Positions 1 through 64,000 of a stretch of 64,000 nucleotides of DNA are shown in pieces. Under the pieces are notes generated by a model. That model searched no databases. It had not been told where the DNA came from and saw only the letters and a list, made by a program, of their open reading frames with translations. Location: NCBI RefSeq assembly GCF_028877475.1, contig NZ_CP113527.1, positions 1,729,501 through 1,793,500 on the forward strand. The letters run 5' to 3'. The stretch's first letter is position 1; each line of letters begins with the position of its first letter. The stretch comes from Lysinibacillus irui. GTDB taxonomy: Bacteria > Bacillota > Bacilli > Bacillales_A > Planococcaceae. The position numbers and the translations under genes are program-made.

Positions 1-561
1 TGCAAGCCATGTGCCCTGTTCATATAGAGCAGCCACAGTTTCCATACCATTGAAGGAAATAATTGTACCCTGTAGGCTACTAATGAAAATCAATAGAATC
101 ATAAGGACATGAAAGCTACCAAACAGATAGAAAGCCCATGTCATCACTTTGTCACCTAATCGGATTAGGAAGGCAACTATGAAAGCTGTCACTGCGTAGC
201 TCATTAAAATATCGTATTCCATGACAAGTGTATAATGCAGCAATCCTTCCAAACCTAAAAAGACAATTGTCCAAAGATAGACGCCCGGCCAAGCATTTCC
301 TCTTCGTAGAGCTTGTTGGTATTTTAATTGTAAGCCTACCCCAAACATAATGGTTAACAGCCCAAGGAGCTTCCCATTGACGAAAAATAGGACGACCATT
401 CGTAAAAAGTCATTGAAGGACCACCAACCAGAATAATTACTCGTTGTGATATACGATAAATCTCCTAGATAAGCAAAAATCCAAATATTTGTGCCAAGTG
501 TTCCTAAGACAGCAAAGCCTCTTAACATATCGATAAAGGGGAGTCGTTGTTGTGTTTGCAT
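1..561 (-). CDS. DUF418/YeiB-like membrane protein, 3' end cut by window edge
   Basis: The reading frame opens at an ATG (559-561) and runs off the window start, giving 187 codons without a stop. The N-terminus reads MQTQQRLPFIDMLRGFAVLG, and the FIDMLRGFA motif is the hallmark start of the DUF418/YeiB and acyltransferase-3-like families. The rest is a chain of hydrophobic segments, as expected for a polytopic membrane protein. The family is common in Bacilli and its biochemical role is unsettled. The C-terminal part, where the DUF418 domain proper lies, is outside the window, so the family call rests on the N-terminus only. Confidence 0.7.
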   Translation of the reverse strand, partial: MQTQQRLPFIDMLRGFAVLGTLGTNIWIFAYLGDLSYITTSNYSGWWSFNDFLRMVVLFFVNGKLLGLLTIMFGVGLQLKYQQALRRGNAWPGVYLWTIVFLGLEGLLHYTLVMEYDILMSYAVTAFIVAFLIRLGDKVMTWAFYLFGSFHVLMILLIFISSLQGTIISFNGMETVAALYEQGTWLA

Positions 562-714
562 AAGTTTAATCACTCTTTCTTTTGTTTTCTTATGTTTTAA
601 GAATAAGAAATTATAAAGAGAAAACCTATTCACAGCAGTCAAAGAATCTAGATGACAGGTGTCATAAAATTGCTGTAACGGCAAAAAAACCAGCAACATT
701 AGAAGCTGGCTCAT

Positions 715-1422
715 TTATTTTGTACATGAATAAATACGATAGTCCAAATATTTTCCGTATTTTTCGTTCATCGTCATATGCTCATCCATTACATCTAGTA
801 ATTCGGGTTCAATATGTTGGGAAAAATGAAATTCGTGCTGAGACGAGATGGATTTATTTTTTTGTATTCGAATATTGTGAAACCCAGCTTGCTGCAATAA
901 TGTGACCCAATCCTTTTTCGTAAGAAGAGATTCAAATCCATAAAACTGCTGGATTTCTTGTGCTAGTTGGGAGGGAAGTATTGCAGGAAGGGTGAATTCA
1001 ATGGCAATAAAGCGGCCCCCTTTTTTTAATAAACGATAAATCTCTTGTAAAGCCCGTTGTTGATTGACAAAGGCCAGAACCGATTCGGCAAGAATGAAGT
1101 CAAAAGACTCTTTTTCAATTGAGGTTTGCTCAATCGAGCCTTCTATAAGGTTGACAGCTAAATGAGTTTTTTGCATTCGTTGTCTAGCTTTTTCGATCAT
1201 AAGAGGATGAACATCGATGCCCGTGACATTTGCCTGATAGAAGGAAGCTAAATAAGCAGCAGTTTGCCCTGTGCCACACCCCACATCTAAAATGTCTACA
1301 CCTCGCTGGATATTCTCATGTTCAAAAAGTGCTTTTGATAGATTAATGCCCCCAGGATGTGCACCTCCGATACCAAATTTAGCTAAAAATTGGAGATAAT
1401 TAGAGCTTTGAATAATAAACAC
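715..1422 (-). CDS. Class I SAM-dependent methyltransferase
   Basis: This protein of about 235 residues is predicted to transfer a methyl group from S-adenosylmethionine to an unknown substrate. Motif I is DVGCGTGQ (residues about 46-53), followed by the acidic ribose-binding position in GIDVHPLM and a LLKKGGRF segment typical of Methyltransf_11/25 folds. The upstream-most start is a GTG at 1422. The best Shine-Dalgarno run (AAGAAGGTG) overlaps that codon, so translation may really begin a few codons inside at a non-ATG start. It stands alone on the minus strand downstream of no obvious operon partner. Substrate cannot be inferred from the sequence. Confidence 0.85.
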   Translation of the reverse strand: MFIIQSSNYLQFLAKFGIGGAHPGGINLSKALFEHENIQRGVDILDVGCGTGQTAAYLASFYQANVTGIDVHPLMIEKARQRMQKTHLAVNLIEGSIEQTSIEKESFDFILAESVLAFVNQQRALQEIYRLLKKGGRFIAIEFTLPAILPSQLAQEIQQFYGFESLLTKKDWVTLLQQAGFHNIRIQKNKSISSQHEFHFSQHIEPELLDVMDEHMTMNEKYGKYLDYRIYSCTK

Positions 1423-1581
1423 CTTCTTTTTTCTTATAGTATGACAAGAAAACTAGTAAGGTGACGTCCATATAGTAGTGTCTTACGAAATATATTATTT
1501 TTAACACTTCTTCAAATGTCTAATTCATCCTTAAAATTCGCACATATACTATCTTGAAGCTTTCAGATAGGGGGTGTATAA

Positions 1582-1827
1582 ATGCCATATTTCCATCCAA
1601 ATGCTAGAAGGGGATCATATCCGCCGAGCAATAGACAATATTTTGGCCCACCTTTTCGAGGTAGATCCATACAACAACCTTACTATTCTCCTAACCAACA
1701 ATCACAAGGTTTAAGATTAGGGAATTTGCCTGATCATTTAAATACGATTATGGGGCACGCTGGGACGATTACGAATGGAGTCAATATGTTAAGGCAGATG
1801 GGGTCATTACTAAGTTTATTTAAATAA
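1582..1827 (+). CDS. Small Pro/Gln/Tyr-rich protein, YppG/YqfQ-like layout
   Basis: This 81-residue protein has a strong ribosome binding site (GGGGGTG) before its ATG. The first half is low-complexity and rich in P, Y, Q, R and N. The second half (about residues 45-81, LPDHLNTIMGHAGTITNG then a hydrophobic LLSLFK end) is a short amphipathic helix-like tail. Bacillus YppG and YqfQ, two small proteins of spore-forming species, have the same disordered-head and helical-tail plan. That resemblance is by layout and memory, not by alignment, so the family name is tentative. Confidence 0.6.
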   Translation: MPYFHPNARRGSYPPSNRQYFGPPFRGRSIQQPYYSPNQQSQGLRLGNLPDHLNTIMGHAGTITNGVNMLRQMGSLLSLFK

Positions 1828-1836
1828 AAGCTAAAA

Positions 1837-1866
1837 ACCCTCTTAAGAGAAGGATCTTAAGAGGGT
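1837..1866 (-). terminator. Rho-independent terminator, mainly for the flavoprotein gene
   Basis: A perfect 12-bp stem (ACCCTCTTAAGA pairing with TCTTAAGAGGGT) encloses a 6-nt loop. On the minus strand it is followed by TTTTTAGCTTTTA, so it ends the minus-strand gene at 1879. On the plus strand it lacks a proper U-run but may still end the small gene upstream. Confidence 0.85.
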
Positions 1867-1878
1867 ACATAAAAGTGT

Positions 1879-2928
1879 TTAATTGACTTGGACAAGTTGC
1901 TTTTCAATAATAGAACGATTTTTTTCTTTAAATAGCTCATTATGAGAGGAGACCATACCATGACGATAGGCTGATGGCTCTAAATAAGTCTTAATCGAGT
2001 TAACGGCATTAGCCGCATCCTGGAATGTCCCAAGTAGTAAATTAATTTTTCCTTCAAACGATAAAATATCTCCTGCTGCAAAAATGCCAGGCTGTGCCGT
2101 CTCTCCAGTTGCTCTTCCTTCTACATAATAATCATCCTTTTTAGGAACAGCAATGGCCTCATCAAATGTGAGGGATGCTTCACAATTATAGCCGTGGCTT
2201 ACGATCACCTCATCGATTTGACGAATATAGCTTTGTTTAGTTGTCGTGTTTTCACATGTCACTAATTGAATAGCCGTTTTATTAGCATTGGCAGTAAGCT
2301 TTGTAATAGTTGTATTACACTCAATGTGTACACCAGCATCCAGTGCTTCCTGTACAGTTGCTTCATGTGCAGATAACTTCTCTTTACGGTAAACAACGGT
2401 CACACTTTTGGCAATCGGGCTTAATTCAACAGCCCAATCAATGGCCGCATTGCCACCACCTGAAATCAAGATATCCTTATCAACAAAGCGTTTATAGGAT
2501 TGTACAGTATAATGTAAATTCGCCATTTCGTATTTTTCAGCACCTTCAAGTGTTAGCTTTTGTGGATTGATAATGCCACCTCCTACAGCTAACAGCACTG
2601 TTCTCGAATAATGCTTTTCACCCGTCGCTGTATGTATGATAAATAGATCATCCTGGCGTTCAATAAAATCTACCTTTGTGTTAGTCAAAATCGTAGGATC
2701 AAACGTTTTTGCTTGCTCGATTAACTGTTTAGCAAACTGCTCGCCTAACACAGGAGGATGTCCGCCAATATCCCAAATCAACTTTTCAGGATACAGTAAT
2801 ACTTTTCCACCTAACTGTGGTTGGCTTTCCAATAATTTTGTTTTTAATCCACGTAAACCACTATAAAAGGCACTATATAAGCCAGCAGGGCCTCCGCCAA
2901 TAATTGTCACATCGTATATAGGTTGCAT
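1879..2928 (-). CDS. Ferredoxin-NADP reductase-like FAD/NAD(P) oxidoreductase (YumC/TrxB-like)
   Basis: This 349-residue flavoprotein is predicted to move electrons between NAD(P)H and a ferredoxin- or flavodoxin-type partner. It opens with the FAD dinucleotide motif TIIGGGPAGLYSAFYSG and has a second NAD(P)-binding motif, ISGGGNAAIDWA. The C-terminal GIFAAGDI is the second FAD motif. It lacks the CxxC redox pair of thioredoxin reductase, which places it with YumC-type FNRs. The start at 2928 is chosen because AAGGATGTGG precedes it; an earlier in-frame start lacks such a site. It is divergent from a siderophore importer and shares its Fur box, which suggests a role in releasing or supplying iron. 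Confidence 0.85.
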   Translation of the reverse strand: MQPIYDVTIIGGGPAGLYSAFYSGLRGLKTKLLESQPQLGGKVLLYPEKLIWDIGGHPPVLGEQFAKQLIEQAKTFDPTILTNTKVDFIERQDDLFIIHTATGEKHYSRTVLLAVGGGIINPQKLTLEGAEKYEMANLHYTVQSYKRFVDKDILISGGGNAAIDWAVELSPIAKSVTVVYRKEKLSAHEATVQEALDAGVHIECNTTITKLTANANKTAIQLVTCENTTTKQSYIRQIDEVIVSHGYNCEASLTFDEAIAVPKKDDYYVEGRATGETAQPGIFAAGDILSFEGKINLLLGTFQDAANAVNSIKTYLEPSAYRHGMVSSHNELFKEKNRSIIEKQLVQVN

Positions 2929-2996
2929 TTTTATTGCCACATCCTTAATGAATAGTAAAAAAGTAATTGACAAAATCTTATCGGAAAACTAGACTA

Positions 2997-3025
2997 ATTC
3001 TAGTGATAATGATTATCATTTTTAA
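2997..3025 (-). promoter_or_regulatory. Promoter of the FNR-like gene with Fur box in the spacer
   Basis: On the minus strand, TTAAAA (3020-3025), a 17-nt spacer and TAGAAT (2997-3002) form a sigma-A-like promoter for the flavoprotein gene. The Fur box occupies almost the whole spacer, so bound Fur would exclude RNA polymerase. Predicted from sequence only. Confidence 0.5.
3004..3018. promoter_or_regulatory. Fur box (perfect 7-1-7)
   Basis: TGATAAT-G-ATTATCA is a perfect 7-1-7 inverted repeat, identical to the Bacillus subtilis Fur consensus. It lies between the divergent flavoprotein and siderophore ABC genes and should repress both when iron is plentiful. Confidence 0.92.
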
Positions 3026-3075
3026 CTATGAATATCATAGCATGGAAATAAGTAAAAAGAAAGTGAGGGTCCGTT

Positions 3076-3864
3076 TTGCGTTTAGAAGTTGACTCGATAC
3101 GTGTTGGTTATGAGAGCAAAACCATTGTGCATGACTTATCATTGCAAATTCCAGATGGCAAAATTACGACGATTATTGGTTCAAATGGTTGTGGAAAATC
3201 AACGTTATTAAAGGCCATTACGCGTATTTTAAAGCATGAGAGTGGGCAGGTCATATTAGATGGTCAAACGATTTCCAAGATGAAAACGAAAGAATTGGCT
3301 AAAGAGCTGGCAATTCTACCACAGAGTCCAGAAAGTGCACATGGTTTAACAGTGGAAGAGCTAGTATCCTACGGTCGATTTCCTTATCAAAAGGGCTTTG
3401 GGAATTTATCTCAAAAGGATAAAGAGGTAATCGATTGGGCTCTACAGGTGACCAAAACAACAGACTTCCGTTTACAATCTGTGGATGCTCTATCTGGTGG
3501 ACAGCGTCAGCGTGTGTGGATTGCGATGGCATTAGCTCAGGAGACTGACATTATTTTTTTAGATGAACCCACAACCTATTTAGATATGGCGCATCAGCTT
3601 GAGGTTTTAGAGCTGCTATATAAGCTCAATGAAGAACAAGGACGTACCATTGTCATGGTCCTCCATGATTTAAATCAAGCGGCACGTTTTTCAGATTATA
3701 TTGTAGCGCTTTCACAAGGTGAGCTGGTGAAATTCGGAACTGCAGAAGAAGTGATGGTTCCAGAAGTATTGAAAAAAGTATTTAATATTGATGCGGTCAT
3801 TGGCAAGGATCCACGAACAAATAAACCAATGTGCATTACATATGACTTATTACAAACGGTATAA
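3076..3864 (+). CDS. Iron-siderophore ABC transporter ATP-binding protein (FhuC/YusV-like)
   Basis: This 262-residue cytoplasmic ATPase powers a ferric-siderophore importer. Walker A is GSNGCGKST (about residue 36), the ABC signature is LSGGQRQR, Walker B is IIFLDEPTTYLD, and the switch histidine lies in VLHDLNQAARF. The last motif is typical of the FecE/FhuC subfamily. The start is a TTG preceded by GTGAGGG. It is the first gene of a four-gene operon (ATPase, binding protein, two permeases) under a Fur box, all tightly spaced. The ligand class is inferred from the binding protein next to it. Confidence 0.93.
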   Translation: MRLEVDSIRVGYESKTIVHDLSLQIPDGKITTIIGSNGCGKSTLLKAITRILKHESGQVILDGQTISKMKTKELAKELAILPQSPESAHGLTVEELVSYGRFPYQKGFGNLSQKDKEVIDWALQVTKTTDFRLQSVDALSGGQRQRVWIAMALAQETDIIFLDEPTTYLDMAHQLEVLELLYKLNEEQGRTIVMVLHDLNQAARFSDYIVALSQGELVKFGTAEEVMVPEVLKKVFNIDAVIGKDPRTNKPMCITYDLLQTV

Positions 3865-3877
3865 AAGGAGAAGGACA

Positions 3878-4804
3878 ATGAAAAAGTGGCTATTACCTAT
3901 GTTCATGATGCTTGTATTAGTACTTGCAGCGTGTGGCAATAAAGAAGAGAAAACAGAGAAGGCAGATGAAGGCTCAAAAGAAGCAACGTCAGCAGAAACA
4001 ATTACCTATCAATCAGAGACAGGTCCTGTGGAAGTACCAGCAAATCCTAAACGAGTAGTGGTATTATCGTCATTTGTAGGGGATTTATTACAGCTTGATG
4101 TAAATGTTGTAGGTGTGGATGCTTGGGCAGCGAAAAATCCAAACTTCGAAGATGCTATTAAAGATGCAGTGGTTGTTGAAAATACAGATATAGAAAAAAT
4201 TCTTGAGCTAGAGCCTGATTTAATTATTGGCTTAAGTGGAATTGAAAATGCTGATAAACTATCAGAAATTGCGCCGACAGTGTTATTTACGTATGGCAAA
4301 GTAGATTATCTTCAACAGTTTATTGAAATAGGGAAAGTTGTAAATAAAGAAAAAGAAGCAACGGCATGGGTAGAAGATTTTAAAGCACGTGCGTCTGAAA
4401 CTGGTAAAAAAATTAAAGAAAAAATCGGTGAAGATGCAACTGTCACAGTGGCAGAAAACTTTAATAAACAGTTTTATATTTACGGTGATAATTGGGGTCG
4501 TGGAACAGAAATCCTTTATCAAGAAATGGGCTTAAAGATGCCTGAAAAAGTAAAAGAAACTGCTCTAGAGCCAGGCTACTATGCGATTTCTCAAGAAGTA
4601 TTAGGGGACTATGCAGGGGACTATGTCATCTTTAGTATGTTCCAAGATCAAGATAATTCCTTCACTGATGCTGCGTGGTTTAAAGATTTAGAAGCAGTGA
4701 AAAATGGTCAATTATTTGAAGTGAATGCCAATGCCTTTTACTTCAATGATCCTATTACATTAGAGTATCAGTTAAAGTTCTTTGAAGAGAAATTTTTACA
4801 ATAA
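3878..4804 (+). CDS. Ferric-hydroxamate-type substrate-binding lipoprotein (FhuD2-like)
   Basis: This 308-residue lipoprotein captures a ferric siderophore outside the membrane. The signal peptide ends in the lipobox VLAAC, with Cys acylated. The ANPKRVVVLSS entry motif and a long central helix mark a class III binding protein. YGDNWGRGTEILYQ and FYFNDPITLEYQ closely recall the hydroxamate-binding staphylococcal FhuD2, as I remember it, so hydroxamates are the favoured ligand. The start at 3878 is set by GGAGAAGG and the immediate signal peptide; upstream in-frame starts lie inside the ATPase gene. It sits 13 nt after the ATPase stop. Confidence 0.9.
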   Translation: MKKWLLPMFMMLVLVLAACGNKEEKTEKADEGSKEATSAETITYQSETGPVEVPANPKRVVVLSSFVGDLLQLDVNVVGVDAWAAKNPNFEDAIKDAVVVENTDIEKILELEPDLIIGLSGIENADKLSEIAPTVLFTYGKVDYLQQFIEIGKVVNKEKEATAWVEDFKARASETGKKIKEKIGEDATVTVAENFNKQFYIYGDNWGRGTEILYQEMGLKMPEKVKETALEPGYYAISQEVLGDYAGDYVIFSMFQDQDNSFTDAAWFKDLEAVKNGQLFEVNANAFYFNDPITLEYQLKFFEEKFLQ

Positions 4805-4828
4805 TTGAGTAGAGAGTAGCGAAGGCAA

Positions 4829-5830
4829 ATGACAAAGTTTCGAAAGCTTCCATTTTGGCTTCAGGTATTGCTTGCTTTGACCGTATTATTTGGTACGGCC
4901 GGTATCTCGTTGTGCTTAGGGGCAGCGAATACGAGTATTCAAGATGTCTTTCAAGCAATTGTCGGACAAAGTGGTGGTAAACATTACACGATTTTACGAG
5001 AAATTCGCTTTCCTCGTATCATTGCAGCTATTTTTGTTGGTAGTGCACTCGCTGTCGCTGGAGCAATTATGCAAGGGGTTACACGAAATCCATTAGCTGA
5101 TCCAGGGCTGCTTGGTTTAACGGCAGGGGCCAATGCTGCCCTTGCCTTAACGATGGCATTTATTCCGAAATTCTCATATTATACGTTAATTTTAGCCTGC
5201 TTTGTTGGAGCTGGAATTGGCATGATGATAGTTTATGGAGTGGGTGCTTCTACTAAAAAAGGCTTTTCACCATTGAAGCTTGTGCTAGCGGGTGCGGCTG
5301 TAACGGCATTATTACAAGCAATCGCTGAAGGGACAGGCATTTTATTTCAAATTTCCAAGGATGTATCCATGTGGACAAGTGGCGGATTCATTGGCACAAC
5401 ATGGCAGGCATTATTAATCGTACCTGTCATTGTGATTGGTTTACTGCTAGCGTTTGCTTTTAGTCGCCAATTAACGATTTTAAGTTTAAATGAAGAGGTA
5501 GCAGTGGGCGTTGGGCAAAATACAACGATGATTAAAGGTATAATGATGTTTGTAGTGGTCATACTTGCAGGCTCAGCGGTGGCACTCGTTGGGAATCTAG
5601 CATTTGTTGGCTTAATGGTGCCGCATATGGTTCGTGCATTTGTAGGAACCGACTATCGTTTTGTCTTACCGATGAGCGCTATTGTTGGCGGCTGGTTTAT
5701 GGTGACAGCTGATTTTGCAGGGCGTATGATTAACGCACCATATGAAACACCTGTTGTGGCGATTATTTCAATTATTGGTCTACCATTCTTCCTACTTTTA
5801 GTGCGGAAGGGAGGACGCCAATTTGTTTAA
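4829..5830 (+). CDS. FecCD-family iron-siderophore permease, first subunit
   Basis: This 333-residue polytopic membrane protein forms half of the siderophore channel. It shows about nine to ten hydrophobic segments and the family motif GAIMQGVTRNPLADPGLLG (about residues 80-98). The coupling-helix region GLMVPHMVRAFVG, which docks with the ATPase, lies near residues 265-280. It starts with ATG 24 nt after the binding-protein gene and overlaps the next permease by 8 nt, implying translational coupling. Family placement is firm; the exact siderophore is not readable from this subunit. Confidence 0.93.
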   Translation: MTKFRKLPFWLQVLLALTVLFGTAGISLCLGAANTSIQDVFQAIVGQSGGKHYTILREIRFPRIIAAIFVGSALAVAGAIMQGVTRNPLADPGLLGLTAGANAALALTMAFIPKFSYYTLILACFVGAGIGMMIVYGVGASTKKGFSPLKLVLAGAAVTALLQAIAEGTGILFQISKDVSMWTSGGFIGTTWQALLIVPVIVIGLLLAFAFSRQLTILSLNEEVAVGVGQNTTMIKGIMMFVVVILAGSAVALVGNLAFVGLMVPHMVRAFVGTDYRFVLPMSAIVGGWFMVTADFAGRMINAPYETPVVAIISIIGLPFFLLLVRKGGRQFV

Positions 5831-6830
5831 AGACGGTCGTAAAAAACAGCGCAAATGGTTAATCCTTTGGCTAATTGTTACTCTGTTTATTTTTGTTATG
5901 GGCATATCATTAGGTGCTGCTTCTGTATCCATTGATCGTATTATTCCAACCTTGCTCGGCGATGGAAGTTTTAAAGAGTCCTTCGTGCTATTTTCGGTCC
6001 GCTTACCAAGAATGTTTGTGCTAGCTGCTGCAGGCATGGCGTTAGCTTTAGCAGGCGCTGTGTTGCAGGGCGTTACTCGCAATGATTTAGCGGATCCAGG
6101 AATGATTGGGATTAGTGCGGGTGCAGGAGTTGGGATTACTATATTTTATTTATTAGTGAAGGGGGATCTCCCTCACTTTGCTTATGTCTTACCTGCTGTA
6201 GGCTTTTGCAGTGCCTTATTAACAGCCCTATCGATTTACTTTTTCTCCTATCAGCGCAATAAGGGTGTGCATCCCGTGCAGTTTATTTTAGTGGGGGTAG
6301 GGGTCGCTTCAGCTCTATCAGGAGTCATGATGGTATTAATCTCCTCAGCCGAGCGTAGTGATGTACAATTTATTGCACAATGGCTAGCCGGTAATGTATG
6401 GGGCACGGATTGGCCATTTTTCTGGGCATTAGTACCTTGGCTTGTGCTAGGTATTCCTTATATTTTTTACAAGGCCAATGTCTTGAATGTCTTGGCTATG
6501 ACAGAGCAAACAGCGGTAGGCCTCGGCATGAATATAGGGCGAGAACGTTTGCGATTATTAATTGTCGCGGTTGCGTTAGCGGCTGCTGCGGTATCGATAA
6601 CAGGTGGTGTAGCCTTCATTGGTTTGATGGCCCCCCATATTGCCAAACAACTCGTTGGCCCACGCTATCAATTCTTTTTACCACTAACATTACTTATTGG
6701 AGCGAGCTTGCTTATGCTGGCTGATACGATTGGACGTGTTGCCATCGCCAGCGCAACTGTCCCTGCTGGTATTGTCGTGGCATTTATTGGTGCACCTTAT
6801 TTCTTATATTTATTGCGGAAGAATGTCTAG
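5823..6830 (+). CDS. FecCD-family iron-siderophore permease, second subunit
   Basis: This 335-residue paralogue of the preceding permease completes a heterodimeric channel. It has the matching motifs GAVLQGVTRNDLADPGMIG and GLMAPHIAKQLVG. The start is a TTG at 5823 with GGGAGG just upstream inside the end of the previous gene, giving an 8-nt overlap. A Rho-independent terminator follows about 100 nt downstream, so the operon contains four genes. Confidence 0.93.
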   Translation: MFKDGRKKQRKWLILWLIVTLFIFVMGISLGAASVSIDRIIPTLLGDGSFKESFVLFSVRLPRMFVLAAAGMALALAGAVLQGVTRNDLADPGMIGISAGAGVGITIFYLLVKGDLPHFAYVLPAVGFCSALLTALSIYFFSYQRNKGVHPVQFILVGVGVASALSGVMMVLISSAERSDVQFIAQWLAGNVWGTDWPFFWALVPWLVLGIPYIFYKANVLNVLAMTEQTAVGLGMNIGRERLRLLIVAVALAAAAVSITGGVAFIGLMAPHIAKQLVGPRYQFFLPLTLLIGASLLMLADTIGRVAIASATVPAGIVVAFIGAPYFLYLLRKNV

Positions 6831-6931
6831 AAAAGTATGAATCAAAATTAAGTGATGCTCGAAAGAAAAGACTTTTGTTCTAGCGAAAATAGGGAAATAT
6901 TTATTTTAAACATTCTATATAACAAGTTTTT

Positions 6932-6962
6932 AGGAACCTCATTCGTTGAGGTTCTTTTTTTA
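6932..6962 (+). terminator. Rho-independent terminator of the siderophore operon
   Basis: GAACCTC, a 7-nt loop and GAGGTTC are followed by an uninterrupted T-run. It separates the iron operon from the NERD gene. Confidence 0.9.
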
Positions 6963-6987
6963 TATAATCATGGCAGGAGGTGATTAG

Positions 6988-7929
6988 ATGATTTTATTAG
7001 CACGTCAAACATCAGAGACGCAAAAGATGCTAGAGGCACTTATACAAAGACTTCCTGTATCCCATAGTGAATTTACATTTTATTGTGAGCATTTAAGGCG
7101 TCTACAGGCAGGATTCGCTGGTGAACAGCTCGTTGATGCAAAATGGCTTGAACTAGACTTACCATCCCCCCACTATTTTCTCCATGACTTTCAAACAATG
7201 AATGACTTTGGTTCTACCCATCAAATGGACACCATCTTCCTCTGTCCTCACTTTGTCCTCATCCTAGAAATCAAAAATATTACAGGCAAACTTTCATACG
7301 ATGCTTCATTCGCTCAATTAACACGTACGACCCCAGATGGTACAGTCGAAGGCATGACGGATCCATTTCTTCAGCTGGAACGGCATGTAGTATGGATGAA
7401 AAAACTAGTACAGAAGGAACGGATTGATTTACCAGTTTTGCATGCGGTGGTATTGGCAACGAGAAATGGTATCTTGACAAAAGGATTTGAGGGGCTGCCT
7501 ATCTTTCATGTGGCAGGGTTACGATTTAATTTACAAAAATGGATGGAGCGGCATCAACCTAGAGTAAGAGTAGACCTTTTGCGATTCGCCAACCTTTTAT
7601 TATCCCTGCAAATAAAGTTGAAAAAAGAGGTAGAGGTACCGCTCAAGGAAATGACGAAAGGTGTGTTATGTCCACAATGTGTTAATGGGCAGCGATTATC
7701 GTATCACTATAAAAAATGGACGTGCCCACGCTGTGGATTGGTGGACGATGATGCATTGGTTCGAACATTAGAGGACTACAGGTTACTAGTCGGGCAGCAG
7801 CTGACCAATCGAAGTTTTCGAGAATTCTTTGCCATTGCATCCCCAAACCTTGCATACAAGTTGTTGCAACAACTCCCATTGAAAGCGGAGGGTGTCAAAA
7901 AGCATCGAAAATATTGGATTATGGAATAG
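6988..7929 (+). CDS. NERD-domain protein with C-terminal zinc ribbon
   Basis: This 313-residue protein carries an N-terminal nuclease-related (NERD) domain: GFAGEQLVDAKW, then HQMDTIFLC and LILEIKNITGKL. In this fold the D-x(n)-E-x-K pattern is shared with restriction-like nucleases. A zinc ribbon (CPQC at about 230 and CPRC at about 248) follows, and the C-terminal 50 residues form a short helical module. RBS AGGAGGTG is strong. Function is unknown; NERD proteins have been proposed to act in DNA processing. It is monocistronic and directly followed by the first 21-bp repeat array. Confidence 0.9.
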   Translation: MILLARQTSETQKMLEALIQRLPVSHSEFTFYCEHLRRLQAGFAGEQLVDAKWLELDLPSPHYFLHDFQTMNDFGSTHQMDTIFLCPHFVLILEIKNITGKLSYDASFAQLTRTTPDGTVEGMTDPFLQLERHVVWMKKLVQKERIDLPVLHAVVLATRNGILTKGFEGLPIFHVAGLRFNLQKWMERHQPRVRVDLLRFANLLLSLQIKLKKEVEVPLKEMTKGVLCPQCVNGQRLSYHYKKWTCPRCGLVDDDALVRTLEDYRLLVGQQLTNRSFREFFAIASPNLAYKLLQQLPLKAEGVKKHRKYWIME

Positions 7930-7937
7930 AGAGCTAA

Positions 7938-7974
7938 GAGCTACAATTCAAGCGGTCTGAATTGTAGCTTTTGG
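7938..7974 (+). terminator. Hairpin after the NERD gene, terminator-like
   Basis: AGCTACAATTCA and TGAATTGTAGCT form a perfect 12-bp stem around a 7-nt loop shortly after the stop codon. The following TTTGGTGTTGT is only moderately U-rich. It is probably a terminator and marks the left border of the repeat array. Confidence 0.7.
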
Positions 7975-8007
7975 TGTTGTAGAGGGGAATGGCGCTTGAA
8001 ATAGGTT

Positions 8008-9595
8008 GCTAGAGAGCGGAGAAAGTGGGGGATACGCTTGAAGCAGGTGGATAGAATGCTCAAAGTGACGGATAAGAAGGAGAAAGTGGCGGATAGAACG
8101 CGCGAAGTGATGGATAGAGCGGGGAAAGTGGCGGATACGCGTGAAGTGGGTGGATAGAATGCTGAAAGTGACGGATAAGGTTGAGAAAGTAGCGGATAGA
8201 ACACGCGAAGTGAAGGATAGAGCGGGGGAAGTGGAGGATACGCATGAAGTGGGTGGATAGAAAGCTGAAAGTGACGGATAAGGTTGAGAAAGTAGCGGAT
8301 AGACCGCGCGAAGTGGTGGATAGAGCAGAGAAAGTGGGGGATACGCATGAAGCAGGTGGATAGAAGGAAAAAAGTGACGGATAAGAAGGAGAAAGTAGGG
8401 GATAGACCGCACGAAGTGAAGGATAGAGCGGGGAAAGTGAAGGATACGATTGAGTAGGTGGATAGAATGCTGAAAGTGACGGATAAGAAGGAGAAAGTGG
8501 CGGATAGAACGGGCGAAGTGATGGATAGAGCGGAGAAAGTGAAGGATAGAACGCGCGAAGTAGTGGATAGAGCAGAGAAAGTGGAGGATACGCATGAAGT
8601 GGGTGGATAGAAAGCTGAAAGTGACGGATAAGGTTGAGAAAGTAGCGGATAGAACGCGCGAAGTGAAGGATAGAGCGGGGGAAGTGAAGGATACGATTGA
8701 GTAGGTGGATAGAATGTTGAAAGTGACGGATAAGGTTGAGAAAGTAGCGGATAGAACGCGCGAAGTGAAGGATAGAGCGGGGGAAGTGAAGGATACGATT
8801 GAGTAGGTGGATAGAATGCTGAAAGTGACGGATAAGAAGGAGAAAGTAGCGGATAGACCGCGTGAAGTGAAGGATAGAGCGGAGAAAGTGGCGGATACGC
8901 ATGAAGCAGGTGGATAGGATGCTCAAAGTGACGGATAAGGTTGAGAAAGTAGCGGATAGACCGGGCGAAGTGATGGATAGAGCGGAGAAAGTGGGGGATA
9001 CGATTGAAGTAGGTGGATAGAATGCTGAAAGTGACGGATAAGAAGGAGAAAGTAGCGGATAGACCGCGCGAAGTGGTGGATAGAGCGGGCAAAGTGGAGG
9101 ATACGCGTGAAGTGGGTGGATAGAAAGCTGAAAGTGACGGATAAGAAGGAGAAAGTGGCGGATAGAACGGGCGAAGTGATGGATAGAGCGGAGAAAGTGG
9201 GGGATACGCATGAAGCAGGTGGATAGGATGCTGAAAGTGACGGATAAGAAGGAGAAAGTAGCGGATAGACCGCGCGAAGTGGTGGATAGAGCGGGGAAAG
9301 TGGAGGATACGCATGAAGCAGGTGGATAGACCGGGGAAAGTGGAGGATACACGTGAAGTGGGTGGATAGAATGCTCAAAGTGACGGATAAGGTTGAGAAA
9401 GTAGCGGATAGAACGCGCGAAGTGGTGGATAGAGCGGAGAAAGTGAAGGATACGCATGAAGCAGGTGGATAGAATGCAAAAAGTGACGGATAAGAAGGAG
9501 AAAGTAGCGGATAGAACGGACGAAGTGATGGATAGAGCGGAGAAAGTGGAGGATAGGATGCTGAAAGTGAAGGATAGAGCAATAAAAGTGAAGGA
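8008..9595. repeat. Tandem array 1: 21-bp modules in ~103-bp superunits
   Basis: About 1.6 kb consists of modules that start with GGATA and carry AAAGT near the end (GGATAG, about 7 variable bases, RAAAGT, 3 bases; 21 bp). Four such modules plus one 18-19-bp module starting GGATACG make a superunit of about 103 bp, present about 15 times (GGATACG-type modules near 8029, 8132, 8236, 8338, 8442, 8586, 8689, 8791, 8893, 8997, 9099, 9203, 9305, 9346 and 9448). The plus strand is strongly purine-rich and far higher in GC than the flanks. The superunit length shifts the reading frame by one each time, so a conserved protein is unlikely, although the minus strand is stop-free in long stretches. A related array lies at 43690-44214. 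Function unknown. Confidence 0.95.
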
Positions 9596-9692
9596 GACCT
9601 CTCTCAAAACCACACATCCCAGGCTAATAGCACATACCCCAAGAGCGACGTTTCGCTTATTTCCTACTAGACAAATAGAGTTTTTAGGTATA

Positions 9693-9711
9693 TAGTTAGC
9701 TAGGCTAACTA
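9693..9711. promoter_or_regulatory. MarR-type operator
   Basis: TAGTTAGC-TAG-GCTAACTA is a perfect inverted repeat 21 nt upstream of the MarR start codon. TAGTTAG half-sites are typical for MarR-family dimers, so this is the likely autoregulatory operator for the MarR-MFS operon. Confidence 0.8.
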
Positions 9712-9731
9712 ATTTAAAAGGAAGTGATGTT

Positions 9732-10151
9732 GTGACGATTGAGCAGGAGTTTTTTAATCAGTATCGTTTAATGTATAGGCCTTTTATTAATCAGCTGAAT
9801 GTGCAGCTTGAGCCTTATCAGTTATATAGTTCGCAGTGGGCTGTACTGCGTTTTTTGAAAGATAGAGGTCCACATTCATTTGTAGATATCGCTACTTTTA
9901 TGTCGATCGAGAAGCCGAGTGTGACGAAGCTTGTGCATAAGCTTGTGGAGTTAGGCTATGTGGAGACAGTAGCGGGCAAGGATAAGCGTGAGAAGCTTGT
10001 CCATTTATCGGCGCATGGTGATGAGCTGGTGCAGGAGATTAAGTTGCATTTGAGTCCGTTTTTTGAGCATGCCCTAGCAGGTGTGCCAGAGCAAGAGATT
10101 GAAATTGCGACCAAGGTTTTAGCGAGAATTTGTATGAATATCAATCAATAG
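9732..10151 (+). CDS. MarR-family transcriptional regulator
   Basis: This 139-residue winged-helix repressor has a central HTH (about residues 50-75, FVDIATFMSIEKPSVTKLVH) and the wing with KDKREKLVHLS, where the DxR-type positions contact DNA. The start is GTG with GGAAGTGATG ahead. A perfect palindrome lies just upstream, and the MFS gene begins 11 nt after its stop, so it most likely represses itself and the exporter and responds to a small lipophilic ligand. The ligand is unknown. Confidence 0.92.
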   Translation: MTIEQEFFNQYRLMYRPFINQLNVQLEPYQLYSSQWAVLRFLKDRGPHSFVDIATFMSIEKPSVTKLVHKLVELGYVETVAGKDKREKLVHLSAHGDELVQEIKLHLSPFFEHALAGVPEQEIEIATKVLARICMNINQ

Positions 10152-10162
10152 GAGAGAGTAAC

Positions 10163-11362
10163 GTGGAAGCAACCAGAAAGAAACTATGGACAAAGGATTT
10201 TTTAATTGTCTCACTTATTAATTTTACCATTACGTTAATCTTTTATTTATTAATGGTTACGATTGCGGCTTATGCTGTGGAGCATTTTAATGCTTCGACA
10301 AGTACAGCAGGGCTTGTTTCGAGTATTTTTATTATCGGGACACTGATAGGACGTCTTGGTACAGGACGTATTATTGGTGATTGGGGTAGTAAAAAAACAT
10401 TATTTTGTGGATTACTATTATTTATGTTGTCCACGATGTCTTACTTTATAGCAGGTAATTTGCCATTGCTGATGTTAAATCGTCTAGTGCAGGGGATTGC
10501 CCTTGGTATCGCTAGTACAGCAACAGGGACGATTATTGCGCAAATTTTACCACCTGAGCGACGTGGTGAAGGGATTGGTTATTATAGCTTAAGTGCGATT
10601 TTAGCTACAGCTATTGGACCATTTATTGGTATTTTATTAACACAGCTTTTTGAAGATTATCGTATGATTTTTGCCGTGGATTCCGTTTTAGCTATTATTT
10701 GCTTTTTTATGTATTTTATCGTGACAGTGCCAGATGCACCGAAGAAAGCGAAGGATTCAGCTGTGAAGGCTGGCTTTAAGGTGACAAACTTTATTGAGAT
10801 GCGTGCTGTGCCTATCGCCTTTGTTGCACTTGTGATTGGCTTTGCCTATTCAGGTGTTATGTCCTTTATGACCTTTTATGCTAAAGAGTTAAATCTTGTA
10901 TCAGCCGGTAGTTATTTCTTTATTATTTATGCCATTGTGATTTTGGCTACACGTCCATTTACAGGAAAACTACTTGATACAAGAGGAGCCAATATCATTA
11001 TTTACCCATGCTTAGTTATTTTTGCTATCGGTATGTATGCTTTTAGCTCAGCGACGACTACGATGGCTCTTTTAATTGCTGCTGCATGTATTGGTATTGG
11101 TTATGGTAACTTCAACTCCGTTGCACAGGCCATTGCGATCAAAGTAACACCTAATGAGCGTTTAGGACTTGCTACTTCGACTTATTTTATATTTTACGAT
11201 TTCGGTTTAGGTGTCGGGCCTTATTTCTTAGGATTATTTGTTCCCTCTATGGGCTATAGCGCCATTTTCTTTTCGATGGTGTTTGTCATTTTAGTATCAA
11301 TTGTGCTTTATTATTTCTTACATGGGAAACATGAGAAAATCAAACAAGCGAATATTTCGTAG
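10163..11362 (+). CDS. MFS transporter (drug/metabolite exporter, YwoG-like)
   Basis: This membrane protein of about 399 residues has twelve hydrophobic segments. The loop 2-3 motif A is GRLGTGRIIGDWGSKK, and an antiporter-type motif C is present in SLSAILATAIGPFIGILL, which points to proton-coupled export. The start chosen is GTG 10163, preceded by GGAGAGAG; an ATG further upstream overlaps the MarR gene and has no site. Co-transcription with MarR suggests induced efflux of the compound sensed by MarR. A Rho-independent terminator follows. Confidence 0.88.
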   Translation: MEATRKKLWTKDFLIVSLINFTITLIFYLLMVTIAAYAVEHFNASTSTAGLVSSIFIIGTLIGRLGTGRIIGDWGSKKTLFCGLLLFMLSTMSYFIAGNLPLLMLNRLVQGIALGIASTATGTIIAQILPPERRGEGIGYYSLSAILATAIGPFIGILLTQLFEDYRMIFAVDSVLAIICFFMYFIVTVPDAPKKAKDSAVKAGFKVTNFIEMRAVPIAFVALVIGFAYSGVMSFMTFYAKELNLVSAGSYFFIIYAIVILATRPFTGKLLDTRGANIIIYPCLVIFAIGMYAFSSATTTMALLIAAACIGIGYGNFNSVAQAIAIKVTPNERLGLATSTYFIFYDFGLGVGPYFLGLFVPSMGYSAIFFSMVFVILVSIVLYYFLHGKHEKIKQANIS

Positions 11363-11383
11363 ATTAGAATCATTATATTGTAG

Positions 11384-11446
11384 AAAAAACGTCTTTTTTC
11401 TAGTTGGTTGTGTAGATCAACTGAAAAATGACGTTTTTTTCTTTTT
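11384..11446 (+). terminator. Long Rho-independent terminator after the MFS gene
   Basis: AACGTC, a T-rich strand and AGTTG pair with CAACT, an A-rich strand and GACGTT. A run of seven T follows. This closes the MarR-MFS operon just before the Fur-controlled efe operon. Confidence 0.85.
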
Positions 11447-11472
11447 CAAAAAAAATATATTGCAATGGAGGA

Positions 11473-11487
11473 TGATAATCATTATCA
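11473..11487. promoter_or_regulatory. Fur box of the efe operon (perfect 7-1-7)
   Basis: TGATAAT-C-ATTATCA is a perfect 7-1-7 Fur site; the dyad extends to 11471-11489. It ends 38 nt before the EfeO start codon, so the operon should be iron-repressed. Confidence 0.93.
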
Positions 11488-11524
11488 TCACAATATAAAA
11501 CTAATTCGGAAGTAGGAACGAAGG

Positions 11525-12394
11525 ATGAAAAATAAATCATTATTGTCAGTATTAGTAGCAGGAGGCATTCTAATGGCTGGCTGTGGCGATACAGAAGAAG
11601 TAAAAAAAGAGGACAAGCCGGCAACAGAGCAGTCAGAGCAAGCGACACAAGCAGTCGATTTAACTAATGAACTAACTGCCTATCAACAATTTGCGTTAGA
11701 GCAAATGGATCAATTTTTACTAGAAACAGAGAAATTTGTAAACTTATTCAAGGCAGGCGATATTGAAGGCGCAAAAGCAGCGTATGCACCAGCACGTATG
11801 TACTTTGAGCGCTCTGAGCCAATCGCAGAAAGCTTTGGAGACCTAGATCCACGTATTGATGGACGTTTAGCAGATATCAAAGACCAAGGCAAGGGCGAGG
11901 AAGAATGGTCTGGCTACCATAAGCTTGAGTATGCATTATGGGAAGAAAATACAACAAAAGGCTATGAAGCTGTAGCAGATCAGCTACTTGCAGATGCGAA
12001 GGAATTGCACGCTCTTGTGCAAACAGTTGAAGTGACGCCGGATTTAATGATAACAGGTGCAGTAGACTTATTAAATGAAGTATCGACATCTAAAATTACA
12101 GGTGAGGAAGAAATTTATTCCCATACAGACCTTTATGATTTTAAAGCGAATATTGAAGGGGCAGAAAAAATCTTTGATATTCTACGCTCAAAATTAGAAG
12201 CAAAAGATGAAAAATTAGTGGCCACACTTGATGAAAAATTTAAGGCAGTGGACGATTTATTAGCACAGCATGCAACGGCTAATGGTGGCTATGTGTCATT
12301 CGAGGAATTAACAGAGGACAACACAAAAGCACTTGCGGCAGCTGTTAATCAGCTTGGAGAACCATTAAGTCAAATGGGGATCATTTTGGAGTGA
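11525..12394 (+). CDS. efeO: EfeO/EfeM iron-uptake lipoprotein (M75 peptidase-like)
   Basis: This 289-residue lipoprotein has the lipobox LMAGC. After an acidic linker comes an imelysin/M75-like helical domain with the metal-site motif HKLE in SGYHKLEYALWEE (about residue 140). In the EfeUOB system it binds iron and delivers it to the permease. RBS GAAGG precedes the ATG. It is the first gene of the order O-B-U, with EfeB starting 6 nt after its stop. There is no N-terminal cupredoxin domain, as usual for Firmicute EfeM forms. Confidence 0.92.
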   Translation: MKNKSLLSVLVAGGILMAGCGDTEEVKKEDKPATEQSEQATQAVDLTNELTAYQQFALEQMDQFLLETEKFVNLFKAGDIEGAKAAYAPARMYFERSEPIAESFGDLDPRIDGRLADIKDQGKGEEEWSGYHKLEYALWEENTTKGYEAVADQLLADAKELHALVQTVEVTPDLMITGAVDLLNEVSTSKITGEEEIYSHTDLYDFKANIEGAEKIFDILRSKLEAKDEKLVATLDEKFKAVDDLLAQHATANGGYVSFEELTEDNTKALAAAVNQLGEPLSQMGIILE

Positions 12395-12400
12395 ACATAA

Positions 12401-13660
12401 ATGACAACATCAAACGATGAAAAATGGATCAATAAGAAAATTTCTAGACGTGATATGCTGAAGCTGACAGGCATTGGGGTTGCAGGTGTTGCCATCGGTG
12501 CTTCTGGCTTAGGCGGTGTCATGAAAGCAATGGGCTATAATGTCTTTGAAACGGTAGAAGATAGTACGACAGCTAGCAATAAGGTCAATTTTTATGGCAA
12601 GCATCAGTCAGGTATTGTGACACCTGTGCAAAAGAATATTTATTTTGCTTCTTTGGATGTTTTAGTGACAACGAAGAAAGAGCTACAAGAATTGTTCCAG
12701 CAGTGGACACCTCTTGTTGTTCGTTTAATGAACGGTGAATTAATGGTGGATGTATCGACGAATACAAGAGTGCCAACTGGTGATACAGGAGAGGCAGAGG
12801 GCTTAGATGCGGCCAATTTATCTATTACGATTGGTGTTGGTCCATCGCTCTTCGATAAGCTTGGCATGCAGCATTTAAAACCGGCAGAACTTAAAGATTT
12901 ACCACATTTCCCGAAAGATCAGCTACAGAAGGAATATACAGGCGGTGATTTGTGTATTCAAGCATGTGCAGATGATCCGCAGGTGGCTTTCCATGCTGTA
13001 CGAAATTTAGTGCGAGCTGCATCTGGTAAAGTAGAAATTAAATGGTCTCAGGCTGGCTTTAACTCGTTTCCTGCTGGTGGAGGAACACCGCGAAATCTCT
13101 TTGCCTTCAAGGACGGCACCGTGAATCCAGCGATTACGGATGAGAAAGATTTAAATAAGGTTGTATGGGTGGATAAAGGCTGGCTGAAAGGCGGCTCTTA
13201 TTTAATTGCGCGTAAAGTTCAAATGCATCTTGAAACATGGGATCGCACATCATTGAAAGATCAAGAAGCAACCTTTGGACGTTACCGTGACAGTGGGGCA
13301 CCCTTTGGCAAAACAAAGGAATTTGATGATTTTGATGTAGAGGCTAAGGATGAGAAAGGGAACTATATTATGCCTGATACATCACATGTCCATTTGGCAC
13401 GGAAATCAGGTGCGCGTATTTTACGTCGTTCCTATTCATATGCATCAGGTGTTATGTCAAATACAGGAACCCATGATGCAGGGCTTATCTTTATCTCCTT
13501 TCAAAAGGACCCAGCCCAATTTACAACAATCCAAAATAGCTTAGGGCGAATGGATAAAATGAATGAGTACATTACCCATCGAGGCAGTGCCGTGTTTGCT
13601 TGCTTCCCTGGTGTACAAAAGGGGAGTTATTTAGGTGAAGCACTTTTTAATGCGCTGTAG
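12401..13660 (+). CDS. efeB: EfeB Dyp-type heme peroxidase, Tat-exported
   Basis: This 419-residue deferrochelatase/peroxidase oxidises ferrous iron or extracts iron from heme at the cell surface. The N-terminus carries a twin-arginine signal (SRRDMLKLTG) followed by a Gly/Ala-rich hydrophobic stretch. The Dyp GxxDG-type motif appears as FAFKDGTVNP (about residue 235), and a late histidine in DTSHVHLAR is the likely heme ligand. In B. subtilis the homologue (YwbN/EfeB) is exported folded by a dedicated Tat pair. No tat genes are in this window. It overlaps EfeU by 26 nt. Confidence 0.93.
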   Translation: MTTSNDEKWINKKISRRDMLKLTGIGVAGVAIGASGLGGVMKAMGYNVFETVEDSTTASNKVNFYGKHQSGIVTPVQKNIYFASLDVLVTTKKELQELFQQWTPLVVRLMNGELMVDVSTNTRVPTGDTGEAEGLDAANLSITIGVGPSLFDKLGMQHLKPAELKDLPHFPKDQLQKEYTGGDLCIQACADDPQVAFHAVRNLVRAASGKVEIKWSQAGFNSFPAGGGTPRNLFAFKDGTVNPAITDEKDLNKVVWVDKGWLKGGSYLIARKVQMHLETWDRTSLKDQEATFGRYRDSGAPFGKTKEFDDFDVEAKDEKGNYIMPDTSHVHLARKSGARILRRSYSYASGVMSNTGTHDAGLIFISFQKDPAQFTTIQNSLGRMDKMNEYITHRGSAVFACFPGVQKGSYLGEALFNAL

Positions 13661-15350
13661 TATGGTCATCGCCTTCATCCTGACTTTAGCTTTGCCTGTG
13701 CAAGCTGCGCAATCTTATAGTCATTTATATATTGCGATCAGTGATGCACTGATGAATACAAAGCAGGATAAAGAGACGGAGGCCAAGCAAGCTCTTGAAC
13801 AATTTGCTACGGACTGGGCTAACGTTTCTTCAGAACAAACAGAGGCAAAAGCCAAAGTCGATAAAATTCTTCAACAGGCCACGAATGCCACTTCCAAGGA
13901 ACAACGTTTACAGGCGCTGTCGGCTCTATCGAATGCGTTACGTGACTTAGAAAAGCTTGAAAATCCTGTTGATGAAGCGGCACAGCGAACAGAGTTTGGA
14001 CAAAAATTTAAGCCAATTATGGCAGACTTTGAACAGGCTTTGGCAAGCGGAGATCGTCAGGCCATTGAAGAAGCTTATAAAGATTTTAATAGTAAATGGA
14101 ATAAAAATGAGCGACCTGTGCGGGAGCAAAGTATTGCGATGTATGGACAAATCGAAACACAAATGGCATTTCTTCGTATTTCTATTTCCGCTGAGGAACC
14201 AGATATAGCGCTAATGAAAACTCAATTTGCCGATTTACAAAAAACGATTGAGGATTTTGTGGCAGGAAAGGAAACAGCTGAAGTAGTAGAAGGTGACTAT
14301 TCGTTAGCTACATTGATTGCCTATATTGACGAGGCTCAAGATTTCATTGATGCTGGTGATTATCAGTCGGCTTCAAATAAAGTGCGTGAGTTTATTACGA
14401 TATGGCCAAGTGTAGAAATTGAAATCTCCACACGAAATGGCAGTCTTTATACGAAAATTGAAAGTGATATGCCTATTATTGCGAGTGATTTATTAAAATC
14501 TACTGTAAATCAAGAAGCACTGACAAAGCAATTAGATACATTCCGTACTGAAATCGAGCTCATCCAAGGTGATTCCGATTATACAATATGGGACGCCGCA
14601 TTAATTTTGCTACGTGAAGGACTAGAGGCATTACTTATTATTTTAGCCTTAGTATCATTTCTTGAAAAATCAGGTCAGAAGAAGATGCGAAAATGGATTT
14701 ATGTTGGTGCATTTGTCGGTGTGTTTTTATCAGCCGTCGCAGCTATTCTTATGTCGACCATTTTAAATTCAGCTACGATTGATACGAATCGAGAATTAAT
14801 GGAAGGCTATGTCGGCTTATTAGCGGCTGCTATGATGATTGGTGTCGGCATTTGGCTGCATAGTAAATCCAATGTGGTCAGTTGGAATCGCTATATTTCG
14901 AAGCAAATGGGTCAGGCTATTTCCAGTGGCTCTATTGTGGCAATGGCTGCAATCAGCTTCTTGTCAGTCTTTCGTGAAGGGGCGGAAACACTTGTCTTTT
15001 ATGCGGGTATTGCCCCGAAAATGGAGACCTCACAATTTATCCTCGGGATTGTCGTAGCACTGCTGATTCTTGCAGTACTTGCCATTGTCTTGTTTAAAGC
15101 AAGTGGCAAAATTCCAGTTCATAAATTCTTTGCGGTAGCGACCATTTTAATTTACGTATTAGCCTTTAAAATTATTGGTGTTAGCCTGCATACATTGCAG
15201 CTCACTGATCATTTGTCTTCAACAATTGTCGATCGCTTACCGGTTATGAGCTTGATTGGCTTCTATCCAACTGTGGAAACAATGATTGGTCAAGCTATTT
15301 TACTAGTGTTAGTGGCAGCTACTGTCATCTATAAAAAGAAACAAGCTTAA
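13635..15350 (+). CDS. efeU: EfeU/FTR1-family iron permease with long extracellular N-domain
   Basis: This 571-residue protein has a signal peptide ending near PVQAAQS. A helical, Lys/Glu/Gln-rich extracellular domain of about 290 residues follows, then a seven-helix FTR1 permease. The two REGxE ferric-iron motifs are LREGLEALLI (about residue 330) and FREGAETLVF (about 440). The N-domain has no CxxCH, so it is not a cytochrome. GTG 13635 is preceded by GGGGAG at a good distance inside the EfeB gene. Gene order O-B-U differs from the usual U-O-B order. Confidence 0.92.
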   Translation: MKHFLMRCSMVIAFILTLALPVQAAQSYSHLYIAISDALMNTKQDKETEAKQALEQFATDWANVSSEQTEAKAKVDKILQQATNATSKEQRLQALSALSNALRDLEKLENPVDEAAQRTEFGQKFKPIMADFEQALASGDRQAIEEAYKDFNSKWNKNERPVREQSIAMYGQIETQMAFLRISISAEEPDIALMKTQFADLQKTIEDFVAGKETAEVVEGDYSLATLIAYIDEAQDFIDAGDYQSASNKVREFITIWPSVEIEISTRNGSLYTKIESDMPIIASDLLKSTVNQEALTKQLDTFRTEIELIQGDSDYTIWDAALILLREGLEALLIILALVSFLEKSGQKKMRKWIYVGAFVGVFLSAVAAILMSTILNSATIDTNRELMEGYVGLLAAAMMIGVGIWLHSKSNVVSWNRYISKQMGQAISSGSIVAMAAISFLSVFREGAETLVFYAGIAPKMETSQFILGIVVALLILAVLAIVLFKASGKIPVHKFFAVATILIYVLAFKIIGVSLHTLQLTDHLSSTIVDRLPVMSLIGFYPTVETMIGQAILLVLVAATVIYKKKQA

Positions 15351-15355
15351 AGAGA

Positions 15356-15392
15356 AAGGTAGATGACTGAAAACGTCATCTACCTTTTTTAT
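15356..15392. terminator. Terminator between efeU and the pentapeptide gene
   Basis: AAGGTAGATGAC and GTCATCTACCTT form a 12-bp stem with a 7-nt loop and T6 on the plus strand. The reverse side is also T-rich, so it may serve the convergent gene as well. Confidence 0.85.
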
Positions 15393-16242
15393 TGCCAATG
15401 GGCAGGTCGCTTTATATAGGAAGGTAATTTCGTGTAGCGATCACCCTGTGCTGCATTGATTTGCATTTGGGTTAAAAACATACTTGTCGACAGGTCTGCA
15501 CCGCGCAAATTGGCATCCCGCAAATCAGCTCCGATGAAATCTACCTCTCGTAAATTAGCATCTTGTAAATTGGCCGCAATTAAATAGCCACCTCGAAGGT
15601 CCGTTCCACGTAAATCTTTGCCCTTTAAATTTTTGCCCATCCAATCAGCCCCACGCTGATTCAATTGTTTAGAAGCTTTCCCCTTTAGGCTATGTAGACG
15701 AATTTGTTCGCTTGTTTTGAGCAATAGTGCATTGACAGGCACACGTATAGCTACCATATCCAGTGCTAATAAGGCATCTGCATCTAATTCTGTTGTTTGT
15801 TGGAGCAATTCCAATTGAGCTAGAAGCTGCTCGTAAAGGTCGTTATTCACTGGATAGGATAATGCCTCTGCCACATACGCAATCATTTCGTAAAGCTGTT
15901 CCATCATTGGAAATACTCGAAACATCTTGTCAGCATGCTCACGGGATTGTCGCCAATCTTGCCCCTGAAACGTGACTTGTGAAACCTGCTGTCCTGCACC
16001 TAAGCAATCAAAAACCGTACAGCCTTTGAAGCCTGTTTCTCTTAGTTCACTATGAATGTACAGCTATAATTATCCTGCAAATTGGGGCATGGTGAGCCTG
16101 CTGGTTTATTGATCGCAAAGTCACTTGAAGCAACAATATTTAAAGCCGTACAGCATAAGCCAAAACAGCTTTGACAATCAGCCAGTAAGCTCTCGCGGAT
16201 GTTTATGCCCACTGATGAATCTCTATTTGTCAGATTTGACAT
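15389..16242 (-). pseudogene. Frameshifted CxxCxxxCC / pentapeptide-repeat protein gene
   Basis: Two minus-strand frames together make one protein of about 284 residues. The first part starts at ATG 16242 with an AGAGAGGAA site and reads SLLADCQSCFGLCC..., a cysteine-rich YkgJ-like head, but stops at 16042. The second frame, open from about 16057 down to 15389, continues without a gap (IHSELRETGFKGCTVFDCLG..., then pentapeptide repeats such as KDLRGTDLRGGYLIAANLQD). Only two bases (16058-16059) separate the codons TGT and ATT where three are expected, so one base is missing. No homopolymer is present at the site. Either a recent inactivation or a sequence error; an isolated 178-residue product from ATG 15925 would have no RBS of note. 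Confidence 0.85.
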
Positions 16243-16393
16243 GGTTAAATTCCTCTCTTACCTTCTAAACTTAGTTTTTATTTTATCACTTACACACTTG
16301 AAGTTGAACAAGAGAGAAAATGGTTTTTGAAAGATTATAGGGGATATGGTATTCTTCTTCAAAAGATGTTGTAGAGAAAAGTGGTGGTTGAAC

Positions 16394-17986
16394 ATGGGGG
16401 TAACGGTCAATGAATTATTACATTTGCCATCCTTTCGAGGGGCAGAGGTTTTAACGGGTCGAGATAATCTTCATCGTACTGTATCTTCTTTATCCGTGTT
16501 AGAAGTATCGAATGTTGATTTTTATTCCAGAATTATTAACCGTGTACAAGAGGAATGGTATGCAGAGGAGCTTGTTATTAGCTCATTTTATTCCATTCGA
16601 AATAGTGTGGAACAGCAATGTGAAACGATTCAGCATTTACATGATTTAGGCGAGCTAGGTCTTATTTTATATTATGTAGGGATTGTGTTGCCTGATATTC
16701 CAGAGGAGGTTCTGACACTAGCAGAATCACAGGGCTTTATTATCATCTGTATGCCAAGAAATGATTATTCCCTGCGCTATAATGAGGTTATTTATGAGGT
16801 TATGGAAGCCATTATTAGTCATCAAGGAGTCAATGATCATTTTGTCAAAGAGACGTTAGAAAAGGTATCCTTACTGCCAGAGCATTTAAGAAGTGTAGAA
16901 ATTACGTTAAAAATGCTTTCGGATCGTTTGAAAGCCAATATTCTGCTAACGAATAGTCATTTTGATATTGTGAACCAAGTGATGTGGCCACGAAATTCAA
17001 CATTAGATGTGGCGAAGGTCATTGCGGAATGTAGCCAATCGAATTTCCATCGAGAAGCAGGAACATTCGAGTTCCAACGAAGTACTGTCTCCTGTGTTGT
17101 TGAATATAAAAAAGTACACCAAAAAAATGGCGAGCCTCTTTATCTATTTCTGATAAAAGAAAATACAAAACTGCCAACTAAAACGATTGATAAAGTAAGT
17201 GAAGTGGTGCAAGTTGCGATTAATTTATGGGGGGATAAGCATGATGAGGTAAGTGAATATGCCTTAGTCAAAGCTATTATCAATGATGAAAGTGAGAAAA
17301 TGAGAAGATTAGCAAATCTCCTTCATATTGATGTTTCTGCCATTCAGATGATGTGGTTAGTGTACATGCATGATCTTGCCGATGAAAAAAGAATTCGAGA
17401 TGAATTAGATGAGCAACTGTCAACATATTACCAAACAAGAGTAATACAGTGCATGGATCAATGTGTTATTGTGCTGTTAGGGAATTGTCTTTATAAGCAC
17501 CATGAGTTTGACATTGCAGTCGAATATTGTGAAACCACCAATTTTGATGATCAAATTGCGGAAATCGTTTATGCACCTAAAATGAAAAATACAAAGTCTG
17601 TGCGCCAAATGTATCAATTGGTTAATCAGGTAGGGGCTAAGGCGCATACCATTTATCCCATGCGAACGTTGTTTACGGCAGCAGAGGTACGTTCGATGAA
17701 AAGGGCTATAGATGTTAGTAGGCAGGGAGAAGAAATCATTGAAGAACATCTGTCTGTCATAGAACCCATTTTGCGGGAGCGTGATTCCCTGCAAACATTG
17801 ATTACCTTTTTATTGGATGCGAATGCTAGTGTGGAGCGCTGTGCGGAGCTCCTTTATATTCATAAAAATACAGTGAAATATCGTATTAAAAAAATTAGTG
17901 AGCAGATTGGCACAGATGTGACAGTGTACTCAGAATTTTACGATGTGTATATGGCTTGTATGCTGTATCGCTTGATTAATGATTAG
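16394..17986 (+). CDS. PucR-family transcriptional regulator
   Basis: This cytoplasmic activator of about 530 residues has an N-terminal PucR sensory domain (MGVTVNELLHLPSFRGAEVL onward), a CdaR GGDEF-like middle and a C-terminal HTH_30 (about residues 475-525, CAELLYIHKNTVKYRIKKI). PucR proteins control purine or related nitrogen-compound catabolism. The ATG 16394 start fits the family N-terminus; an in-frame upstream ATG adds 16 non-conserved residues. It is followed by a strong terminator and then a permease/DUF917/hydantoinase operon, its likely target. Confidence 0.9.
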   Translation: MGVTVNELLHLPSFRGAEVLTGRDNLHRTVSSLSVLEVSNVDFYSRIINRVQEEWYAEELVISSFYSIRNSVEQQCETIQHLHDLGELGLILYYVGIVLPDIPEEVLTLAESQGFIIICMPRNDYSLRYNEVIYEVMEAIISHQGVNDHFVKETLEKVSLLPEHLRSVEITLKMLSDRLKANILLTNSHFDIVNQVMWPRNSTLDVAKVIAECSQSNFHREAGTFEFQRSTVSCVVEYKKVHQKNGEPLYLFLIKENTKLPTKTIDKVSEVVQVAINLWGDKHDEVSEYALVKAIINDESEKMRRLANLLHIDVSAIQMMWLVYMHDLADEKRIRDELDEQLSTYYQTRVIQCMDQCVIVLLGNCLYKHHEFDIAVEYCETTNFDDQIAEIVYAPKMKNTKSVRQMYQLVNQVGAKAHTIYPMRTLFTAAEVRSMKRAIDVSRQGEEIIEEHLSVIEPILRERDSLQTLITFLLDANASVERCAELLYIHKNTVKYRIKKISEQIGTDVTVYSEFYDVYMACMLYRLIND

Positions 17987-18036
17987 AATAATCTGAAATT
18001 TTGTCAATTTGAACAAAATTTCAGATTATTTTTTTC
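17987..18036 (+). terminator. Strong Rho-independent terminator after pucR-like gene
   Basis: An 18-bp perfect stem (17987-18004 with 18013-18030) around an 8-nt loop is followed by T5. It separates the regulator from the permease operon. Confidence 0.92.
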
Positions 18037-18118
18037 ATTTACGCAAAAGACGTGACGCCTACCTTTCTTTTATAATAAAAAACATTAATCCATCACCTAA
18101 GTAGAAGGAGGGAGTCAC

Positions 18119-19387
18119 ATGCAAAATAATAATAAAAGTCAGTCTTGGTATAGCTTGGGTATTATTTGGGCGGGCGCCATGATTTGTATTCCAAGTTTAT
18201 TAGTAGGTAACGCACTCATTACCAATATGAGTTTATCAAAGGCACTTGCGGTTGCTTTTGTAGGCTACGCAATTGTCGTGTTCATTATGGTTTTACAAGG
18301 AATGCAAAGCAGTGATTTAGGAAAACCAACTGTCCATGTTGCTGGGCAAGTGTTTGGTAAAAAAGGCTCCCGAACAATCTTGTCCATCATTTTAGCCATT
18401 GCCTGCTTAGGATGGTTTGGTATTCAGGCCAATGTTTGTGGGGTCGCCTTAGCCAATTTGTTAGCCATTTATCATGTGAATATACCGATTCCGCTTGCTT
18501 CATTCATAAGTGGAATGGTGATGGTTGTTTCAGCGCTTTATGGAATGAAAGTGTTGCGTATTTTAAGCTATATTGCAGTACCTTTACTCGTAATCATTTG
18601 TCTTTACGGTTTAGGTCAAACATTATCAGGCGATCAGCTTCAGCTCATACGCGATTATCAGCCACAAGGCAATATGAGCTTTATGGATGGTTTAGCCGTT
18701 ACCATTGGATCGTTTGCCTTAGGGGCCGTCATAGCGGGTGATTATTCACAATTTTCCGAAAAACGTTCAGATGTTGTCAAAGCAGCTACATTGGGGATTA
18801 TTCCAACAGGTGTGCTGATGATTGCAGTTGGGGCTATTTTAACCATTGCCTACCAAACAAGTGATATTACAGCTGTCTTTCTGCATATCGCTACACCGTT
18901 TATTGGTGGGGTTGGTTTAATTTTAGCGACATGGAAAACCAACTTGGTAAATGCGATTTCAGGCGGTATTGCTTTAATAAATGTATTCGATATTGCTAAA
19001 AACAAAGAACGATTAGCGATTGGTGTCGCGGGAACAATTGGTACGGTACTGGCCGTGGTAGGAATTTTAAATTATTTTACACCCATCATGTCCATCTTAT
19101 CAGCTATGATTCCACCTGTTGCAGGTGTGATGATTGCTTCTTATTGGGTCATTCATCGAGGGAAGATAGATAGCTGGCATGAGATTGAAGGTGTGAATCG
19201 ATTAGGGGTGTTTTCTTGGCTTGTTGGCGCAGTGATTGCCTGTATGCCAGTAGTCTTCTCCTTATTCCCTGAATTGCCACCATTACCAAACCAACCGATG
19301 ATCGGCATCCTTATTTCTTTCCTTATTTATTATATTGGCTATCGAGTATCCGTACAAAAAACTGTCATACTGGAGGAACATAGATGA
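18119..19387 (+). CDS. NCS1-family cytosine/purine-type permease (CodB-like)
   Basis: This 422-residue membrane protein has twelve hydrophobic segments and CodB-like features: WAGAMICIPSLLVGNALI in helix 1, GDYSQFSEK after helix 6, and the short length of the bacterial cytosine permease branch. NCS1 carriers import nucleobases, hydantoins or allantoin with Na+ or H+. RBS AGAAGGAGGGAG is excellent, and a TATAAT lies at about 18071. It overlaps the next gene by 4 nt (ATGA). The linked enzymes favour a hydantoin-like or modified-purine substrate. Confidence 0.87.
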   Translation: MQNNNKSQSWYSLGIIWAGAMICIPSLLVGNALITNMSLSKALAVAFVGYAIVVFIMVLQGMQSSDLGKPTVHVAGQVFGKKGSRTILSIILAIACLGWFGIQANVCGVALANLLAIYHVNIPIPLASFISGMVMVVSALYGMKVLRILSYIAVPLLVIICLYGLGQTLSGDQLQLIRDYQPQGNMSFMDGLAVTIGSFALGAVIAGDYSQFSEKRSDVVKAATLGIIPTGVLMIAVGAILTIAYQTSDITAVFLHIATPFIGGVGLILATWKTNLVNAISGGIALINVFDIAKNKERLAIGVAGTIGTVLAVVGILNYFTPIMSILSAMIPPVAGVMIASYWVIHRGKIDSWHEIEGVNRLGVFSWLVGAVIACMPVVFSLFPELPPLPNQPMIGILISFLIYYIGYRVSVQKTVILEEHR

Positions 19388-20487
19388 GATATTTAGATCA
19401 AGCAGCAATTGAACATATTGCCATTGGGGCAGCATTTCTAGGAACAGGTGGAGGAGGAGATCCTTATATTGGGAAGCTAATGGCCCTTTCTGCCATCGAA
19501 AAAAATGGGCCTGTAAAATTGTATTCAGTGGATGAAATTGCAGACGATGACTTTTTCATTCCAGCAGCTATGATGGGTGCACCATCTGTGTTAGTAGAGA
19601 AATTTCCACGTGGTGATGAATTTGTAAAAGTTTTCCAAAAGCTTGCGCAGTATTTGGGTAAAGAAAAAATTGCTGGAACATACCCGATGGAAGCGGGTGG
19701 GGTCAACTCGATGATTCCGATTGTAGTTGCTGCACAGCTAGGGTTACCGTTAATTGATTGTGATGGAATGGGTCGTGCATTTCCTGAGTTACAAATGGTG
19801 ACATTTAACCTTGATGGAATTTCGGCAACACCTATGGCCATTACAGATGAAAAAGGGAATATTGGTATTTTTGAAACGATTGATAATAAATGGACAGAGC
19901 GTATCGCACGGTCGGCAACTGTCGAAATGGGAGCTAGCTCATTAGTAAGCTTGTATCCAACAACGGGTGCGCAAATCAAGCAAAGCGGTGTGCATCATAT
20001 CGTGACACTTTCAGAAAAAATCGGTGAAATTATTGCCTCGAAAAATCAAGAGGTAAACGATAAGCTACAACATCTTTTAGAGCTTGTGAAGGGCTTTGAG
20101 CTATTCCAAGGGAAAATTGTAGATGTTATTCGTGAAACAAAGGGTGGCTTTAACCTAGGTAAAATGAATCTTGAAGGCATTGCTCATTATAAAAATGATC
20201 AAATGAAAGTTCATTTCCAAAATGAAAATCTATTAGCAGAGAAGAATGATAAAGTGGTAGCGATGACGCCAGATCTTATCTGTCTGGTTGATTATGAAAC
20301 ATTGCTGCCTGTGACAACAGAAAGTCTAAAATACGGCAAACGAGTGCGCGTAATTGGCCTACCAGCTCATGAAAAGTGGCGTACCGCTAAAGGGATTGAA
20401 ACGGCTGGACCAAAATACTTTGGCTATGATTACGATTACGTGCCAATTGAAGAAATGGTGAAAAAGGAGGTTGCAGAACATGTATAA
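19384..20487 (+). CDS. DUF917 / S-methyl-thiohydantoin desulfurase-domain protein
   Basis: This 367-residue protein starts with the DUF917 signature AIEHIAIGAAFLGTGGGGDP, and the second conserved block MEAGGVNSMIPIVVAAQLGLPLIDCDGMGRAFPELQM is clear. The family is now named after an S-methyl-thiohydantoin desulfurase activity, and it regularly lies beside hydantoinase/oxoprolinase genes. It is translationally coupled to the permease upstream (4-nt overlap) and overlaps the hydantoinase gene by 8 nt. The true substrate here is not known. Confidence 0.88.
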   Translation: MRYLDQAAIEHIAIGAAFLGTGGGGDPYIGKLMALSAIEKNGPVKLYSVDEIADDDFFIPAAMMGAPSVLVEKFPRGDEFVKVFQKLAQYLGKEKIAGTYPMEAGGVNSMIPIVVAAQLGLPLIDCDGMGRAFPELQMVTFNLDGISATPMAITDEKGNIGIFETIDNKWTERIARSATVEMGASSLVSLYPTTGAQIKQSGVHHIVTLSEKIGEIIASKNQEVNDKLQHLLELVKGFELFQGKIVDVIRETKGGFNLGKMNLEGIAHYKNDQMKVHFQNENLLAEKNDKVVAMTPDLICLVDYETLLPVTTESLKYGKRVRVIGLPAHEKWRTAKGIETAGPKYFGYDYDYVPIEEMVKKEVAEHV

Positions 20488-22030
20488 AATTGGAATTGAT
20501 GTAGGTGGAACAAACACAGATGCGATCCTTTTAGACCATAATAGTCAGCTAATTTATAGTGTGAAATCACCAACAAGTTTAGATATTAAAACGGGTATTG
20601 AAAAGTCCTTGCAACAATTACTACAAGGTGCCAACATTGATAAAACAAAAATTACCCATGCGATGTTAGGGACAACGCAATGTACAAATGCCATTGTGGA
20701 ACGTAAAAAGCTCGCGAAGGTCGGCGTCATTCGATTAGGCTATCCAGCAACAGCCTCAGTGTTACCTTACACAGCTTGGCCAACAGATATGATTGATAAA
20801 TTATCAGGTAATTATGCGATTGCTCATGGTGGCTATGAATACGATGGCCAATTACTAAGTGCACTTGATCAGGAAGAAATTCAGAAGCTATTAAAAGAAT
20901 GGCAGGATGAAGTAGAATCGATTGCGATTGTAGGTGTCTTTTCTTCAATTAAAAATGACCAAGAATTACAGGTTCGTCAATGGATTCAAGAAGCCTATGG
21001 AGAGGATTTCCCCATTTCCTGCTCATCCCTAATTGGTTCGGTTGGATTAATTGAACGTGAAAATGCAACGATTCTCAATGCTGCTTTATGTAAGGTCATC
21101 GAAACGACAACCCAGGGCTTTATTCAGGCACTTCAAGCGGAAGGTATTTTTAACGTGGATGTTTACTTATGTCAGAATGATGGGACGTTAATGTCGATAG
21201 ATTACGCGAAGCAATTCCCAATCCTGACGATTGCTTGTGGGCCAACAAACAGTATTCGAGGCGCTTCGTATCTATCCCAAATTCAAAATACAATGGTGTT
21301 GGACGTGGGTGGAACAACTTCCGATATAGGTGTGTTACAGGATGGATTCCCGCGTGAATCGTCCGTTGCCGTGGAAGTAGGGGACATCCGTACGAACTTT
21401 AGAATGCCAGATATTATTTCGGTCGGACTCGGTGGTGGTAGTATTGTTCGGGTGGAGGACGACAAAATTACTGTAGGACCAGATAGTGTAGGCTATAAAA
21501 TTAGTGAAGAAGCACTCGTATTTGGAGGCTCCACTTTGACAACAACCGATATTGCTGTACGTCTTGGTTTAGCCAATGTAGGCGATCGTAATTTAGTGGC
21601 TCATATTGATGAGGCATTTGCTAAAGCTGTTCAAGAAGAAATTTCTTTGTTATTGGAGCAAGCCATTGATAAAATGAAAACCTCATCTGAGGATGTATCA
21701 CTAGTCTTAGTCGGTGGTGGCAGTATCATTGTACCTGACAGCATTCGCGGTGTTTCCAAAATTGTAAAAAATGAAAATGGTGGTGTTGCGAATGCCATTG
21801 GTGCCTCCATCGCACAAATTAGTGGCCAATATGAGCAAATTTATATTTATTCCAAAGAGCCTCGTGAGGAATCACTGAGGGACGCCGAAAATAAAGCAGT
21901 AAAACAAGCCATGTTAGCAGGGGCCCTTGCAGATACGATTGAGCTAGTAGAAGTGGAAGAAACGCCACTAGCCTACCATCCAGAAAATGCAACAAGATTA
22001 AAAGTAAAAGTAGTAGGGAAAATGGTATAA
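20480..22030 (+). CDS. Hydantoinase/oxoprolinase family protein (HyuA-like, single-subunit)
   Basis: This 516-residue ATP-dependent hydrolase of the ASKHA fold has the phosphate-1 motif GIDVGGTNTDAILLD at the N-terminus, GTTQCTNAIVERK next, and the second phosphate loop LDVGGTTSDIGVL (about residue 275). Such enzymes open hydantoin or 5-oxoproline rings with ATP. ATG 20480 is chosen because GGAGG ends 10 nt upstream; a TTG nine bases earlier is too close to that site. No HyuB-type partner follows, so it is either a short single-subunit enzyme or works with the DUF917 protein. Confidence 0.9.
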   Translation: MYKIGIDVGGTNTDAILLDHNSQLIYSVKSPTSLDIKTGIEKSLQQLLQGANIDKTKITHAMLGTTQCTNAIVERKKLAKVGVIRLGYPATASVLPYTAWPTDMIDKLSGNYAIAHGGYEYDGQLLSALDQEEIQKLLKEWQDEVESIAIVGVFSSIKNDQELQVRQWIQEAYGEDFPISCSSLIGSVGLIERENATILNAALCKVIETTTQGFIQALQAEGIFNVDVYLCQNDGTLMSIDYAKQFPILTIACGPTNSIRGASYLSQIQNTMVLDVGGTTSDIGVLQDGFPRESSVAVEVGDIRTNFRMPDIISVGLGGGSIVRVEDDKITVGPDSVGYKISEEALVFGGSTLTTTDIAVRLGLANVGDRNLVAHIDEAFAKAVQEEISLLLEQAIDKMKTSSEDVSLVLVGGGSIIVPDSIRGVSKIVKNENGGVANAIGASIAQISGQYEQIYIYSKEPREESLRDAENKAVKQAMLAGALADTIELVEVEETPLAYHPENATRLKVKVVGKMV

Positions 22031-22035
22031 CGTTA

Positions 22036-22071
22036 AAAGGAAGAGTCTTAGGTAAATAAGGCTCTTCCTTT
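22036..22071. terminator. Bidirectional terminator between convergent operons
   Basis: AAAGGAAGAG-T-CTTA and TAAG-G-CTCTTCCTTT form a long stem. T-runs occur on both sides, so it ends the hydantoinase operon and the minus-strand HAD operon. Confidence 0.82.
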
Positions 22072-22135
22072 CATCGTGTTGAAATAAAATATCCTCTGAA
22101 ATGGACTATCCTCTTGCCTTACCTATTGTTATTTT

Positions 22136-22804
22136 TTATCTCATCAGTAATTGGTCCAACGATTGAATCTCAGCATATGGTTTGATGTCCGTTTCATTTG
22201 TGAATTGATGGGGATTGAACCAAATACCCTTGATGTTAGCCCGTTGACAACCTCCAATATCCTTTTCTATATCATCTCCAACGAATAATGTAACTTCAGG
22301 CTGAACATGAAGCTGATGTAAGGCGTAGTCAAATATTCGTTTGTCTGGCTTGCTGTAACCCACTTCTTCAGAAATGATGATGTCATCAAAGCAACTATTT
22401 AACTGTGTATTTATGATTTTAGCTTTTTGTCTTTGAACTGTGCCATTTGTGATAATACCAACTTTTACATGCATTTTAATTGTTTGAATGATTTTCAACG
22501 TTTGTGGGTTGATCGAAAAACAATGAGGAAAATGATCATTCCAAAAATCTTGCATGTCATGGTGGGGCAGTCGAAAGCTTGGTGGAAATTCATCAAAAAA
22601 CGATTGTAAAACAGTTGTTTTATCAGAAATGCCATAGTCTTTTTTATCGTATGCTTTAAATTTTTCTAACATGTCGTTTTTTACAGAATGCTGAAGATCC
22701 TGATAAAATCTATCTAAAATCAAGAAAAATAGATGATCGACGGCCTGATCTCGATTCAGTAAGGTATCATCTAAATCAAATAGCATCGCTTGAAAGCCTC
22801 TCAA
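22136..22804 (-). CDS. HAD-superfamily hydrolase (YjjG-like)
   Basis: This phosphatase of about 222 residues has all four HAD motifs: FDLDDTLLNRD (motif I nucleophile and acid Asp), GIITNGT (motif II), YSKPDKRIF (motif III Lys) and FVGDDIEKDIGG (motif IV). The cap is helical (C1), as in pyrimidine-nucleotide or glycolate-phosphate phosphatases. The start is TTG 22804 with AAGGGTG upstream; an ATG six codons inside is the alternative. It follows the P-loop gene by 24 nt and likely shares its transcript. Substrate unknown. Confidence 0.88.
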   Translation of the reverse strand: MRGFQAMLFDLDDTLLNRDQAVDHLFFLILDRFYQDLQHSVKNDMLEKFKAYDKKDYGISDKTTVLQSFFDEFPPSFRLPHHDMQDFWNDHFPHCFSINPQTLKIIQTIKMHVKVGIITNGTVQRQKAKIINTQLNSCFDDIIISEEVGYSKPDKRIFDYALHQLHVQPEVTLFVGDDIEKDIGGCQRANIKGIWFNPHQFTNETDIKPYAEIQSLDQLLMR

Positions 22805-22828
22805 CTGTTTTCACACCCTTAAACTTTA

Positions 22829-23389
22829 CTAGAAATGAAACGTTTGTTTGATGATTTTGGCTACTTCTTGTGCATCCAACTTTGTATTGTTTATTTTAAT
22901 ATAGTTCGAATACTGAATTTCACCATCTAATGAATTCAACCTGTATGAATCCATTGAATTTTTTAAGTCAGCTTCAGACCATTCAATATCTCTTTTAGAT
23001 GGCTTATGCTTCAGTCGATTATCGCTTTTATTTCGTTCAAGTCGTTCTTCAAGATCAGCCTCAAGCTCCACATAGTAGACAGTACCACCTCGGGATTCAA
23101 ACAACTGGGAAACTTGATTTACATAATCCCAGTCATCTTGTAGATTAAATGCCCAAACATACGTAAAAATCATGCCATACATATCGCTTTTTGAGGCTTC
23201 TTCAAATATCTCCTGACGAAACAAATGGACTAATCTTTTTCCTTCTTTCGTGCTGTAATCAAAAAAATGACCAACTAAATCAATCGTCATATGATTATGA
23301 AAAAGCTTCAAATCAGTAATTTTTGCCAATTCCTGCCCAACAGTCATCTTTCCCACTGCTTGGGGTCCAAAGATAAGAATAAGTTTCAT
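22829..23389 (-). CDS. P-loop kinase-like / AAA-type ATPase
   Basis: This 186-residue protein begins MKLILIFGPQAVGKMTVGQE, with a Walker A of the shikimate/adenylate kinase type, followed by LKLFHNHMTIDLV. A lid-like arginine and lysine-rich segment (EERLERNKSDNRLKHKPSKRD) follows in the second half. It probably phosphorylates a small molecule, but none is indicated. The second of two adjacent ATGs (23389) gives the best spacing to GGAGG. Upstream in-frame extensions have no family resemblance. Confidence 0.85.
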   Translation of the reverse strand: MKLILIFGPQAVGKMTVGQELAKITDLKLFHNHMTIDLVGHFFDYSTKEGKRLVHLFRQEIFEEASKSDMYGMIFTYVWAFNLQDDWDYVNQVSQLFESRGGTVYYVELEADLEERLERNKSDNRLKHKPSKRDIEWSEADLKNSMDSYRLNSLDGEIQYSNYIKINNTKLDAQEVAKIIKQTFHF

Positions 23390-23613
23390 CATTACCTCCA
23401 GTAAACGGTTTTCATAAGTTATTTTTTTACGTATGTTTATATTAACATAAATATCCAATCTTTGGATTGAGAATAAATAGATAAATGACGTTGAAAGAGT
23501 ATATGTCTCTAGGGAATCAATAGAAGGTAGCATCCTGCTAAACTATATGTTGTATATTAAACTCATAGCTAGTGAACGAAAACAGGTCATTAAATAATGA
23601 AAGGAGGGGTGGA

Positions 23614-23838
23614 ATGCTAGTACTGTGGAGTGCATCCTTGGTGATCGCGATTTTTGCCTTTGTTTTAGCAGTAGTTATGCTTTCATGGATGTATATGATG
23701 GTTAGTACCATTACGTCCATACCCGCTACAAGTTATTTTATCGGAGCAACTAATGCTTGGAAGTATACTGGTTTAACCCCTCTTATCTTATTCATGTTGA
23801 CAGTCGTTTTTTGGTTTTTAGAAAAACGGCAAGAATAG
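23614..23838 (+). CDS. Small membrane protein, unknown
   Basis: This 74-residue protein has a very strong RBS (AAAGGAGGGGTGG) just before ATG 23614. Two hydrophobic helices are visible (about residues 2-28 and 45-65), with a short polar loop SIPATSYFIGATNAW between them and a charged end EKRQE. I do not recognise a family. It is alone on the plus strand, followed by a terminator. Confidence 0.7.
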   Translation: MLVLWSASLVIAIFAFVLAVVMLSWMYMMVSTITSIPATSYFIGATNAWKYTGLTPLILFMLTVVFWFLEKRQE

Positions 23839-23860
23839 GAGAAGTGCTTTTTTCGAGGAG

Positions 23861-23889
23861 CCCCAACAGTTAGACATGTTGGGGTTTAT
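23861..23889 (+). terminator. Terminator after the small membrane protein gene
   Basis: CCCCAACA and TGTTGGGG form an 8-bp stem around an 8-nt loop, followed by TTTATT. Confidence 0.75.
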
Positions 23890-24160
23890 TAAGTCCAATG
23901 ATTAAAATTCCTTTATTCTATCTCTACATCAAAAATAAAAGATTGTTTTCCTTGCTTCACGTTGCTTTGACCTCATACAGATAATAATCCTCTTTCGTTG
24001 GCATGGATCATCTTCCATTTCTACAATTTCATTTGAATCGTCCTCATTTCATTTAATAACAGCAATAGAGACAGTGGATTTTGGTTAAGGTCAAATTTTA
24101 AAATTTTCTCTTTTTCTACTTCTAACGTTGCAAATTAATCTAATTTTCCTTTTTCTTGTA
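23890..24160 (-). other. Gene-free stretch, possibly a decayed minus-strand gene
   Basis: No intact gene is present. On the minus strand, peptide-like pieces such as EKEKILKFDLNQNPLSLLLL and NEIVEMEDDPCQRKR can be read in neighbouring frames, broken by stops and frameshifts. This is what an old pseudogene would look like, but chance cannot be excluded. No RNA structure was recognised. Confidence 0.3.
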
Positions 24161-24168
24161 GTTGGCAC

Positions 24169-24217
24169 TTGCGAAGAAAAATGTCATAGTGTAATATCTA
24201 ACTAGTACACTATGACA
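24169..24217 (+). promoter_or_regulatory. Promoter and YtrA/GntR-type operator of the ABC operon
   Basis: TTGCGA (24169-24174), a 17-nt spacer and TAATAT (24192-24197) form the promoter. Overlapping the -10 box and start site, TGTCATAGTGTA (24182-24193) and TACACTATGACA (24206-24217) are perfect 12-nt inverted arms separated by 12 nt. The AGTGTA/TACACT core is the half-site described for YtrA-type GntR repressors, and such a regulator is encoded as the second gene. Confidence 0.87.
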
Positions 24218-24230
24218 CGAGGTGTTGAGG

Positions 24231-25007
24231 TTGAAGAGTTTTGCAGGACTTTTGAAAAAAGAATGGGTACTTTATCGATCATGGTTTCTAGTGGCAGTTT
24301 TTACTGGCATCATGCTCACTTGGATTGTTCCCTATGTATTACATCAATTCGTTGATATTTTTGCCCATGCGCATCAGCTCGCATTTGCTTTTACGCTTAT
24401 CGTACTATTCGTTGGTGGATTTTATTCTATATGGCAATTTTTAGCGAGTGTACGGTTGGATATTAAAGCTAGGGAGAGCTGGCTTCATTCCACTAGTTCC
24501 ATCACGAAGTTAATCGGGGCAAAGATGGTCTGTTCGCTTATAGGCTATTCATTGTTTAATACGATCTTTGTGAGTATCGCCATCTTTAATATAAAAGAAG
24601 AGCTTATTGCAAATATTGGACAAATTTTGTTTGTATTAGTATTAATTGTTATTATATTTACTTTATTCCAATTAATGCTATTTATTCTTCTCTTATTCTT
24701 CTTAGCTTTTTATTTGCAAATGAAGCATGTGATTGGCCGTTTTTCCATCGTGTTGACCATGCTTGCGTTTTATTTAACATCCACTGCCTGGGTTCATATA
24801 ACGGAAAGCTCATTGTACCAAACGATTTTCCAGCATGGAGCTATTCCTTTACGTAAGATAGAACCTTTTTTACCACAATTAAAAGTTTCGACAATGGAAT
24901 GGAAGCTCGGTTCATTGTATGCCGTAGAAGAAATAGCCTTTACCTTGTTGATGGTAGTGCTCTTTATAGTGGCATCCAGATGGCTTGAAAAGGTGGTTTT
25001 ACGATGA
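24231..25007 (+). CDS. ABC transporter membrane subunit of a YtrA-type operon
   Basis: This protein of about 258 residues has six hydrophobic segments and an N-terminal amphipathic GLLKKEWVLYRSW typical of ABC-2-type permeases. It is the first gene after the operator. TTG 24231 is favoured because GAGGTG ends six bases upstream; a GTG at 24222 has no site. The next gene starts within its stop codon (ATGA overlap). The likely job is export of, or defence against, a cell-envelope compound, as for ytr-like operons; this is inference. Confidence 0.78.
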   Translation: MKSFAGLLKKEWVLYRSWFLVAVFTGIMLTWIVPYVLHQFVDIFAHAHQLAFAFTLIVLFVGGFYSIWQFLASVRLDIKARESWLHSTSSITKLIGAKMVCSLIGYSLFNTIFVSIAIFNIKEELIANIGQILFVLVLIVIIFTLFQLMLFILLLFFLAFYLQMKHVIGRFSIVLTMLAFYLTSTAWVHITESSLYQTIFQHGAIPLRKIEPFLPQLKVSTMEWKLGSLYAVEEIAFTLLMVVLFIVASRWLEKVVLR

Positions 25008-25360
25008 CGATAGATTTTTCGCGTGATAAACCTATTTATAGCCAGCTTGTCGATCGAATTTGTGGAGATATTTTAAAAGGGAAGCTAGAGCTTGGGGATC
25101 GGCTTCCTTCTGTTCGAGAATACGCGGTTGAAGCAGGGGTCAATGTCAATACGGTGCAACGTGTTTATAAGGAGTTAGAGGCAATGAATATTACGGAAAC
25201 CAAACGAGGACAGGGTACATTTATTACCACGAATGAGAAACGTATTGAGTTGTTACGGGAAGATATGAAGAATCAGTTAGCTGAACATTTTTTACTGTCG
25301 ATAGAAGCATTAGGATTTTCTAAGGAAGAAATGCTCATTGTTTTGAAAAATAAAGGGTGA
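25004..25360 (+). CDS. GntR-family repressor, YtrA subfamily
   Basis: This short 118-residue regulator has an N-terminal winged helix (PIYSQLVDRICGDILKG... then NVNTVQRVYKELEAM and the wing TKRGQGTFI) and only a small two-helix C-terminus. That size and layout define the YtrA subfamily, which has no ligand-binding effector domain. It is translationally coupled to the membrane subunit and is the obvious ligand for the 12-12-12 operator upstream of the operon, making an autoregulated unit. Confidence 0.93.
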   Translation: MTIDFSRDKPIYSQLVDRICGDILKGKLELGDRLPSVREYAVEAGVNVNTVQRVYKELEAMNITETKRGQGTFITTNEKRIELLREDMKNQLAEHFLLSIEALGFSKEEMLIVLKNKG

Positions 25361-25370
25361 GGTGAAGGGT

Positions 25371-26072
25371 ATGCTACAGCTATCTAATGTGTCTTTTCAA
25401 TATAAGAATAAGCCAATTTTACAGGATATAACCTTTTCTTTCCCTATTGGACAAATCATCGGACTTGTGGGGGAAAATGGTAGTGGGAAATCCACATTAA
25501 TGAAAGTATTAGCTGGTTTACTACGACCTTCTGCAGGTGAAGTGACACTCAATGCAGAGCCCGTCACGCGTAGAAGTGCGGACCGAATTGCTTATTTACC
25601 AGATACGGATTTGTTTTTTGAGTACTTTACAGGTGAGCAGCTATTTCAGCATTATGCCTCACAGTTCGAGGATTTTTCCTATGACAAAGCCTGTATAGTA
25701 GCGGAATTTTTACAGGTTGATAAACAGGCTAAGCTACGCCAATTATCAAAGGGCAATCGTGGTCGGATGAAAATGGCTGCAACGCTTGGGCGAGAGGTTC
25801 CTTATTATGTAATGGATGAACCCTTTGCAGGGCTAGACCCTATCGTTCGAGAGCAACTGATTAAAGGCTTATTGCAATTTACTGATATCGAGAATCAAAC
25901 CATCTTGTTGTCAACACATGAATTATATGAGGTAGAGCCGATTTTAGATCAAATTATATTGTTGCAAGCAGGGTCTATCACGGCTTATGAAGATGTCGAA
26001 ACATTACGTGATGTGACCAATAAGGATGCGGTCGAGTGGATGAAAGGCTTTTATCGACCTTTCAACAAATGA
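25371..26072 (+). CDS. ABC transporter ATP-binding protein (YtrB-like)
   Basis: This ATPase of about 233 residues has Walker A GENGSGKST, a degenerate signature LSKGNRGRMK, Walker B YVMDEPFAGLD and the switch histidine in LLSTHELYE. The LSKG-type signature is common in the YtrB/GlnQ-like drug ABC branch. ATG 25371 with TGAGGTG is preferred over an earlier GTG at 25362. It should pair with the membrane protein at 24231. Confidence 0.9.
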   Translation: MLQLSNVSFQYKNKPILQDITFSFPIGQIIGLVGENGSGKSTLMKVLAGLLRPSAGEVTLNAEPVTRRSADRIAYLPDTDLFFEYFTGEQLFQHYASQFEDFSYDKACIVAEFLQVDKQAKLRQLSKGNRGRMKMAATLGREVPYYVMDEPFAGLDPIVREQLIKGLLQFTDIENQTILLSTHELYEVEPILDQIILLQAGSITAYEDVETLRDVTNKDAVEWMKGFYRPFNK

Positions 26073-26142
26073 AACTACTGCTAAAGATGAAAATTGACAC
26101 TTTTTATGCTCAGGTGAAATGGATTAGAAAGGGTGAAAAAAT

Positions 26143-27063
26143 ATGACAGAACCAATTGTACAATTGCAAAATTTATCGAAGACCATTCGTGGGAAGCAAT
26201 TAATACAGCAGTTAAATATTGATTTATATCCAGGACAAATTACAGGGTTTTTAGGACCAAATGGTGCGGGGAAAACAACAACCATTCGAATGATGACGGG
26301 CCTTATGAAGCCAACAGAGGGCAAGGTATTGATTGATGGGCTTTCCTTACAGGAGCATTATGAGGAAGCGATTAGTAAGGTTGGCGTTATTGTCGAAAAC
26401 CCCGAAATGTATAAATTTATGTCAGGCTATAAAAATTTACTACATTTTGCACGTATGCATAAAAATGTAACGAAGGAACGAATTCAAGAGGTCGTTCAAC
26501 AAGTCGGGCTCGAACATCGTATACATGAAAAGGTATCCACGTATTCTCTTGGTATGCGTCAACGACTAGGTTTAGCACAGGCACTATTGCATCGACCAAA
26601 GTTTTTAATCTTAGATGAACCAACGAATGGCTTAGATCCTGCTGGAATTCGAGAGTTTCGCATGTATCTTCGCAAGATTGCCTCAGAAGAGGGCGTTTCT
26701 GTATTTGTATCTAGTCACTTATTATCTGAAATTGAGCTAATGTGTGACCGCGTAGCAGTCATTCAAAATGGTAAGCTCATTGATCTACGTGATATCCATA
26801 ATGAAAGCTCATCCTTTTATTATGTGGAGGCACAGCCAAAAGAGCAGGTATCTGCTTATCTTAAAGAGCATGATTACCAATTCGCTGCTGAAAATGGTGG
26901 CTATGTAGTGGAAATGACGAAGGAAAATGTTCCAGCCTTAATTACACAACTAGTGCAAGAAGGTATTCAACTATTTGCAATACAGCCACATCAAAAAACA
27001 TTAGAGGATCAATTCTTAGAAATGACTGGAGGCGGACAAATTGCTGAAGCTAATTCAAAATGA
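26143..27063 (+). CDS. ABC transporter ATP-binding protein, BcrA/YhcH-type
   Basis: This 306-residue ATPase has Walker A GPNGAGKTT, signature YSLGMRQRLG, Walker B FLILDEPTNGLDPAG and the C-terminal extension of about 80 residues found in antibiotic-resistance BcrA-type subunits. It pairs with the permease at 27041 (23-nt overlap). It lies 70 nt after the previous ATPase with no terminator between, so it may be part of the same GntR-controlled transcript. Substrate unknown. Confidence 0.92.
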   Translation: MTEPIVQLQNLSKTIRGKQLIQQLNIDLYPGQITGFLGPNGAGKTTTIRMMTGLMKPTEGKVLIDGLSLQEHYEEAISKVGVIVENPEMYKFMSGYKNLLHFARMHKNVTKERIQEVVQQVGLEHRIHEKVSTYSLGMRQRLGLAQALLHRPKFLILDEPTNGLDPAGIREFRMYLRKIASEEGVSVFVSSHLLSEIELMCDRVAVIQNGKLIDLRDIHNESSSFYYVEAQPKEQVSAYLKEHDYQFAAENGGYVVEMTKENVPALITQLVQEGIQLFAIQPHQKTLEDQFLEMTGGGQIAEANSK

Positions 27064-27982
27064 GTGGATGAAATTATGGCATAAAAAAGGAACATGGGCA
27101 ATGGTTGCGATGCTAATTCTTGTCATTCTCGTTCCAGCAGGGATCACTAAATATTATGAAGTAAAATCGACAGATGAAGGCTCATGGCAGGATATGGAGC
27201 AGCAGGCCATTCAATCAAATAAAGAGATGCTTGCCAATGAGGAATTAACGGCGGAAGATAAGGTTTATTTTGAGGAGCAGATTGCTCTTTCAGAATATCG
27301 CTTAGCCCATGATGCACCGAGCCAAACGGATAGTAGCCTTGCCAGCTTTATGTCCTTTACAAGCAATATGATTATACTTGTCACTTTATTTACAGTCATT
27401 ACAGCCGCAAGTATTGTGTCGAGCGAATTTTCAACAGGTACCATTAAAATGCTGTTAACACGACCGATGTCTCGTGCAAAGGTGCTAACGTCTAAATTAC
27501 TGACGACCTTCCTATTTGGTTTTTTATTATTTGTAGTCAACGTAGTGGTAAGTGGCATTGTTGGCTTCGTATTGTTCGGCATAGGAACAGGTGTTGAATT
27601 AGAAATCGTCAATGGGCAAGTAGCCGAGAAGGCCGTATGGAGTGATTTAGCGTATCATTATCTACTGTCTGGTGGAGATTTTGTGATGTCTACATTGTTT
27701 GCCTTTTTAGTAGGCTCTGTGTTCCGTTCAAGTTCATTAGCGATTGGTTTAACGATGTTCCTTTCCTTCACAGGTGGCATGATTGTGATGTTCTTAAGCC
27801 GCTACGACATTGTCAAATACATTTGGCTAACACATTCAGACTTAACACAGTATGAAAATGGTGGTGGCTCGATGATTGCTGATGTGACGATGCCATTCTC
27901 TTTAACCGTACTTGCTATTTATGCAGTCATTTTCCTTATTATTAGTTATACATCCTTTATGAAGCGTGATGTCACTGCATAA
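27041..27982 (+). CDS. ABC-2-type permease, partner of the BcrA-like ATPase
   Basis: This 313-residue membrane protein starts with TTG inside the ATPase gene. MLKLIQNEWMKLWHKKGTW is the standard N-terminal amphipathic helix of ABC-2 permeases. A first transmembrane helix is followed by an extracellular stretch of about 70 residues, then five more helices. EFSTGTIKMLLTRPMSRAK is the conserved cytoplasmic loop that contacts the ATPase. A terminator follows. Confidence 0.9.
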   Translation: MLKLIQNEWMKLWHKKGTWAMVAMLILVILVPAGITKYYEVKSTDEGSWQDMEQQAIQSNKEMLANEELTAEDKVYFEEQIALSEYRLAHDAPSQTDSSLASFMSFTSNMIILVTLFTVITAASIVSSEFSTGTIKMLLTRPMSRAKVLTSKLLTTFLFGFLLFVVNVVVSGIVGFVLFGIGTGVELEIVNGQVAEKAVWSDLAYHYLLSGGDFVMSTLFAFLVGSVFRSSSLAIGLTMFLSFTGGMIVMFLSRYDIVKYIWLTHSDLTQYENGGGSMIADVTMPFSLTVLAIYAVIFLIISYTSFMKRDVTA

Positions 27983-27992
27983 GTTAAATAAG

Positions 27993-28030
27993 AACTGTGC
28001 CCTAATTCTCATTGGGGTGCGGTTTTTTTT
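27993..28030 (+). terminator. Terminator of the ABC operon
   Basis: AACTGTGCCCTAA pairs, with some G-T wobbles, with TTGGGGTGCGGTT and leads into about ten T. Confidence 0.85.
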
Positions 28031-28100
28031 TTGCACAACACGAAATATTAAAAAAGTATTTATTTTTTTTCGAATTGCGCCTATAATAATAGCAACTTAG

Positions 28101-28114
28101 TGAAAACGCTTTTT
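28101..28114 (+). promoter_or_regulatory. cre-like site (CcpA) upstream of nag operon
   Basis: TGAAAACGCTTTTT matches the cre consensus TGWAANCGNTNWCA except for the last two bases. It is located just downstream of a TATAAT at 28082-28087, so CcpA could repress the operon. Only a sequence match. Confidence 0.55.
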
Positions 28115-28123
28115 TTTTACTAA

Positions 28124-28139
28124 AGTGGTCTAGACAACT
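28124..28139. promoter_or_regulatory. NagR/DasR-type operator upstream of nag operon
   Basis: AGTGGTCTAGACAACT is a 16-bp inverted repeat with one mismatched pair, very close to the GntR/HutC-type amino-sugar operator built around TGGTCTAGACCA. It overlaps the leader 20 nt before the first gene. The regulator gene is not in this window. Confidence 0.8.
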
Positions 28140-28159
28140 ATACCAAAGGGGGATAATGA

Positions 28160-30106
28160 ATGTTTGCTTTCTTACAAAAAATCGGTAAGTCACTCATGTT
28201 TCCAATCGCTACTTTACCAGCAGCGGCCTTATTATTACGTTTAGGGTCAGGGGATATGCTTGGGGCAGTACCGAATGAAGCGATCCAGTACATTGCTAGT
28301 ATTATGGCTGCTTCGGGGAATGCTATACTTGGCAATTTACCTATTATTTTTGCTATCGGTATTGCCATGGGATTAGCTCATGATAGCAGTGGGGGCGCAG
28401 CTCTTGCAGGGGCGATTGCTCATCTTGTGTTAATAGCCGTTTTAGGAACAGTTAATGAAGATTTAAATATGGGTGTGTTTGGTGGAATTATTGCCGGTAT
28501 TACGGCAGGCTTATTATATAACAAATATTATAATGTGAAATTTCCAGAATGGTTATCATTCTTTGGCGGACGGCGCTTTGTACCGATTATCACATCGATA
28601 ACGATGGCGATTTTAGGTAGTATTTTAGCAATCGTTTGGGGACCTATTCAAGGTGGTATTGATGCGGTCGGCAATTGGATGATTGGCGCTGGATCACTTG
28701 GTGTTGGGATGTACGGGTTCTTTAACCGACTTTTAATTCCAGTTGGTCTACACCACGTTATCAATACAATTATTTGGTTTGACTTCGGTGAATTTACCAA
28801 TGCTGCAGGCGAAATAGTGAAAGGGGATATCAACCGCTTCTTAGCAGGGGATACATCAGCTGGACATTTCCAAGCTGGCTTCTTCCCAATCATGATGTTT
28901 GGTTTACCAGCAGCCTGTCTTGCGATGTACTTTACAGCGAAAAAGGAAAAACGTCCTATAGTAGGTGGGATGTTCGTTTCTATCGCTTTAACAGCCTTTT
29001 TAACAGGTGTGACAGAGCCGATTGAATTTTCATTTATGTTCTTATCACCAGTTCTTTATGGTATTCATGCTGTATTAACAGGTATTTCTCTTGCGGTTGC
29101 CTATATCGTTGGTTTCCGTGACGGTTTTGGATTCTCAGCAGGTTTAATTGATTACTTGCTGAACCTTGGTCTGGCAGATAAACCATTACTATTAATTCCT
29201 TTAGGCTTAGGCTTTGGTGCCATTTACTTTGTTGTATTCTATTTCTTAATCAAAAAATTAGACTTAAAAACACCTGGACGTGAAGACGATGATGAAGAGG
29301 AAGTGGAAGTCGATGCTTCTATTTCCGACGATGTCGATGTACGTGCATACTATACAATTGAAGCCTTAGGTGGAGAAGAAAATATTAAACAAATTGACTA
29401 CTGTACGACACGCTTACGTATGTCTGTGCAGGATGCCAATATGGTGGATGAAAAAACATTAAAGCAGACTGGTGCAAGAGGTGTTATGCGTATCAGTAAA
29501 ACGAATGTTCAAGTAATCATTGGTACATCTGTTGAGTTTTTAGCTGAGGCCATGAAAGAACGTCTGAAAAAAGGCAACCCAGCACCTAAAAATGCAAAAC
29601 TGCCAACAGCACAGCCTGTAGTGGAAAAAACAGCACATAATGAAACAACGACATTCAATGATTTTGAGATGCCGATGACAGGTGATTTGCTACCATTATC
29701 AGAAGTACCAGATGAGGCATTTTCTGCAGGCTTGATGGGACCTGGCTTTGGGATTCGTCCAACTGACGGGACAGTTTATGCACCATTTGATGGTCAAGTG
29801 GTCATGATCTTCCCAACAAAACACGCCATTGGTTTGAAATCAGATACAGGCGTTGAAGTATTAATCCATGTTGGATTAGATACAGTCAAGCTGAATGGTG
29901 AAGGCTTTGAACTGTTTGTAACAGATGGTCAAACAATTAAACGAGGAGAGGCGCTGTTAAAAGCAGACATTGCTCACATTAAAGATCAAGTACCTTCCGT
30001 GATTACACCAGTTGTATTCACAAGTTTAATGGGGCAAGAGATTTCACTTGGAAAATCGGGCTACCAGCGAGCAGGCTCAACAAATATTATTGCAATGAAA
30101 AAGTAA
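28160..30106 (+). CDS. nagE: PTS N-acetylglucosamine-specific EIICBA permease
   Basis: This 648-residue three-domain transporter imports and phosphorylates N-acetylglucosamine. EIIC (about 1-370) starts MFAFLQKIGKSLMFPIATLP and holds GLHHVINT. EIIB (about 395-470) has the phospho-cysteine motif IDYCTTRLRMSV. EIIA (about 510-648) has the phospho-histidine motif VLIHVGLDTVKLNGEGF. The domain order C-B-A and the neighbouring nagA/nagB genes fix the sugar. RBS AAAGGGGG. It heads a six-gene operon ending with HPr and EI, so the whole phosphoryl chain is encoded together. Confidence 0.95.
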   Translation: MFAFLQKIGKSLMFPIATLPAAALLLRLGSGDMLGAVPNEAIQYIASIMAASGNAILGNLPIIFAIGIAMGLAHDSSGGAALAGAIAHLVLIAVLGTVNEDLNMGVFGGIIAGITAGLLYNKYYNVKFPEWLSFFGGRRFVPIITSITMAILGSILAIVWGPIQGGIDAVGNWMIGAGSLGVGMYGFFNRLLIPVGLHHVINTIIWFDFGEFTNAAGEIVKGDINRFLAGDTSAGHFQAGFFPIMMFGLPAACLAMYFTAKKEKRPIVGGMFVSIALTAFLTGVTEPIEFSFMFLSPVLYGIHAVLTGISLAVAYIVGFRDGFGFSAGLIDYLLNLGLADKPLLLIPLGLGFGAIYFVVFYFLIKKLDLKTPGREDDDEEEVEVDASISDDVDVRAYYTIEALGGEENIKQIDYCTTRLRMSVQDANMVDEKTLKQTGARGVMRISKTNVQVIIGTSVEFLAEAMKERLKKGNPAPKNAKLPTAQPVVEKTAHNETTTFNDFEMPMTGDLLPLSEVPDEAFSAGLMGPGFGIRPTDGTVYAPFDGQVVMIFPTKHAIGLKSDTGVEVLIHVGLDTVKLNGEGFELFVTDGQTIKRGEALLKADIAHIKDQVPSVITPVVFTSLMGQEISLGKSGYQRAGSTNIIAMKK

Positions 30107-30115
30107 CAATAAATG

Positions 30116-30179
30116 GGGCTGTTTGCTAAGGTAACACAAGCAATGTGAAAATTGTGAATGGACGCCTTTTCAACAGCCC
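30116..30179 (+). other. Intercistronic hairpin between nagE and nagA
   Basis: GGGCTGTT (30116-30123) and AACAGCCC (30172-30179) can pair across a 48-nt loop. No T-run follows, and the second arm lies just upstream of the nagA ribosome binding site (AGAAGGAG at about 30187-30194). It could be an mRNA processing or stability element; this is weak evidence. Confidence 0.35.
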
Positions 30180-30203
30180 TTGTTCAAGAAGGAGATGCTA
30201 TTC

Positions 30204-31370
30204 TTGAGTTTATTAATTCGTAACATCACAGTGGTTAACGCAAATGGTCGAGATGAGCAAATGGATGTGTGGATGAGGGATGGCAAAATCGCTCAAATCG
30301 CCCAGCACATTGAAGTCAGTGGTGGGGATCGGTTAGATGGTTCAGGGAAATTTTTATTGCCAGGATTTATTGATATGCATATCCATGGCTCTGCTCAAAT
30401 GGATGCAATGGATGCATCTGATGAAGGACTCCACACTATGGCGCAATCGCTTTTAAAAGAAGGTACGACCAGCTTTTTAGCTACAACGATGACACAAAGC
30501 TATGACAATATTGAGCGTGCTATTGCCAATATCGCACAGTTCCAGCCACAGCCCGATGAAGCGGAAGTGTTGGGCATTCATATTGAAGGACCATTTGTTT
30601 CGAAACAGCGTGCTGGTGCTCAACCTCTTGATTTTATTGTGCAGCCAGATCTAAATGTATTCACCAAATGGCAGGAACTAAGTGGTAATAAAATTAAGCA
30701 AATTACGCTGGCACCCGAAGAGCCTAATGGTATGTCAGCTGTGCAGAGTATTGCTGCTAGTGGTGTGATTGTATCGATTGGTCACTCGGATGCAACCTTT
30801 GAGCAAATGCAAGAGGCGGCGCAATTGGGTGCAACACAGGGGACACATTTATACAATCAAATGCGTCCATTCCACCACCGAGACCCAGGTGTTGTTGGCG
30901 GTGTTTTATTGCTAGAAGGCATAAAGGCCGAGATGATTGTTGATTTTATTCATATGCACAAGGGTGCAGTGGAAATGGCCTACCGCGTGAAAGGCGCAGA
31001 TGGCATTATTTTAATTACTGATGCCATGCGAGCGAAGGGTATGCCATTTGGTGAATATGACTTAGGTGGTCAAATCGTTCATGTGACTGAGGCAGGAGCC
31101 CATCTAGCAAACGGTTCCTTAGCAGGTAGTATTTTGAAAATGGATCAAGCTGTACGAAACATGCACCTCGTAACAAATTGTACGCTTGAGGAGCTTGTGA
31201 AAATGTCGAGCTTTAATGCTGCTCAACAATTGAAATTAAGCACGAAGGGACAGCTTGTGCAAGGCTATGATGCAGATGCAGTCATTATAGATGCGCATTT
31301 AAATCTTCAGCAAACAATTAAGGGTGGCCACATTTTATTTGATGTGATGAAAGATAGCGAAGGTCGTTAA
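30204..31370 (+). CDS. nagA: N-acetylglucosamine-6-phosphate deacetylase
   Basis: This 388-residue amidohydrolase removes acetate from GlcNAc-6-phosphate. The motifs are PGFIDMHIHGS (metal ligands), the HIEGPFVSKQRAGAQ block with the metal Glu, GHSDATFEQ, THLYNQMRPFHHRDPG with the metal His, and the catalytic Asp in ILITDAMRAKG. TTG 30204 is favoured because AAGGAG lies nine bases upstream; a longer frame from 30180 begins before that site. It makes GlcN-6-P for NagB in the same operon. Confidence 0.94.
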   Translation: MSLLIRNITVVNANGRDEQMDVWMRDGKIAQIAQHIEVSGGDRLDGSGKFLLPGFIDMHIHGSAQMDAMDASDEGLHTMAQSLLKEGTTSFLATTMTQSYDNIERAIANIAQFQPQPDEAEVLGIHIEGPFVSKQRAGAQPLDFIVQPDLNVFTKWQELSGNKIKQITLAPEEPNGMSAVQSIAASGVIVSIGHSDATFEQMQEAAQLGATQGTHLYNQMRPFHHRDPGVVGGVLLLEGIKAEMIVDFIHMHKGAVEMAYRVKGADGIILITDAMRAKGMPFGEYDLGGQIVHVTEAGAHLANGSLAGSILKMDQAVRNMHLVTNCTLEELVKMSSFNAAQQLKLSTKGQLVQGYDADAVIIDAHLNLQQTIKGGHILFDVMKDSEGR

Positions 31371-31429
31371 TGTCTCTTTGACATACAAACATCCAGCATG
31401 AAACGATGGAAATGAAAAGGTGATAGATC

Positions 31430-32140
31430 ATGAATACCTATTTTCAACAAGTTAATCGATATTTAACAATGGTGGCTCAACAGGAAAGTGAGCAAGTCAT
31501 GCATGTAGCCAAGCAAATTGTTAAACGTCTCACACAGGGGGGTATTATCCAGCTGTTTGGCTCTGGGCATTCCATGTTATTAGCGCAGGAATGTTACTAC
31601 AGAGCAGGTGGCCTAGTGCCTGTCAAACCGATACACATTGAATCGTTAATGCTGCATCAGGGTGCACGGCAATCCTCGCAAAATGAAAAAAAACAGGCTT
31701 TTTTAGCCTCCTATAAGGATCAGCTCCAGTTTGATGACCAAGATGTTTGTATTATCATTTCAACATCCGCTAATAATCCAGCGCCCATTGATATGGCCAT
31801 CTATGCCAAGGAAGCGGGCGCTTTGACCATATCATTGCAATCGCTGGAATATCAACAGCAGCCATCACGCCATCCTTCAGGCAAGCGTTTAGAGCACATT
31901 GTAGATGAAATTTTAAATACACATGTTCCATTAGGAGATGGTGTTTTAACAGTGGATCAGTTGCAGTATGCACCTGTATCAACGATCTTAGGTGCAACTT
32001 TATTAAATGCTTTATTTGCTGAAATTATTGAGCTTTTGCATGAACAGGGTGCAAATCTACCCGTGTTTGGTAGCAGCAATATTGGGAAAAACAATAACGA
32101 TGCGCTCATTGATCAATATGGTCAACGTATTCATTTCTAA
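31430..32140 (+). CDS. SIS-domain protein (UPF0309-type), amino-sugar associated
   Basis: This 236-residue protein has one SIS fold: IIQLFGSGHSMLLAQECYYRAGG with the sugar-phosphate Ser/His loop, and IIISTSANNPAPIDMAIYAKEAGA. It resembles the UPF0309 group rather than MurQ etherases or GlmS isomerase domains. Situated between nagA and nagB, it probably handles an amino-sugar phosphate, for example an isomerase or a lyase acting on cell-wall-derived sugars. The precise reaction is unknown. Confidence 0.85.
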   Translation: MNTYFQQVNRYLTMVAQQESEQVMHVAKQIVKRLTQGGIIQLFGSGHSMLLAQECYYRAGGLVPVKPIHIESLMLHQGARQSSQNEKKQAFLASYKDQLQFDDQDVCIIISTSANNPAPIDMAIYAKEAGALTISLQSLEYQQQPSRHPSGKRLEHIVDEILNTHVPLGDGVLTVDQLQYAPVSTILGATLLNALFAEIIELLHEQGANLPVFGSSNIGKNNNDALIDQYGQRIHF

Positions 32141-32160
32141 GGCAAAAAGGAGGATATTTG

Positions 32161-32865
32161 GTGATAATAAAAAGGTTTTCCTCAGTTGATGAGTTATACG
32201 CTCAGGCAGTAGCGACAATCGTGGAAGCGAAACAAAATGGAGCGACAACGTTCGGGTTAGCTACTGGTGGAACAATGGAACCGTTGTATGCTAAAATCTG
32301 TAAAACGGATATTGATTTTTCAGATTGCACGAGCTTTAATTTGGATGAATATGTTGGACTTGAGGCAACGCACGAGCAAAGCTATGCCTATTACATGAAC
32401 AAGCATTTATTTCACCAAAAACCATTTCAAGCATCCTATTTACCGAATGGTTTAGCAGCCGATCCTTTAGAGGAAGCAGCACGCTATGAAGCATTGTTGC
32501 AACAGCATTCCTTAGATTTCCAATTGCTTGGTATTGGTCAAAATGGTCATATCGGCTTCAATGAGCCAGGTACACCCTTTGATTCCTTGACACATTTAGT
32601 GACACTGGAGGAATCTACTCGCCAAGCCAATGCACGCTTCTTTTCATCGATTGATGAGGTGCCCACACATGCATACACAATGGGGATTCAGTCCATTATG
32701 CGAGCAAAGTGCATTTTGTTAATTGCAGTGGGAGAAACTAAGCGAGACGTTTTACAGCGTGTGCTGGCATTAGATTATACAGAGGATGTACCAGCAAGTG
32801 CTTTGTCCAAACATCCAAATGTTATCATTTTAACAGACTTACAAGAAGAGGAGAATAAATTATGA
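32161..32865 (+). CDS. nagB: Glucosamine-6-phosphate deaminase
   Basis: This 234-residue enzyme turns GlcN-6-phosphate into fructose-6-phosphate and ammonia. Family motifs are GLATGGTMEPLYAKI, FNLDEYVGL with the catalytic Asp, GIGQNGHIGFNEPG with the catalytic His, and MGIQSIMRAKCILLIA. GTG 32161 is seven bases after AAGGAGG; a TTG directly before it is too close. It overlaps the HPr gene by 4 nt. The short length fits the Gram-positive monomeric type without the allosteric C-terminus. Confidence 0.94.
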   Translation: MIIKRFSSVDELYAQAVATIVEAKQNGATTFGLATGGTMEPLYAKICKTDIDFSDCTSFNLDEYVGLEATHEQSYAYYMNKHLFHQKPFQASYLPNGLAADPLEEAARYEALLQQHSLDFQLLGIGQNGHIGFNEPGTPFDSLTHLVTLEESTRQANARFFSSIDEVPTHAYTMGIQSIMRAKCILLIAVGETKRDVLQRVLALDYTEDVPASALSKHPNVIILTDLQEEENKL

Positions 32866-33128
32866 AAACACAACAATTTACAGTAGTCGATCCTTTAGGA
32901 ATTCATGCACGTCCGGCAAGTCAGCTTGTAGCAAAAGCTACACCGTTTGCTTCTTCAATTGAAGTACGTACAGAAGAAAAAGCAGCTAATTTAAAATCCA
33001 TTTTAGGTGTTATGGGGTTAGCCCTAAAACAAGGTTCACAATTTACACTTGTTGTAGAGGGGGAAGATGAAGAGCAAGCATTTGCAGCATTAGCGACACT
33101 CATGACAGAAATGGGGCTTGCACAATGA
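32862..33128 (+). CDS. ptsH: Phosphocarrier protein HPr
   Basis: This 88-residue carrier has the phospho-histidine motif GIHARPA (His15) and the regulatory serine region [11 protein letters not shown] (Ser46), the HPr-kinase site. It is therefore HPr and not Crh. It is joined by 4-nt overlaps to nagB before and ptsI after. Having HPr inside the nag operon suggests this sugar is the main or only PTS substrate, which fits the limited sugar use of the B. sphaericus group. Confidence 0.96.
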
Positions 33129-34837
33129 CACAACTCTCTGGTATTGCCGCTTCAGACGGCATTGCCATTGCGAAAGCATATCGTTTTGTCCAACCAGACT
33201 TAACCTTCACGAAAACAACTGTTCAGGATATCGAGGCAGAGCAGCAACGTTTAGCAGCCGCTCTTGCCAAATCAGAGCAAGAATTAGTGGCGATTCAACA
33301 GCAAACAATAGAAAAATTTAGTGCAGAAGAAGCGGCCATTTTTGAAGCCCATTTATTAGTGCTGAAAGATCCAGAATTAATTGGGCCAATCAAACAAAAA
33401 ATGGCAGATGAAGCGGTAAACGCAGAATATGCGTTACATGACGTTTCAACGATGTTTGTAACATTATTTGAAAGTATGGATGACGAATACATGAGTGCGC
33501 GTGCATCAGATATTAAAGATGTGACAAACCGTATTTTAGCGCATTTACTCGGTGTACATATTCCAAATCCAAGTCATATTAATGAACAGGTTATTATTGT
33601 CGCCAATGATTTGACACCTTCAGAGACTGCCCAATTGGACCGAAACTTTGTCCTTGGCTTTATTACAGATATTGGTGGCCGTACTTCTCATTCTGCAATC
33701 ATGGCACGTTCATTAGAAATTCCGGCAGTAGTAGGGGCAGGGACAGCAACATCAACGATTCAAGATGGTGATCTATTAATTGTGGATGGTTTATCAGGTC
33801 AAGTGATTGTCAACCCAACGGCAGATGTTATGGCTGAATACGAAGAAAAGGCACAAAACTATCGTACGCAGCAAGCGGAGTGGTCAACATTAGTGAACGA
33901 GCAAACGCTGTCCAAAGATGGTGTACATGTAGAACTGGCAGCCAACATCGGATCGCCGAGTGATTTAGATAGTGTGTTACGCCATGGGGCAGAAGGAATT
34001 GGCCTATATCGTACAGAGTTTTTATATATGGGCCGAGAAAACCTGCCATCAGAGGAAGAACAATTTAGCGCTTATAAAACGGTCATTGAAGGAATGAACG
34101 GTAGACCAGTTGTTATTCGAACACTGGATATCGGTGGAGATAAACATTTACCGTACTTACCTTTACAAGAAGAAATGAATCCATTCCTAGGTCATCGTGC
34201 CATTCGACTTTGTTTAGATCAACAAGAGCTATTCCGTACAAAATTGCGTGCATTACTTCGTGCATCTGTATATGGCAGCTTAAAAATCATGTTTCCGATG
34301 ATTGCAACTATTCGAGAGTTCCGTGATGCTAAAGCGATTTTATTAGAAGAACAAGAAAAGCTTGTATCATCAGGAATTGCGGTCAGCTCGGACATTGAAA
34401 TTGGGATGATGGTGGAAATTCCAGCGACAGCCGTGATGGCCGATATCTTTGCGAAAGAAGTGGACTTCTTCTCCATCGGCACCAATGATTTAATTCAATA
34501 TACGATGGCGGCAGATCGCATGAATGAAAAAGTTGCGTATTTATATCAACCATATAATCCAGCCATTTTACGCTTGATTCAAATGGTCATTGAGGCAGCA
34601 CATAAAGAGCAAAAATGGGTAGGGATGTGTGGTGAAATGGCAGGCGATGAGCTTGCTGTTCCATTGTTACTCGGCTTAGGCTTAGATGAATTCTCAATGA
34701 GTGCAACCTCCATTTTAAAAACACGCTCCTTGCTAAAGCAATTATCTGTTTCAGAGATGCAAGCTTTAGCGGCAGAGGCTTTACAGCTAGCGACAGCCGA
34801 AGAGGTTATCGAGAAAGTTAAGCAAGCTGTGAAATAA
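33125..34837 (+). CDS. ptsI: PTS Enzyme I (phosphoenolpyruvate-protein phosphotransferase)
   Basis: This 570-residue enzyme starts the phosphoryl chain by transferring phosphate from PEP to HPr. The active histidine lies in [21 protein letters not shown] (about residue 190). The PEP-binding barrel shows [27 protein letters not shown] and the C-terminal [10 protein letters not shown] and [26 protein letters not shown] carries the catalytic Cys. Last gene of the operon, closed by a bidirectional terminator. Confidence 0.96.
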
Positions 34838-34845
34838 ATGATCTT

Positions 34846-34884
34846 AAAAACCATCTACCGAAATAATTGTGGTAGATGGTTTTT
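34846..34884. terminator. Bidirectional terminator between ptsI and HAD gene
   Basis: AAAAACCATCTACC and GGTAGATGGTTTTT form a 14-bp stem with an 11-nt loop; both orientations end in T-runs. Confidence 0.92.
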
Positions 34885-34888
34885 GGCT

Positions 34889-35566
34889 TTACTTCAACGA
34901 TTTATTTAAACTGTTGATGATTAAAGATACCTCTAACAAGTCATCGATGATGGCATCGGCCTTAACATGATCCCATTGAGAATCCCTTTTCCAAATGCCT
35001 TTCATTCCAACACGCTGTGCACCTTTCACATCATTTTCAGGATGATCTCCAATAAAAATACATTCATTTGGGAGCACATGTAGCTTTTCTAATGCTCTAT
35101 TAAATATCTCGGGGTTTGGTTTTTTAATCCCTTCCCACTCGGATACAAATATGACATCAACATACTTGTCTATTCCTAACGCTTTCATATTTTCCATTTG
35201 GAATTGCCCATAGCCATTGGTAATGATGCCCAAGGCGATATGGTCGCTTTTCAATTTTTCTAACATATGAAGAAGATGAGGAAAAGGAACACAGTGATTG
35301 TTGAAATTATTAATGTAATCTTGAAGAAGTTCTTCCCATGATAGTGTGTCTATATTAAATTCAGCAACAAGTTGCTGATAGACTGTATCCTTCCATACAT
35401 ATCCCAGCTGATCTAATTGGATAAAACGAGACATATAGCGCTCTTTTGGAATATGTTTTACTAATTCGCCTAGGCGGTCATATTGCTTCGCTATGAATTT
35501 TTTTACGGAGGCATCTCTATTTAATAACGTTCCATCTAAATCAAATAATGCTGCTTTTATTCCCAT
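34889..35566 (-). CDS. HAD-superfamily hydrolase
   Basis: This 225-residue phosphatase-like protein has FDLDGTLLNRD (motif I), GIITNGYGQFQ (motif II), KKPNPEIFNRALEKL (motif III) and FIGDHPENDVKG (motif IV). It is a paralogue in plan of the HAD gene at 22136, with about the same length and cap position. Monocistronic on the minus strand between two terminators. Substrate not predictable. Confidence 0.9.
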   Translation of the reverse strand: MGIKAALFDLDGTLLNRDASVKKFIAKQYDRLGELVKHIPKERYMSRFIQLDQLGYVWKDTVYQQLVAEFNIDTLSWEELLQDYINNFNNHCVPFPHLLHMLEKLKSDHIALGIITNGYGQFQMENMKALGIDKYVDVIFVSEWEGIKKPNPEIFNRALEKLHVLPNECIFIGDHPENDVKGAQRVGMKGIWKRDSQWDHVKADAIIDDLLEVSLIINSLNKSLK

Positions 35567-35587
35567 GACCTACACTCCTTTTTATAT

Positions 35588-35622
35588 AAAAAAATAGTTG
35601 AAGATTTCCTCAACTATTTTTT
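35588..35622. terminator. Bidirectional terminator between HAD gene and spo0M
   Basis: AAAAAATAGTTGA and TCAACTATTTTTT form a symmetrical stem with an 8-nt loop, ending the minus-strand Spo0M gene just 8 nt after its stop. Confidence 0.88.
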
Positions 35623-35629
35623 CTAGGAT

Positions 35630-36397
35630 CTAGATATGTTTGGAGATGATTTGCTGAAGCTTCGCCTGGAGTGCAGGTACGTCATGCATAGTAATGGTTG
35701 TTCGAACATAGCTTTCATCCATATCTAATGCCTCCGCAAAGAAGCTACCAATGCCTCTTACTTTACGATCAATTTGCATGTAAATTTCTGCTGAGTGGTT
35801 GGATTGCGAAAGGAAGACGATTTCAAGCTCATCTAAATGTCCTCTAAATGGACCTGTTGGCACAAATTCAAACTCCTGCACAAATGGGTAATAGCCTCGG
35901 AAGCGGGAAGGGGCTTGTTGGCATTCCGCTTCACGTAAACGAAAACCTAACCCACGAATAGCATCTAGGATGTGGTCTGCCAGCATTGTTGGCTCCACTC
36001 GAATATAATCCTTATCACTTGGATCGACAGCGTTCTTTATATCAAGACCTGTTTGAATCCAGACCTGTGTTTTACCTGCAGTAATGGGTGTTTCAAATGG
36101 CAGTGTGAGCGAAATTGGAAAGATCTTTTCCTCACCAGCACCTAGTAAGAACGGCTCTGACACTTTCAATTTTTGCAGTGTGGCAACCTCTGTATGTTTA
36201 TGGTCATTCGACTCTCGAATATAAGTTGTATTAACTGATAGATAGATCGTATCGACTTGCTGCTCAACTTGACCACCACGCACGATAATTTCGCCTTGCA
36301 TGACCTCACCAGCGCGATAAGTATCCTTTTCTAATCGAGTATCCACTGTTGCTGAACCGATTCCAATACTTGCTAATGCTTTATGAAAAAAAGACAT
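35630..36397 (-). CDS. spo0M: Sporulation-control protein Spo0M
   Basis: This 255-residue arrestin-like protein has MSFFHKALASIGIGSATVDT at the start and DTYRAGEVMQGEIIVRGGQVEQQVD, the first beta-sandwich of the Spo0M family. The second sandwich contains GYYPFVQEFEFVP. In B. subtilis it influences early sporulation and the cytoskeleton. The RBS is on the minus strand just above 36397 (AGGAGGAATGA). Supports a spore-forming host. Confidence 0.93.
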   Translation of the reverse strand: MSFFHKALASIGIGSATVDTRLEKDTYRAGEVMQGEIIVRGGQVEQQVDTIYLSVNTTYIRESNDHKHTEVATLQKLKVSEPFLLGAGEEKIFPISLTLPFETPITAGKTQVWIQTGLDIKNAVDPSDKDYIRVEPTMLADHILDAIRGLGFRLREAECQQAPSRFRGYYPFVQEFEFVPTGPFRGHLDELEIVFLSQSNHSAEIYMQIDRKVRGIGSFFAEALDMDESYVRTTITMHDVPALQAKLQQIISKHI

Positions 36398-36626
36398 CTT
36401 TCATTCCTCCTACTGACATGTTTAGCTATACATACGCACAGATGGAAAAAAGGTTTCAAGGCTAGCCAATTTTTCGCTATACTATTTGAAAAGCGAAACA
36501 GGGAAAGGAATGGAAGGTAGCAGTCAAAGACGGAGAACTTTAGGTTTTTTTGTTCATGGCTGCACCATTTATTCACATTTTCGTTTTATAATGGTAAAAG
36601 TAGTACTAGATAGAAGGTGTGTTTGT
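36398..36626. other. Intergenic region between divergent spo0M and DsbD-like gene
   Basis: About 230 nt without a supported gene. TATAAT at 36588-36593 could be the -10 of the downstream membrane protein gene, but no good -35 box was found 16-18 nt upstream. Nothing else recognised. Confidence 0.4.
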
Positions 36627-37361
36627 ATGTATCGTATGATGTCAGCTGTCAGTCAGTTTATAAGCGACCCTATTTCACAATTTTTAAATGGCTATGAGCA
36701 TTCTGCATTTGCTATGACCGTTCTTCTGGGCCTTCTTGGTGCACTTGCTCCGTGTCAGTTAACGGGTAATATGAGTGCAATAACGTATTATGGCAATCGA
36801 ACATTGCAACTGAAAAGTAACTGGCAGGAGATTGTGCTCTTTATGCTTGGGAAAGTGCTTGTATTTAGCGGTCTTGGACTCTTCGCTTGGCTTTTTGGTC
36901 AATCCTTTGAAACAAAGATGACTCAATACTTTCCCATCTTTCGTCAAGCTATTGGACCAATCATGCTGATAACAGGCCTCGTGCTAATAGGTCTATTCAA
37001 ATTAAAGTTTTTATATCGCCTATCCTCTCTATTACCGCCAGTTGTAAAAGCAGGGAAATTGGGCTCCTTCCTCATGGGCGCTAGTTTTGCCATTGCCTTT
37101 TGTCCAACCATGTTTGTGCTATTTTTTGGGTGGTTAATGCCAATTGTTGCAAGCACCCCCTATGGCTTAATTTTGCCCAGTGTATTTGGGGTGGCAACTT
37201 CTATACCACTCATTTTGCTACTCGTCTTTATTTATCTATTTGATGCAAAGCGTCTTATAATGCGGACAAGCATAAAGCTAGGGAGGGGAATACAAATAGT
37301 GGCAGGAATATTGTTAGTATTCATTGGTATGACAGATACGATCACCTATTGGGGGATGTAA
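36627..37361 (+). CDS. DsbD/SafE-like six-helix membrane protein
   Basis: This protein of about 244 residues has six to seven hydrophobic helices. The segment LLGLLGALAPCQLTGNMSAI carries the cysteine-containing APC motif of the CcdA/DsbD transmembrane fold, and ASFAIAFCPTMFVLFFGWLM carries the second CP motif. These two Cys-Pro positions are the redox pair in DsbD-type electron transporters, so it may carry thiol reducing power or act as a heavy-metal or sulfur exporter. ATG 36627 with AGAAGGTG is preferred to longer frames without hydrophobic N-termini. Confidence 0.8.
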   Translation: MYRMMSAVSQFISDPISQFLNGYEHSAFAMTVLLGLLGALAPCQLTGNMSAITYYGNRTLQLKSNWQEIVLFMLGKVLVFSGLGLFAWLFGQSFETKMTQYFPIFRQAIGPIMLITGLVLIGLFKLKFLYRLSSLLPPVVKAGKLGSFLMGASFAIAFCPTMFVLFFGWLMPIVASTPYGLILPSVFGVATSIPLILLLVFIYLFDAKRLIMRTSIKLGRGIQIVAGILLVFIGMTDTITYWGM

Positions 37362-37366
37362 AATCC

Positions 37367-37402
37367 AAAACCACTTACCAAGCAGATTGATAAGTGGTTT
37401 TT
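37367..37402. terminator. Terminator shared by convergent genes
   Basis: AAAACCACTTA and TAAGTGGTTTTT enclose a 13-nt loop, with T or A runs on either side. Confidence 0.83.
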
Positions 37403-37431
37403 ATCAAAATAAATAGAAAAAGAATAGCTAA

Positions 37432-37959
37432 TCATTCAACATTTGCCTCTGAATCGCTCCATTTATAGTAAACAAATTTTTGGCTTTGTCCATTCATGTC
37501 AAATTCATCATCACTCGTGCCAATGTATTTAAATCCATTTTTCTCTAATATTTTTTGAGAGGCAATATTATTCGTCGTTGTTTTCGCTGCAATATGTTTG
37601 ATTCCTAGATTGCTTACCATTGCCAATAATAACTTTAACGCCTTATTCGCCAATCCTTTACCTATATGCTCTTCGCCAACTCTATAACCAACATGGCCAA
37701 GCTGTTGACTTTTATCAATGTCAACTAAATTTATTCTTCCAACAATTTGTCCATTGTCATTTTTTATTAAATAAAAATAAGATATGTCTTGGGCTTGTTC
37801 TTCTATTAATAGCTCATTTTTCTCTTTAAAAATTTTATACTCATAATAATCATGTCCACGACTAGGTACCATTTTTTCGAAATATGTCCTATTTTTAAGC
37901 TCAAATTCATATAAACGCTCAAGATCAGCGTGTTCTAATTTTTCTAGTATAATATTCAT
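37432..37959 (-). CDS. GNAT N-acetyltransferase (RimJ/RimL-like)
   Basis: This 175-residue acetyl-CoA-dependent transferase has the beta-4/alpha-3 region GHVGYRVGEEHIGKGLANKAL, where the V-G-x-x-x-x-G-x-G/A loop holds acetyl-CoA, and the late TTNNIASQKILEKNGF helix typical of the RimJ branch. It follows a SnoaL-like gene by 34 nt on the same strand. Substrate unknown; RimJ-like members modify protein N-termini or small amines. Confidence 0.88.
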   Translation of the reverse strand: MNIILEKLEHADLERLYEFELKNRTYFEKMVPSRGHDYYEYKIFKEKNELLIEEQAQDISYFYLIKNDNGQIVGRINLVDIDKSQQLGHVGYRVGEEHIGKGLANKALKLLLAMVSNLGIKHIAAKTTTNNIASQKILEKNGFKYIGTSDDEFDMNGQSQKFVYYKWSDSEANVE

Positions 37960-37993
37960 ATAATCCCCTTTTTCTATTTAAGTAAAATATTGT

Positions 37994-38416
37994 TTAGTTT
38001 GAGATAAAGCTGTCAGCATGGAGATGCTCACAATACTCTCTGATTAAAGTCCAGTCATTTTGCTCTTTGCGGAATCGTTGAATAAATAATTTGACAACAT
38101 CAAGTAGTTTTCCTTCGATTTCAAACGTGACCCAAAACGTTGCAATCACTTCATTTTCAGTTGCAGGGGTGATATGCAGTACTTTAAAATGCCATTTTGG
38201 TTGACGACCTTCATATTGTTGATACGCTTGTTCCCAGCCCATTTTTGCCTCCTCGTAGCCCCAATCCGAAATATTGGCTTCTGGTCCCGCCCAGCGTATG
38301 GCGATTTCCTTTGACAAAAAGGCATTCATTTCTTCGGCATTACAGCCATTCCAAACATCTTGATAGTGTTGGAAAAAGTGTTCAAACTCTTTGAGTAATG
38401 TATCTGTAGCTGGCAT
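37994..38416 (-). CDS. SnoaL/NTF2-like (DUF4440-type) protein
   Basis: This 140-residue protein has a cone-shaped NTF2-like fold pattern: an N-terminal helix (LLKEFEHFFQHYQDVWNG), a variable pocket region, and two long strands (KWHFKVLHITPATENEVIATF, then KLLDVVKLFIQRFRKEQNDW). Enzymatic members cannot be distinguished from binding proteins by sequence alone. First gene of a two-gene minus-strand unit with the GNAT gene. Confidence 0.75.
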   Translation of the reverse strand: MPATDTLLKEFEHFFQHYQDVWNGCNAEEMNAFLSKEIAIRWAGPEANISDWGYEEAKMGWEQAYQQYEGRQPKWHFKVLHITPATENEVIATFWVTFEIEGKLLDVVKLFIQRFRKEQNDWTLIREYCEHLHADSFISN

Positions 38417-38908
38417 GAAAATACCTCCCGTAGAATTGTCTTTATTTTATGGTTCTAATAAAAGATTCCGTTCCTGAGAGTGGTTATATATAGAATAACA
38501 TAAATTCCAATATTATGAATTATCTAATAACAAAAAGGTAGCTGATGTTTGCTTTTATTAAAAGTAAGTTATAATTATCCACATTTTAGTTTTACCAAGG
38601 AGATGTATCGATAGTAGAGCTACTATTTCATCGGTAATGAAAACACATTTTTTTCAATCTACACTAGGTATGGATATTGTTCAAAATATGCCTTGTTTCC
38701 ACCTAATACCTTGGATACTATAATGGTAAGGAATTAATTAATTGGATTACTATTCCAAAAAGTAGCCTCATTATGATGAATGGAGCGCTTAGTCGATTGT
38801 GGAGATACTAAAGGTTGTCTGTGTCAAAAGGAAGTGTTTTACACAGTACGTAAAACTATTTGTTGGACTCTCAGTTCTAAGTTCAAAAGTTGGAGGAATA
38901 GAAAATCT
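38417..38908. other. Intergenic region carrying left copy of a 20-bp direct repeat
   Basis: About 490 nt without a supported gene upstream of the hydrolase lipoprotein. It contains AAAAAGGTAGCTGATGTTTG at 38532-38551, identical to 40035-40054 at the other side of the hydrolase gene. An open frame from 38780 into the hydrolase lacks an RBS and precedes the signal peptide, so it is read as leader. No clear promoter was found. Confidence 0.6.
38532..38551 (+). repeat. 20-bp direct repeat, left copy
   Basis: Identical to the sequence at 40035-40054; the two copies flank a 1.5-kb block that holds only the alpha/beta-hydrolase lipoprotein gene. The right copy is the left arm of a terminator hairpin; the left copy lacks the matching arm. 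Confidence 0.85.
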
Positions 38909-39826
38909 ATGAACATCTCTCTTAAAAAGACAATAAAGTTACTTGCATTGCTCATTTTGTTAGTAACAATTACAGGCTGCACCACAAAGCCTGTGTCTTC
39001 AAATGCCGATCAATCTTTATCTAATCAACACCAAGGTACTGCTCCTAAAACCGAGACCATAAATGAAACGTTACCTGCTGAAGTGACAAATATACCATCA
39101 AACCCAGCGGTTGAGTATGAACCTGCCTGGCCAGATCGAGCGGTAAAGTCTTCTAGAGGACATCTTGTGAATAGTTGTGTTCCAGATGAGCTACGCGATC
39201 AAGCAACGACACTGACTACCAGTGATGGGGTATATCTTTCGGCACTTGTGCTTGGTAGCGGAAATAAAGGAGTCCTACTAGCACATGAGCAAGGTTATTC
39301 CATTTGCTCTTTTCTTGACATGGGAACGGAACTGGCAGACAACGGTTATTTAGTTATTATTCCTGAATATCGTAATCACGGTGCCTCACAGAAAATCGAA
39401 CTAAATGATCATATAGAGCTTGATGCAGATGTAGCCTTAAACGAACTAAAACGAATGGGTGCAAAAAGAGTATTTTTGGCAGGAGCATCATGTGGTGGTA
39501 CAACAGCAATCGTTGCAGGCGTCCGTCAAGAGCTTCCTATTGAGGGACTAATTATTCTTTCTTCTCCTGCACAATGTTCAAACCTTGATGCAATTCCAAG
39601 TGTCAAAAAGATTAAAGCGCCATCCTTGTTTGTTTTTTCACCTGGTGATTATGGAGGCAGTATTGAAAAACATGTGCGCCAATTATATCAAGAATCTGGA
39701 GCAACTGATAAAGAGCTAATTGTGGACGAGAGCGGTTATCACGGAACAGATATGTACCATAGGGGGCAGGACGGTGACGTATTAAAGACGCGACTCATTG
39801 ACTTTGTTAAAAAGGAATTTAAATGA
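38909..39826 (+). CDS. Alpha/beta-hydrolase lipoprotein
   Basis: This 305-residue surface lipoprotein has signal peptide MNISLKKTIKLLALLILLVT and lipobox TITGC. A disordered linker (residues 20-75) precedes the hydrolase fold. The nucleophile elbow is AGASCGGTTA (Ser), the acid is likely in FSPGDYGGS, and the histidine in ESGYHGTDM, giving a full triad in order. It resembles dienelactone-hydrolase/BAAT-type esterases. ATG 38909 follows TTGGAGG by 11 nt. It lies in a block flanked by direct repeats, which hints at acquisition or rearrangement. Confidence 0.85.
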   Translation: MNISLKKTIKLLALLILLVTITGCTTKPVSSNADQSLSNQHQGTAPKTETINETLPAEVTNIPSNPAVEYEPAWPDRAVKSSRGHLVNSCVPDELRDQATTLTTSDGVYLSALVLGSGNKGVLLAHEQGYSICSFLDMGTELADNGYLVIIPEYRNHGASQKIELNDHIELDADVALNELKRMGAKRVFLAGASCGGTTAIVAGVRQELPIEGLIILSSPAQCSNLDAIPSVKKIKAPSLFVFSPGDYGGSIEKHVRQLYQESGATDKELIVDESGYHGTDMYHRGQDGDVLKTRLIDFVKKEFK

Positions 39827-40034
39827 TGTGTACTCAAAAAGAGGATGGTAATAACCCAATCTAATTTAATGTAACAAGGGCTACTCATGGAATATGCAAA
39901 GCTTACCTGGTAAACAGAAGAAAGGACATGCTTTATTGGAGTTACATTAAAATGGGCATTACTGTTTTTGGCCAAATTGACTATGTAATGTGATCGTACT
40001 GTAAGTTTTTCAATAAGCGATGCAATAATGAGGA

Positions 40035-40069
40035 AAAAAGGTAGCTGATGTTTGAATCAGCTACCTTTT
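40035..40069. terminator. Bidirectional terminator; left arm is the right copy of the 20-bp repeat
   Basis: AAAAAGGTAGCTGA and TCAGCTACCTTTT form a stem with an 8-nt loop. It ends the minus-strand NhaC gene five bases after its stop and the plus-strand hydrolase unit. Confidence 0.88.
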
Positions 40070-40073
40070 GTTA

Positions 40074-41453
40074 TTAATCAAGCCTTGTTAACGTTTTGCC
40101 ACTCCAACCAAAAATAACGGTTAGAATAGGCCCTAGTAGACAGAAGAAGGTAAAGGGAAGATAAGCTAACGTAGATATATCAAGAACACTTGCTATGAAA
40201 ATACCACAAACACTCCAAGGGACAAGAGGATTGACTACCGTACCTGCATCCTCCATCACGCGAGAAAGATTTTTTGGGGCCAAGCCGACCTTCGCAAATT
40301 GTGCTTTAAATGCCTCACCCGTTAATAAAATGGATAGGTACTGCTCACCGATCAATGTATTGACACCGATGCCCGTAATCGCTGCACCTGTAATAACAGA
40401 GCCAGCACTTTTAAACAAGCTTTCAACTTTCGTTAAGATGCTTTGAATAATGCCTAGTGTAAATAGTAAGCCACCCATTGTTAAGGCAAGTAAAACAAGA
40501 GCAATGGTAAATAGCATACTATTCATTCCACCGCGAGTTAGCAGAGCATCTATTTCTTTATTACCAGTTTGAGAGACATAGCCATCAAAAAGCATCTTGA
40601 AGACATCTGCAGCAGGCAATGGTTCATGAATATAGGCAAGTCCTACTCCCAGAATAGACACGACTGCCAGTGTAATGATAGCTGGTGCTTTATAAAAAGT
40701 CATAATAACGAGTACGGCAATAGGTAATAATGTATACCAATGAATAAGTCCTGTAGAGAGTAATCCTTCTTTAAATTGCTCCACTGTATCAAACGAAGTA
40801 GCTGCTCCTGTTGGTGATAAAATAGCGTACAGCACAAAGGAAATCAGGAAAGCAGGAATCGTAGTCCAACCCATATTTTTAATATGCTCAAATAAATCTA
40901 CTCCAACCGTACCAGAGGCAAGATTAGTTGTATCTGATAAAGGTGACATTTTATCACCAAAGAAGGCACCAGAAACAATTGCTCCAGCTGTGATAGTTAA
41001 CGAGATGTCCATAGCACCTGCAATGCCCATAAAGGCTACACCGACAGTGGCTACTGTTGTTAAGGAGCTACCGACAGACACACCGACAATGCTACAAATT
41101 AAAAAGACAATAGCAAAGAAAAAGTTAGGTGAAACGGTTAAAAAACCATAATAGATAAGGGTAGGAATCGTTCCTCCCATAATCCAGCTCGAAATCAAGA
41201 TGCCAATAAAGAAAAAGATAAATACAGCGCCAAGTCCAGCACTAGCACCTGCAATCATACCGCCTTCAAGATCACGAAAGGGTACTTTTTTTAGTAGTCC
41301 ATAGGCTAGTAAAAGTGAAATGACTAGAAAAATGGGAATGTGGGGTGTTGCTTTTAAATAGCCGATACTAAAAGCCATTGTGGCTATAATGATAAGTATA
41401 ATAAAGCCTGCCTCAATAAATCGAGGGTTACTCTTAGCTTCTATTCGAAACAT
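40074..41453 (-). CDS. nhaC: Na+/H+ antiporter NhaC family
   Basis: This 459-residue antiporter has about eleven to twelve helices. The NhaC family blocks IVGVSVGSSLTTVATVGVAFMGIA and SGAFFGDKMSPLSDTTNLASG, with conserved charged residues inside the membrane, are present. It expels Na+ in exchange for protons, useful at high pH or salt. It has its own promoter with consensus -35 and -10 boxes and a leader hairpin. Some family members exchange malate and lactate; the absence of linked malolactate genes favours cation exchange. Confidence 0.9.
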   Translation of the reverse strand: MFRIEAKSNPRFIEAGFIILIIIATMAFSIGYLKATPHIPIFLVISLLLAYGLLKKVPFRDLEGGMIAGASAGLGAVFIFFFIGILISSWIMGGTIPTLIYYGFLTVSPNFFFAIVFLICSIVGVSVGSSLTTVATVGVAFMGIAGAMDISLTITAGAIVSGAFFGDKMSPLSDTTNLASGTVGVDLFEHIKNMGWTTIPAFLISFVLYAILSPTGAATSFDTVEQFKEGLLSTGLIHWYTLLPIAVLVIMTFYKAPAIITLAVVSILGVGLAYIHEPLPAADVFKMLFDGYVSQTGNKEIDALLTRGGMNSMLFTIALVLLALTMGGLLFTLGIIQSILTKVESLFKSAGSVITGAAITGIGVNTLIGEQYLSILLTGEAFKAQFAKVGLAPKNLSRVMEDAGTVVNPLVPWSVCGIFIASVLDISTLAYLPFTFFCLLGPILTVIFGWSGKTLTRLD

Positions 41454-41504
41454 GTGAATCCTCCTAATAAACTTTTACGCTTCAATGCGGTGAAGCCCAA
41501 AAGT

Positions 41505-41538
41505 ATTATAGCACGCTAATAATTTTTGTCAATTGACA
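41505..41538 (-). promoter_or_regulatory. nhaC promoter with palindrome over the -35 box
   Basis: On the minus strand TTGACA (41527-41532), 16 nt and TATAAT (41505-41510) form a consensus promoter. The -35 box is half of a perfect 12-bp palindrome, TGTCAATTGACA (41527-41538), so a second TTGACA faces the other way. The palindrome might be an operator. The leader can form a hairpin GCTTCA/TGAAGC (about 41480-41497). Confidence 0.75.
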
Positions 41539-41539
41539 G

Positions 41540-41984
41540 AAATTTGGAGGTCTTATCATCTCGATATTTGCAGCGATTGTGTATAAGCAGTTAGAACGTC
41601 GAGCATAACAAGCATAAGAGCGAATAATACTCTGATAAAAGACAAAAAATAACAATGAAATTCCATCATTTTCATGTAAATTTCGTTTACAATTCCTTAA
41701 CATTTCACATCATAAACAAAAAAGCAGAAAAAAGTTCATTTCAAGTGTTTTTGTAAAAACAAAAGAAAAAATGGTCATATTTAAAGAAAAAACACTGATT
41801 TTTATTAACAGATTTCCAGCGTTTTCAACTTGAAAAACAGCTTAAAAATAAATGTGGCAAATTTTATATTACATTTTTGTAAAATCAATATCTTTGTGTT
41901 TAAAATTTTGTAGAATTGTGTAAATGTTTTGTTATGATGATTCAGAAATCCACAAATTAATTTTTACTTAACAGGAGGAACAGG
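41540..41984. other. AT-rich intergenic leader before the phosphate transport genes
   Basis: About 440 nt, very AT-rich, with no supported gene. The last 90 nt contain a TGTTATGAT-type extended -10 (about 41930-41939) that may drive the YkaA-Pit operon, without a convincing -35. A minus-strand frame of 65 codons at 41506-41703 has no RBS and overlaps the nhaC promoter, so it is not called. Confidence 0.4.
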
Positions 41985-42608
41985 ATGTTCAACTCAAATA
42001 AGCAAGATCCATTTTTTCAGTCTTTATTAAAAATCGCAAAAAATGTGAATGAAGGTATTTATTATGCACACAATGCCCGCATTCAAGATGATATAGATTC
42101 TTTAAAAGAAATTGCAGATACAATGAAGCAGTATGAAACAAGTGGAGATAAATTAATTCATGAACTCATTGTGATGCTAAATAAATCTTTTATGACGCCA
42201 ATCGAGCGTGAGGATATTTTAGCATTAGCGAATAAACTTGATGATGTCATTGATGGAATGGAAGGCTGTATTGCTCATTTCAATATGTATAACTTAACAG
42301 AAGTAACAGAGCCTATGCGCCAATTCCTTTCATATATTGCCAAGAGTACAGATGAAATGGTACAAGCCATGGAACTTTTAAATAGTAAAAAGCTTGTAGA
42401 AATGCGTAAACATGCTATTCAAATTAAGGATAATGAGCGTGAATGTGATGAAATTTTCCGTTCTTCGATGAAGCAGTTATTTATCCAGGAAAAAGATCCA
42501 ATGCGCTTAATTGTCTTCAAAGATATTTACGAGCAATTTGAGGATATTGCGGATAGCTGCCAAACAGTAGCAAACACAATTGAAACAATAATTATGCGTA
42601 ATGCGTAA
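41985..42608 (+). CDS. DUF47/PhoU-like protein (YkaA type)
   Basis: This 207-residue cytoplasmic helical protein has the DUF47 pattern DPFFQSLLKIAKNVNEG, then paired metal-binding-type E/D-rich helices (EREDILALANKLDDVIDGMEG and DNERECDEIFRSSMKQLF). Such proteins accompany Pit phosphate transporters and are thought to adjust their activity, like PhoU for Pst. The Pit gene starts 15 nt later. RBS AGGAGGAACAGG is strong. Confidence 0.92.
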   Translation: MFNSNKQDPFFQSLLKIAKNVNEGIYYAHNARIQDDIDSLKEIADTMKQYETSGDKLIHELIVMLNKSFMTPIEREDILALANKLDDVIDGMEGCIAHFNMYNLTEVTEPMRQFLSYIAKSTDEMVQAMELLNSKKLVEMRKHAIQIKDNERECDEIFRSSMKQLFIQEKDPMRLIVFKDIYEQFEDIADSCQTVANTIETIIMRNA

Positions 42609-42623
42609 GATGGAGTGTACGAA

Positions 42624-43640
42624 ATGGATACGATCTTATTAATCACCATACTAGTCGTTATATTCGCGCTTGTATTCGACTTTATTAACGGCTTCCATGA
42701 TACAGCAAATGCCATTGCCACTTCTGTATCAACACGTGCATTAAAGCCACGTACAGCCGTATACATGGCTGCGGTAATGAACTTCGTCGGAGCGATTACA
42801 TTCGTTGGGGTAGCAAAAGCGTTAACAAAAGATATTGTAGACCCATTTACCTTAAATGCTTATGATGGCGATATTACGGGTTCGGTCGTTATTTTAGCGG
42901 CCTTATTATCAGCCATAACATGGAATTTACTTACATGGTATTTTGGGATTCCATCAAGTTCTTCTCATACGTTAATTGGTTCTGTTGCAGGTGCAGCCAT
43001 TGCGGCAGCCGGATTTGATATTTTGAACTATGCTGGGTTTATTAAAATTATCCAAGCATTAATTTTTTCACCACTACTAGCTTTTGCAGCTGGTTTCCTG
43101 ATGATGACAATATTGAAGGTCATCTTTAAGGATATGAATTTATACCGTACGAATAAAGGCTTCCGAACAATGCAAATCGGGACGGCAGCCTTACAATCAT
43201 TCACACACGGAACAAACGATGCGCAAAAAGCCATGGGGATTATTACACTCGCTTTAATTGCGGGTGGTCTACACCAAGGAGATGATATTCCATTCTGGGT
43301 ACGTTTTGCAGCGGCCACAGCAATGGGTCTTGGTACATCTGTAGGTGGTTATAAAATCATCAAAACCGTTGGTGGTAAGATTATGAAAATTCGCCCAGTG
43401 AATGGGGTAGCGGCTGACTTAGCTTCTGCTTCGATCATCTTCGGTGCGACATTAATTCACTTACCAGTTTCTACAACACATGTTATTTCTTCTTCTATCA
43501 TGGGTGTAGGTACCGCACACCGTGTCAAAGGCGTTAAATGGGGAATGGCACGTAAAATCGTCACAACATGGGTCATCACCATGCCAATATCAGCTGTCAT
43601 GGCCGCATTAATTTACTATATTTTAAGTCTATTTTTCTAG
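42624..43640 (+). CDS. pit: Low-affinity inorganic phosphate transporter Pit
   Basis: This permease of about 338 residues has the two inverted PHO4 signature repeats: FDFINGFHDTANAIATSVSTRAL near the start and LQSFTHGTNDAQKAMGIITLAL in the middle, both with the G-F/T-x-D/N-D-x-A/Q motif. About ten helices. It takes up phosphate as a metal-phosphate complex with protons. ATG 42624 is favoured by TGGAGTG six nt upstream; a GTG at 42615 overlaps that site. A perfect terminator follows, then the second repeat array. Confidence 0.93.
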   Translation: MDTILLITILVVIFALVFDFINGFHDTANAIATSVSTRALKPRTAVYMAAVMNFVGAITFVGVAKALTKDIVDPFTLNAYDGDITGSVVILAALLSAITWNLLTWYFGIPSSSSHTLIGSVAGAAIAAAGFDILNYAGFIKIIQALIFSPLLAFAAGFLMMTILKVIFKDMNLYRTNKGFRTMQIGTAALQSFTHGTNDAQKAMGIITLALIAGGLHQGDDIPFWVRFAAATAMGLGTSVGGYKIIKTVGGKIMKIRPVNGVAADLASASIIFGATLIHLPVSTTHVISSSIMGVGTAHRVKGVKWGMARKIVTTWVITMPISAVMAALIYYILSLFF

Positions 43641-43646
43641 TTCGCT

Positions 43647-43679
43647 AAGGAATGCACAATCACTGTGCATTCCTTTTTT
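43647..43679 (+). terminator. Terminator of the pit operon
   Basis: AAGGAATGCACA and TGTGCATTCCTT form a perfect 12-bp stem with a 5-nt loop, then TTTT. It marks the left border of array 2. Confidence 0.92.
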
Positions 43680-43689
43680 GTTTGGTGCT

Positions 43690-44214
43690 AGGAGCGGCAA
43701 AATGAGGATAGCGAGGGCAAAGTAGCGGATAGCACGGCAAAAGTGGCGGATAGCGAGGGCAAAGTAGCGGATAGAACCGTCAAAGTGAAGGATAGAGAGG
43801 GAAAAGTAGCGGATAGACCCGGCAAATGGAGGATAGCCCGGACAAAGTAGTGGATAGAACGGCAAAAGTGGCGGATAGCGAGGGCGAAGTAGTGGATAGA
43901 ACTGAAAAAGTTGCGGATAACGATGGCAAAGTAGCGGATAGTACGGCAAAAGTGAAGGATAGCCCGATCAAGTAGCGGATAGAACCGTCAAAGTGAAGGA
44001 TAGCCCGGACAAAGTAGTGGATAGAACTGCAAAAGTGAAGCGATGGCAAAGTAGCGGATAGAACCGGCAAAATGAAGGATAGCCCGGACAAAGTAGCGGA
44101 TACAACTGCAAAAGTGAAGGATAGCGAGGGAAAAGTAGCGGATAGAACCAGCAAAGTGAAGGATAGCCCCACAAAACTAGTGGATAGCCCCACAAAACTA
44201 GCGGAAAGCCCGCG
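43690..44214. repeat. Tandem array 2: ~24 modules of 21 bp, related to array 1
   Basis: About 24 modules of 21 bp (a few of 20, one truncated near 44040) follow the pattern GGATAG, 6-7 variable bases, CAAAGT or AAAAGT, 3 bases. Two variants alternate: one with AACNGNCAAAGTGAA-like and one with CCCGGACAAAGTAGC-like interiors, giving a 42-bp sub-period. GGATAG and AAAGT positions match array 1, but the 103-bp superunit and its GGATACG module are missing. Purines again dominate on the plus strand. The array lies between the pit terminator and a two-component operon. Long minus-strand frames in it are by-products of the module lacking stops on that strand. Confidence 0.95.
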
Positions 44215-44260
44215 TAGAAAGAAAAACAGCTTCGACGAAATCGGTAGTCTCTGCCCCCTT

Positions 44261-44308
44261 GTGTAAAGTGCGCATAGGCTCTAAGGTAATTATAAAGAAA
44301 GTGTAAAG
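44261..44308 (+). promoter_or_regulatory. Direct repeats, possible response-regulator sites
   Basis: GTGTAAAG occurs at 44261-44268 and 44301-44308, exactly 40 bp apart (about four helical turns), followed by TGCG and TTCG respectively. They lie 50-100 nt before an OmpR-type regulator gene and could be its autoregulatory boxes. Tentative. Confidence 0.4.
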
Positions 44309-44358
44309 TTCGGAGAAAAATGTTTTTTCCGTAGTAAGGTTAATGCAGGAGGAGAATG

Positions 44359-45057
44359 ATGAAGGAAAAGTTATTACTGATAGAGGATGATGCAGCTATT
44401 GGTCGCATTGTGAAGGATACGTTGGAGCAGGAGGGCTATTGTGTGACATGGGCTACTACAGGCCTTGAGGGATTAGCAGATTTTCAAGCGCAACCTTTTG
44501 ATTTAGTGTTGGTGGATTGGATGTTGCCAGAAATGGATGGTCTGACGGTTTGTCAAAATATTCGCTGGGAGAGTGATGTGCCCATCCTTATGATGAGTGC
44601 GCGTAAGGAAGAGGAGGATAAGGTGGAGGGCTTGCAGGGGGCAGATGATTATATTGCAAAGCCATTTAGTTTAGAGGAGTTAAAGGCACGGGTTGCCTCC
44701 CATCTTAGGCGCTGGCGACGCTATCATAAGCAAGAGCCGTTAGAGGAGCAAACTGCCTATGCGAATGGCTTAACAATAGATTGGCAACGGGAAATTGTCA
44801 GGGTTAATCAGCAAGAAATTGCGTTAACTCAAAAAGAATTTGCTCTTGTCAGGCTGCTAGCAAAAAATCCGAGTCAAACTTTCACGAAAGAGGAACTGTA
44901 TCAGCATATTTGGCAGCAAGCGACTTTAGAGGACACTCATACTGTCACCGTACATATAAAGGCACTGCGAGAAAAGCTCAAGGATTCAGTGAAAAATCCA
45001 AATTTCATTCAAACCGTGTGGGGGAAGGGCTACCGCTTTATTGGTGAACCATTATGA
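44359..45057 (+). CDS. OmpR/PhoB-type response regulator
   Basis: This DNA-binding regulator of about 232 residues has a receiver domain with IEDDAAIG (acidic pair), phospho-Asp in VLVDWMLPEMDG and KPFSLEEL (Lys). A winged helix follows, with NPSQTFTKEELYQHIW and DTHTVTVHIKALREKL. Two ATGs are adjacent; the second (44359) has better spacing to AGGAGGAG. It overlaps the kinase gene by 4 nt. Confidence 0.94.
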   Translation: MKEKLLLIEDDAAIGRIVKDTLEQEGYCVTWATTGLEGLADFQAQPFDLVLVDWMLPEMDGLTVCQNIRWESDVPILMMSARKEEEDKVEGLQGADDYIAKPFSLEELKARVASHLRRWRRYHKQEPLEEQTAYANGLTIDWQREIVRVNQQEIALTQKEFALVRLLAKNPSQTFTKEELYQHIWQQATLEDTHTVTVHIKALREKLKDSVKNPNFIQTVWGKGYRFIGEPL

Positions 45058-46502
45058 AAATAAAAGCGTGGTTACTGATCATGTTTTTTATTGTAATGGT
45101 ATTACCCATAGCAGGTGCTTATAGCCTTTATGTGTGGATTAATGCTTATTATCAAGATAAAAATGTGGCGGAGTTCTTTGACAAGTGGACTGAGCTGAAT
45201 CAGGTAAAAGATGTCGTTGACAATCCAGTACTTTATCGAAAAAATGCCAATTTTGAGGAGGTAGAGGATCTTACCAATGAGCAGCTGGCGATTACCCTCT
45301 ATACAAAATCTGGCTATGTTTTATATTCCTCCAACCCTTTGCTAACGGGCTATGTAGGGAAAGAGCGTATGTTGAAAGGCTTATATGATTTACAGCAATC
45401 CTACAACGCTTTTACCTATAAGGAGCCTGTTTATCAAAAAGGTGATTTGTTGGGCATCTATGAAATTCAATTAATACGAACAGATTGGGTTAAGGGTGTA
45501 GAGAAGCGTTCTTGGCTTGTTATGACAAGCACGATTCTGCTGTTTCTTATCATTTATTTAACTGTCATCTTGTTGCTACATCGGAAACTAAATCGGCCAT
45601 TACGTGAACTGATGCAGCAAATGCGTAATTTTGCGAAAGGTCAGCATGGTAAATCAACTCTCGGTGTCAGAAAAGATGAGATTGGGGCACTCGCCCAAAC
45701 GTTTGAGGCAATGCAGGATGAAATAGAACAAACTCGGGCTTCGTTAAAAGTGGAGCAACAGCAAAAAGAAATGATGATTGCAAGCATTTCCCATGATTTG
45801 AAAACGCCCCTTACAGCCATTCAAGCCTATGCTGAATCTTTACAAAACAAAGGCTTATCAGAACAGCAACAGGTGGAATATCAGCAGGTCATCGTCACGA
45901 AGGCAGATCGAATGAAGCATATGCTAGAGGATTTATTGATGTTTACATTACTTCAATCTACGGACTACGAATTAGAGCTGATAGCTGTAGATGGGGAAGA
46001 ATTTTTTGACATGGCCTTATCTGATTATGAACCGTTATGTGTGGAAGAAGGATTTACATTAGAAGTCTTCTGTGCTGTGGATGGGCTCTATGCTGTGCAT
46101 CCTAAACAACTTCAGCGTGTCATTGATAATTTATTGAGCAACGCATGGCGTTATGGGGAAAAGGGGACAACAATCGGCTTAGCAGCAGTCAATGCTGGGA
46201 ACAATCCGCAATGGGGTTTTGATTTCTTGAAGTCTGCTTTAACCGAGCAAGAAGGTATGTATATCATCGTGCAAAATGTTGGATTAGGCATACCACAACA
46301 GGACATTGCAAAATTATTTGAGCCCATGTATCAAGCTGATCGTGCAAGATCAAAGGCTGGAGAACGAGGAACAGGGCTTGGCTTAAATATTACGAAACAA
46401 ATTATTGAAAAACATGGTGGAACTGTCGAGCTACTTTCAAGGGAGAGCGTTGGAACAGCAGTTATTTGCTGGCTACCACCTTATAAAGGAGTAAATACAT
46501 GA
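45054..46502 (+). CDS. Sensor histidine kinase
   Basis: This 482-residue membrane kinase has two transmembrane helices (about 5-27 and 158-180) enclosing an extracellular sensor of about 130 residues. A HAMP linker, the H-box ISHDLKTPLTAIQAY, N-box NLLSNAWRYGE and G-boxes VGLGIPQQDI and GTGLGLNI follow. It phosphorylates the preceding regulator. The signal is unknown, but the co-transcribed lipoprotein suggests an envelope cue. It overlaps the lipoprotein gene by 4 nt. Confidence 0.94.
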   Translation: MKIKAWLLIMFFIVMVLPIAGAYSLYVWINAYYQDKNVAEFFDKWTELNQVKDVVDNPVLYRKNANFEEVEDLTNEQLAITLYTKSGYVLYSSNPLLTGYVGKERMLKGLYDLQQSYNAFTYKEPVYQKGDLLGIYEIQLIRTDWVKGVEKRSWLVMTSTILLFLIIYLTVILLLHRKLNRPLRELMQQMRNFAKGQHGKSTLGVRKDEIGALAQTFEAMQDEIEQTRASLKVEQQQKEMMIASISHDLKTPLTAIQAYAESLQNKGLSEQQQVEYQQVIVTKADRMKHMLEDLLMFTLLQSTDYELELIAVDGEEFFDMALSDYEPLCVEEGFTLEVFCAVDGLYAVHPKQLQRVIDNLLSNAWRYGEKGTTIGLAAVNAGNNPQWGFDFLKSALTEQEGMYIIVQNVGLGIPQQDIAKLFEPMYQADRARSKAGERGTGLGLNITKQIIEKHGGTVELLSRESVGTAVICWLPPYKGVNT

Positions 46503-47572
46503 TGAAGTGGAAACAATCATGCCGAGCAGCAGGCTTAATTGCTGTAATGACATTTAGTTTAGTAGGCTGTAATACGGAAGCATCGTATACACCACAGGAA
46601 ATAATAGAGCAGGCCCTTCACGAATCGAAGGAGCCACTTACGTATTATGGCGAATATACGTTAGATATGGGAGAGCTAGGTGGCAAAGCTTATGTGAAGG
46701 AATGGGTAAAGGATCGAAATAGACGGATAGAGATGACAGGTGACAATGGTGAGCATGTGATTACGGTCACAAAGGATGCTAAAGTGATTAGCTATGATGT
46801 TACTGAACATACAGCCTATACAATGGCTTATTCGCAGGATGAACTTGACGGCCTACAATCACCGAAAGATCAGGTACAGCTTATTTTTAATATGGTTAAA
46901 GATACGCATGATATTAAGATAGCTGGAGAAGAGAAGGTTGCTGGTAGAGATACGTATAAAATTGTAGCGAAAACGAAGAAAACGGAATCATTATTTGGGG
47001 ATATGGAAGCATGGATTGACAAAAAAACTTGGTTGACGTTAAAAATGAAGTCAGATAATGCAGGAAATAAAATGATTACCGAATATTCAAAGATCAATTT
47101 TGCTGAAAAAATCGAAGATCAACAATTTACACTAGATCTACCAAAGGATGTAACGATTCAAGAAATTAGCGGAGAAGATCCTTCTGAATCCATTTCATTG
47201 GAAGACGCCAAGCAGCAGCTAGAAACGTTTTTAATGGTTCCAGAAGGAAATGGTCTTACGTTAGATAAAATTTCAGTTGTTAAAGGGATAGAAGATCGAT
47301 CAGAATATTCTTTTGATTATGGATTAGACGGAGAGCTCGCATTTTTTGTCACGGTATTTAAAGCTGATGCTAGTATGGCAGATATTGGTCCCATCCTAAA
47401 CGAAAAAGAGATGGATATTCGAGGACAAAAAGGAACCGTTATGGATGATCAACATTTCCGTTCGATTGCTTGGCAAGAAAACGGCTACCAATATAGTATT
47501 GTTGGGCAAAATCCAGAGTTAACGGCTGAGGATCTTGTAAGCTATGCACAAAAAATGATAGTTGTACAATGA
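46499..47572 (+). CDS. LolA-like lipoprotein with C-terminal DUF4367-like part
   Basis: This 357-residue lipoprotein has lipobox FSLVGC. The first 200 residues resemble the LolA/LppX open beta-barrel (GGKAYVKEWVKDRNRRIEM, GRDTYKIVAKTKK, MEAWIDKKTWLTLKM), which binds lipids or hydrophobic groups. The C-terminal 120 residues resemble DUF4367, often found in sporulation or anti-sigma proteins. Coupled to the kinase gene, it may be a sensing partner or an output of that system. RBS AAAGGAG. Confidence 0.8.
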   Translation: MMKWKQSCRAAGLIAVMTFSLVGCNTEASYTPQEIIEQALHESKEPLTYYGEYTLDMGELGGKAYVKEWVKDRNRRIEMTGDNGEHVITVTKDAKVISYDVTEHTAYTMAYSQDELDGLQSPKDQVQLIFNMVKDTHDIKIAGEEKVAGRDTYKIVAKTKKTESLFGDMEAWIDKKTWLTLKMKSDNAGNKMITEYSKINFAEKIEDQQFTLDLPKDVTIQEISGEDPSESISLEDAKQQLETFLMVPEGNGLTLDKISVVKGIEDRSEYSFDYGLDGELAFFVTVFKADASMADIGPILNEKEMDIRGQKGTVMDDQHFRSIAWQENGYQYSIVGQNPELTAEDLVSYAQKMIVVQ

Positions 47573-47581
47573 GGTGATGCT

Positions 47582-47803
47582 ATGAAAAAAGCACACGGAT
47601 TAAAATGTCTAGCATTGTTTTTATTTACCACTATTTTCTTCTATGGGGTAGGAGAAACATATGATGTGTCTTGGCTCCAATTTCACTTGACAGGCCAATA
47701 TAATGATGTCGGTTTTTATTTTAGCTTTACTTCCCTAATTCCAATCTTGATTGGACTAGTAATGGTGGGGCTATATGAATCACTATTAAAACGATTTATC
47801 TAA
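47582..47803 (+). CDS. Small two-helix membrane protein of the two-component operon
   Basis: This 73-residue protein has two hydrophobic helices (about residues 7-25 and 48-66) and a polar centre (TYDVSWLQFHLTGQYNDVG). It starts with GAGGTGATGCT-ATG 9 nt after the lipoprotein stop and is followed by a terminator, so it is the fourth gene of the operon. No family recognised. Confidence 0.72.
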   Translation: MKKAHGLKCLALFLFTTIFFYGVGETYDVSWLQFHLTGQYNDVGFYFSFTSLIPILIGLVMVGLYESLLKRFI

Positions 47804-47812
47804 ATAATTTAG

Positions 47813-47848
47813 AGGCAGGATCACTTAAGGATGGTCCTGCTTTTTTTA
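47813..47848 (+). terminator. Terminator of the two-component operon
   Basis: GCAGGATCA and TGGTCCTGC form the stem, followed by TTTTTTT. Confidence 0.82.
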
Positions 47849-47896
47849 TGGTAGGTATCTATTACTATAAAAAGGATTTTTAAAGGAGATTTTAAA

Positions 47897-48113
47897 ATGG
47901 CTATTTTTTTCTATAGCTTCGCCCTACAATTGTTTGTCCCCATTGTTATTGGTCCTTTGCTTTTACTTTACATTAACTTATTTACATCATTTAAAAATGG
48001 ATGATGATAGGGCGATTAAGAAAACAAAGTGGGCAGCGGTGCTGTCTTTAGGACTCGCTTTGGTTGTCCCAGCTCTTTATAATGTAATGATGTTGATGAT
48101 GATGTGGCGATAA
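47897..48113 (+). pseudogene. Split small membrane protein gene, or two overlapping mini-ORFs
   Basis: ATG 47897 follows a strong AAAGGAG and encodes MAIFFYSFALQLFVPIVIGP then LLLLYINLFTSFKNG, 35 residues with one transmembrane helix, stopping at 48004. A second frame begins at ATG 47997, overlaps by 8 nt, and encodes MDDDRAIKKTKWAAVLSLGL then ALVVPALYNV and MMLMMMWR, 38 residues, a second helix, stopping at 48113. Removing one A from the AAAAA run at 47993-47997 would join them into a 72-residue two-helix protein. Either a frameshift in that run or a translationally coupled pair. Confidence 0.6.
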
Positions 48114-48216
48114 GGTGATAATTTACAAGCAATTTGTACATAATGAAGGGTAACGGGTTTAGTCATACTAAAAATGGGGAATATACATTTATCCTAAGCA
48201 AACGTAGGTGATACAT

Positions 48217-49992
48217 ATGTTTGATCAATTATTATTCCAGTTACCTTTTATCATTTTTATTGGTTTATTTTCGCAATGGTTAGCTTGGCGTTTTCGCATG
48301 CCAGCCATTGTAATTATGAGTATAGCTGGACTGATGATTGGTCCTTTTACAGGCCTAGTATCTCCAAAAGAGACATTTGGCCCTATTTTTCATACAATTA
48401 TTTCTTTGGCAGTTGCCGTTATTTTATTTGAGGGAAGTTTAAGTCTTGATTTTCGAGAAATACGTGGCTTTCGTAAATCAATTTTACGCATTTCCACCGT
48501 AGGGGCAGCCATCGCTTGGCTAGCAGGCTCGACTGCTGCTCATTATGTAGCAGGTCTATCATGGCCAGTCGCCTTTGTGATTGGTGGCTTGTTTATTGTA
48601 ACAGGCCCAACCGTCATTTTACCTTTATTAAGACAGGCAAAATTGAAGGAGCGACCAGCGGCGATCTTAAAATGGGAAGGAATTGTTGTCGATCCCTTTG
48701 GAGCCTTATTAGCGCTTTTTGCGTATCAAGTGGTTTTAGGTTTGTATCAGTTAGAAGGTGGGACATCTCTTCCTGTCTTCTTTATTTCAGCATTTTTAGC
48801 TGCCCTTTTAGGAGGAATTGTAGGCTATTTAATGGGTCAATGCTTGGAGCGAGGATTGATTCCTGAATTTTTAAAATCCCCTTTGCTGCTCGCAACGATT
48901 TTACTCGTTTTTGCCTTAAGTGATGCCATTATGCATGAAACGGGCTTGCTAGCGGTGACGGTTATGGGGCTAGTCATGGCAAATATGCATTTAACAAGTC
49001 ATCATGAACTGCTTCATTTTAAAGAAAATATGTCGGTAATTTTAATTTCCAGTGTTTTTATAATGCTAACCGCCTCCCTTACAGTTGAAACTTTATGGCA
49101 GATTGTTGATTGGCGTATGCTATTATTCGTGCTGGCAATGATGTTTATCGTTCGACCGTTATCGATTTGGATTGCGACGATAAATACAGGCTTAACGTTG
49201 GAAGAACGGGCATTAATCGGGTGGATTGCACCGAGAGGCATTGTTGCGTTAACTGTATCGGGTTACTTTACAACGGCACTGCAGGATGTAGGGTTTCAAA
49301 GTGCACAGTTATTAACAGCGCTGACATTAGCACTTGTTTTTGCGACAGTAGTTGCCCATGGTTTTAGTATTGGCTGGCTTGCCAAAAAGCTTCATTTACA
49401 GGCTTCCACTGGTAAAGGTATCGTCATTGTAGGCGCATCACCATTCACAACTCAATTAGCGACATCACTTCAAAGTAATGGAATTGATGTATTAGTGATG
49501 GATCGCTCATGGGAAGATTTATCTGCTGCTCGCCACAATGGCTTGAAGACGGAAACGGGTGATATTTTAAGCGAGCATACCGAGTTCTATGTCGACCTAA
49601 CCCCTTATGATCAGCTAATTGTCGCTACAAAGCAGGATGCCTATAATGTTCTTGTTTGTGCTGACTTTGTGCCAGAGCTCGGGCGTCTCAATATTTATCA
49701 GACAGCCCTACATTCTACTGACCCTAAAAATTATTCTCGAAAATACGGGGGACAGTTATTAGTCGATGCAGAGCACGATATTCATCAATTAAATGCGCTT
49801 ATCGAACAAGGTGCGCAACTACGGCAAACGAAAATTACTGAAGTATTTACAGTGAAAGATTATCTAGAACAAAACCCAAATGCCGTCATGATCTATGCCA
49901 TGACCTCAGATGGAGATATCGTGTTAGATATGGTCAATAAATATGACGATATAAAAAATGAACCACATACCATTATTAGTTTAATTGGCTAA
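48217..49992 (+). CDS. CPA1-type cation/proton antiporter with Rossmann-like C-domain
   Basis: This protein of about 591 residues has a twelve-helix antiporter part (1-395) with FVIGGLFIVTGPTVILPLLRQAK and the conserved VVDPFGALLA, replacing the usual ND pair with VD-P, and IAPRGIVALTVSGYF. The cytoplasmic part starts with a dinucleotide-like motif GIVIVGASPFTTQLATSL, as in TrkA-N domains, and ends near residue 591. It likely exchanges Na+ or K+ for H+ and may be gated by a nucleotide. ATG 48217 follows AGGTG by eight nt; a GTG at 48208 is within that site. Confidence 0.87.
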   Translation: MFDQLLFQLPFIIFIGLFSQWLAWRFRMPAIVIMSIAGLMIGPFTGLVSPKETFGPIFHTIISLAVAVILFEGSLSLDFREIRGFRKSILRISTVGAAIAWLAGSTAAHYVAGLSWPVAFVIGGLFIVTGPTVILPLLRQAKLKERPAAILKWEGIVVDPFGALLALFAYQVVLGLYQLEGGTSLPVFFISAFLAALLGGIVGYLMGQCLERGLIPEFLKSPLLLATILLVFALSDAIMHETGLLAVTVMGLVMANMHLTSHHELLHFKENMSVILISSVFIMLTASLTVETLWQIVDWRMLLFVLAMMFIVRPLSIWIATINTGLTLEERALIGWIAPRGIVALTVSGYFTTALQDVGFQSAQLLTALTLALVFATVVAHGFSIGWLAKKLHLQASTGKGIVIVGASPFTTQLATSLQSNGIDVLVMDRSWEDLSAARHNGLKTETGDILSEHTEFYVDLTPYDQLIVATKQDAYNVLVCADFVPELGRLNIYQTALHSTDPKNYSRKYGGQLLVDAEHDIHQLNALIEQGAQLRQTKITEVFTVKDYLEQNPNAVMIYAMTSDGDIVLDMVNKYDDIKNEPHTIISLIG

Positions 49993-50005
49993 CTATATGT
50001 TGGAG

Positions 50006-50036
50006 AGCGTTAATCAAAAAAGGATTAACGCTTTTT
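50006..50036 (+). terminator. Terminator of the antiporter gene
   Basis: AGCGTTAATC and GATTAACGCT enclose a 7-nt loop and are followed by TTTT. Confidence 0.85.
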
Positions 50037-50070
50037 AAGTTGAAGTTATTGCTACTCAAGGAGGTAAAAC

Positions 50071-50967
50071 ATGAATTATATTACACCGAACAAAGCCATG
50101 TTAAAGATGAACAGATGGCCTCGGCAGACGATAGCAGCGGGTCGGCGACATTCCGTTGGGCTTCAAGCTGATGGAACTGTGGTGGCTACAGGAGATAATA
50201 AATATGGGCAATGTCATGTAAGCGGTTGGCGTGATATAGTAGCGGTGGCGGCTGGTAATGTTCATATGGCGAGGAATACAGGAAATACGCATACAATTGG
50301 TCTTCACTCAAACGGTACGGTGGAAGCTGTTGGTTGGAATAAGCATAATCAATGTCATGTAAACGAGTGGTGTGATATAGTCTCGGTTGCAGCCGGCTGG
50401 TGTCATACCATTGGCCTTCAATCGAATGGTATGGTGCTCGCAGTGGGCCGAAATCATGAAGGAGAGTGCCAAGTAAACGACTGGCGTAACATTGTAGCAA
50501 TCGCTGCAGGTGACTGGCACACTATTGGTCTTCAATCGGACGGCTCGGTAACCGCTGCAGGGAATAATCGCTACCACCAATGTAACGTCCATGATTGGCG
50601 CAATATGGTGTCGGTTGCTGCAGGTTATCTTCATACAATTGGTCTTCATTCAGACGGCACTGTATCAGCCGTGGGGTCGAATAAACATAAGCAATGCGAT
50701 GTAATGGGCTGGCAAGGGATGGTGTCGGTAGCAGCGGGTAGTTACCATACCATTGGACTTCAAGCTGATGGCACGGTAATAGCTGTTGGTTTGAATAAAC
50801 ATGGTCAATGTAATGTAAATGACTGGCATGATATTGTGGCAGTTGCGGCGGGTTGCGCACATACTGTTGGACTTCGAGCAGATGGCACAGTGGTTGCAGT
50901 AGGGGATAATGAGTATGGCCAATGCGATGTAAGTGGCTGGCAGGGCATACGAGTACATGGCGATTAG
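50071..50967 (+). CDS. RCC1-repeat beta-propeller protein
   Basis: This 298-residue protein is almost entirely seven repeats of about 38 residues with consensus HTIGLQxDGTVxAVGxNxxxQCxVxxWxxIVxVAAG. The repeats begin near residues 27, 74, 112, 150, 188, 226 and 264. An 11-residue insertion (NVHMARNTGNT) sits after the first. The N-terminal RWPRQTIAAG supplies strands that complete the last blade, so a closed seven-bladed propeller is expected. No signal peptide is visible, so it should be cytoplasmic. Eukaryotic RCC1 acts on Ran, which bacteria lack; a binding role is the safest guess. RBS AAGGAGGT is strong. Confidence 0.92.
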   Translation: MNYITPNKAMLKMNRWPRQTIAAGRRHSVGLQADGTVVATGDNKYGQCHVSGWRDIVAVAAGNVHMARNTGNTHTIGLHSNGTVEAVGWNKHNQCHVNEWCDIVSVAAGWCHTIGLQSNGMVLAVGRNHEGECQVNDWRNIVAIAAGDWHTIGLQSDGSVTAAGNNRYHQCNVHDWRNMVSVAAGYLHTIGLHSDGTVSAVGSNKHKQCDVMGWQGMVSVAAGSYHTIGLQADGTVIAVGLNKHGQCNVNDWHDIVAVAAGCAHTVGLRADGTVVAVGDNEYGQCDVSGWQGIRVHGD

Positions 50968-50985
50968 ATATTGGACACTAGATTT

Positions 50986-51024
50986 TCAAAAAGGAGCTTG
51001 GATTCCCAAACTCCCTTTTTTATT
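50986..51024 (+). terminator. Terminator after the RCC1 gene
   Basis: AAAAGGAG and CTCCCTTTTTT with inner TTGG/CCAA pairs form an imperfect stem followed by T-rich sequence. Confidence 0.65.
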
Positions 51025-51038
51025 TGACTCCTTGCTAG

Positions 51039-51395
51039 TTACGCAATTTGCTGTAAATGTGTTTTCGTAAAAGCTTCCTCATATTTGAGCCCATAACCGA
51101 GAGCTCGATCTAAAAAAATATGTGAGAGCCATATCAGAGCAGCTGCAAGAAGTGATGGGGATGCCACCATAAAGCCAATAATAAGAAGCACTGCAGGTAA
51201 CGCAAAGCTATGCCCAATATTATAAAAGAGAGCACCTATTTTTGTATTCAAGACATAGCCGACCATAGTAATGTCAGGCAGTAGTAAAAAAACGATAAAA
51301 TAAAGCCATGAAAAATTTAAGTGCCCATAGAAAAAGACCGTGATCATAAAAGCAATAACATATTCTAAAGAAATAATTTTACGTAATTTCATCAT
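51039..51395 (-). CDS. DUF4260 membrane protein
   Basis: This 118-residue protein has four hydrophobic segments and the DUF4260 features LLLPDITMVGYV and HIFLDRALGYGLKYEEAFT at the end. It overlaps the MerR gene by 4 nt (ATGA), so it is translated together with it and is its likely main target. Function of the family is unknown. Confidence 0.87.
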   Translation of the reverse strand: MMKLRKIISLEYVIAFMITVFFYGHLNFSWLYFIVFLLLPDITMVGYVLNTKIGALFYNIGHSFALPAVLLIIGFMVASPSLLAAALIWLSHIFLDRALGYGLKYEEAFTKTHLQQIA

Positions 51396-51817
51396 CCATC
51401 ACCTTCCAATAAATTTTGATACATATCCTCTATGAGAGAGGCAATTTTTTCTTGATTTTTTTCATATTGTCCATCAGCCATTAATGTTTTCGTCAACTGT
51501 AAGGATTGAAGTGCATGTTGATAGAAATGAAGTTGTTGTTCAATACGGGTGATTTTTGTAGAAAACAGCTGTACCGTTTCTTCATTGCACGTTGGTGATA
51601 CAGGCTTTTGTTCTAATGTTAGTAAGTGCTTAATTTCTTGGAGTGTAAAGCCTAGCTGGCGTAAGACGATAATAAATTTCATGGTCTGTTCACACGAGGC
51701 ATCATACACACGGTAGCCATTTTCCTGTTTTTGGGGATGTAGTAATCCCTCTTTTTCGTAGTAGCGAATTGTATCAGTTGTTAAATGAAATGTCTCAGCG
51801 AATTGTTTTATTTTCAT
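51392..51817 (-). CDS. MerR-family regulator
   Basis: This 141-residue activator starts MKIKQFAETFHLTTDTIRYY, the MerR winged HTH, followed by EKEGLLHPQKQENGYRVYD and a coiled-coil dimer helix (TKITRIEQQLHFYQHAL). One cysteine in the linker region (SPTCNEE) is not enough for a metal site, so a small organic or redox signal is more likely. ATG 51817 is preceded by AGGAGG. Its promoter has the 19-nt spacer and dyad expected for MerR control. Confidence 0.92.
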   Translation of the reverse strand: MKIKQFAETFHLTTDTIRYYEKEGLLHPQKQENGYRVYDASCEQTMKFIIVLRQLGFTLQEIKHLLTLEQKPVSPTCNEETVQLFSTKITRIEQQLHFYQHALQSLQLTKTLMADGQYEKNQEKIASLIEDMYQNLLEGDG

Positions 51818-51836
51818 GTAAGTACCTCCTAAAATC

Positions 51837-51867
51837 ATCCTAACATTGGAGTATGCTCCAAGGTCAA
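51837..51867 (-). promoter_or_regulatory. MerR-type promoter with 19-nt spacer and dyad
   Basis: On the minus strand TTGACC, a 19-nt spacer and TAGGAT form the promoter of the MerR-DUF4260 pair. The spacer contains the dyad TTGGAG-CATA-CTCCAA (51846-51861), perfect in both arms. The overlong spacer with a central dyad is the hallmark of promoters untwisted by MerR proteins. Confidence 0.9.
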
Positions 51868-51895
51868 GGTTATTAATGAAAATAATTAAAATAAA

Positions 51896-51922
51896 TGAAA
51901 CGGTCATCCAGTGGCAGTCGTT
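51896..51922 (+). promoter_or_regulatory. ECF-type promoter, autoregulatory
   Basis: TGAAAC (51896-51901), a 17-nt spacer and CGTT (51919-51922) match ECF sigma promoters and lie 20 nt before the sigma gene. A very similar element precedes the second ECF gene at 60754. Confidence 0.8.
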
Positions 51923-51941
51923 TATAGTGTAGGAAGGGGAG

Positions 51942-52448
51942 GTGGACGGCATACTTGAACAAATAATTGATGAGCATGCAGAACATTTATTACGTCTCGC
52001 CTATTTTTACGTCAAAAACCGGCAAACAGCAGAGGATATTGTGCAAGAGGTCTTCATTAAATTTTCACAGCGTGGCTATGAGGAAAGAGGGCAGCTCCGT
52101 GCGTATTTATCCACGTTAACAATTAATCAAAGCAAGGATTATTTGAAAAGCTGGCATTATAAAAAAATACTGATACAAGAAAAATTATTTCCTATGCAGG
52201 GCGGTAAACAGCGGGATGAACTCGTGGCAGCAGAAGAACGATCCCAAATTGGGGCGGCTATCTTAAAACTATCATTAACCTATCGAGAGCCCATCATTTT
52301 ATATTATTTTGAAGAAATGAAGATTCGTGATATTGCCCAGCTGCTTGGTGTGGCAGAAAATACGGTCAAGACAAGGCTGAAACGGGCAAGAGAGGCATTA
52401 AAGCCCCATCTGAAGCAGGGGGAATGGGAGGTGTTAAGGCATGAGTGA
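51942..52448 (+). CDS. ECF-type RNA polymerase sigma factor (A)
   Basis: This 168-residue sigma factor has region 2 (LRLAYFYVKNRQTAEDIVQEVFIKFSQ) and region 4 (LKLSLTYREPIILYYFEEMKIRDIAQLLGVAENTVKTRLKRAREALK), with no region 3. The start is GTG 51942 after AAGGGG. It overlaps the anti-sigma gene by 8 nt and has an ECF-type promoter of its own, so it is likely self-activated upon release from the anti-sigma factor. Confidence 0.93.
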   Translation: MDGILEQIIDEHAEHLLRLAYFYVKNRQTAEDIVQEVFIKFSQRGYEERGQLRAYLSTLTINQSKDYLKSWHYKKILIQEKLFPMQGGKQRDELVAAEERSQIGAAILKLSLTYREPIILYYFEEMKIRDIAQLLGVAENTVKTRLKRAREALKPHLKQGEWEVLRHE

Positions 52449-53634
52449 AATACACAATGAATTAGTCAAAGTAGCGGGTGATTTGACAGCGAGCAAAGAG
52501 CGAGTCAAAAAACAAGTACTAAAACAGGCGCATATTAATAGAAGGAAGCCTCTTCGATTCACCCTGTTAACAGTAGTACTGACACTTTGTGTGGCGGGAT
52601 TTGTTATGGTGCAGCTTCTTACGAATGAAACAAATCAAACGTCCTCACTATTTCATGAAAGGCAGCTACAGCACTTCGAACGTATTAGTCAAAATATGTG
52701 GCCAGGGAAAGAACAGGAATTTTATAAGGAGGAGGCCTATCTTTCTTATGAGAAACTTATTGCCTCCTACTATTTTGCAGAGTCTCTAGGTATTGACTAT
52801 TCAAAGAATGACCTAGAAGTCGAGAGAAAGAAGCAAGTGGACCAATTGGAAATGCTTCATCAATCACCTGGATATGAAGATTTTTTTCAAGGATTAACAC
52901 CTAAACAGTATGTTGAAACTTATCTCGAACCCCTTCTGCCAATGTATACTGTTCGGGCGAAGCTGTATGACAAGTATAAGGAAAAATATCCAACCTTTTA
53001 TGCCTATCAGGAAGTAGCCACTATTGACGCCAAACGGTATTTCCAAGCGAATTTTGCTGAGCAAGCAACAACCTTTCAAAAGGAGCATAACATTAAAATT
53101 CGTTCCAGCTCATATGGTTCTTCCAAGGTTGGGACCGTTGCAAAAGTTGAATCAAATGTTTTCTTGTTTGTAGAAGGGGTGATTCCTGATGATCTGAATC
53201 ACATGACGAAGGAACAGCTTGCTGAAAAATATGAACAAGCCGATTGGTATCCGGTGTTGGATGATTTTCCTGTCAAGCAGGGGGATTATATTACATTAAC
53301 ATCAATAGGTACAGGGAGCATGGAGGAAAACGGAGTCGTAAGAAAATATGGGTTATTAAATAAATTGGAGGTACTAGAACCAGCCATTACAAAGAAGCTT
53401 GAGCTAGACAATGAGCAAGAGGTCGCTCAGTTTTTACGGGATATCCCGTGGCAACCTGCAGATGTGATGAAAAGACCACCTGAATATTCTTTTCAAGTAG
53501 AAGGTGTACGGATTGAAATATGGAATGGCTATGGTGGGTCCCTCTACATTCAAAAAGTAGGGAGCGGAGAAATTCAGCTGAGTGCCAATAGAGCAAAGCA
53601 GTTAAAAGTCCTTTTAGGTATAGATGAATCTTAA
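52441..53634 (+). CDS. Membrane-anchored anti-sigma-like protein for sigma A
   Basis: This 397-residue protein has a cytoplasmic part of about 38 residues, one transmembrane helix (about 39-58, FTLLTVVLTLCVAGFVMVQL) and a 340-residue extracellular domain. Its position overlapping the ECF gene is the main reason to call it an anti-sigma factor. The extracellular region includes a block (FYKEEAYLSYEKLIASYYFA, VDQLEMLHQ, YVETYLEPLLPMY) that resembles SurA/trigger-factor helical chaperone domains; it may sense misfolded or damaged wall components. No ZAS HxxxCxxC motif is visible. Confidence 0.7.
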   Translation: MSEIHNELVKVAGDLTASKERVKKQVLKQAHINRRKPLRFTLLTVVLTLCVAGFVMVQLLTNETNQTSSLFHERQLQHFERISQNMWPGKEQEFYKEEAYLSYEKLIASYYFAESLGIDYSKNDLEVERKKQVDQLEMLHQSPGYEDFFQGLTPKQYVETYLEPLLPMYTVRAKLYDKYKEKYPTFYAYQEVATIDAKRYFQANFAEQATTFQKEHNIKIRSSSYGSSKVGTVAKVESNVFLFVEGVIPDDLNHMTKEQLAEKYEQADWYPVLDDFPVKQGDYITLTSIGTGSMEENGVVRKYGLLNKLEVLEPAITKKLELDNEQEVAQFLRDIPWQPADVMKRPPEYSFQVEGVRIEIWNGYGGSLYIQKVGSGEIQLSANRAKQLKVLLGIDES

Positions 53635-53663
53635 CAAGTCTCTTTAAAAGAGGCTTGTTTTTT
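53633..53663 (+). terminator. Terminator of the ECF A operon
   Basis: AACAAG-T-CTCTTT and AGAG-G-CTTGTT form a stem with a short A loop and end in TTTTTT. Confidence 0.83.
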
Positions 53664-53855
53664 ATTTGGAGGAAAATTATAGTAAAAATACCATGTTAAA
53701 ATAACCTTTCTTTAAAATTTAGGATAAAATACACAGTATTTTTTATCGCTAGGATGAATTGCTTAATAACGGAAAAATAAATGAGACCAAAGAATTGTAA
53801 TATTTTGTGTGTAAATGTAGTATTAAAGAAGTAAGGGAAGATAAGGGGGGGCCGT

Positions 53856-55304
53856 ATGAATACACAAGAATTTGAAGAATTATGGATTACGCTCAATGAA
53901 TTATATAATGCTGATCGCTTTTTAGAATATATAGAAATAAGTAGTACAGCAATTGAAAGTGCTATTGAGCTTGGTATGTATGATAAGGCTATCCTGCTAC
54001 TGCGCTATAGTTGTGCCAGCTATTTTCAAACGGGTGATCTACAGCTTTCCATAAGTATCCTTGAACAATATCGTGAGTTAACTTTTCAATATGGCACTGA
54101 TATTGATTTAATTCAATATTACAATATAGCCGCCATTTATTGGGGAACATTTGGGCATTTAAAAAAATCCGAGGAGTTAATGCTGAAGGGGCTAAAGATT
54201 GCTGAATCGATTCAGCATGTGGAGAGCATGGGTAAAATTTACAATAACCTAAGCGATTTAGAAATATCTATGGGGAGTTATAGGAAAGCAAAGGAATTTG
54301 CTTTAAAAAGTCTGTATTATTCGAATGCTTTTGAAGTGCAGCATAAAGAGCCGTATACAACTATGATTTATCCGAAAACAAATCTAGCTGTAGCGCTTAT
54401 TTGGCTTGAGGAATTTGAGGAAGCGAATACGATATTACAAGAATTGTTGGCAACAATTCACCATCCACCATACTCAAAAGTGCAGCTGGAGGTTTTTAAT
54501 GCATATGCATTTTTATGCGAAAAGCAGGGACGGATAAGTGAAGCCATTGATTTATACCAAAAGACAAAACACTATGCTTTGCAAAACAATGATCTATCCT
54601 TGCTTCAGCTTATTTATAATTCTTTAGTGAAGCTCATTGAGGACCAAGGCAATAAAGTGGTGCTATGTGCCGTTCAAAAAGAATATATTAATATATTGTT
54701 AGAAATACAACGTGAAAACTACTCACATGTATTATTTGAAATGGAATACAACGATCATAAGAAGCAATTTGAAAAAAATGCCTATATCGATCCGCTAACG
54801 AATATCTACAACCGTCGTTATTTTGATGAACAGGCAGCAAAAATGGTTGAAAAAGCAGCCGAAAGAAATCAGCAATTAGCATTAATGATGGTGGATTTAG
54901 ACCATTTTAAGGAAATCAATGATATGAATGGTCATTTATTTGGAGATGATGCATTAACAAGTACTGCTAAAACATTACAGGATTATTTTAAGCCCTTTGA
55001 ATCCATTGTCGCACGCTTTGGCGGAGATGAATTTATTGTACTAAGTCAAGTAAAGGAAGGCGAATCTGTTCAAGCATTGGCAGATAACCTTTATCAAACA
55101 CTAGCCTCGCTATCTCTTACGGTGGAGCATAAAACGGTTCAATTAGAGTTTAGTATTGGCGTGAGTACGAACCAGCATGGTGAAATTCAGAAGGTGGACG
55201 AACTAATTAAACATGCGGATGAAGCGCTTTATAAGTCAAAGCGTAATGGTCGCAACCAAATTACACACTATAACCAATATTATGATGTTGGAAATGGTAT
55301 TTAA
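53856..55304 (+). CDS. TPR-GGDEF diguanylate cyclase
   Basis: This 482-residue soluble protein has about 300 residues of tetratricopeptide-like helices (GDLQLSISILEQYRELTFQY, YNNLSDLEISMGSYRKAKEF, NAYAFLCEKQGRISEAIDLY) and a C-terminal GGDEF domain (DPLTNIYNRRYFDE, MMVDLDHFKEINDMNGHLFG, RFGGDEFIVL). The GGDEF signature is intact, so it can make cyclic-di-GMP. No RxxD inhibition site is present before GGDEF. No membrane segment exists, so the TPR part likely senses or scaffolds a cytoplasmic partner. The ATG is preceded by a G-rich GGGGGG site. Confidence 0.93.
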   Translation: MNTQEFEELWITLNELYNADRFLEYIEISSTAIESAIELGMYDKAILLLRYSCASYFQTGDLQLSISILEQYRELTFQYGTDIDLIQYYNIAAIYWGTFGHLKKSEELMLKGLKIAESIQHVESMGKIYNNLSDLEISMGSYRKAKEFALKSLYYSNAFEVQHKEPYTTMIYPKTNLAVALIWLEEFEEANTILQELLATIHHPPYSKVQLEVFNAYAFLCEKQGRISEAIDLYQKTKHYALQNNDLSLLQLIYNSLVKLIEDQGNKVVLCAVQKEYINILLEIQRENYSHVLFEMEYNDHKKQFEKNAYIDPLTNIYNRRYFDEQAAKMVEKAAERNQQLALMMVDLDHFKEINDMNGHLFGDDALTSTAKTLQDYFKPFESIVARFGGDEFIVLSQVKEGESVQALADNLYQTLASLSLTVEHKTVQLEFSIGVSTNQHGEIQKVDELIKHADEALYKSKRNGRNQITHYNQYYDVGNGI

Positions 55305-55307
55305 ATG

Positions 55308-55344
55308 AGAGAGAGGCATATCTACAGTGGAAGTGCCTCTTTCG
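55308..55344. terminator. Terminator between convergent GGDEF and GNAT genes
   Basis: GAGAGAGGCA and TGCCTCTTTC pair around a loop of about 15 nt with a T-rich or A-rich tail. Confidence 0.7.
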
Positions 55345-55355
55345 TGAAAGGTTTG

Positions 55356-55904
55356 TTAATGTTGTGGATTGATTAGGCCGTAAAAAATAATATCTTCAAA
55401 TGTACCATTTTTATTAACATGATTCTTCAACGTTCCCTCATAGCTCATGCCACATTTCTCCATGATTTTTCCTGAAGCGGGATTGGATAAAAAATATTGG
55501 GCATAGACACGATGATAGTTTTTCTCTTGAAAGGCAAACTCGATGATAGCTTGCGCTGCCTCTGTTCCATAGCCATTTCCCCAATACGGCTCCCCAATCC
55601 AATAAGCCATTTCTCCATTTTGATGTTGTGAACGATTTGACAAGCCTATTGCCCCATATAATTGTCCACTAATTTTGTCTGTTATAGCAAATTCGTATAG
55701 TCGATTATCCTCAAAGTTTTGTGGATGTGTGGAAATCCATGACAATGCACATTCTAATGTATAGGGATAAGGTAAATTCAGGGTGCTTTTATAAAGAGCA
55801 TAATTGTTACATAATAGACTGACTTCAGGTGCATCTGCCTCTGTAAAAAGTCGGAGCATAAGACGTTCTGTTTCTATTGTTTTTTCTGCTGCTCTGTAAA
55901 TCAT
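55356..55904 (-). CDS. GNAT N-acetyltransferase (RimJ/RimL-like)
   Basis: This 182-residue transferase has ETERLMLRLFTEADAPEVSLL at the start and the acetyl-CoA-binding block GEMAYWIGEPYWGNGYGTEAAQ, then FLSNPASGKIMEKCGMSYEG. It belongs to the Acetyltransf_3 family. Monocistronic on the minus strand; RBS AAGGGGG above the ATG. Different subfamily from the GNAT at 37432. Confidence 0.9.
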   Translation of the reverse strand: MIYRAAEKTIETERLMLRLFTEADAPEVSLLCNNYALYKSTLNLPYPYTLECALSWISTHPQNFEDNRLYEFAITDKISGQLYGAIGLSNRSQHQNGEMAYWIGEPYWGNGYGTEAAQAIIEFAFQEKNYHRVYAQYFLSNPASGKIMEKCGMSYEGTLKNHVNKNGTFEDIIFYGLINPQH

Positions 55905-56075
55905 TGAAATACCCCCTTCATAAATGGATAAAACCGATTATAGCACAAAGGCAAGAAAAACAAACCAAATAATGGATATTTGATAAAAACATCTTGATAT
56001 GAGATAAAAATTTATTGAAAAACGATAAATTTTATGATAAATTGAACAGGACAATAAATAAAAGAGGTGCGTAAG

Positions 56076-56546
56076 ATGAAACGAGAAACGCTCTTTTTAA
56101 AGATCGCTGTTTTTCTTATGGGATTGCCCGTTCTCGCCTTATGTATATGGGTGGTACCACGTGTTGCTTTGAATACAGGGGAGCATTCTCCAGTTTTAAC
56201 CATTTTTGCTTTACTTGGGGTCTATGCAACGGCAATCGCATATTTTGTTGCTCTTTATACGACGATTAAACTGCTAAGCTATATTGACCAAAACATTGCA
56301 TTTTCAGAGCTATCAGTGAAGGCTTTAATTAAGATTAAATATTGTGCAATTATCATTAGTAGTGTTTACGTGGTTGGCATGCCACTGATATACTATGCTG
56401 CGGAAGTAGATGATGCCCCTGGTCTTATACTTATCGGAATGGTCATTGTTTTTGCTTCCTTTGTCGTTGCAGTTTTTGCTGCTGTGCTTCAAAAGCTTCT
56501 AAAAAATGCCATCGATATCAAATCAGAAAATGATTTAACGGTTTGA
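56076..56546 (+). CDS. DUF2975 four-helix membrane protein
   Basis: This 156-residue protein has four transmembrane helices and DUF2975 features (MGLPVLALCIWVVPRVA, KLLSYIDQNIAFSELSVKALIKIKYC). ATG 56076 is chosen with AGAGGTG upstream; GTG 56067 overlaps that site. It is followed 10 nt later by a small Xre-type regulator, a pairing that is typical for this family in Bacilli. Confidence 0.88.
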   Translation: MKRETLFLKIAVFLMGLPVLALCIWVVPRVALNTGEHSPVLTIFALLGVYATAIAYFVALYTTIKLLSYIDQNIAFSELSVKALIKIKYCAIIISSVYVVGMPLIYYAAEVDDAPGLILIGMVIVFASFVVAVFAAVLQKLLKNAIDIKSENDLTV

Positions 56547-56556
56547 GGTGAATATT

Positions 56557-56778
56557 ATGGCGATGATCATCAATATTGATGTAATGCTGGCGAAACGGAA
56601 AATGAGTGTAACAGAGCTATCAGAAAAAGTTGGCATCACAATGGCAAACCTATCTATTTTAAAAAATGGCAAGGCCAAAGCCATTCGCTTTTCAACATTA
56701 GAGGCAATTTGTGAGGCGTTAGATTGTCAGCCCGGTGATATTTTGGAATATCGAAAAAATGAAGAAATACAAAAATAA
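56557..56778 (+). CDS. Xre-family small HTH regulator (YozG-like)
   Basis: This 73-residue protein is a single HTH_26 domain: VMLAKRKMSVTELSEKVGIT, then LSILKNGKAKAIRFSTLEAI and ALDCQPGDILEY. It likely regulates the DUF2975 pair. ATG 56557 is preceded by GAGGTG; an in-frame GTG at 56548 is part of that site. A terminator follows directly. Confidence 0.9.
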   Translation: MAMIINIDVMLAKRKMSVTELSEKVGITMANLSILKNGKAKAIRFSTLEAICEALDCQPGDILEYRKNEEIQK

Positions 56779-56805
56779 GAGTCTGCATGATGCAGATTCT
56801 TTTTT
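56779..56805 (+). terminator. Terminator after the DUF2975-Xre pair
   Basis: GAGTCTGCA and TGCAGATTC (one G-T pair) with a 3-nt loop, followed by TTTTTT. Confidence 0.85.
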
Positions 56806-56895
56806 GTTGAAATTATTGCCAATAGGAGTTGTCCTATGCTACGATGTAAAAAAGATATATCGACAGGCAGTCGGTCAAATGAGGGGGTTATCTTG

Positions 56896-57546
56896 ATGAG
56901 GGAAATGAAGAAAGCAGAAGAACGCAGAAATGAAATTTTAGATGCAGCAGATGAATTATTTGCCCAGAAGGGTTTTGACGGCACAAGCACGAGTGCAATT
57001 CTTGAAAAAGTGGGCATTGCACGAGGCACATTATATTATCACTTTAAGTCGAAGGAAGATATTATGGACGCCCTTATTGAGCGCTATACAAGTACGATGC
57101 TAGCAAAGGCAAAAACCATTGCAGCAGACAAGAATATAGCTGTAAATGAGCGCATACTGCGTGTGGTGATGGCACTGAATGTGCAAAATGAACACAGTGG
57201 TCAGCAGATCATGGAGCATGTTCATAAACCACAAAATGCATTGATGCATCGAAAAATACAGCAAGTGATTCTTAATCAAGTACCACCTATTCTTACGTCC
57301 ATAATCCGTGAAGGTATTGAGCAGGGTATTTATCACACACCGTATCCGTATGAATGTATGGAAATGATTATCGCTTATACCAATACGGTATTTGATGATG
57401 ATCTGGTGGTAATGTCGGAAGAAGAACGGGCTGCCCGTATCCCAGCATTTATTTTTAATGTGGAACGAATGCTTGGTGTTGAAAGTGGTAGCTTGCTGTA
57501 CATGATGCAAATGTTTGGCAATGAAGGCGAAAGCGGTACGAAATAA
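56896..57546 (+). CDS. TetR-family regulator
   Basis: This 216-residue repressor has a classical N-terminal HTH: RRNEILDAADELFAQKGFDG, then ILEKVGIARGTLYYHFKSKED. The C-terminal ligand domain is unique to its subfamily. ATG 56896 follows GAGGGGG. It lies 59 nt upstream of an FtsX/ATPase exporter on the same strand, most likely its target. A short dyad AGTAA/TTACT (about 57576-57589) before the FtsX gene might be an operator half. Confidence 0.9.
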   Translation: MREMKKAEERRNEILDAADELFAQKGFDGTSTSAILEKVGIARGTLYYHFKSKEDIMDALIERYTSTMLAKAKTIAADKNIAVNERILRVVMALNVQNEHSGQQIMEHVHKPQNALMHRKIQQVILNQVPPILTSIIREGIEQGIYHTPYPYECMEMIIAYTNTVFDDDLVVMSEEERAARIPAFIFNVERMLGVESGSLLYMMQMFGNEGESGTK

Positions 57547-57605
57547 TACTATTCTTGGGTCTTGTTAGGTTGAATGAAAGTAAAAAACTTACTAAGAGGT
57601 GACCT

Positions 57606-59918
57606 ATGTATTATAAAATTGTGCGAAATGATATGGCAAATAGCAAGCTAATTACAGGTATGACCACGCTATTTGTGGTAGCTGCAGCAATGCTTGTCAC
57701 GCTATCGGCTGTGCTCATCGTCCACTTATCTAGTGCTATTGATTCTCTAATGAAACAGGCAGAAACAGCTCATTTTTTACAGATGCATGCAGGAGAAATC
57801 GATACGGAAAGGCTTGCTCTTTTTGCGGAACAGGATAAACGTGTAGAAGAATTTCAGATCAATAAATTTCTGAATGTAGATGGTTCCAACATTAACATAG
57901 CTGGTAAAACACTAGCACAAAGCGTACAGGACCATGGGTTTAGTATACAAAGTGAGCATTTCGATTATTTACTGGACATTGATGGCCGTGTAATTGAAGT
58001 AGCAAATGGTGATATTTATCTTCCGGTTAGCTACTGGAAGGATGGCACAGCCAAAGTGGGGGATACCGTAACAGTACATGATCAGTCGTTGACGGTTGCA
58101 GGGTTTTTACGGGATTCACAAATGAATTCTATGTTAGCATCTTCTAAACGTTTTCTTGTCAGTGAGCAGGATTTCGCGGCGATTCAAAGGGCAGGTACGA
58201 TGGAATATTTAATTGAATTTCGGCTTAACCATTTAGCTGATTTAAAAGACTTTGAAGAAGCCTATGCGTTTGCAGGACTAGAAGCGAACGGTCCGACCAT
58301 TACGTTTCCACTTTTCAAAATGCTAAATGCCCTAACGGACGGGTTGATGATTGCGGTCATTCTACTAATTAGTATCCTCGTTGTAGCGATTGCATTTATG
58401 TGTATTCGTTTTACATTACTAGCTAAAATTGAAGAGGATTATCGTGAAATTGGTGTGATGAAAGCGATTGGCATACAAGTTACGGATATTCAAAGAATGT
58501 ATCTAGCTAAATATGCCGCCATTGCGGGACTTGGCTGTATGCTTGGCTTTGCCTGCTCTTTCCTGCTACGGGATACACTGCTTGAAAATATCCGTTTGTA
58601 TATGGGAGAAACAAACAATACCCCTTTCGTATGGTTGTTTACTATCATCGGATTACTGCTCGTGTTTCTTGCCATCATAGGTTATGTACAATCCGTTCTT
58701 AGACAATTTCGCAAGCTATCTGCCACGCAAGCTATTCGCTTCGGTACAATGCAAGGAAAAGCTGGTCATGCATCTTATTTGAACCTCAGCTCTAACAAAA
58801 GGCTTCCTATTAATCTCTTTTTAGGCATAAATGACGTGCTCTCACGCAAAAGGTTGTATGCCACTATGCTTGCCGTCCTACTGTTGGCGACATTTATGAT
58901 CATTGTTCCTCAAAATGTATCGAACACAATTTCTAGCAAAAGCTTTATAACACATATGGGGATTGGCGATAGTGACATTCGAATAGATATCCCACAAGGT
59001 CACCAAAAGGCTGTAGCTACCATCATAAAAACGCTAGAAAAGGATACAGCCATCAAGGAATATACCGTTTTGACGACAAAAAAATTCAAAGCCATTACAG
59101 ATGATGGGACGGAAGAAAATCTAAAAATTGAGCTTGGCGACCATACAATCTTTCCTCTAACGTATGCCCAAGGTAGGGCGCCTGTTGCACAAAATGAAAT
59201 GGCGCTTTCAGTTTTGAATGCAGAGGAGCTTCATAAAAAGGTTGGTGATGTTATGTCACTAGTCATCAATGGTGAAAAGAAAAACCTAGTAGTGAGTGGT
59301 ATTTATTCAGATATAACTAATGGTGGCAAAACAGCTAAGGCTGCCTTCTCTGACCATTCAACAGAAAGCGTATGGCGTGTCATTTATGGAACGATGTCAA
59401 ATCCGTCACAGGTCGAAGAAAAGGTGAAGGAATATACGGATGCATTTTATTTTGCCAAGGTATCAGGCATTGATGATTATATTAACCAAACATTTGGGGC
59501 AACGATCCACTCTATAGAAAAAGCTTCTAATGCATCACTCATCATTGCCCTACTGCTGTCTGTGCTCGTGACATGCTTATTTATGAAGATGTTGATGACG
59601 AAGGATCGATCATCTATCGCTATTATGAAATCATTGGGCTTTACAAATGGAGATGTCGCCACACAATATGTCGCACGTTCGATCCTTGTTGTATTAGTAG
59701 CTGTTTTAATAGGGAACTTACTCGCAAATACGCTAGGAGAATTTCTCACAAGCAAGGTCATTGCCTCATTTGGTGCAGCTTCATTTAATTTTACGATTAA
59801 TTCACTAGCTATTTATGTTTTTTGCCCATTAGTACTCATAAGCGTCGTTTTACTTGCAACGATTATTGGTACATCAAGGGCGGGGCAAATAAAAATAATG
59901 GATCATATAAGGGGGTAG
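57606..59918 (+). CDS. FtsX-type ABC transporter permease
   Basis: This 770-residue permease has an N-terminal helix (about 18-40), a large extracellular domain (about 45-240), three helices (about 245-375), a fourth (about 413-432), a second extracellular domain (435-640) and three closing helices. KIEEDYREIGVMKAIGIQVTD and SSIAIMKSLGFTNGD are the two FtsX coupling loops. The duplicated FtsX layout resembles mechanotransmission exporters for antimicrobial peptides or lipoproteins. RBS AAGAGGTG. The ATPase follows 6 nt later. Confidence 0.92.
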   Translation: MYYKIVRNDMANSKLITGMTTLFVVAAAMLVTLSAVLIVHLSSAIDSLMKQAETAHFLQMHAGEIDTERLALFAEQDKRVEEFQINKFLNVDGSNINIAGKTLAQSVQDHGFSIQSEHFDYLLDIDGRVIEVANGDIYLPVSYWKDGTAKVGDTVTVHDQSLTVAGFLRDSQMNSMLASSKRFLVSEQDFAAIQRAGTMEYLIEFRLNHLADLKDFEEAYAFAGLEANGPTITFPLFKMLNALTDGLMIAVILLISILVVAIAFMCIRFTLLAKIEEDYREIGVMKAIGIQVTDIQRMYLAKYAAIAGLGCMLGFACSFLLRDTLLENIRLYMGETNNTPFVWLFTIIGLLLVFLAIIGYVQSVLRQFRKLSATQAIRFGTMQGKAGHASYLNLSSNKRLPINLFLGINDVLSRKRLYATMLAVLLLATFMIIVPQNVSNTISSKSFITHMGIGDSDIRIDIPQGHQKAVATIIKTLEKDTAIKEYTVLTTKKFKAITDDGTEENLKIELGDHTIFPLTYAQGRAPVAQNEMALSVLNAEELHKKVGDVMSLVINGEKKNLVVSGIYSDITNGGKTAKAAFSDHSTESVWRVIYGTMSNPSQVEEKVKEYTDAFYFAKVSGIDDYINQTFGATIHSIEKASNASLIIALLLSVLVTCLFMKMLMTKDRSSIAIMKSLGFTNGDVATQYVARSILVVLVAVLIGNLLANTLGEFLTSKVIASFGAASFNFTINSLAIYVFCPLVLISVVLLATIIGTSRAGQIKIMDHIRG

Positions 59919-59924
59919 AATGAG

Positions 59925-60683
59925 ATGAAGACCTTAGTGAGTGGTGAGCACATCGTAAAATCATTTCTAATAGGCAATGAACAGCACCCCGTTTTATTAG
60001 ACGTATCCGTTGCAATAGCTGAAGGGGAGTTCGTTTCCATTATGGGACCGTCAGGCTGTGGAAAGTCCACGCTCTTGTATGCACTAAGTGGGATGGATAG
60101 CATTGATCATGGCCGTGTTATTTTTGATGGTCTAGATGTAACCTCCTTAGATGACAAGGAACTTGCCAATCTGCGTAGAACAAGGATGGGCTTTGTGTTC
60201 CAGCAGCCAACCTTTCTAAAAAGCTTGAATATCCTGGATAATATCCTGCTACCAGCCATGCGTGATCAGCGGAAAAATGTGAAGGCCTTGACAGAAAGGG
60301 CGCTACAGCTCATGAACAAAATGGAGATTGAAGACTTGGCAAAGCGAGATATCACCCAGGTTTCCGGTGGTCAGCTTCAGCGGGCGGGCATTTGTCGGGC
60401 TTTAATCAACAATCCACAAATGATTTTTGGGGATGAGCCAACAGGTGCTTTAAATTCAACATCTGCCCAGGCAATTATGGATATACTAGTCTCTATAAAT
60501 AGGGAAGGTACAACGATTATGCTTGTCACACATGATCCTAAAATTGCTGCGAGAACGGAGCGTATCCTCTTTATGTGTGATGGCGCAATCGTCAGTGAAA
60601 TGCGCTTGCCAAAATTCGTTGGCTCGAATGTAGCCGATAGATTGGCCAAAGTGGTAGCAACAATGCGAGAAATAGGTATTTAA
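59925..60683 (+). CDS. MacB/LolD-type ABC ATP-binding protein
   Basis: This 252-residue ATPase has Walker A GPSGCGKST, the LolD-type MGFVFQQPTFLKSLNILDN Q-loop, signature VSGGQLQRAGICRAL, Walker B MIFGDEPTGALNS and the switch in LVTHDPKIA. The GDEPTGAL form identifies the MacB/BceA branch. Partner of the FtsX permease. A terminator follows. Confidence 0.94.
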   Translation: MKTLVSGEHIVKSFLIGNEQHPVLLDVSVAIAEGEFVSIMGPSGCGKSTLLYALSGMDSIDHGRVIFDGLDVTSLDDKELANLRRTRMGFVFQQPTFLKSLNILDNILLPAMRDQRKNVKALTERALQLMNKMEIEDLAKRDITQVSGGQLQRAGICRALINNPQMIFGDEPTGALNSTSAQAIMDILVSINREGTTIMLVTHDPKIAARTERILFMCDGAIVSEMRLPKFVGSNVADRLAKVVATMREIGI

Positions 60684-60694
60684 TAGATGGGTTG

Positions 60695-60738
60695 AATCCG
60701 TAATTGCTTAAAAAGCGGCCATTACGGATTTTTTATTT
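60695..60738 (+). terminator. Terminator of the FtsX-ABC operon
   Basis: AATCCGTAAT and ATTACGGATT pair around a small inner stem and end in a T-rich tail. Confidence 0.87.
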
Positions 60739-60753
60739 TTTTTTGTAAAAAAA

Positions 60754-60780
60754 TGAATCGTAATGATAGTGGCGTCCGTC
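60754..60780 (+). promoter_or_regulatory. ECF-type promoter, autoregulatory (second)
   Basis: TGAATC (60754-60759), 17 nt and CGTC (60777-60780). The spacer contains ATAGTGGCGTC, similar to CAGTGGCAGT in the promoter at 51896, and both are followed by AGTGTAG. Confidence 0.82.
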
Positions 60781-60806
60781 AGTAGTGTAGAAAGAAGGTG
60801 AGAGCA

Positions 60807-61325
60807 ATGATGGATATTGAGCAGATCATCGAGGAGCATGGTGATTACTTACTAAAGGTCGCCTATCTATATGTGAAAAATATAACAACGGCGGAGGACA
60901 TCGTCCAAGATGTGTTCATTGCTTTTTATCAAAAGCAGGAACAATTTCGACAGGAAGCATCATTGCGTACATATTTAGTGAAAATGACGGTCAATCGCAG
61001 TCATGATTATTTACGGAGCTGGAAAAGCAAACGGCTGACATTATTTGAAAAGATCACGGGTCGCACAACAACTGTTACACCTGAAAAGGAGATACTTGAA
61101 AAATCCGTTAAAAAAGAGCTAACAGAAGCGTTGTTTACCTTATCCGTTTCCTATCGAGAGGTTTTGATATTGTATTATTTTGAGGAGATGTCGACAGTGG
61201 AGATCGCACAGCTTGTTAATTGTCCAGAAGCAACGATTCGCACAAGATTACAGCGAGCTCGCAAACAATTGGCAATAGCAATGGGTGACTTTGATTGGGA
61301 GGTGCTACACAATGAATCGATTTAA
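60807..61325 (+). CDS. ECF-type RNA polymerase sigma factor (B)
   Basis: This 172-residue sigma factor is a clear paralogue of the one at 51942: region 2 LKVAYLYVKNITTAEDIVQDVFIAFYQ and region 4 LSVSYREVLILYYFEEMSTVEIAQLVNCPEATIRTRLQRARKQL. ATG 60807 is preceded by AAGAAGGTG. It overlaps its presumed anti-sigma gene by 14 nt. Shared promoter architecture with sigma A suggests overlapping regulons. Confidence 0.93.
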   Translation: MMDIEQIIEEHGDYLLKVAYLYVKNITTAEDIVQDVFIAFYQKQEQFRQEASLRTYLVKMTVNRSHDYLRSWKSKRLTLFEKITGRTTTVTPEKEILEKSVKKELTEALFTLSVSYREVLILYYFEEMSTVEIAQLVNCPEATIRTRLQRARKQLAIAMGDFDWEVLHNESI

Positions 61326-61974
61326 AGAAAATCTATTAAAAGAGCTACAAGATGTCAAGCTTTCAAAGAACCGGAAACAAATAATCGCGGGTCAAGCACA
61401 ACGAAAAGTTCAACGCAAAGCAGGTGGTCAATGGACATATCGTATTGTGTTAGCGACCTTTACTATTTTCGTCATTGGTTTTAGCTATTTACTAACGCAG
61501 CAGAAGGAACAGCATACAACAGGTCATCAGGCAGCGAGATTACAAGAGGATACGTCGAGCTGGTGGTCATTATTTGAATCAGATTATGTAAGAGGCATTC
61601 TTTTACTAGGCATATTTATAGGTGCAACCTATATTGTCAAACGTTTTTTAGTGAAAAAAGGCTATGGTTTACCGGTTTGTATTGAATGTGGGGAGAGCTG
61701 GTCTGAGAAGGAAGCCCGTAAATTGTACCGCAAAAATAGTGAAATTGTGTGCCCTCATTGTGGACAAAAACAGTATCGTACGAAAAAATCGATACAAATA
61801 GGGGGCGTTCTCACGATGCCAATCCCATTATTTATTATGCTGCAGCATGTTTTCCATCATTATTTTATCGGTATTATTTTCTTTTTATTAGGGATGCTCA
61901 TTTTTTATCATCAATTAGTGCCCTATGTGTATAAGCTACAAGAAAAAGATCCAATGAATGAACCTCTATGGTAA
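61312..61974 (+). CDS. Membrane protein with zinc-ribbon, putative anti-sigma for sigma B
   Basis: This 220-residue protein has a 35-residue cytoplasmic start, a first helix (about 43-61), a second (about 98-115), a zinc ribbon CIECGESWS and CPHCGQKQYRTKK (about 125-155), and two closing helices. The CXXC-n-CPHCGQKQ form is that of the CXXC_20-type proteins linked to SigY-like or similar ECF genes. Start at ATG 61312 with GGGAGGTG. Calling it anti-sigma is inference from position. Confidence 0.75.
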   Translation: MNRFKENLLKELQDVKLSKNRKQIIAGQAQRKVQRKAGGQWTYRIVLATFTIFVIGFSYLLTQQKEQHTTGHQAARLQEDTSSWWSLFESDYVRGILLLGIFIGATYIVKRFLVKKGYGLPVCIECGESWSEKEARKLYRKNSEIVCPHCGQKQYRTKKSIQIGGVLTMPIPLFIMLQHVFHHYFIGIIFFLLGMLIFYHQLVPYVYKLQEKDPMNEPLW

Positions 61975-61984
61975 TAATTTTGCA

Positions 61985-62021
61985 AGGAAATTGCTATGCT
62001 TATCTAGCAATTTCTTTTTTT
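61985..62021 (+). terminator. Terminator of the ECF B operon
   Basis: AGGAAATTGCTA and TAGCAATTTCT enclose an 8-nt loop and end in T7. Confidence 0.92.
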
Positions 62022-62034
62022 ATTCTAAAATAGA

Positions 62035-62099
62035 TTGACAACCGTTTTCATTTGCATTATCTTTGTGTTAACTTATTTTTATAATTAGTTAACGCACAA
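62035..62099 (+). promoter_or_regulatory. bioY promoter and BirA-type operator
   Basis: TTGACA (62035-62040), 17 nt and TATCTT (62058-62063) form a promoter. It is followed by an imperfect dyad TTGTGTTAAC ... GTTAACGCACAA (62064-62099) with GTTAAC cores 15 nt apart, as in BirA biotin operators. Biotin should repress bioY. Confidence 0.77.
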
Positions 62100-62115
62100 G
62101 GGGAGGCTTTTTACA

Positions 62116-62667
62116 TTGAAAAAAGGAAGTACATATCAATACGTGTTAGCGGCATTTGGTGCAGCCATTATTGCAGTTCTTGCACAGGTGACGATCCCGC
62201 TACCACTCATTCCGATTACAGGACAAACATTAGCGGTTGGCATCGTGGTGACGATATTAGGGACAAGACTTGGGACATTATCTGTGCTGCTTTATATGCT
62301 ATTAGGAGCAGTAGGGTTACCTGTATTTAGCGGTATGTCAGGTGGGCTGGCAATTTTAGTTGGTCCAACTGGTGGATATATCGTTGGTTTCCTTGCTACA
62401 GCGATTATTATGGGCTTATACTTAGATAAATTTGGTATTTCATTCGTACAAGCAATTATTGCAAATATTATTGGGATGTGTGTAACATTGGCGTTCGGTA
62501 CTGTATGGTTAAAAATTGTAGCGGACTATACATGGACAGCTGCCTTTATGGGCGGTGTTGCTCCATTTATCGTAGTAGGAATCGTTAAAGCGGTGCTTGC
62601 AGCGTGGATTGGTGTTATTGTTCGCCGCCGCTTAGCAAGTGCACATTTAATTGAAGCAACAGCATAG
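62116..62667 (+). CDS. bioY: Biotin transporter BioY
   Basis: This 183-residue S-component has six helices and BioY motifs: IPLPLIPITGQTLAV, LYMLLGAVGLPVFSG, and GLAILVGPTGGYIVGF. The Arg in the last helix region (VRRRLASA) is typical. TTG 62116 follows GGGGAGG. It imports biotin, alone or with an energising EcfAT module encoded elsewhere. No biotin biosynthesis genes are adjacent. The downstream amidohydrolase starts 18 nt later and may be co-transcribed. Confidence 0.93.
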   Translation: MKKGSTYQYVLAAFGAAIIAVLAQVTIPLPLIPITGQTLAVGIVVTILGTRLGTLSVLLYMLLGAVGLPVFSGMSGGLAILVGPTGGYIVGFLATAIIMGLYLDKFGISFVQAIIANIIGMCVTLAFGTVWLKIVADYTWTAAFMGGVAPFIVVGIVKAVLAAWIGVIVRRRLASAHLIEATA

Positions 62668-62685
62668 GACATAGGAGGAATTGTT

Positions 62686-64000
62686 TTGGCAACATTATGG
62701 ACAGGTGGAAAGATTTACACGATGGCTCAAGTTGGTGAAACAGTGGAAGCAGTCCTTGAAGAAGATGGAAAAATTGTGGCGACAGGCTCAGTAGAGAGCT
62801 TGTCGCCACTAGCTGCTTCTATCCAACATTTACAAGGCAGTGTGATGTACCCAGGCTTTGTTGATAGCCATTTACATATTATCGGTTACGGTGAAAAACT
62901 AAAGCATATTGATGTCTCCATGGTGACAAGTAAGGATATGCTACTCGAGAAGCTACAAGAGCGAATGTCCCATGCTTCCGCACAGGAATGGGTCATTGCA
63001 ATTGGATTAAATGAAAACCAATTTGATGAACCCATTTTTCCGACATTAGCGGAGCTAGATGCACTAGGAGAAGCCCATTTAATTGTAAAACGTAGCTGCC
63101 ATCATTTAATTTTAGCCAATTCCAAGGCACTTGCATTTGCAGGGATTACTAGCACTACTCCATCACCAGAGGGCGGTGTCATTGACAAAGTTGATGGTCA
63201 GCTTACTGGTGTGCTAAAGGATGCGGCCTTGTATTTAATTGTTAATCATATGCCCCACATTACACCAGCTTATATTGAGGATGCTCTGGCAAAAGCGATT
63301 GTCTCACTCCAATCCTATGGTTTAGTAGGTGGTCATTCTGAGGATTTAAGCTATTACGGGCCACCAAGTCAGCCGATTCAGGCCTATCGCAAAATAGTGG
63401 AGGCACAGCAATCCTTTAAAGTGCATTTACTACAGCATCATACGGTCTTTGAAGAAGTCGTGAAAATGGATCTACTTTCTTCACCATACTTGGAGTTTGG
63501 CGCCATGAAAATTTTTATCGATGGAGCCTTTGGAGGTCGCACAGCTGCGCTACGTCAACCATATTGCGATGATCCAAGCAATGCAGGGATGCTGATTCAT
63601 TCTACGGAGCAATTAACGAAGTATGTTCAATTGGCTCGTCACTACGGACAAACTGTTGCAGTGCATGCCATCGGTGATTTAGCTATAGAGACGATTTTAG
63701 CAATCTTTGCAGCAAACCCACCACAAGAAGGTCAGCTTGATCGAGTCATTCATTGTAGTTTAGTGGATGATGACATTTTATCCAAGCTAGCTGACTTACC
63801 AGTTGCCGTTGATATGCAGCCGCAGTTTGTGCAAGGGGAATATCAAGCAGAACTGTCTAGACTCGGGACGAAACGAGCGCAGGGCTTACATCCTTTAAAG
63901 TCACTGCTTGACCGAGGGCTTATTGTAGCAGGGGGCAGTGACGCGCCGATTGAAGTACCGAATCCGTTAGTCGGAATCTATGCTGCTGTCACAAGGAGAA
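62686..64000 (+). CDS. YtcJ-like amidohydrolase, 3' end outside window
   Basis: The frame starts at TTG 62686 with AGGAGG upstream and runs through 438 codons to the window end. It reads MATLWTGGKIYTMAQVGETV, then the metal site YPGFVDSHLHIIGYG, the lysine/metal region KIFIDGAFGGRTAAL, VAVHAIGDLA and AGGSDAPIEVPNPL, which is the amidohydrolase-3/YtcJ order. It probably hydrolyses an amide or N-acyl compound. Roughly 80-100 C-terminal residues should follow outside the window. Co-transcription with bioY is likely from spacing. Confidence 0.9.
   Translation, partial: MATLWTGGKIYTMAQVGETVEAVLEEDGKIVATGSVESLSPLAASIQHLQGSVMYPGFVDSHLHIIGYGEKLKHIDVSMVTSKDMLLEKLQERMSHASAQEWVIAIGLNENQFDEPIFPTLAELDALGEAHLIVKRSCHHLILANSKALAFAGITSTTPSPEGGVIDKVDGQLTGVLKDAALYLIVNHMPHITPAYIEDALAKAIVSLQSYGLVGGHSEDLSYYGPPSQPIQAYRKIVEAQQSFKVHLLQHHTVFEEVVKMDLLSSPYLEFGAMKIFIDGAFGGRTAALRQPYCDDPSNAGMLIHSTEQLTKYVQLARHYGQTVAVHAIGDLAIETILAIFAANPPQEGQLDRVIHCSLVDDDILSKLADLPVAVDMQPQFVQGEYQAELSRLGTKRAQGLHPLKSLLDRGLIVAGGSDAPIEVPNPLVGIYAAVTRR

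Follow-up and report, generated by a model that had tools for sequence, protein, structure and literature searches.

What is the purine-rich tandem array that fills 8008–9595 of this part of the Lysinibacillus irui chromosome, and does it belong to anything already described? The array was analysed in the window (the whole stretch of 64,000 nucleotides), in the whole L. irui genome, and across 261 genomes of the order, 32 of them from the genus. It is a real, genome-wide and uncharacterised element, and it is of a kind already in print. The array and its neighbours are arranged as follows.

6988..7929, plus strand: gene for a NERD (nuclease-related) domain protein, upstream and co-oriented (Pfam NERD, E 4.8e-15)
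7939..7972, plus strand: terminator hairpin of the NERD gene, with a short T tract (by eye)
8030..9592, plus strand: GGATA array of 76 modules, superunit usually 4 × 21 + 18/19 bp (module count)
9668..9696, plus strand: promoter-like site behind the array and ahead of the MarR gene (10 of 12 in a consensus scan)
9732..10151, plus strand: MarR-family regulator gene, downstream (Pfam MarR_2, E 1.5e-11)

The 76 modules, each with an exact GGATA, are separated by spacings of 21 bp (60 times), 19 bp (12 times) and 18 bp (3 times), giving 15 short modules. The usual superunit is four 21-mers and one 18- or 19-mer, or 102–103 bp, in agreement with the earlier note, which counted about 75 modules in some 15 such groups. 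Tandem Repeats Finder reports period-103 arrays with an 86–88% match. The superunit is departed from in a run of six 21-mers (8460–8585), in a lone 21-mer flanked by two 19-mers (9324–9344), and at the 3′ end, which has five 21-bp spacings and no short module. By eye, incomplete modules reach slightly past the exact ones at both ends, starting near 8008 and stopping near 9600. Purine content in 8008–9595 is 76.3% and GC content is 49.4% against 39.8% for the window, so the purine bias and raised GC described earlier also hold. Because the array is purine-biased, stop-free ORFs of 517, 457, 219 and 215 aa lie on the minus strand within 7941–9617; automatic annotation could call them hypothetical proteins.

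A rule-based scan accepted a sense terminator in the 150 bp ahead of the array, and a second terminator scan lists none there. The promoter-like site at 9668–9696 is weak, since shuffles give more such sites than the region does. At the MarR locus in 30 genomes, GGATA modules adjoin the gene in 22, modules of a second, GGAAAG type alone in 2, and neither in 6. The gene on the upstream side varies among species; in one genome (L256) it is a fecCD-type transporter gene by eye. Translations around the array region of the window resemble iron genes, namely a siderophore-type transporter (3076–6830) and an Efe-type uptake system (11525–15350).

The repeat unit was profiled from 351 21-mers in 15 arrays of the L. 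irui genome, anchored on GGATA and not on AAAGT. It consists of a 16-bp box, AAAGTRRHGGATAGAA, and a 5-bp core with hardly any base preference. Exact GGATA is kept at 88.6% of module starts in these 15 arrays; because GGATA anchored the count, its conservation is not independent evidence. Changes were counted in 353 pairs of nearest copies that differ at no more than three positions. AAAGT carries 10.4 changes per position against 43.6 in the core, about four times fewer. Flanking box positions 6–8 and 19–21 average about 35 changes, with 70 at position 21, and vary nearly like the core, so strong constraint is confined to AAAGT and, to the extent that the anchoring allows a judgement, GGATA. 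The constancy of these two motifs, claimed from the window, was borne out genome- and genus-wide, with GGATA as the anchor of the count.

In the whole L. irui genome the pattern GGATA-N9-AAGT-N3-GGATA is matched 230 times forward and 23 times in reverse. Its backwards-read control has none in either direction, which argues that the repeat is not due to chance. The 4.45-Mb L. irui chromosome (G000) holds at least 18 arrays of 3 to 76 modules, a minimum because the patterns used omit some module types. Fifteen of these lie within 1.39–2.50 Mb, close to the terminus and mainly on the right replichore, and in another genome (G001) the arrays are spread more evenly along the chromosome. Three-module matches were found in 26 of the 32 genomes of the genus and in 29 of the 261 genomes of the order, leaving 3 of 229 outside the genus. 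The earlier note proposed a search of the genome and its relatives for further copies, and copies occur in both. Among the matches listed, most are from Lysinibacillus, with others from Sporosarcina, Halobacillus, Pontibacillus, Litchfieldia and Peribacillus. In these other genera the box mostly reads GGATAWA instead of GGATAGA. The second box type, GACGGAAAG (GGAAAG type), has the same 21-bp pitch and occurs in 9 of the 32 genomes, 23 giving no match to its pattern; all nine carry GGATA-type matches too.

A second array in the window, which the earlier note on this one does not mention, lies at another locus.

42615..43640, plus strand: PHO4-type phosphate transporter gene, upstream of the sister array (Pfam PHO4, E 1.9e-95)
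43649..43679, plus strand: terminator hairpin and T tract separating the sister array from the transporter gene (by eye)
43706..44202, plus strand: sister array of 23 GGATA modules with spacings nearly all 20–21 (module count, Tandem Repeats Finder)
44356..45057, plus strand: response regulator gene, downstream of the sister array (Pfam Response_reg, Trans_reg_C)

This locus was compared in 26 genomes, where the array has 0 to 51 GGATA modules. A terminator motif is present in 23 of them and absent in three (L223, L224 and L226). Four genomes (G012, G020, G027 and G029) have an array-free gap of 152–157 bp between the two genes. As some species have no array at the orthologous site, a single array is dispensable.

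Arrays show a strong tendency to follow directly on a gene of the same direction, and often on its intrinsic terminator. In many flanks the order is stop codon, hairpin with a T run, and first module. Of 103 arrays, 61 have a sense terminator in the 150 bp upstream and 14 have one downstream; for antisense terminators the numbers are 14 upstream and 24 downstream. In random windows a terminator is present in 20 of 455 and 19 of 455. The 103 arrays exclude those within 160 bp of a locus end and 12 non-Bacillales loci; at these, an ORF of 100 aa or more encloses the array or array pair in 11 of 12 cases. Gene neighbours were called by a longest-ORF script. Among 93 arrays, after removal of 33 too near the edge of a locus and 3 whose neighbouring genes were far off, 51 lie in tandem gene pairs and run with the genes, 5 run against them, 32 lie in convergent gaps and 5 in divergent ones. 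As background, these loci contain 193 tandem, 38 convergent and 100 divergent gaps. In the L. irui genome alone, an upstream sense terminator precedes 11 of the at least 18 arrays, with none by rule in 7; 15 of the arrays come after a co-oriented gene and three do not. One of these three, at about 1717–1719 kb (L159), has by eye a cobalamin riboswitch-like stretch on its 3′ side, ahead of the next gene.

Arrays are also polar with respect to replication. The G000 sequence starts with dnaA (Pfam), and four other genomes (G001, G008, G013 and G021) have the same starting stretch. In these five dnaA-anchored genomes 33 of 36 arrays have the leading-strand sense, a count that omits other genomes' orthologs of the two window arrays. 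The terminus was set at 52.5% of length; GC skew changes at 2.3–2.4 Mb in G000 and at 2.8–2.95 Mb in G001. In G000, both window arrays included, 15 of the at least 18 arrays point with the leading strand. The three against replication in the five-genome set are all in G000, at 1833, 1912 and 1971 kb (L160–L162), and the 1971-kb array is also without a preceding co-oriented gene. These three lie within about 140 kb of each other, and GC skew is not reversed there. In G001, 15 GGAAAG-type arrays are on the plus strand up to 2.56 Mb and on the minus strand from 3.17 Mb; as this switch brackets the skew change, all 15 are leading. In G009, the seven arrays fetched are all on the plus strand, in the sampled part with positive skew.

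Over all genomes with a known origin, 48 of 51 arrays are leading, compared with 69 of 92 sampled genes (p 0.0006). Because 69 of 92 sampled genes are themselves leading-strand, the gene-direction and replication rules are partly confounded. Convergent gaps are informative, since gene direction cannot decide there, and in these 16 of 18 arrays are leading (p 0.0013). The 18 comprise 15 sites of the dnaA-anchored set plus L324, L331 and L335, with the second half of L323 omitted. Both p values are too small, as orthologous arrays were counted more than once. The idea that arrays merely follow the upstream gene was replaced: convergent gaps and the dnaA-anchored genomes show replication as a second rule.

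The boxes recur at about two helical turns, as the earlier note claimed. Mean spacing over 72 arrays with differing superunits is 20.62 bp (quartiles 20.55–20.74, extremes 18.68 and 21.22), a mean bounded by the detection rule, which accepts spacings of 18–22 and their sums. The 22 arrays of at least 30 modules have a median pitch of 20.56 (10th–90th percentile 20.47–20.72), and three arrays (L251, L254 and L303) are purely or nearly purely of 21 bp. Because arrays with unlike superunits share a mean pitch of about 20.6 bp, the short module may keep helical phase, at about 10.3 bp per turn, by cancelling the drift of the 21-mers. The earlier proposal that the 19-mer rotates the binding face is not favoured, as the shared pitch looks like phase correction. 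An array of Lysinibacillus cavernae (NZ_WMEF01000007.1, 23–921; L088) has spacings that start 21-21-21-30, with one lengthened and not shortened module per superunit.

The earlier note knew of no described element with this structure, which does not hold for the class: a class of 20–21-nt repeats of constant length and variable sequence is in print (PMC8161180). These Bacillus repeats, and others of 52 nt, are tandem and non-coding, with short signals common to each species. Subirana and Messeguer (2021) call them enigmatic and offer nucleoid proteins or small RNAs as guesses (PMC8161180). The window array most likely belongs to the 20–21-nt class. That class has at least four repeats of 20–21 nt, most of them equally long, and 60 of the 75 spacings in the array are 21. 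Like the class it is apparently non-coding, judged from the change of frame with each superunit and from the lack of a Pfam or NCBIfam match. Over 15 arrays, themselves selected by GGATA, a short signal is common to the species' arrays and the rest is variable. Bacillus 20–21-nt repeats and Lysinibacillus arrays also share direct repeats and several families per genome. The 21-nt signal of B. weihaiensis, TCGCGG (PMC8161180), is found inside the box in three of nine Bacilli loci outside Lysinibacillus (L042, L084 and L102); a link through this six-base match is suggestive only. The 52-nt repeats of B. coagulans and others likewise have constant length, conserved short signals, a variable rest and many arrays per genome, and differ in unit length, in their sequences, and in signals that often occur in both senses per repeat (PMC8161180). 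PMC11166776 gives counts of 364, 350 and 391 tandem repeats for three L. irui genomes.

For Lysinibacillus arrays the present analysis describes a 103-bp superunit and a polarity with replication; in the main text of PMC8161180 the words 'terminator', 'orientation', 'downstream', 'intergenic' and 'Lysinibacillus' do not occur. As far as a search of open-licence papers shows, four features are added here: a defined box, a preference for sites behind terminators, a polarity relative to replication and a mean pitch of 20.6 bp. The box, the post-terminator place, the replication sense, the pitch and the array-free orthologous sites make this enigmatic repeat class testable, and the array-free sister species are natural deletion controls.

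Two other kinds of repeat invite comparison. Plasmid iterons and parC-type repeats are direct repeats about two helical turns apart, cooperatively bound, and each kind sits at one locus next to a rep or par gene. Lysinibacillus arrays share the direct repeats and the spacing, but number at least 18 on one chromosome, with 3 to 76 modules, beside varied genes. The KOPS and SRS sites of FtsK and SpoIIIE are dispersed 8-bp sites, polar along each replichore from origin to terminus. Lysinibacillus arrays are polar on both replichores too (48 of 51), but they are phased arrays instead of dispersed sites, and the translocase gamma domain hardly differs between genomes with different boxes.

We tentatively read the array as a polar, helically phased platform for a putative oligomerising DNA-binding protein, a reading that comes near to an even chance. 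The platform proposed in the earlier note thus stays the best reading, though its protein was not found. It draws on the contrast of box and core, the shared pitch, the placement, the polarity and the presence of arrays at orthologous sites. Its best-supported step, predicted from the sequence data, is that such a protein would bind double-stranded DNA sequence-specifically, at a box that has a direction and is in phase with the helix. An oligomerising binder of double-stranded DNA would coat the boxes along one face, the short module would hold them in register, and the polarity of the coated array would matter to something moving along the chromosome. More weakly, the array could be a one-way barrier keeping head-on (antisense) transcription out of the ends of leading-strand genes, proposed because it fits both placement rules. 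Alternatively, it could be a directional mark on the chromosome, proposed because it fits the polarity. Should such a reader protein exist, spore-formers could have in it a new type of protein for organising the chromosome or controlling traffic on it. A general form, in which 20–21-nt satellites of Bacilli would be one-way, phased protein filaments behind leading-strand gene terminators, with the specificity of the putative binder drifting between lineages, keeping head-on transcription or another polar process off gene ends, is on present evidence unlikely. Copies in related species are not independent, and this counts against the platform reading. So do the variable flanking box positions, the 7 L. 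irui arrays with no upstream terminator by rule, the three that point against replication, the three that follow no co-oriented gene, the orthologous sites free of arrays, the second box type in nine genomes and the arrays of pure 21-bp pitch.

Of the rivals, the strongest is a satellite, selfish or neutral, that changes size by slippage and unequal exchange and persists in the stretch separating a terminator from the regulatory site that follows; we consider it possible but doubtful. Its polarity would come from seeding or copying, for example on the single-stranded lagging-strand template beside terminator hairpins, and the box would be the recognised sequence. Group IIC introns are an example of terminator targeting. 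Such a satellite accounts well for place and turnover: the number of modules at one site varies between 0 and 51, homogenisation within arrays goes by superunit, divergent gaps hold few arrays (5 of 93), and upstream genes are unrelated. It accounts less well for constraint and pitch, since AAAGT is conserved above the core even among near-identical copies and mean pitch is similar over superunit types. A look that was not systematic linked the arrays to no mobile gene or enzyme, which also speaks against it. An element acting as RNA, in which purine-rich read-through repeat RNA titrates an RNA-binding protein or forms R-loops, is improbable. In tandem pairs, 51 of 56 arrays do lie behind the upstream gene and share its direction, and the B. 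coagulans 52-nt repeats are reported as transcribed (PMC8625621). Against this, a terminator is frequently ahead of the array, the polarity in convergent gaps is left unexplained, and folding of the plus-strand array RNA is unremarkable (z 0.29, with 59 of 100 shuffles as good or better). Rfam covariance models gave no match up to E 1 on either strand of 7800–9800, and minus-strand DNA of the array has no strong fold (z −0.75, 23 of 100 shuffles as good).

The platform reading also has to be set against two accounts that draw on familiar systems. A guide sequence for the DNA translocases SpoIIIE or SftA, in the manner of KOPS or SRS, would explain arrays that are polar with replication, and two FtsK_gamma proteins per genome were found in four genomes. 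We nevertheless hold it to be very unlikely: the gamma domains differ in at most 3 of 63 residues among G000 (with GGATA arrays), G001 (with both box types) and two genomes matching neither box pattern, and GGATA outside both arrays of the 64-kb window is unbiased (62 plus, 59 minus), without the dispersed strand bias of KOPS. To our knowledge, guides of the KOPS or SRS type need no tandem phasing. A repeat-protein gene, active or decayed, is hardly credible. Its attractions are that 21 bp makes seven codons and that the minus strand is open over 517 aa, but the frame shifts with every 102–103-bp superunit, the longest plus-strand ORF over the array has only 79 aa, and the two longest minus-strand ORFs have no Pfam or NCBIfam match at E 0.001. 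The decayed gene that the earlier note had named as a possible refutation was therefore not recognisable.

A fork trap of the B. subtilis RTP type was rejected as an identity of the array, as RTP scored over the cut-off in none of the 32 genomes, with two weak matches below it and a positive B. subtilis control. BLAST gave no match that would point to a plasmid or phage source, a weak result because the low-complexity filter was on and near records were possibly excluded. A minority of modules are within two bases of a DnaA box, or contain AGCGG, the AddAB Chi sequence. Downstream of the sister array, at 50071–50967 on the plus strand of the window, a 298-aa ORF has repeats of about 38 residues that by eye resemble the RCC1 type, and the same ORF is the source of a period-114 tandem repeat.
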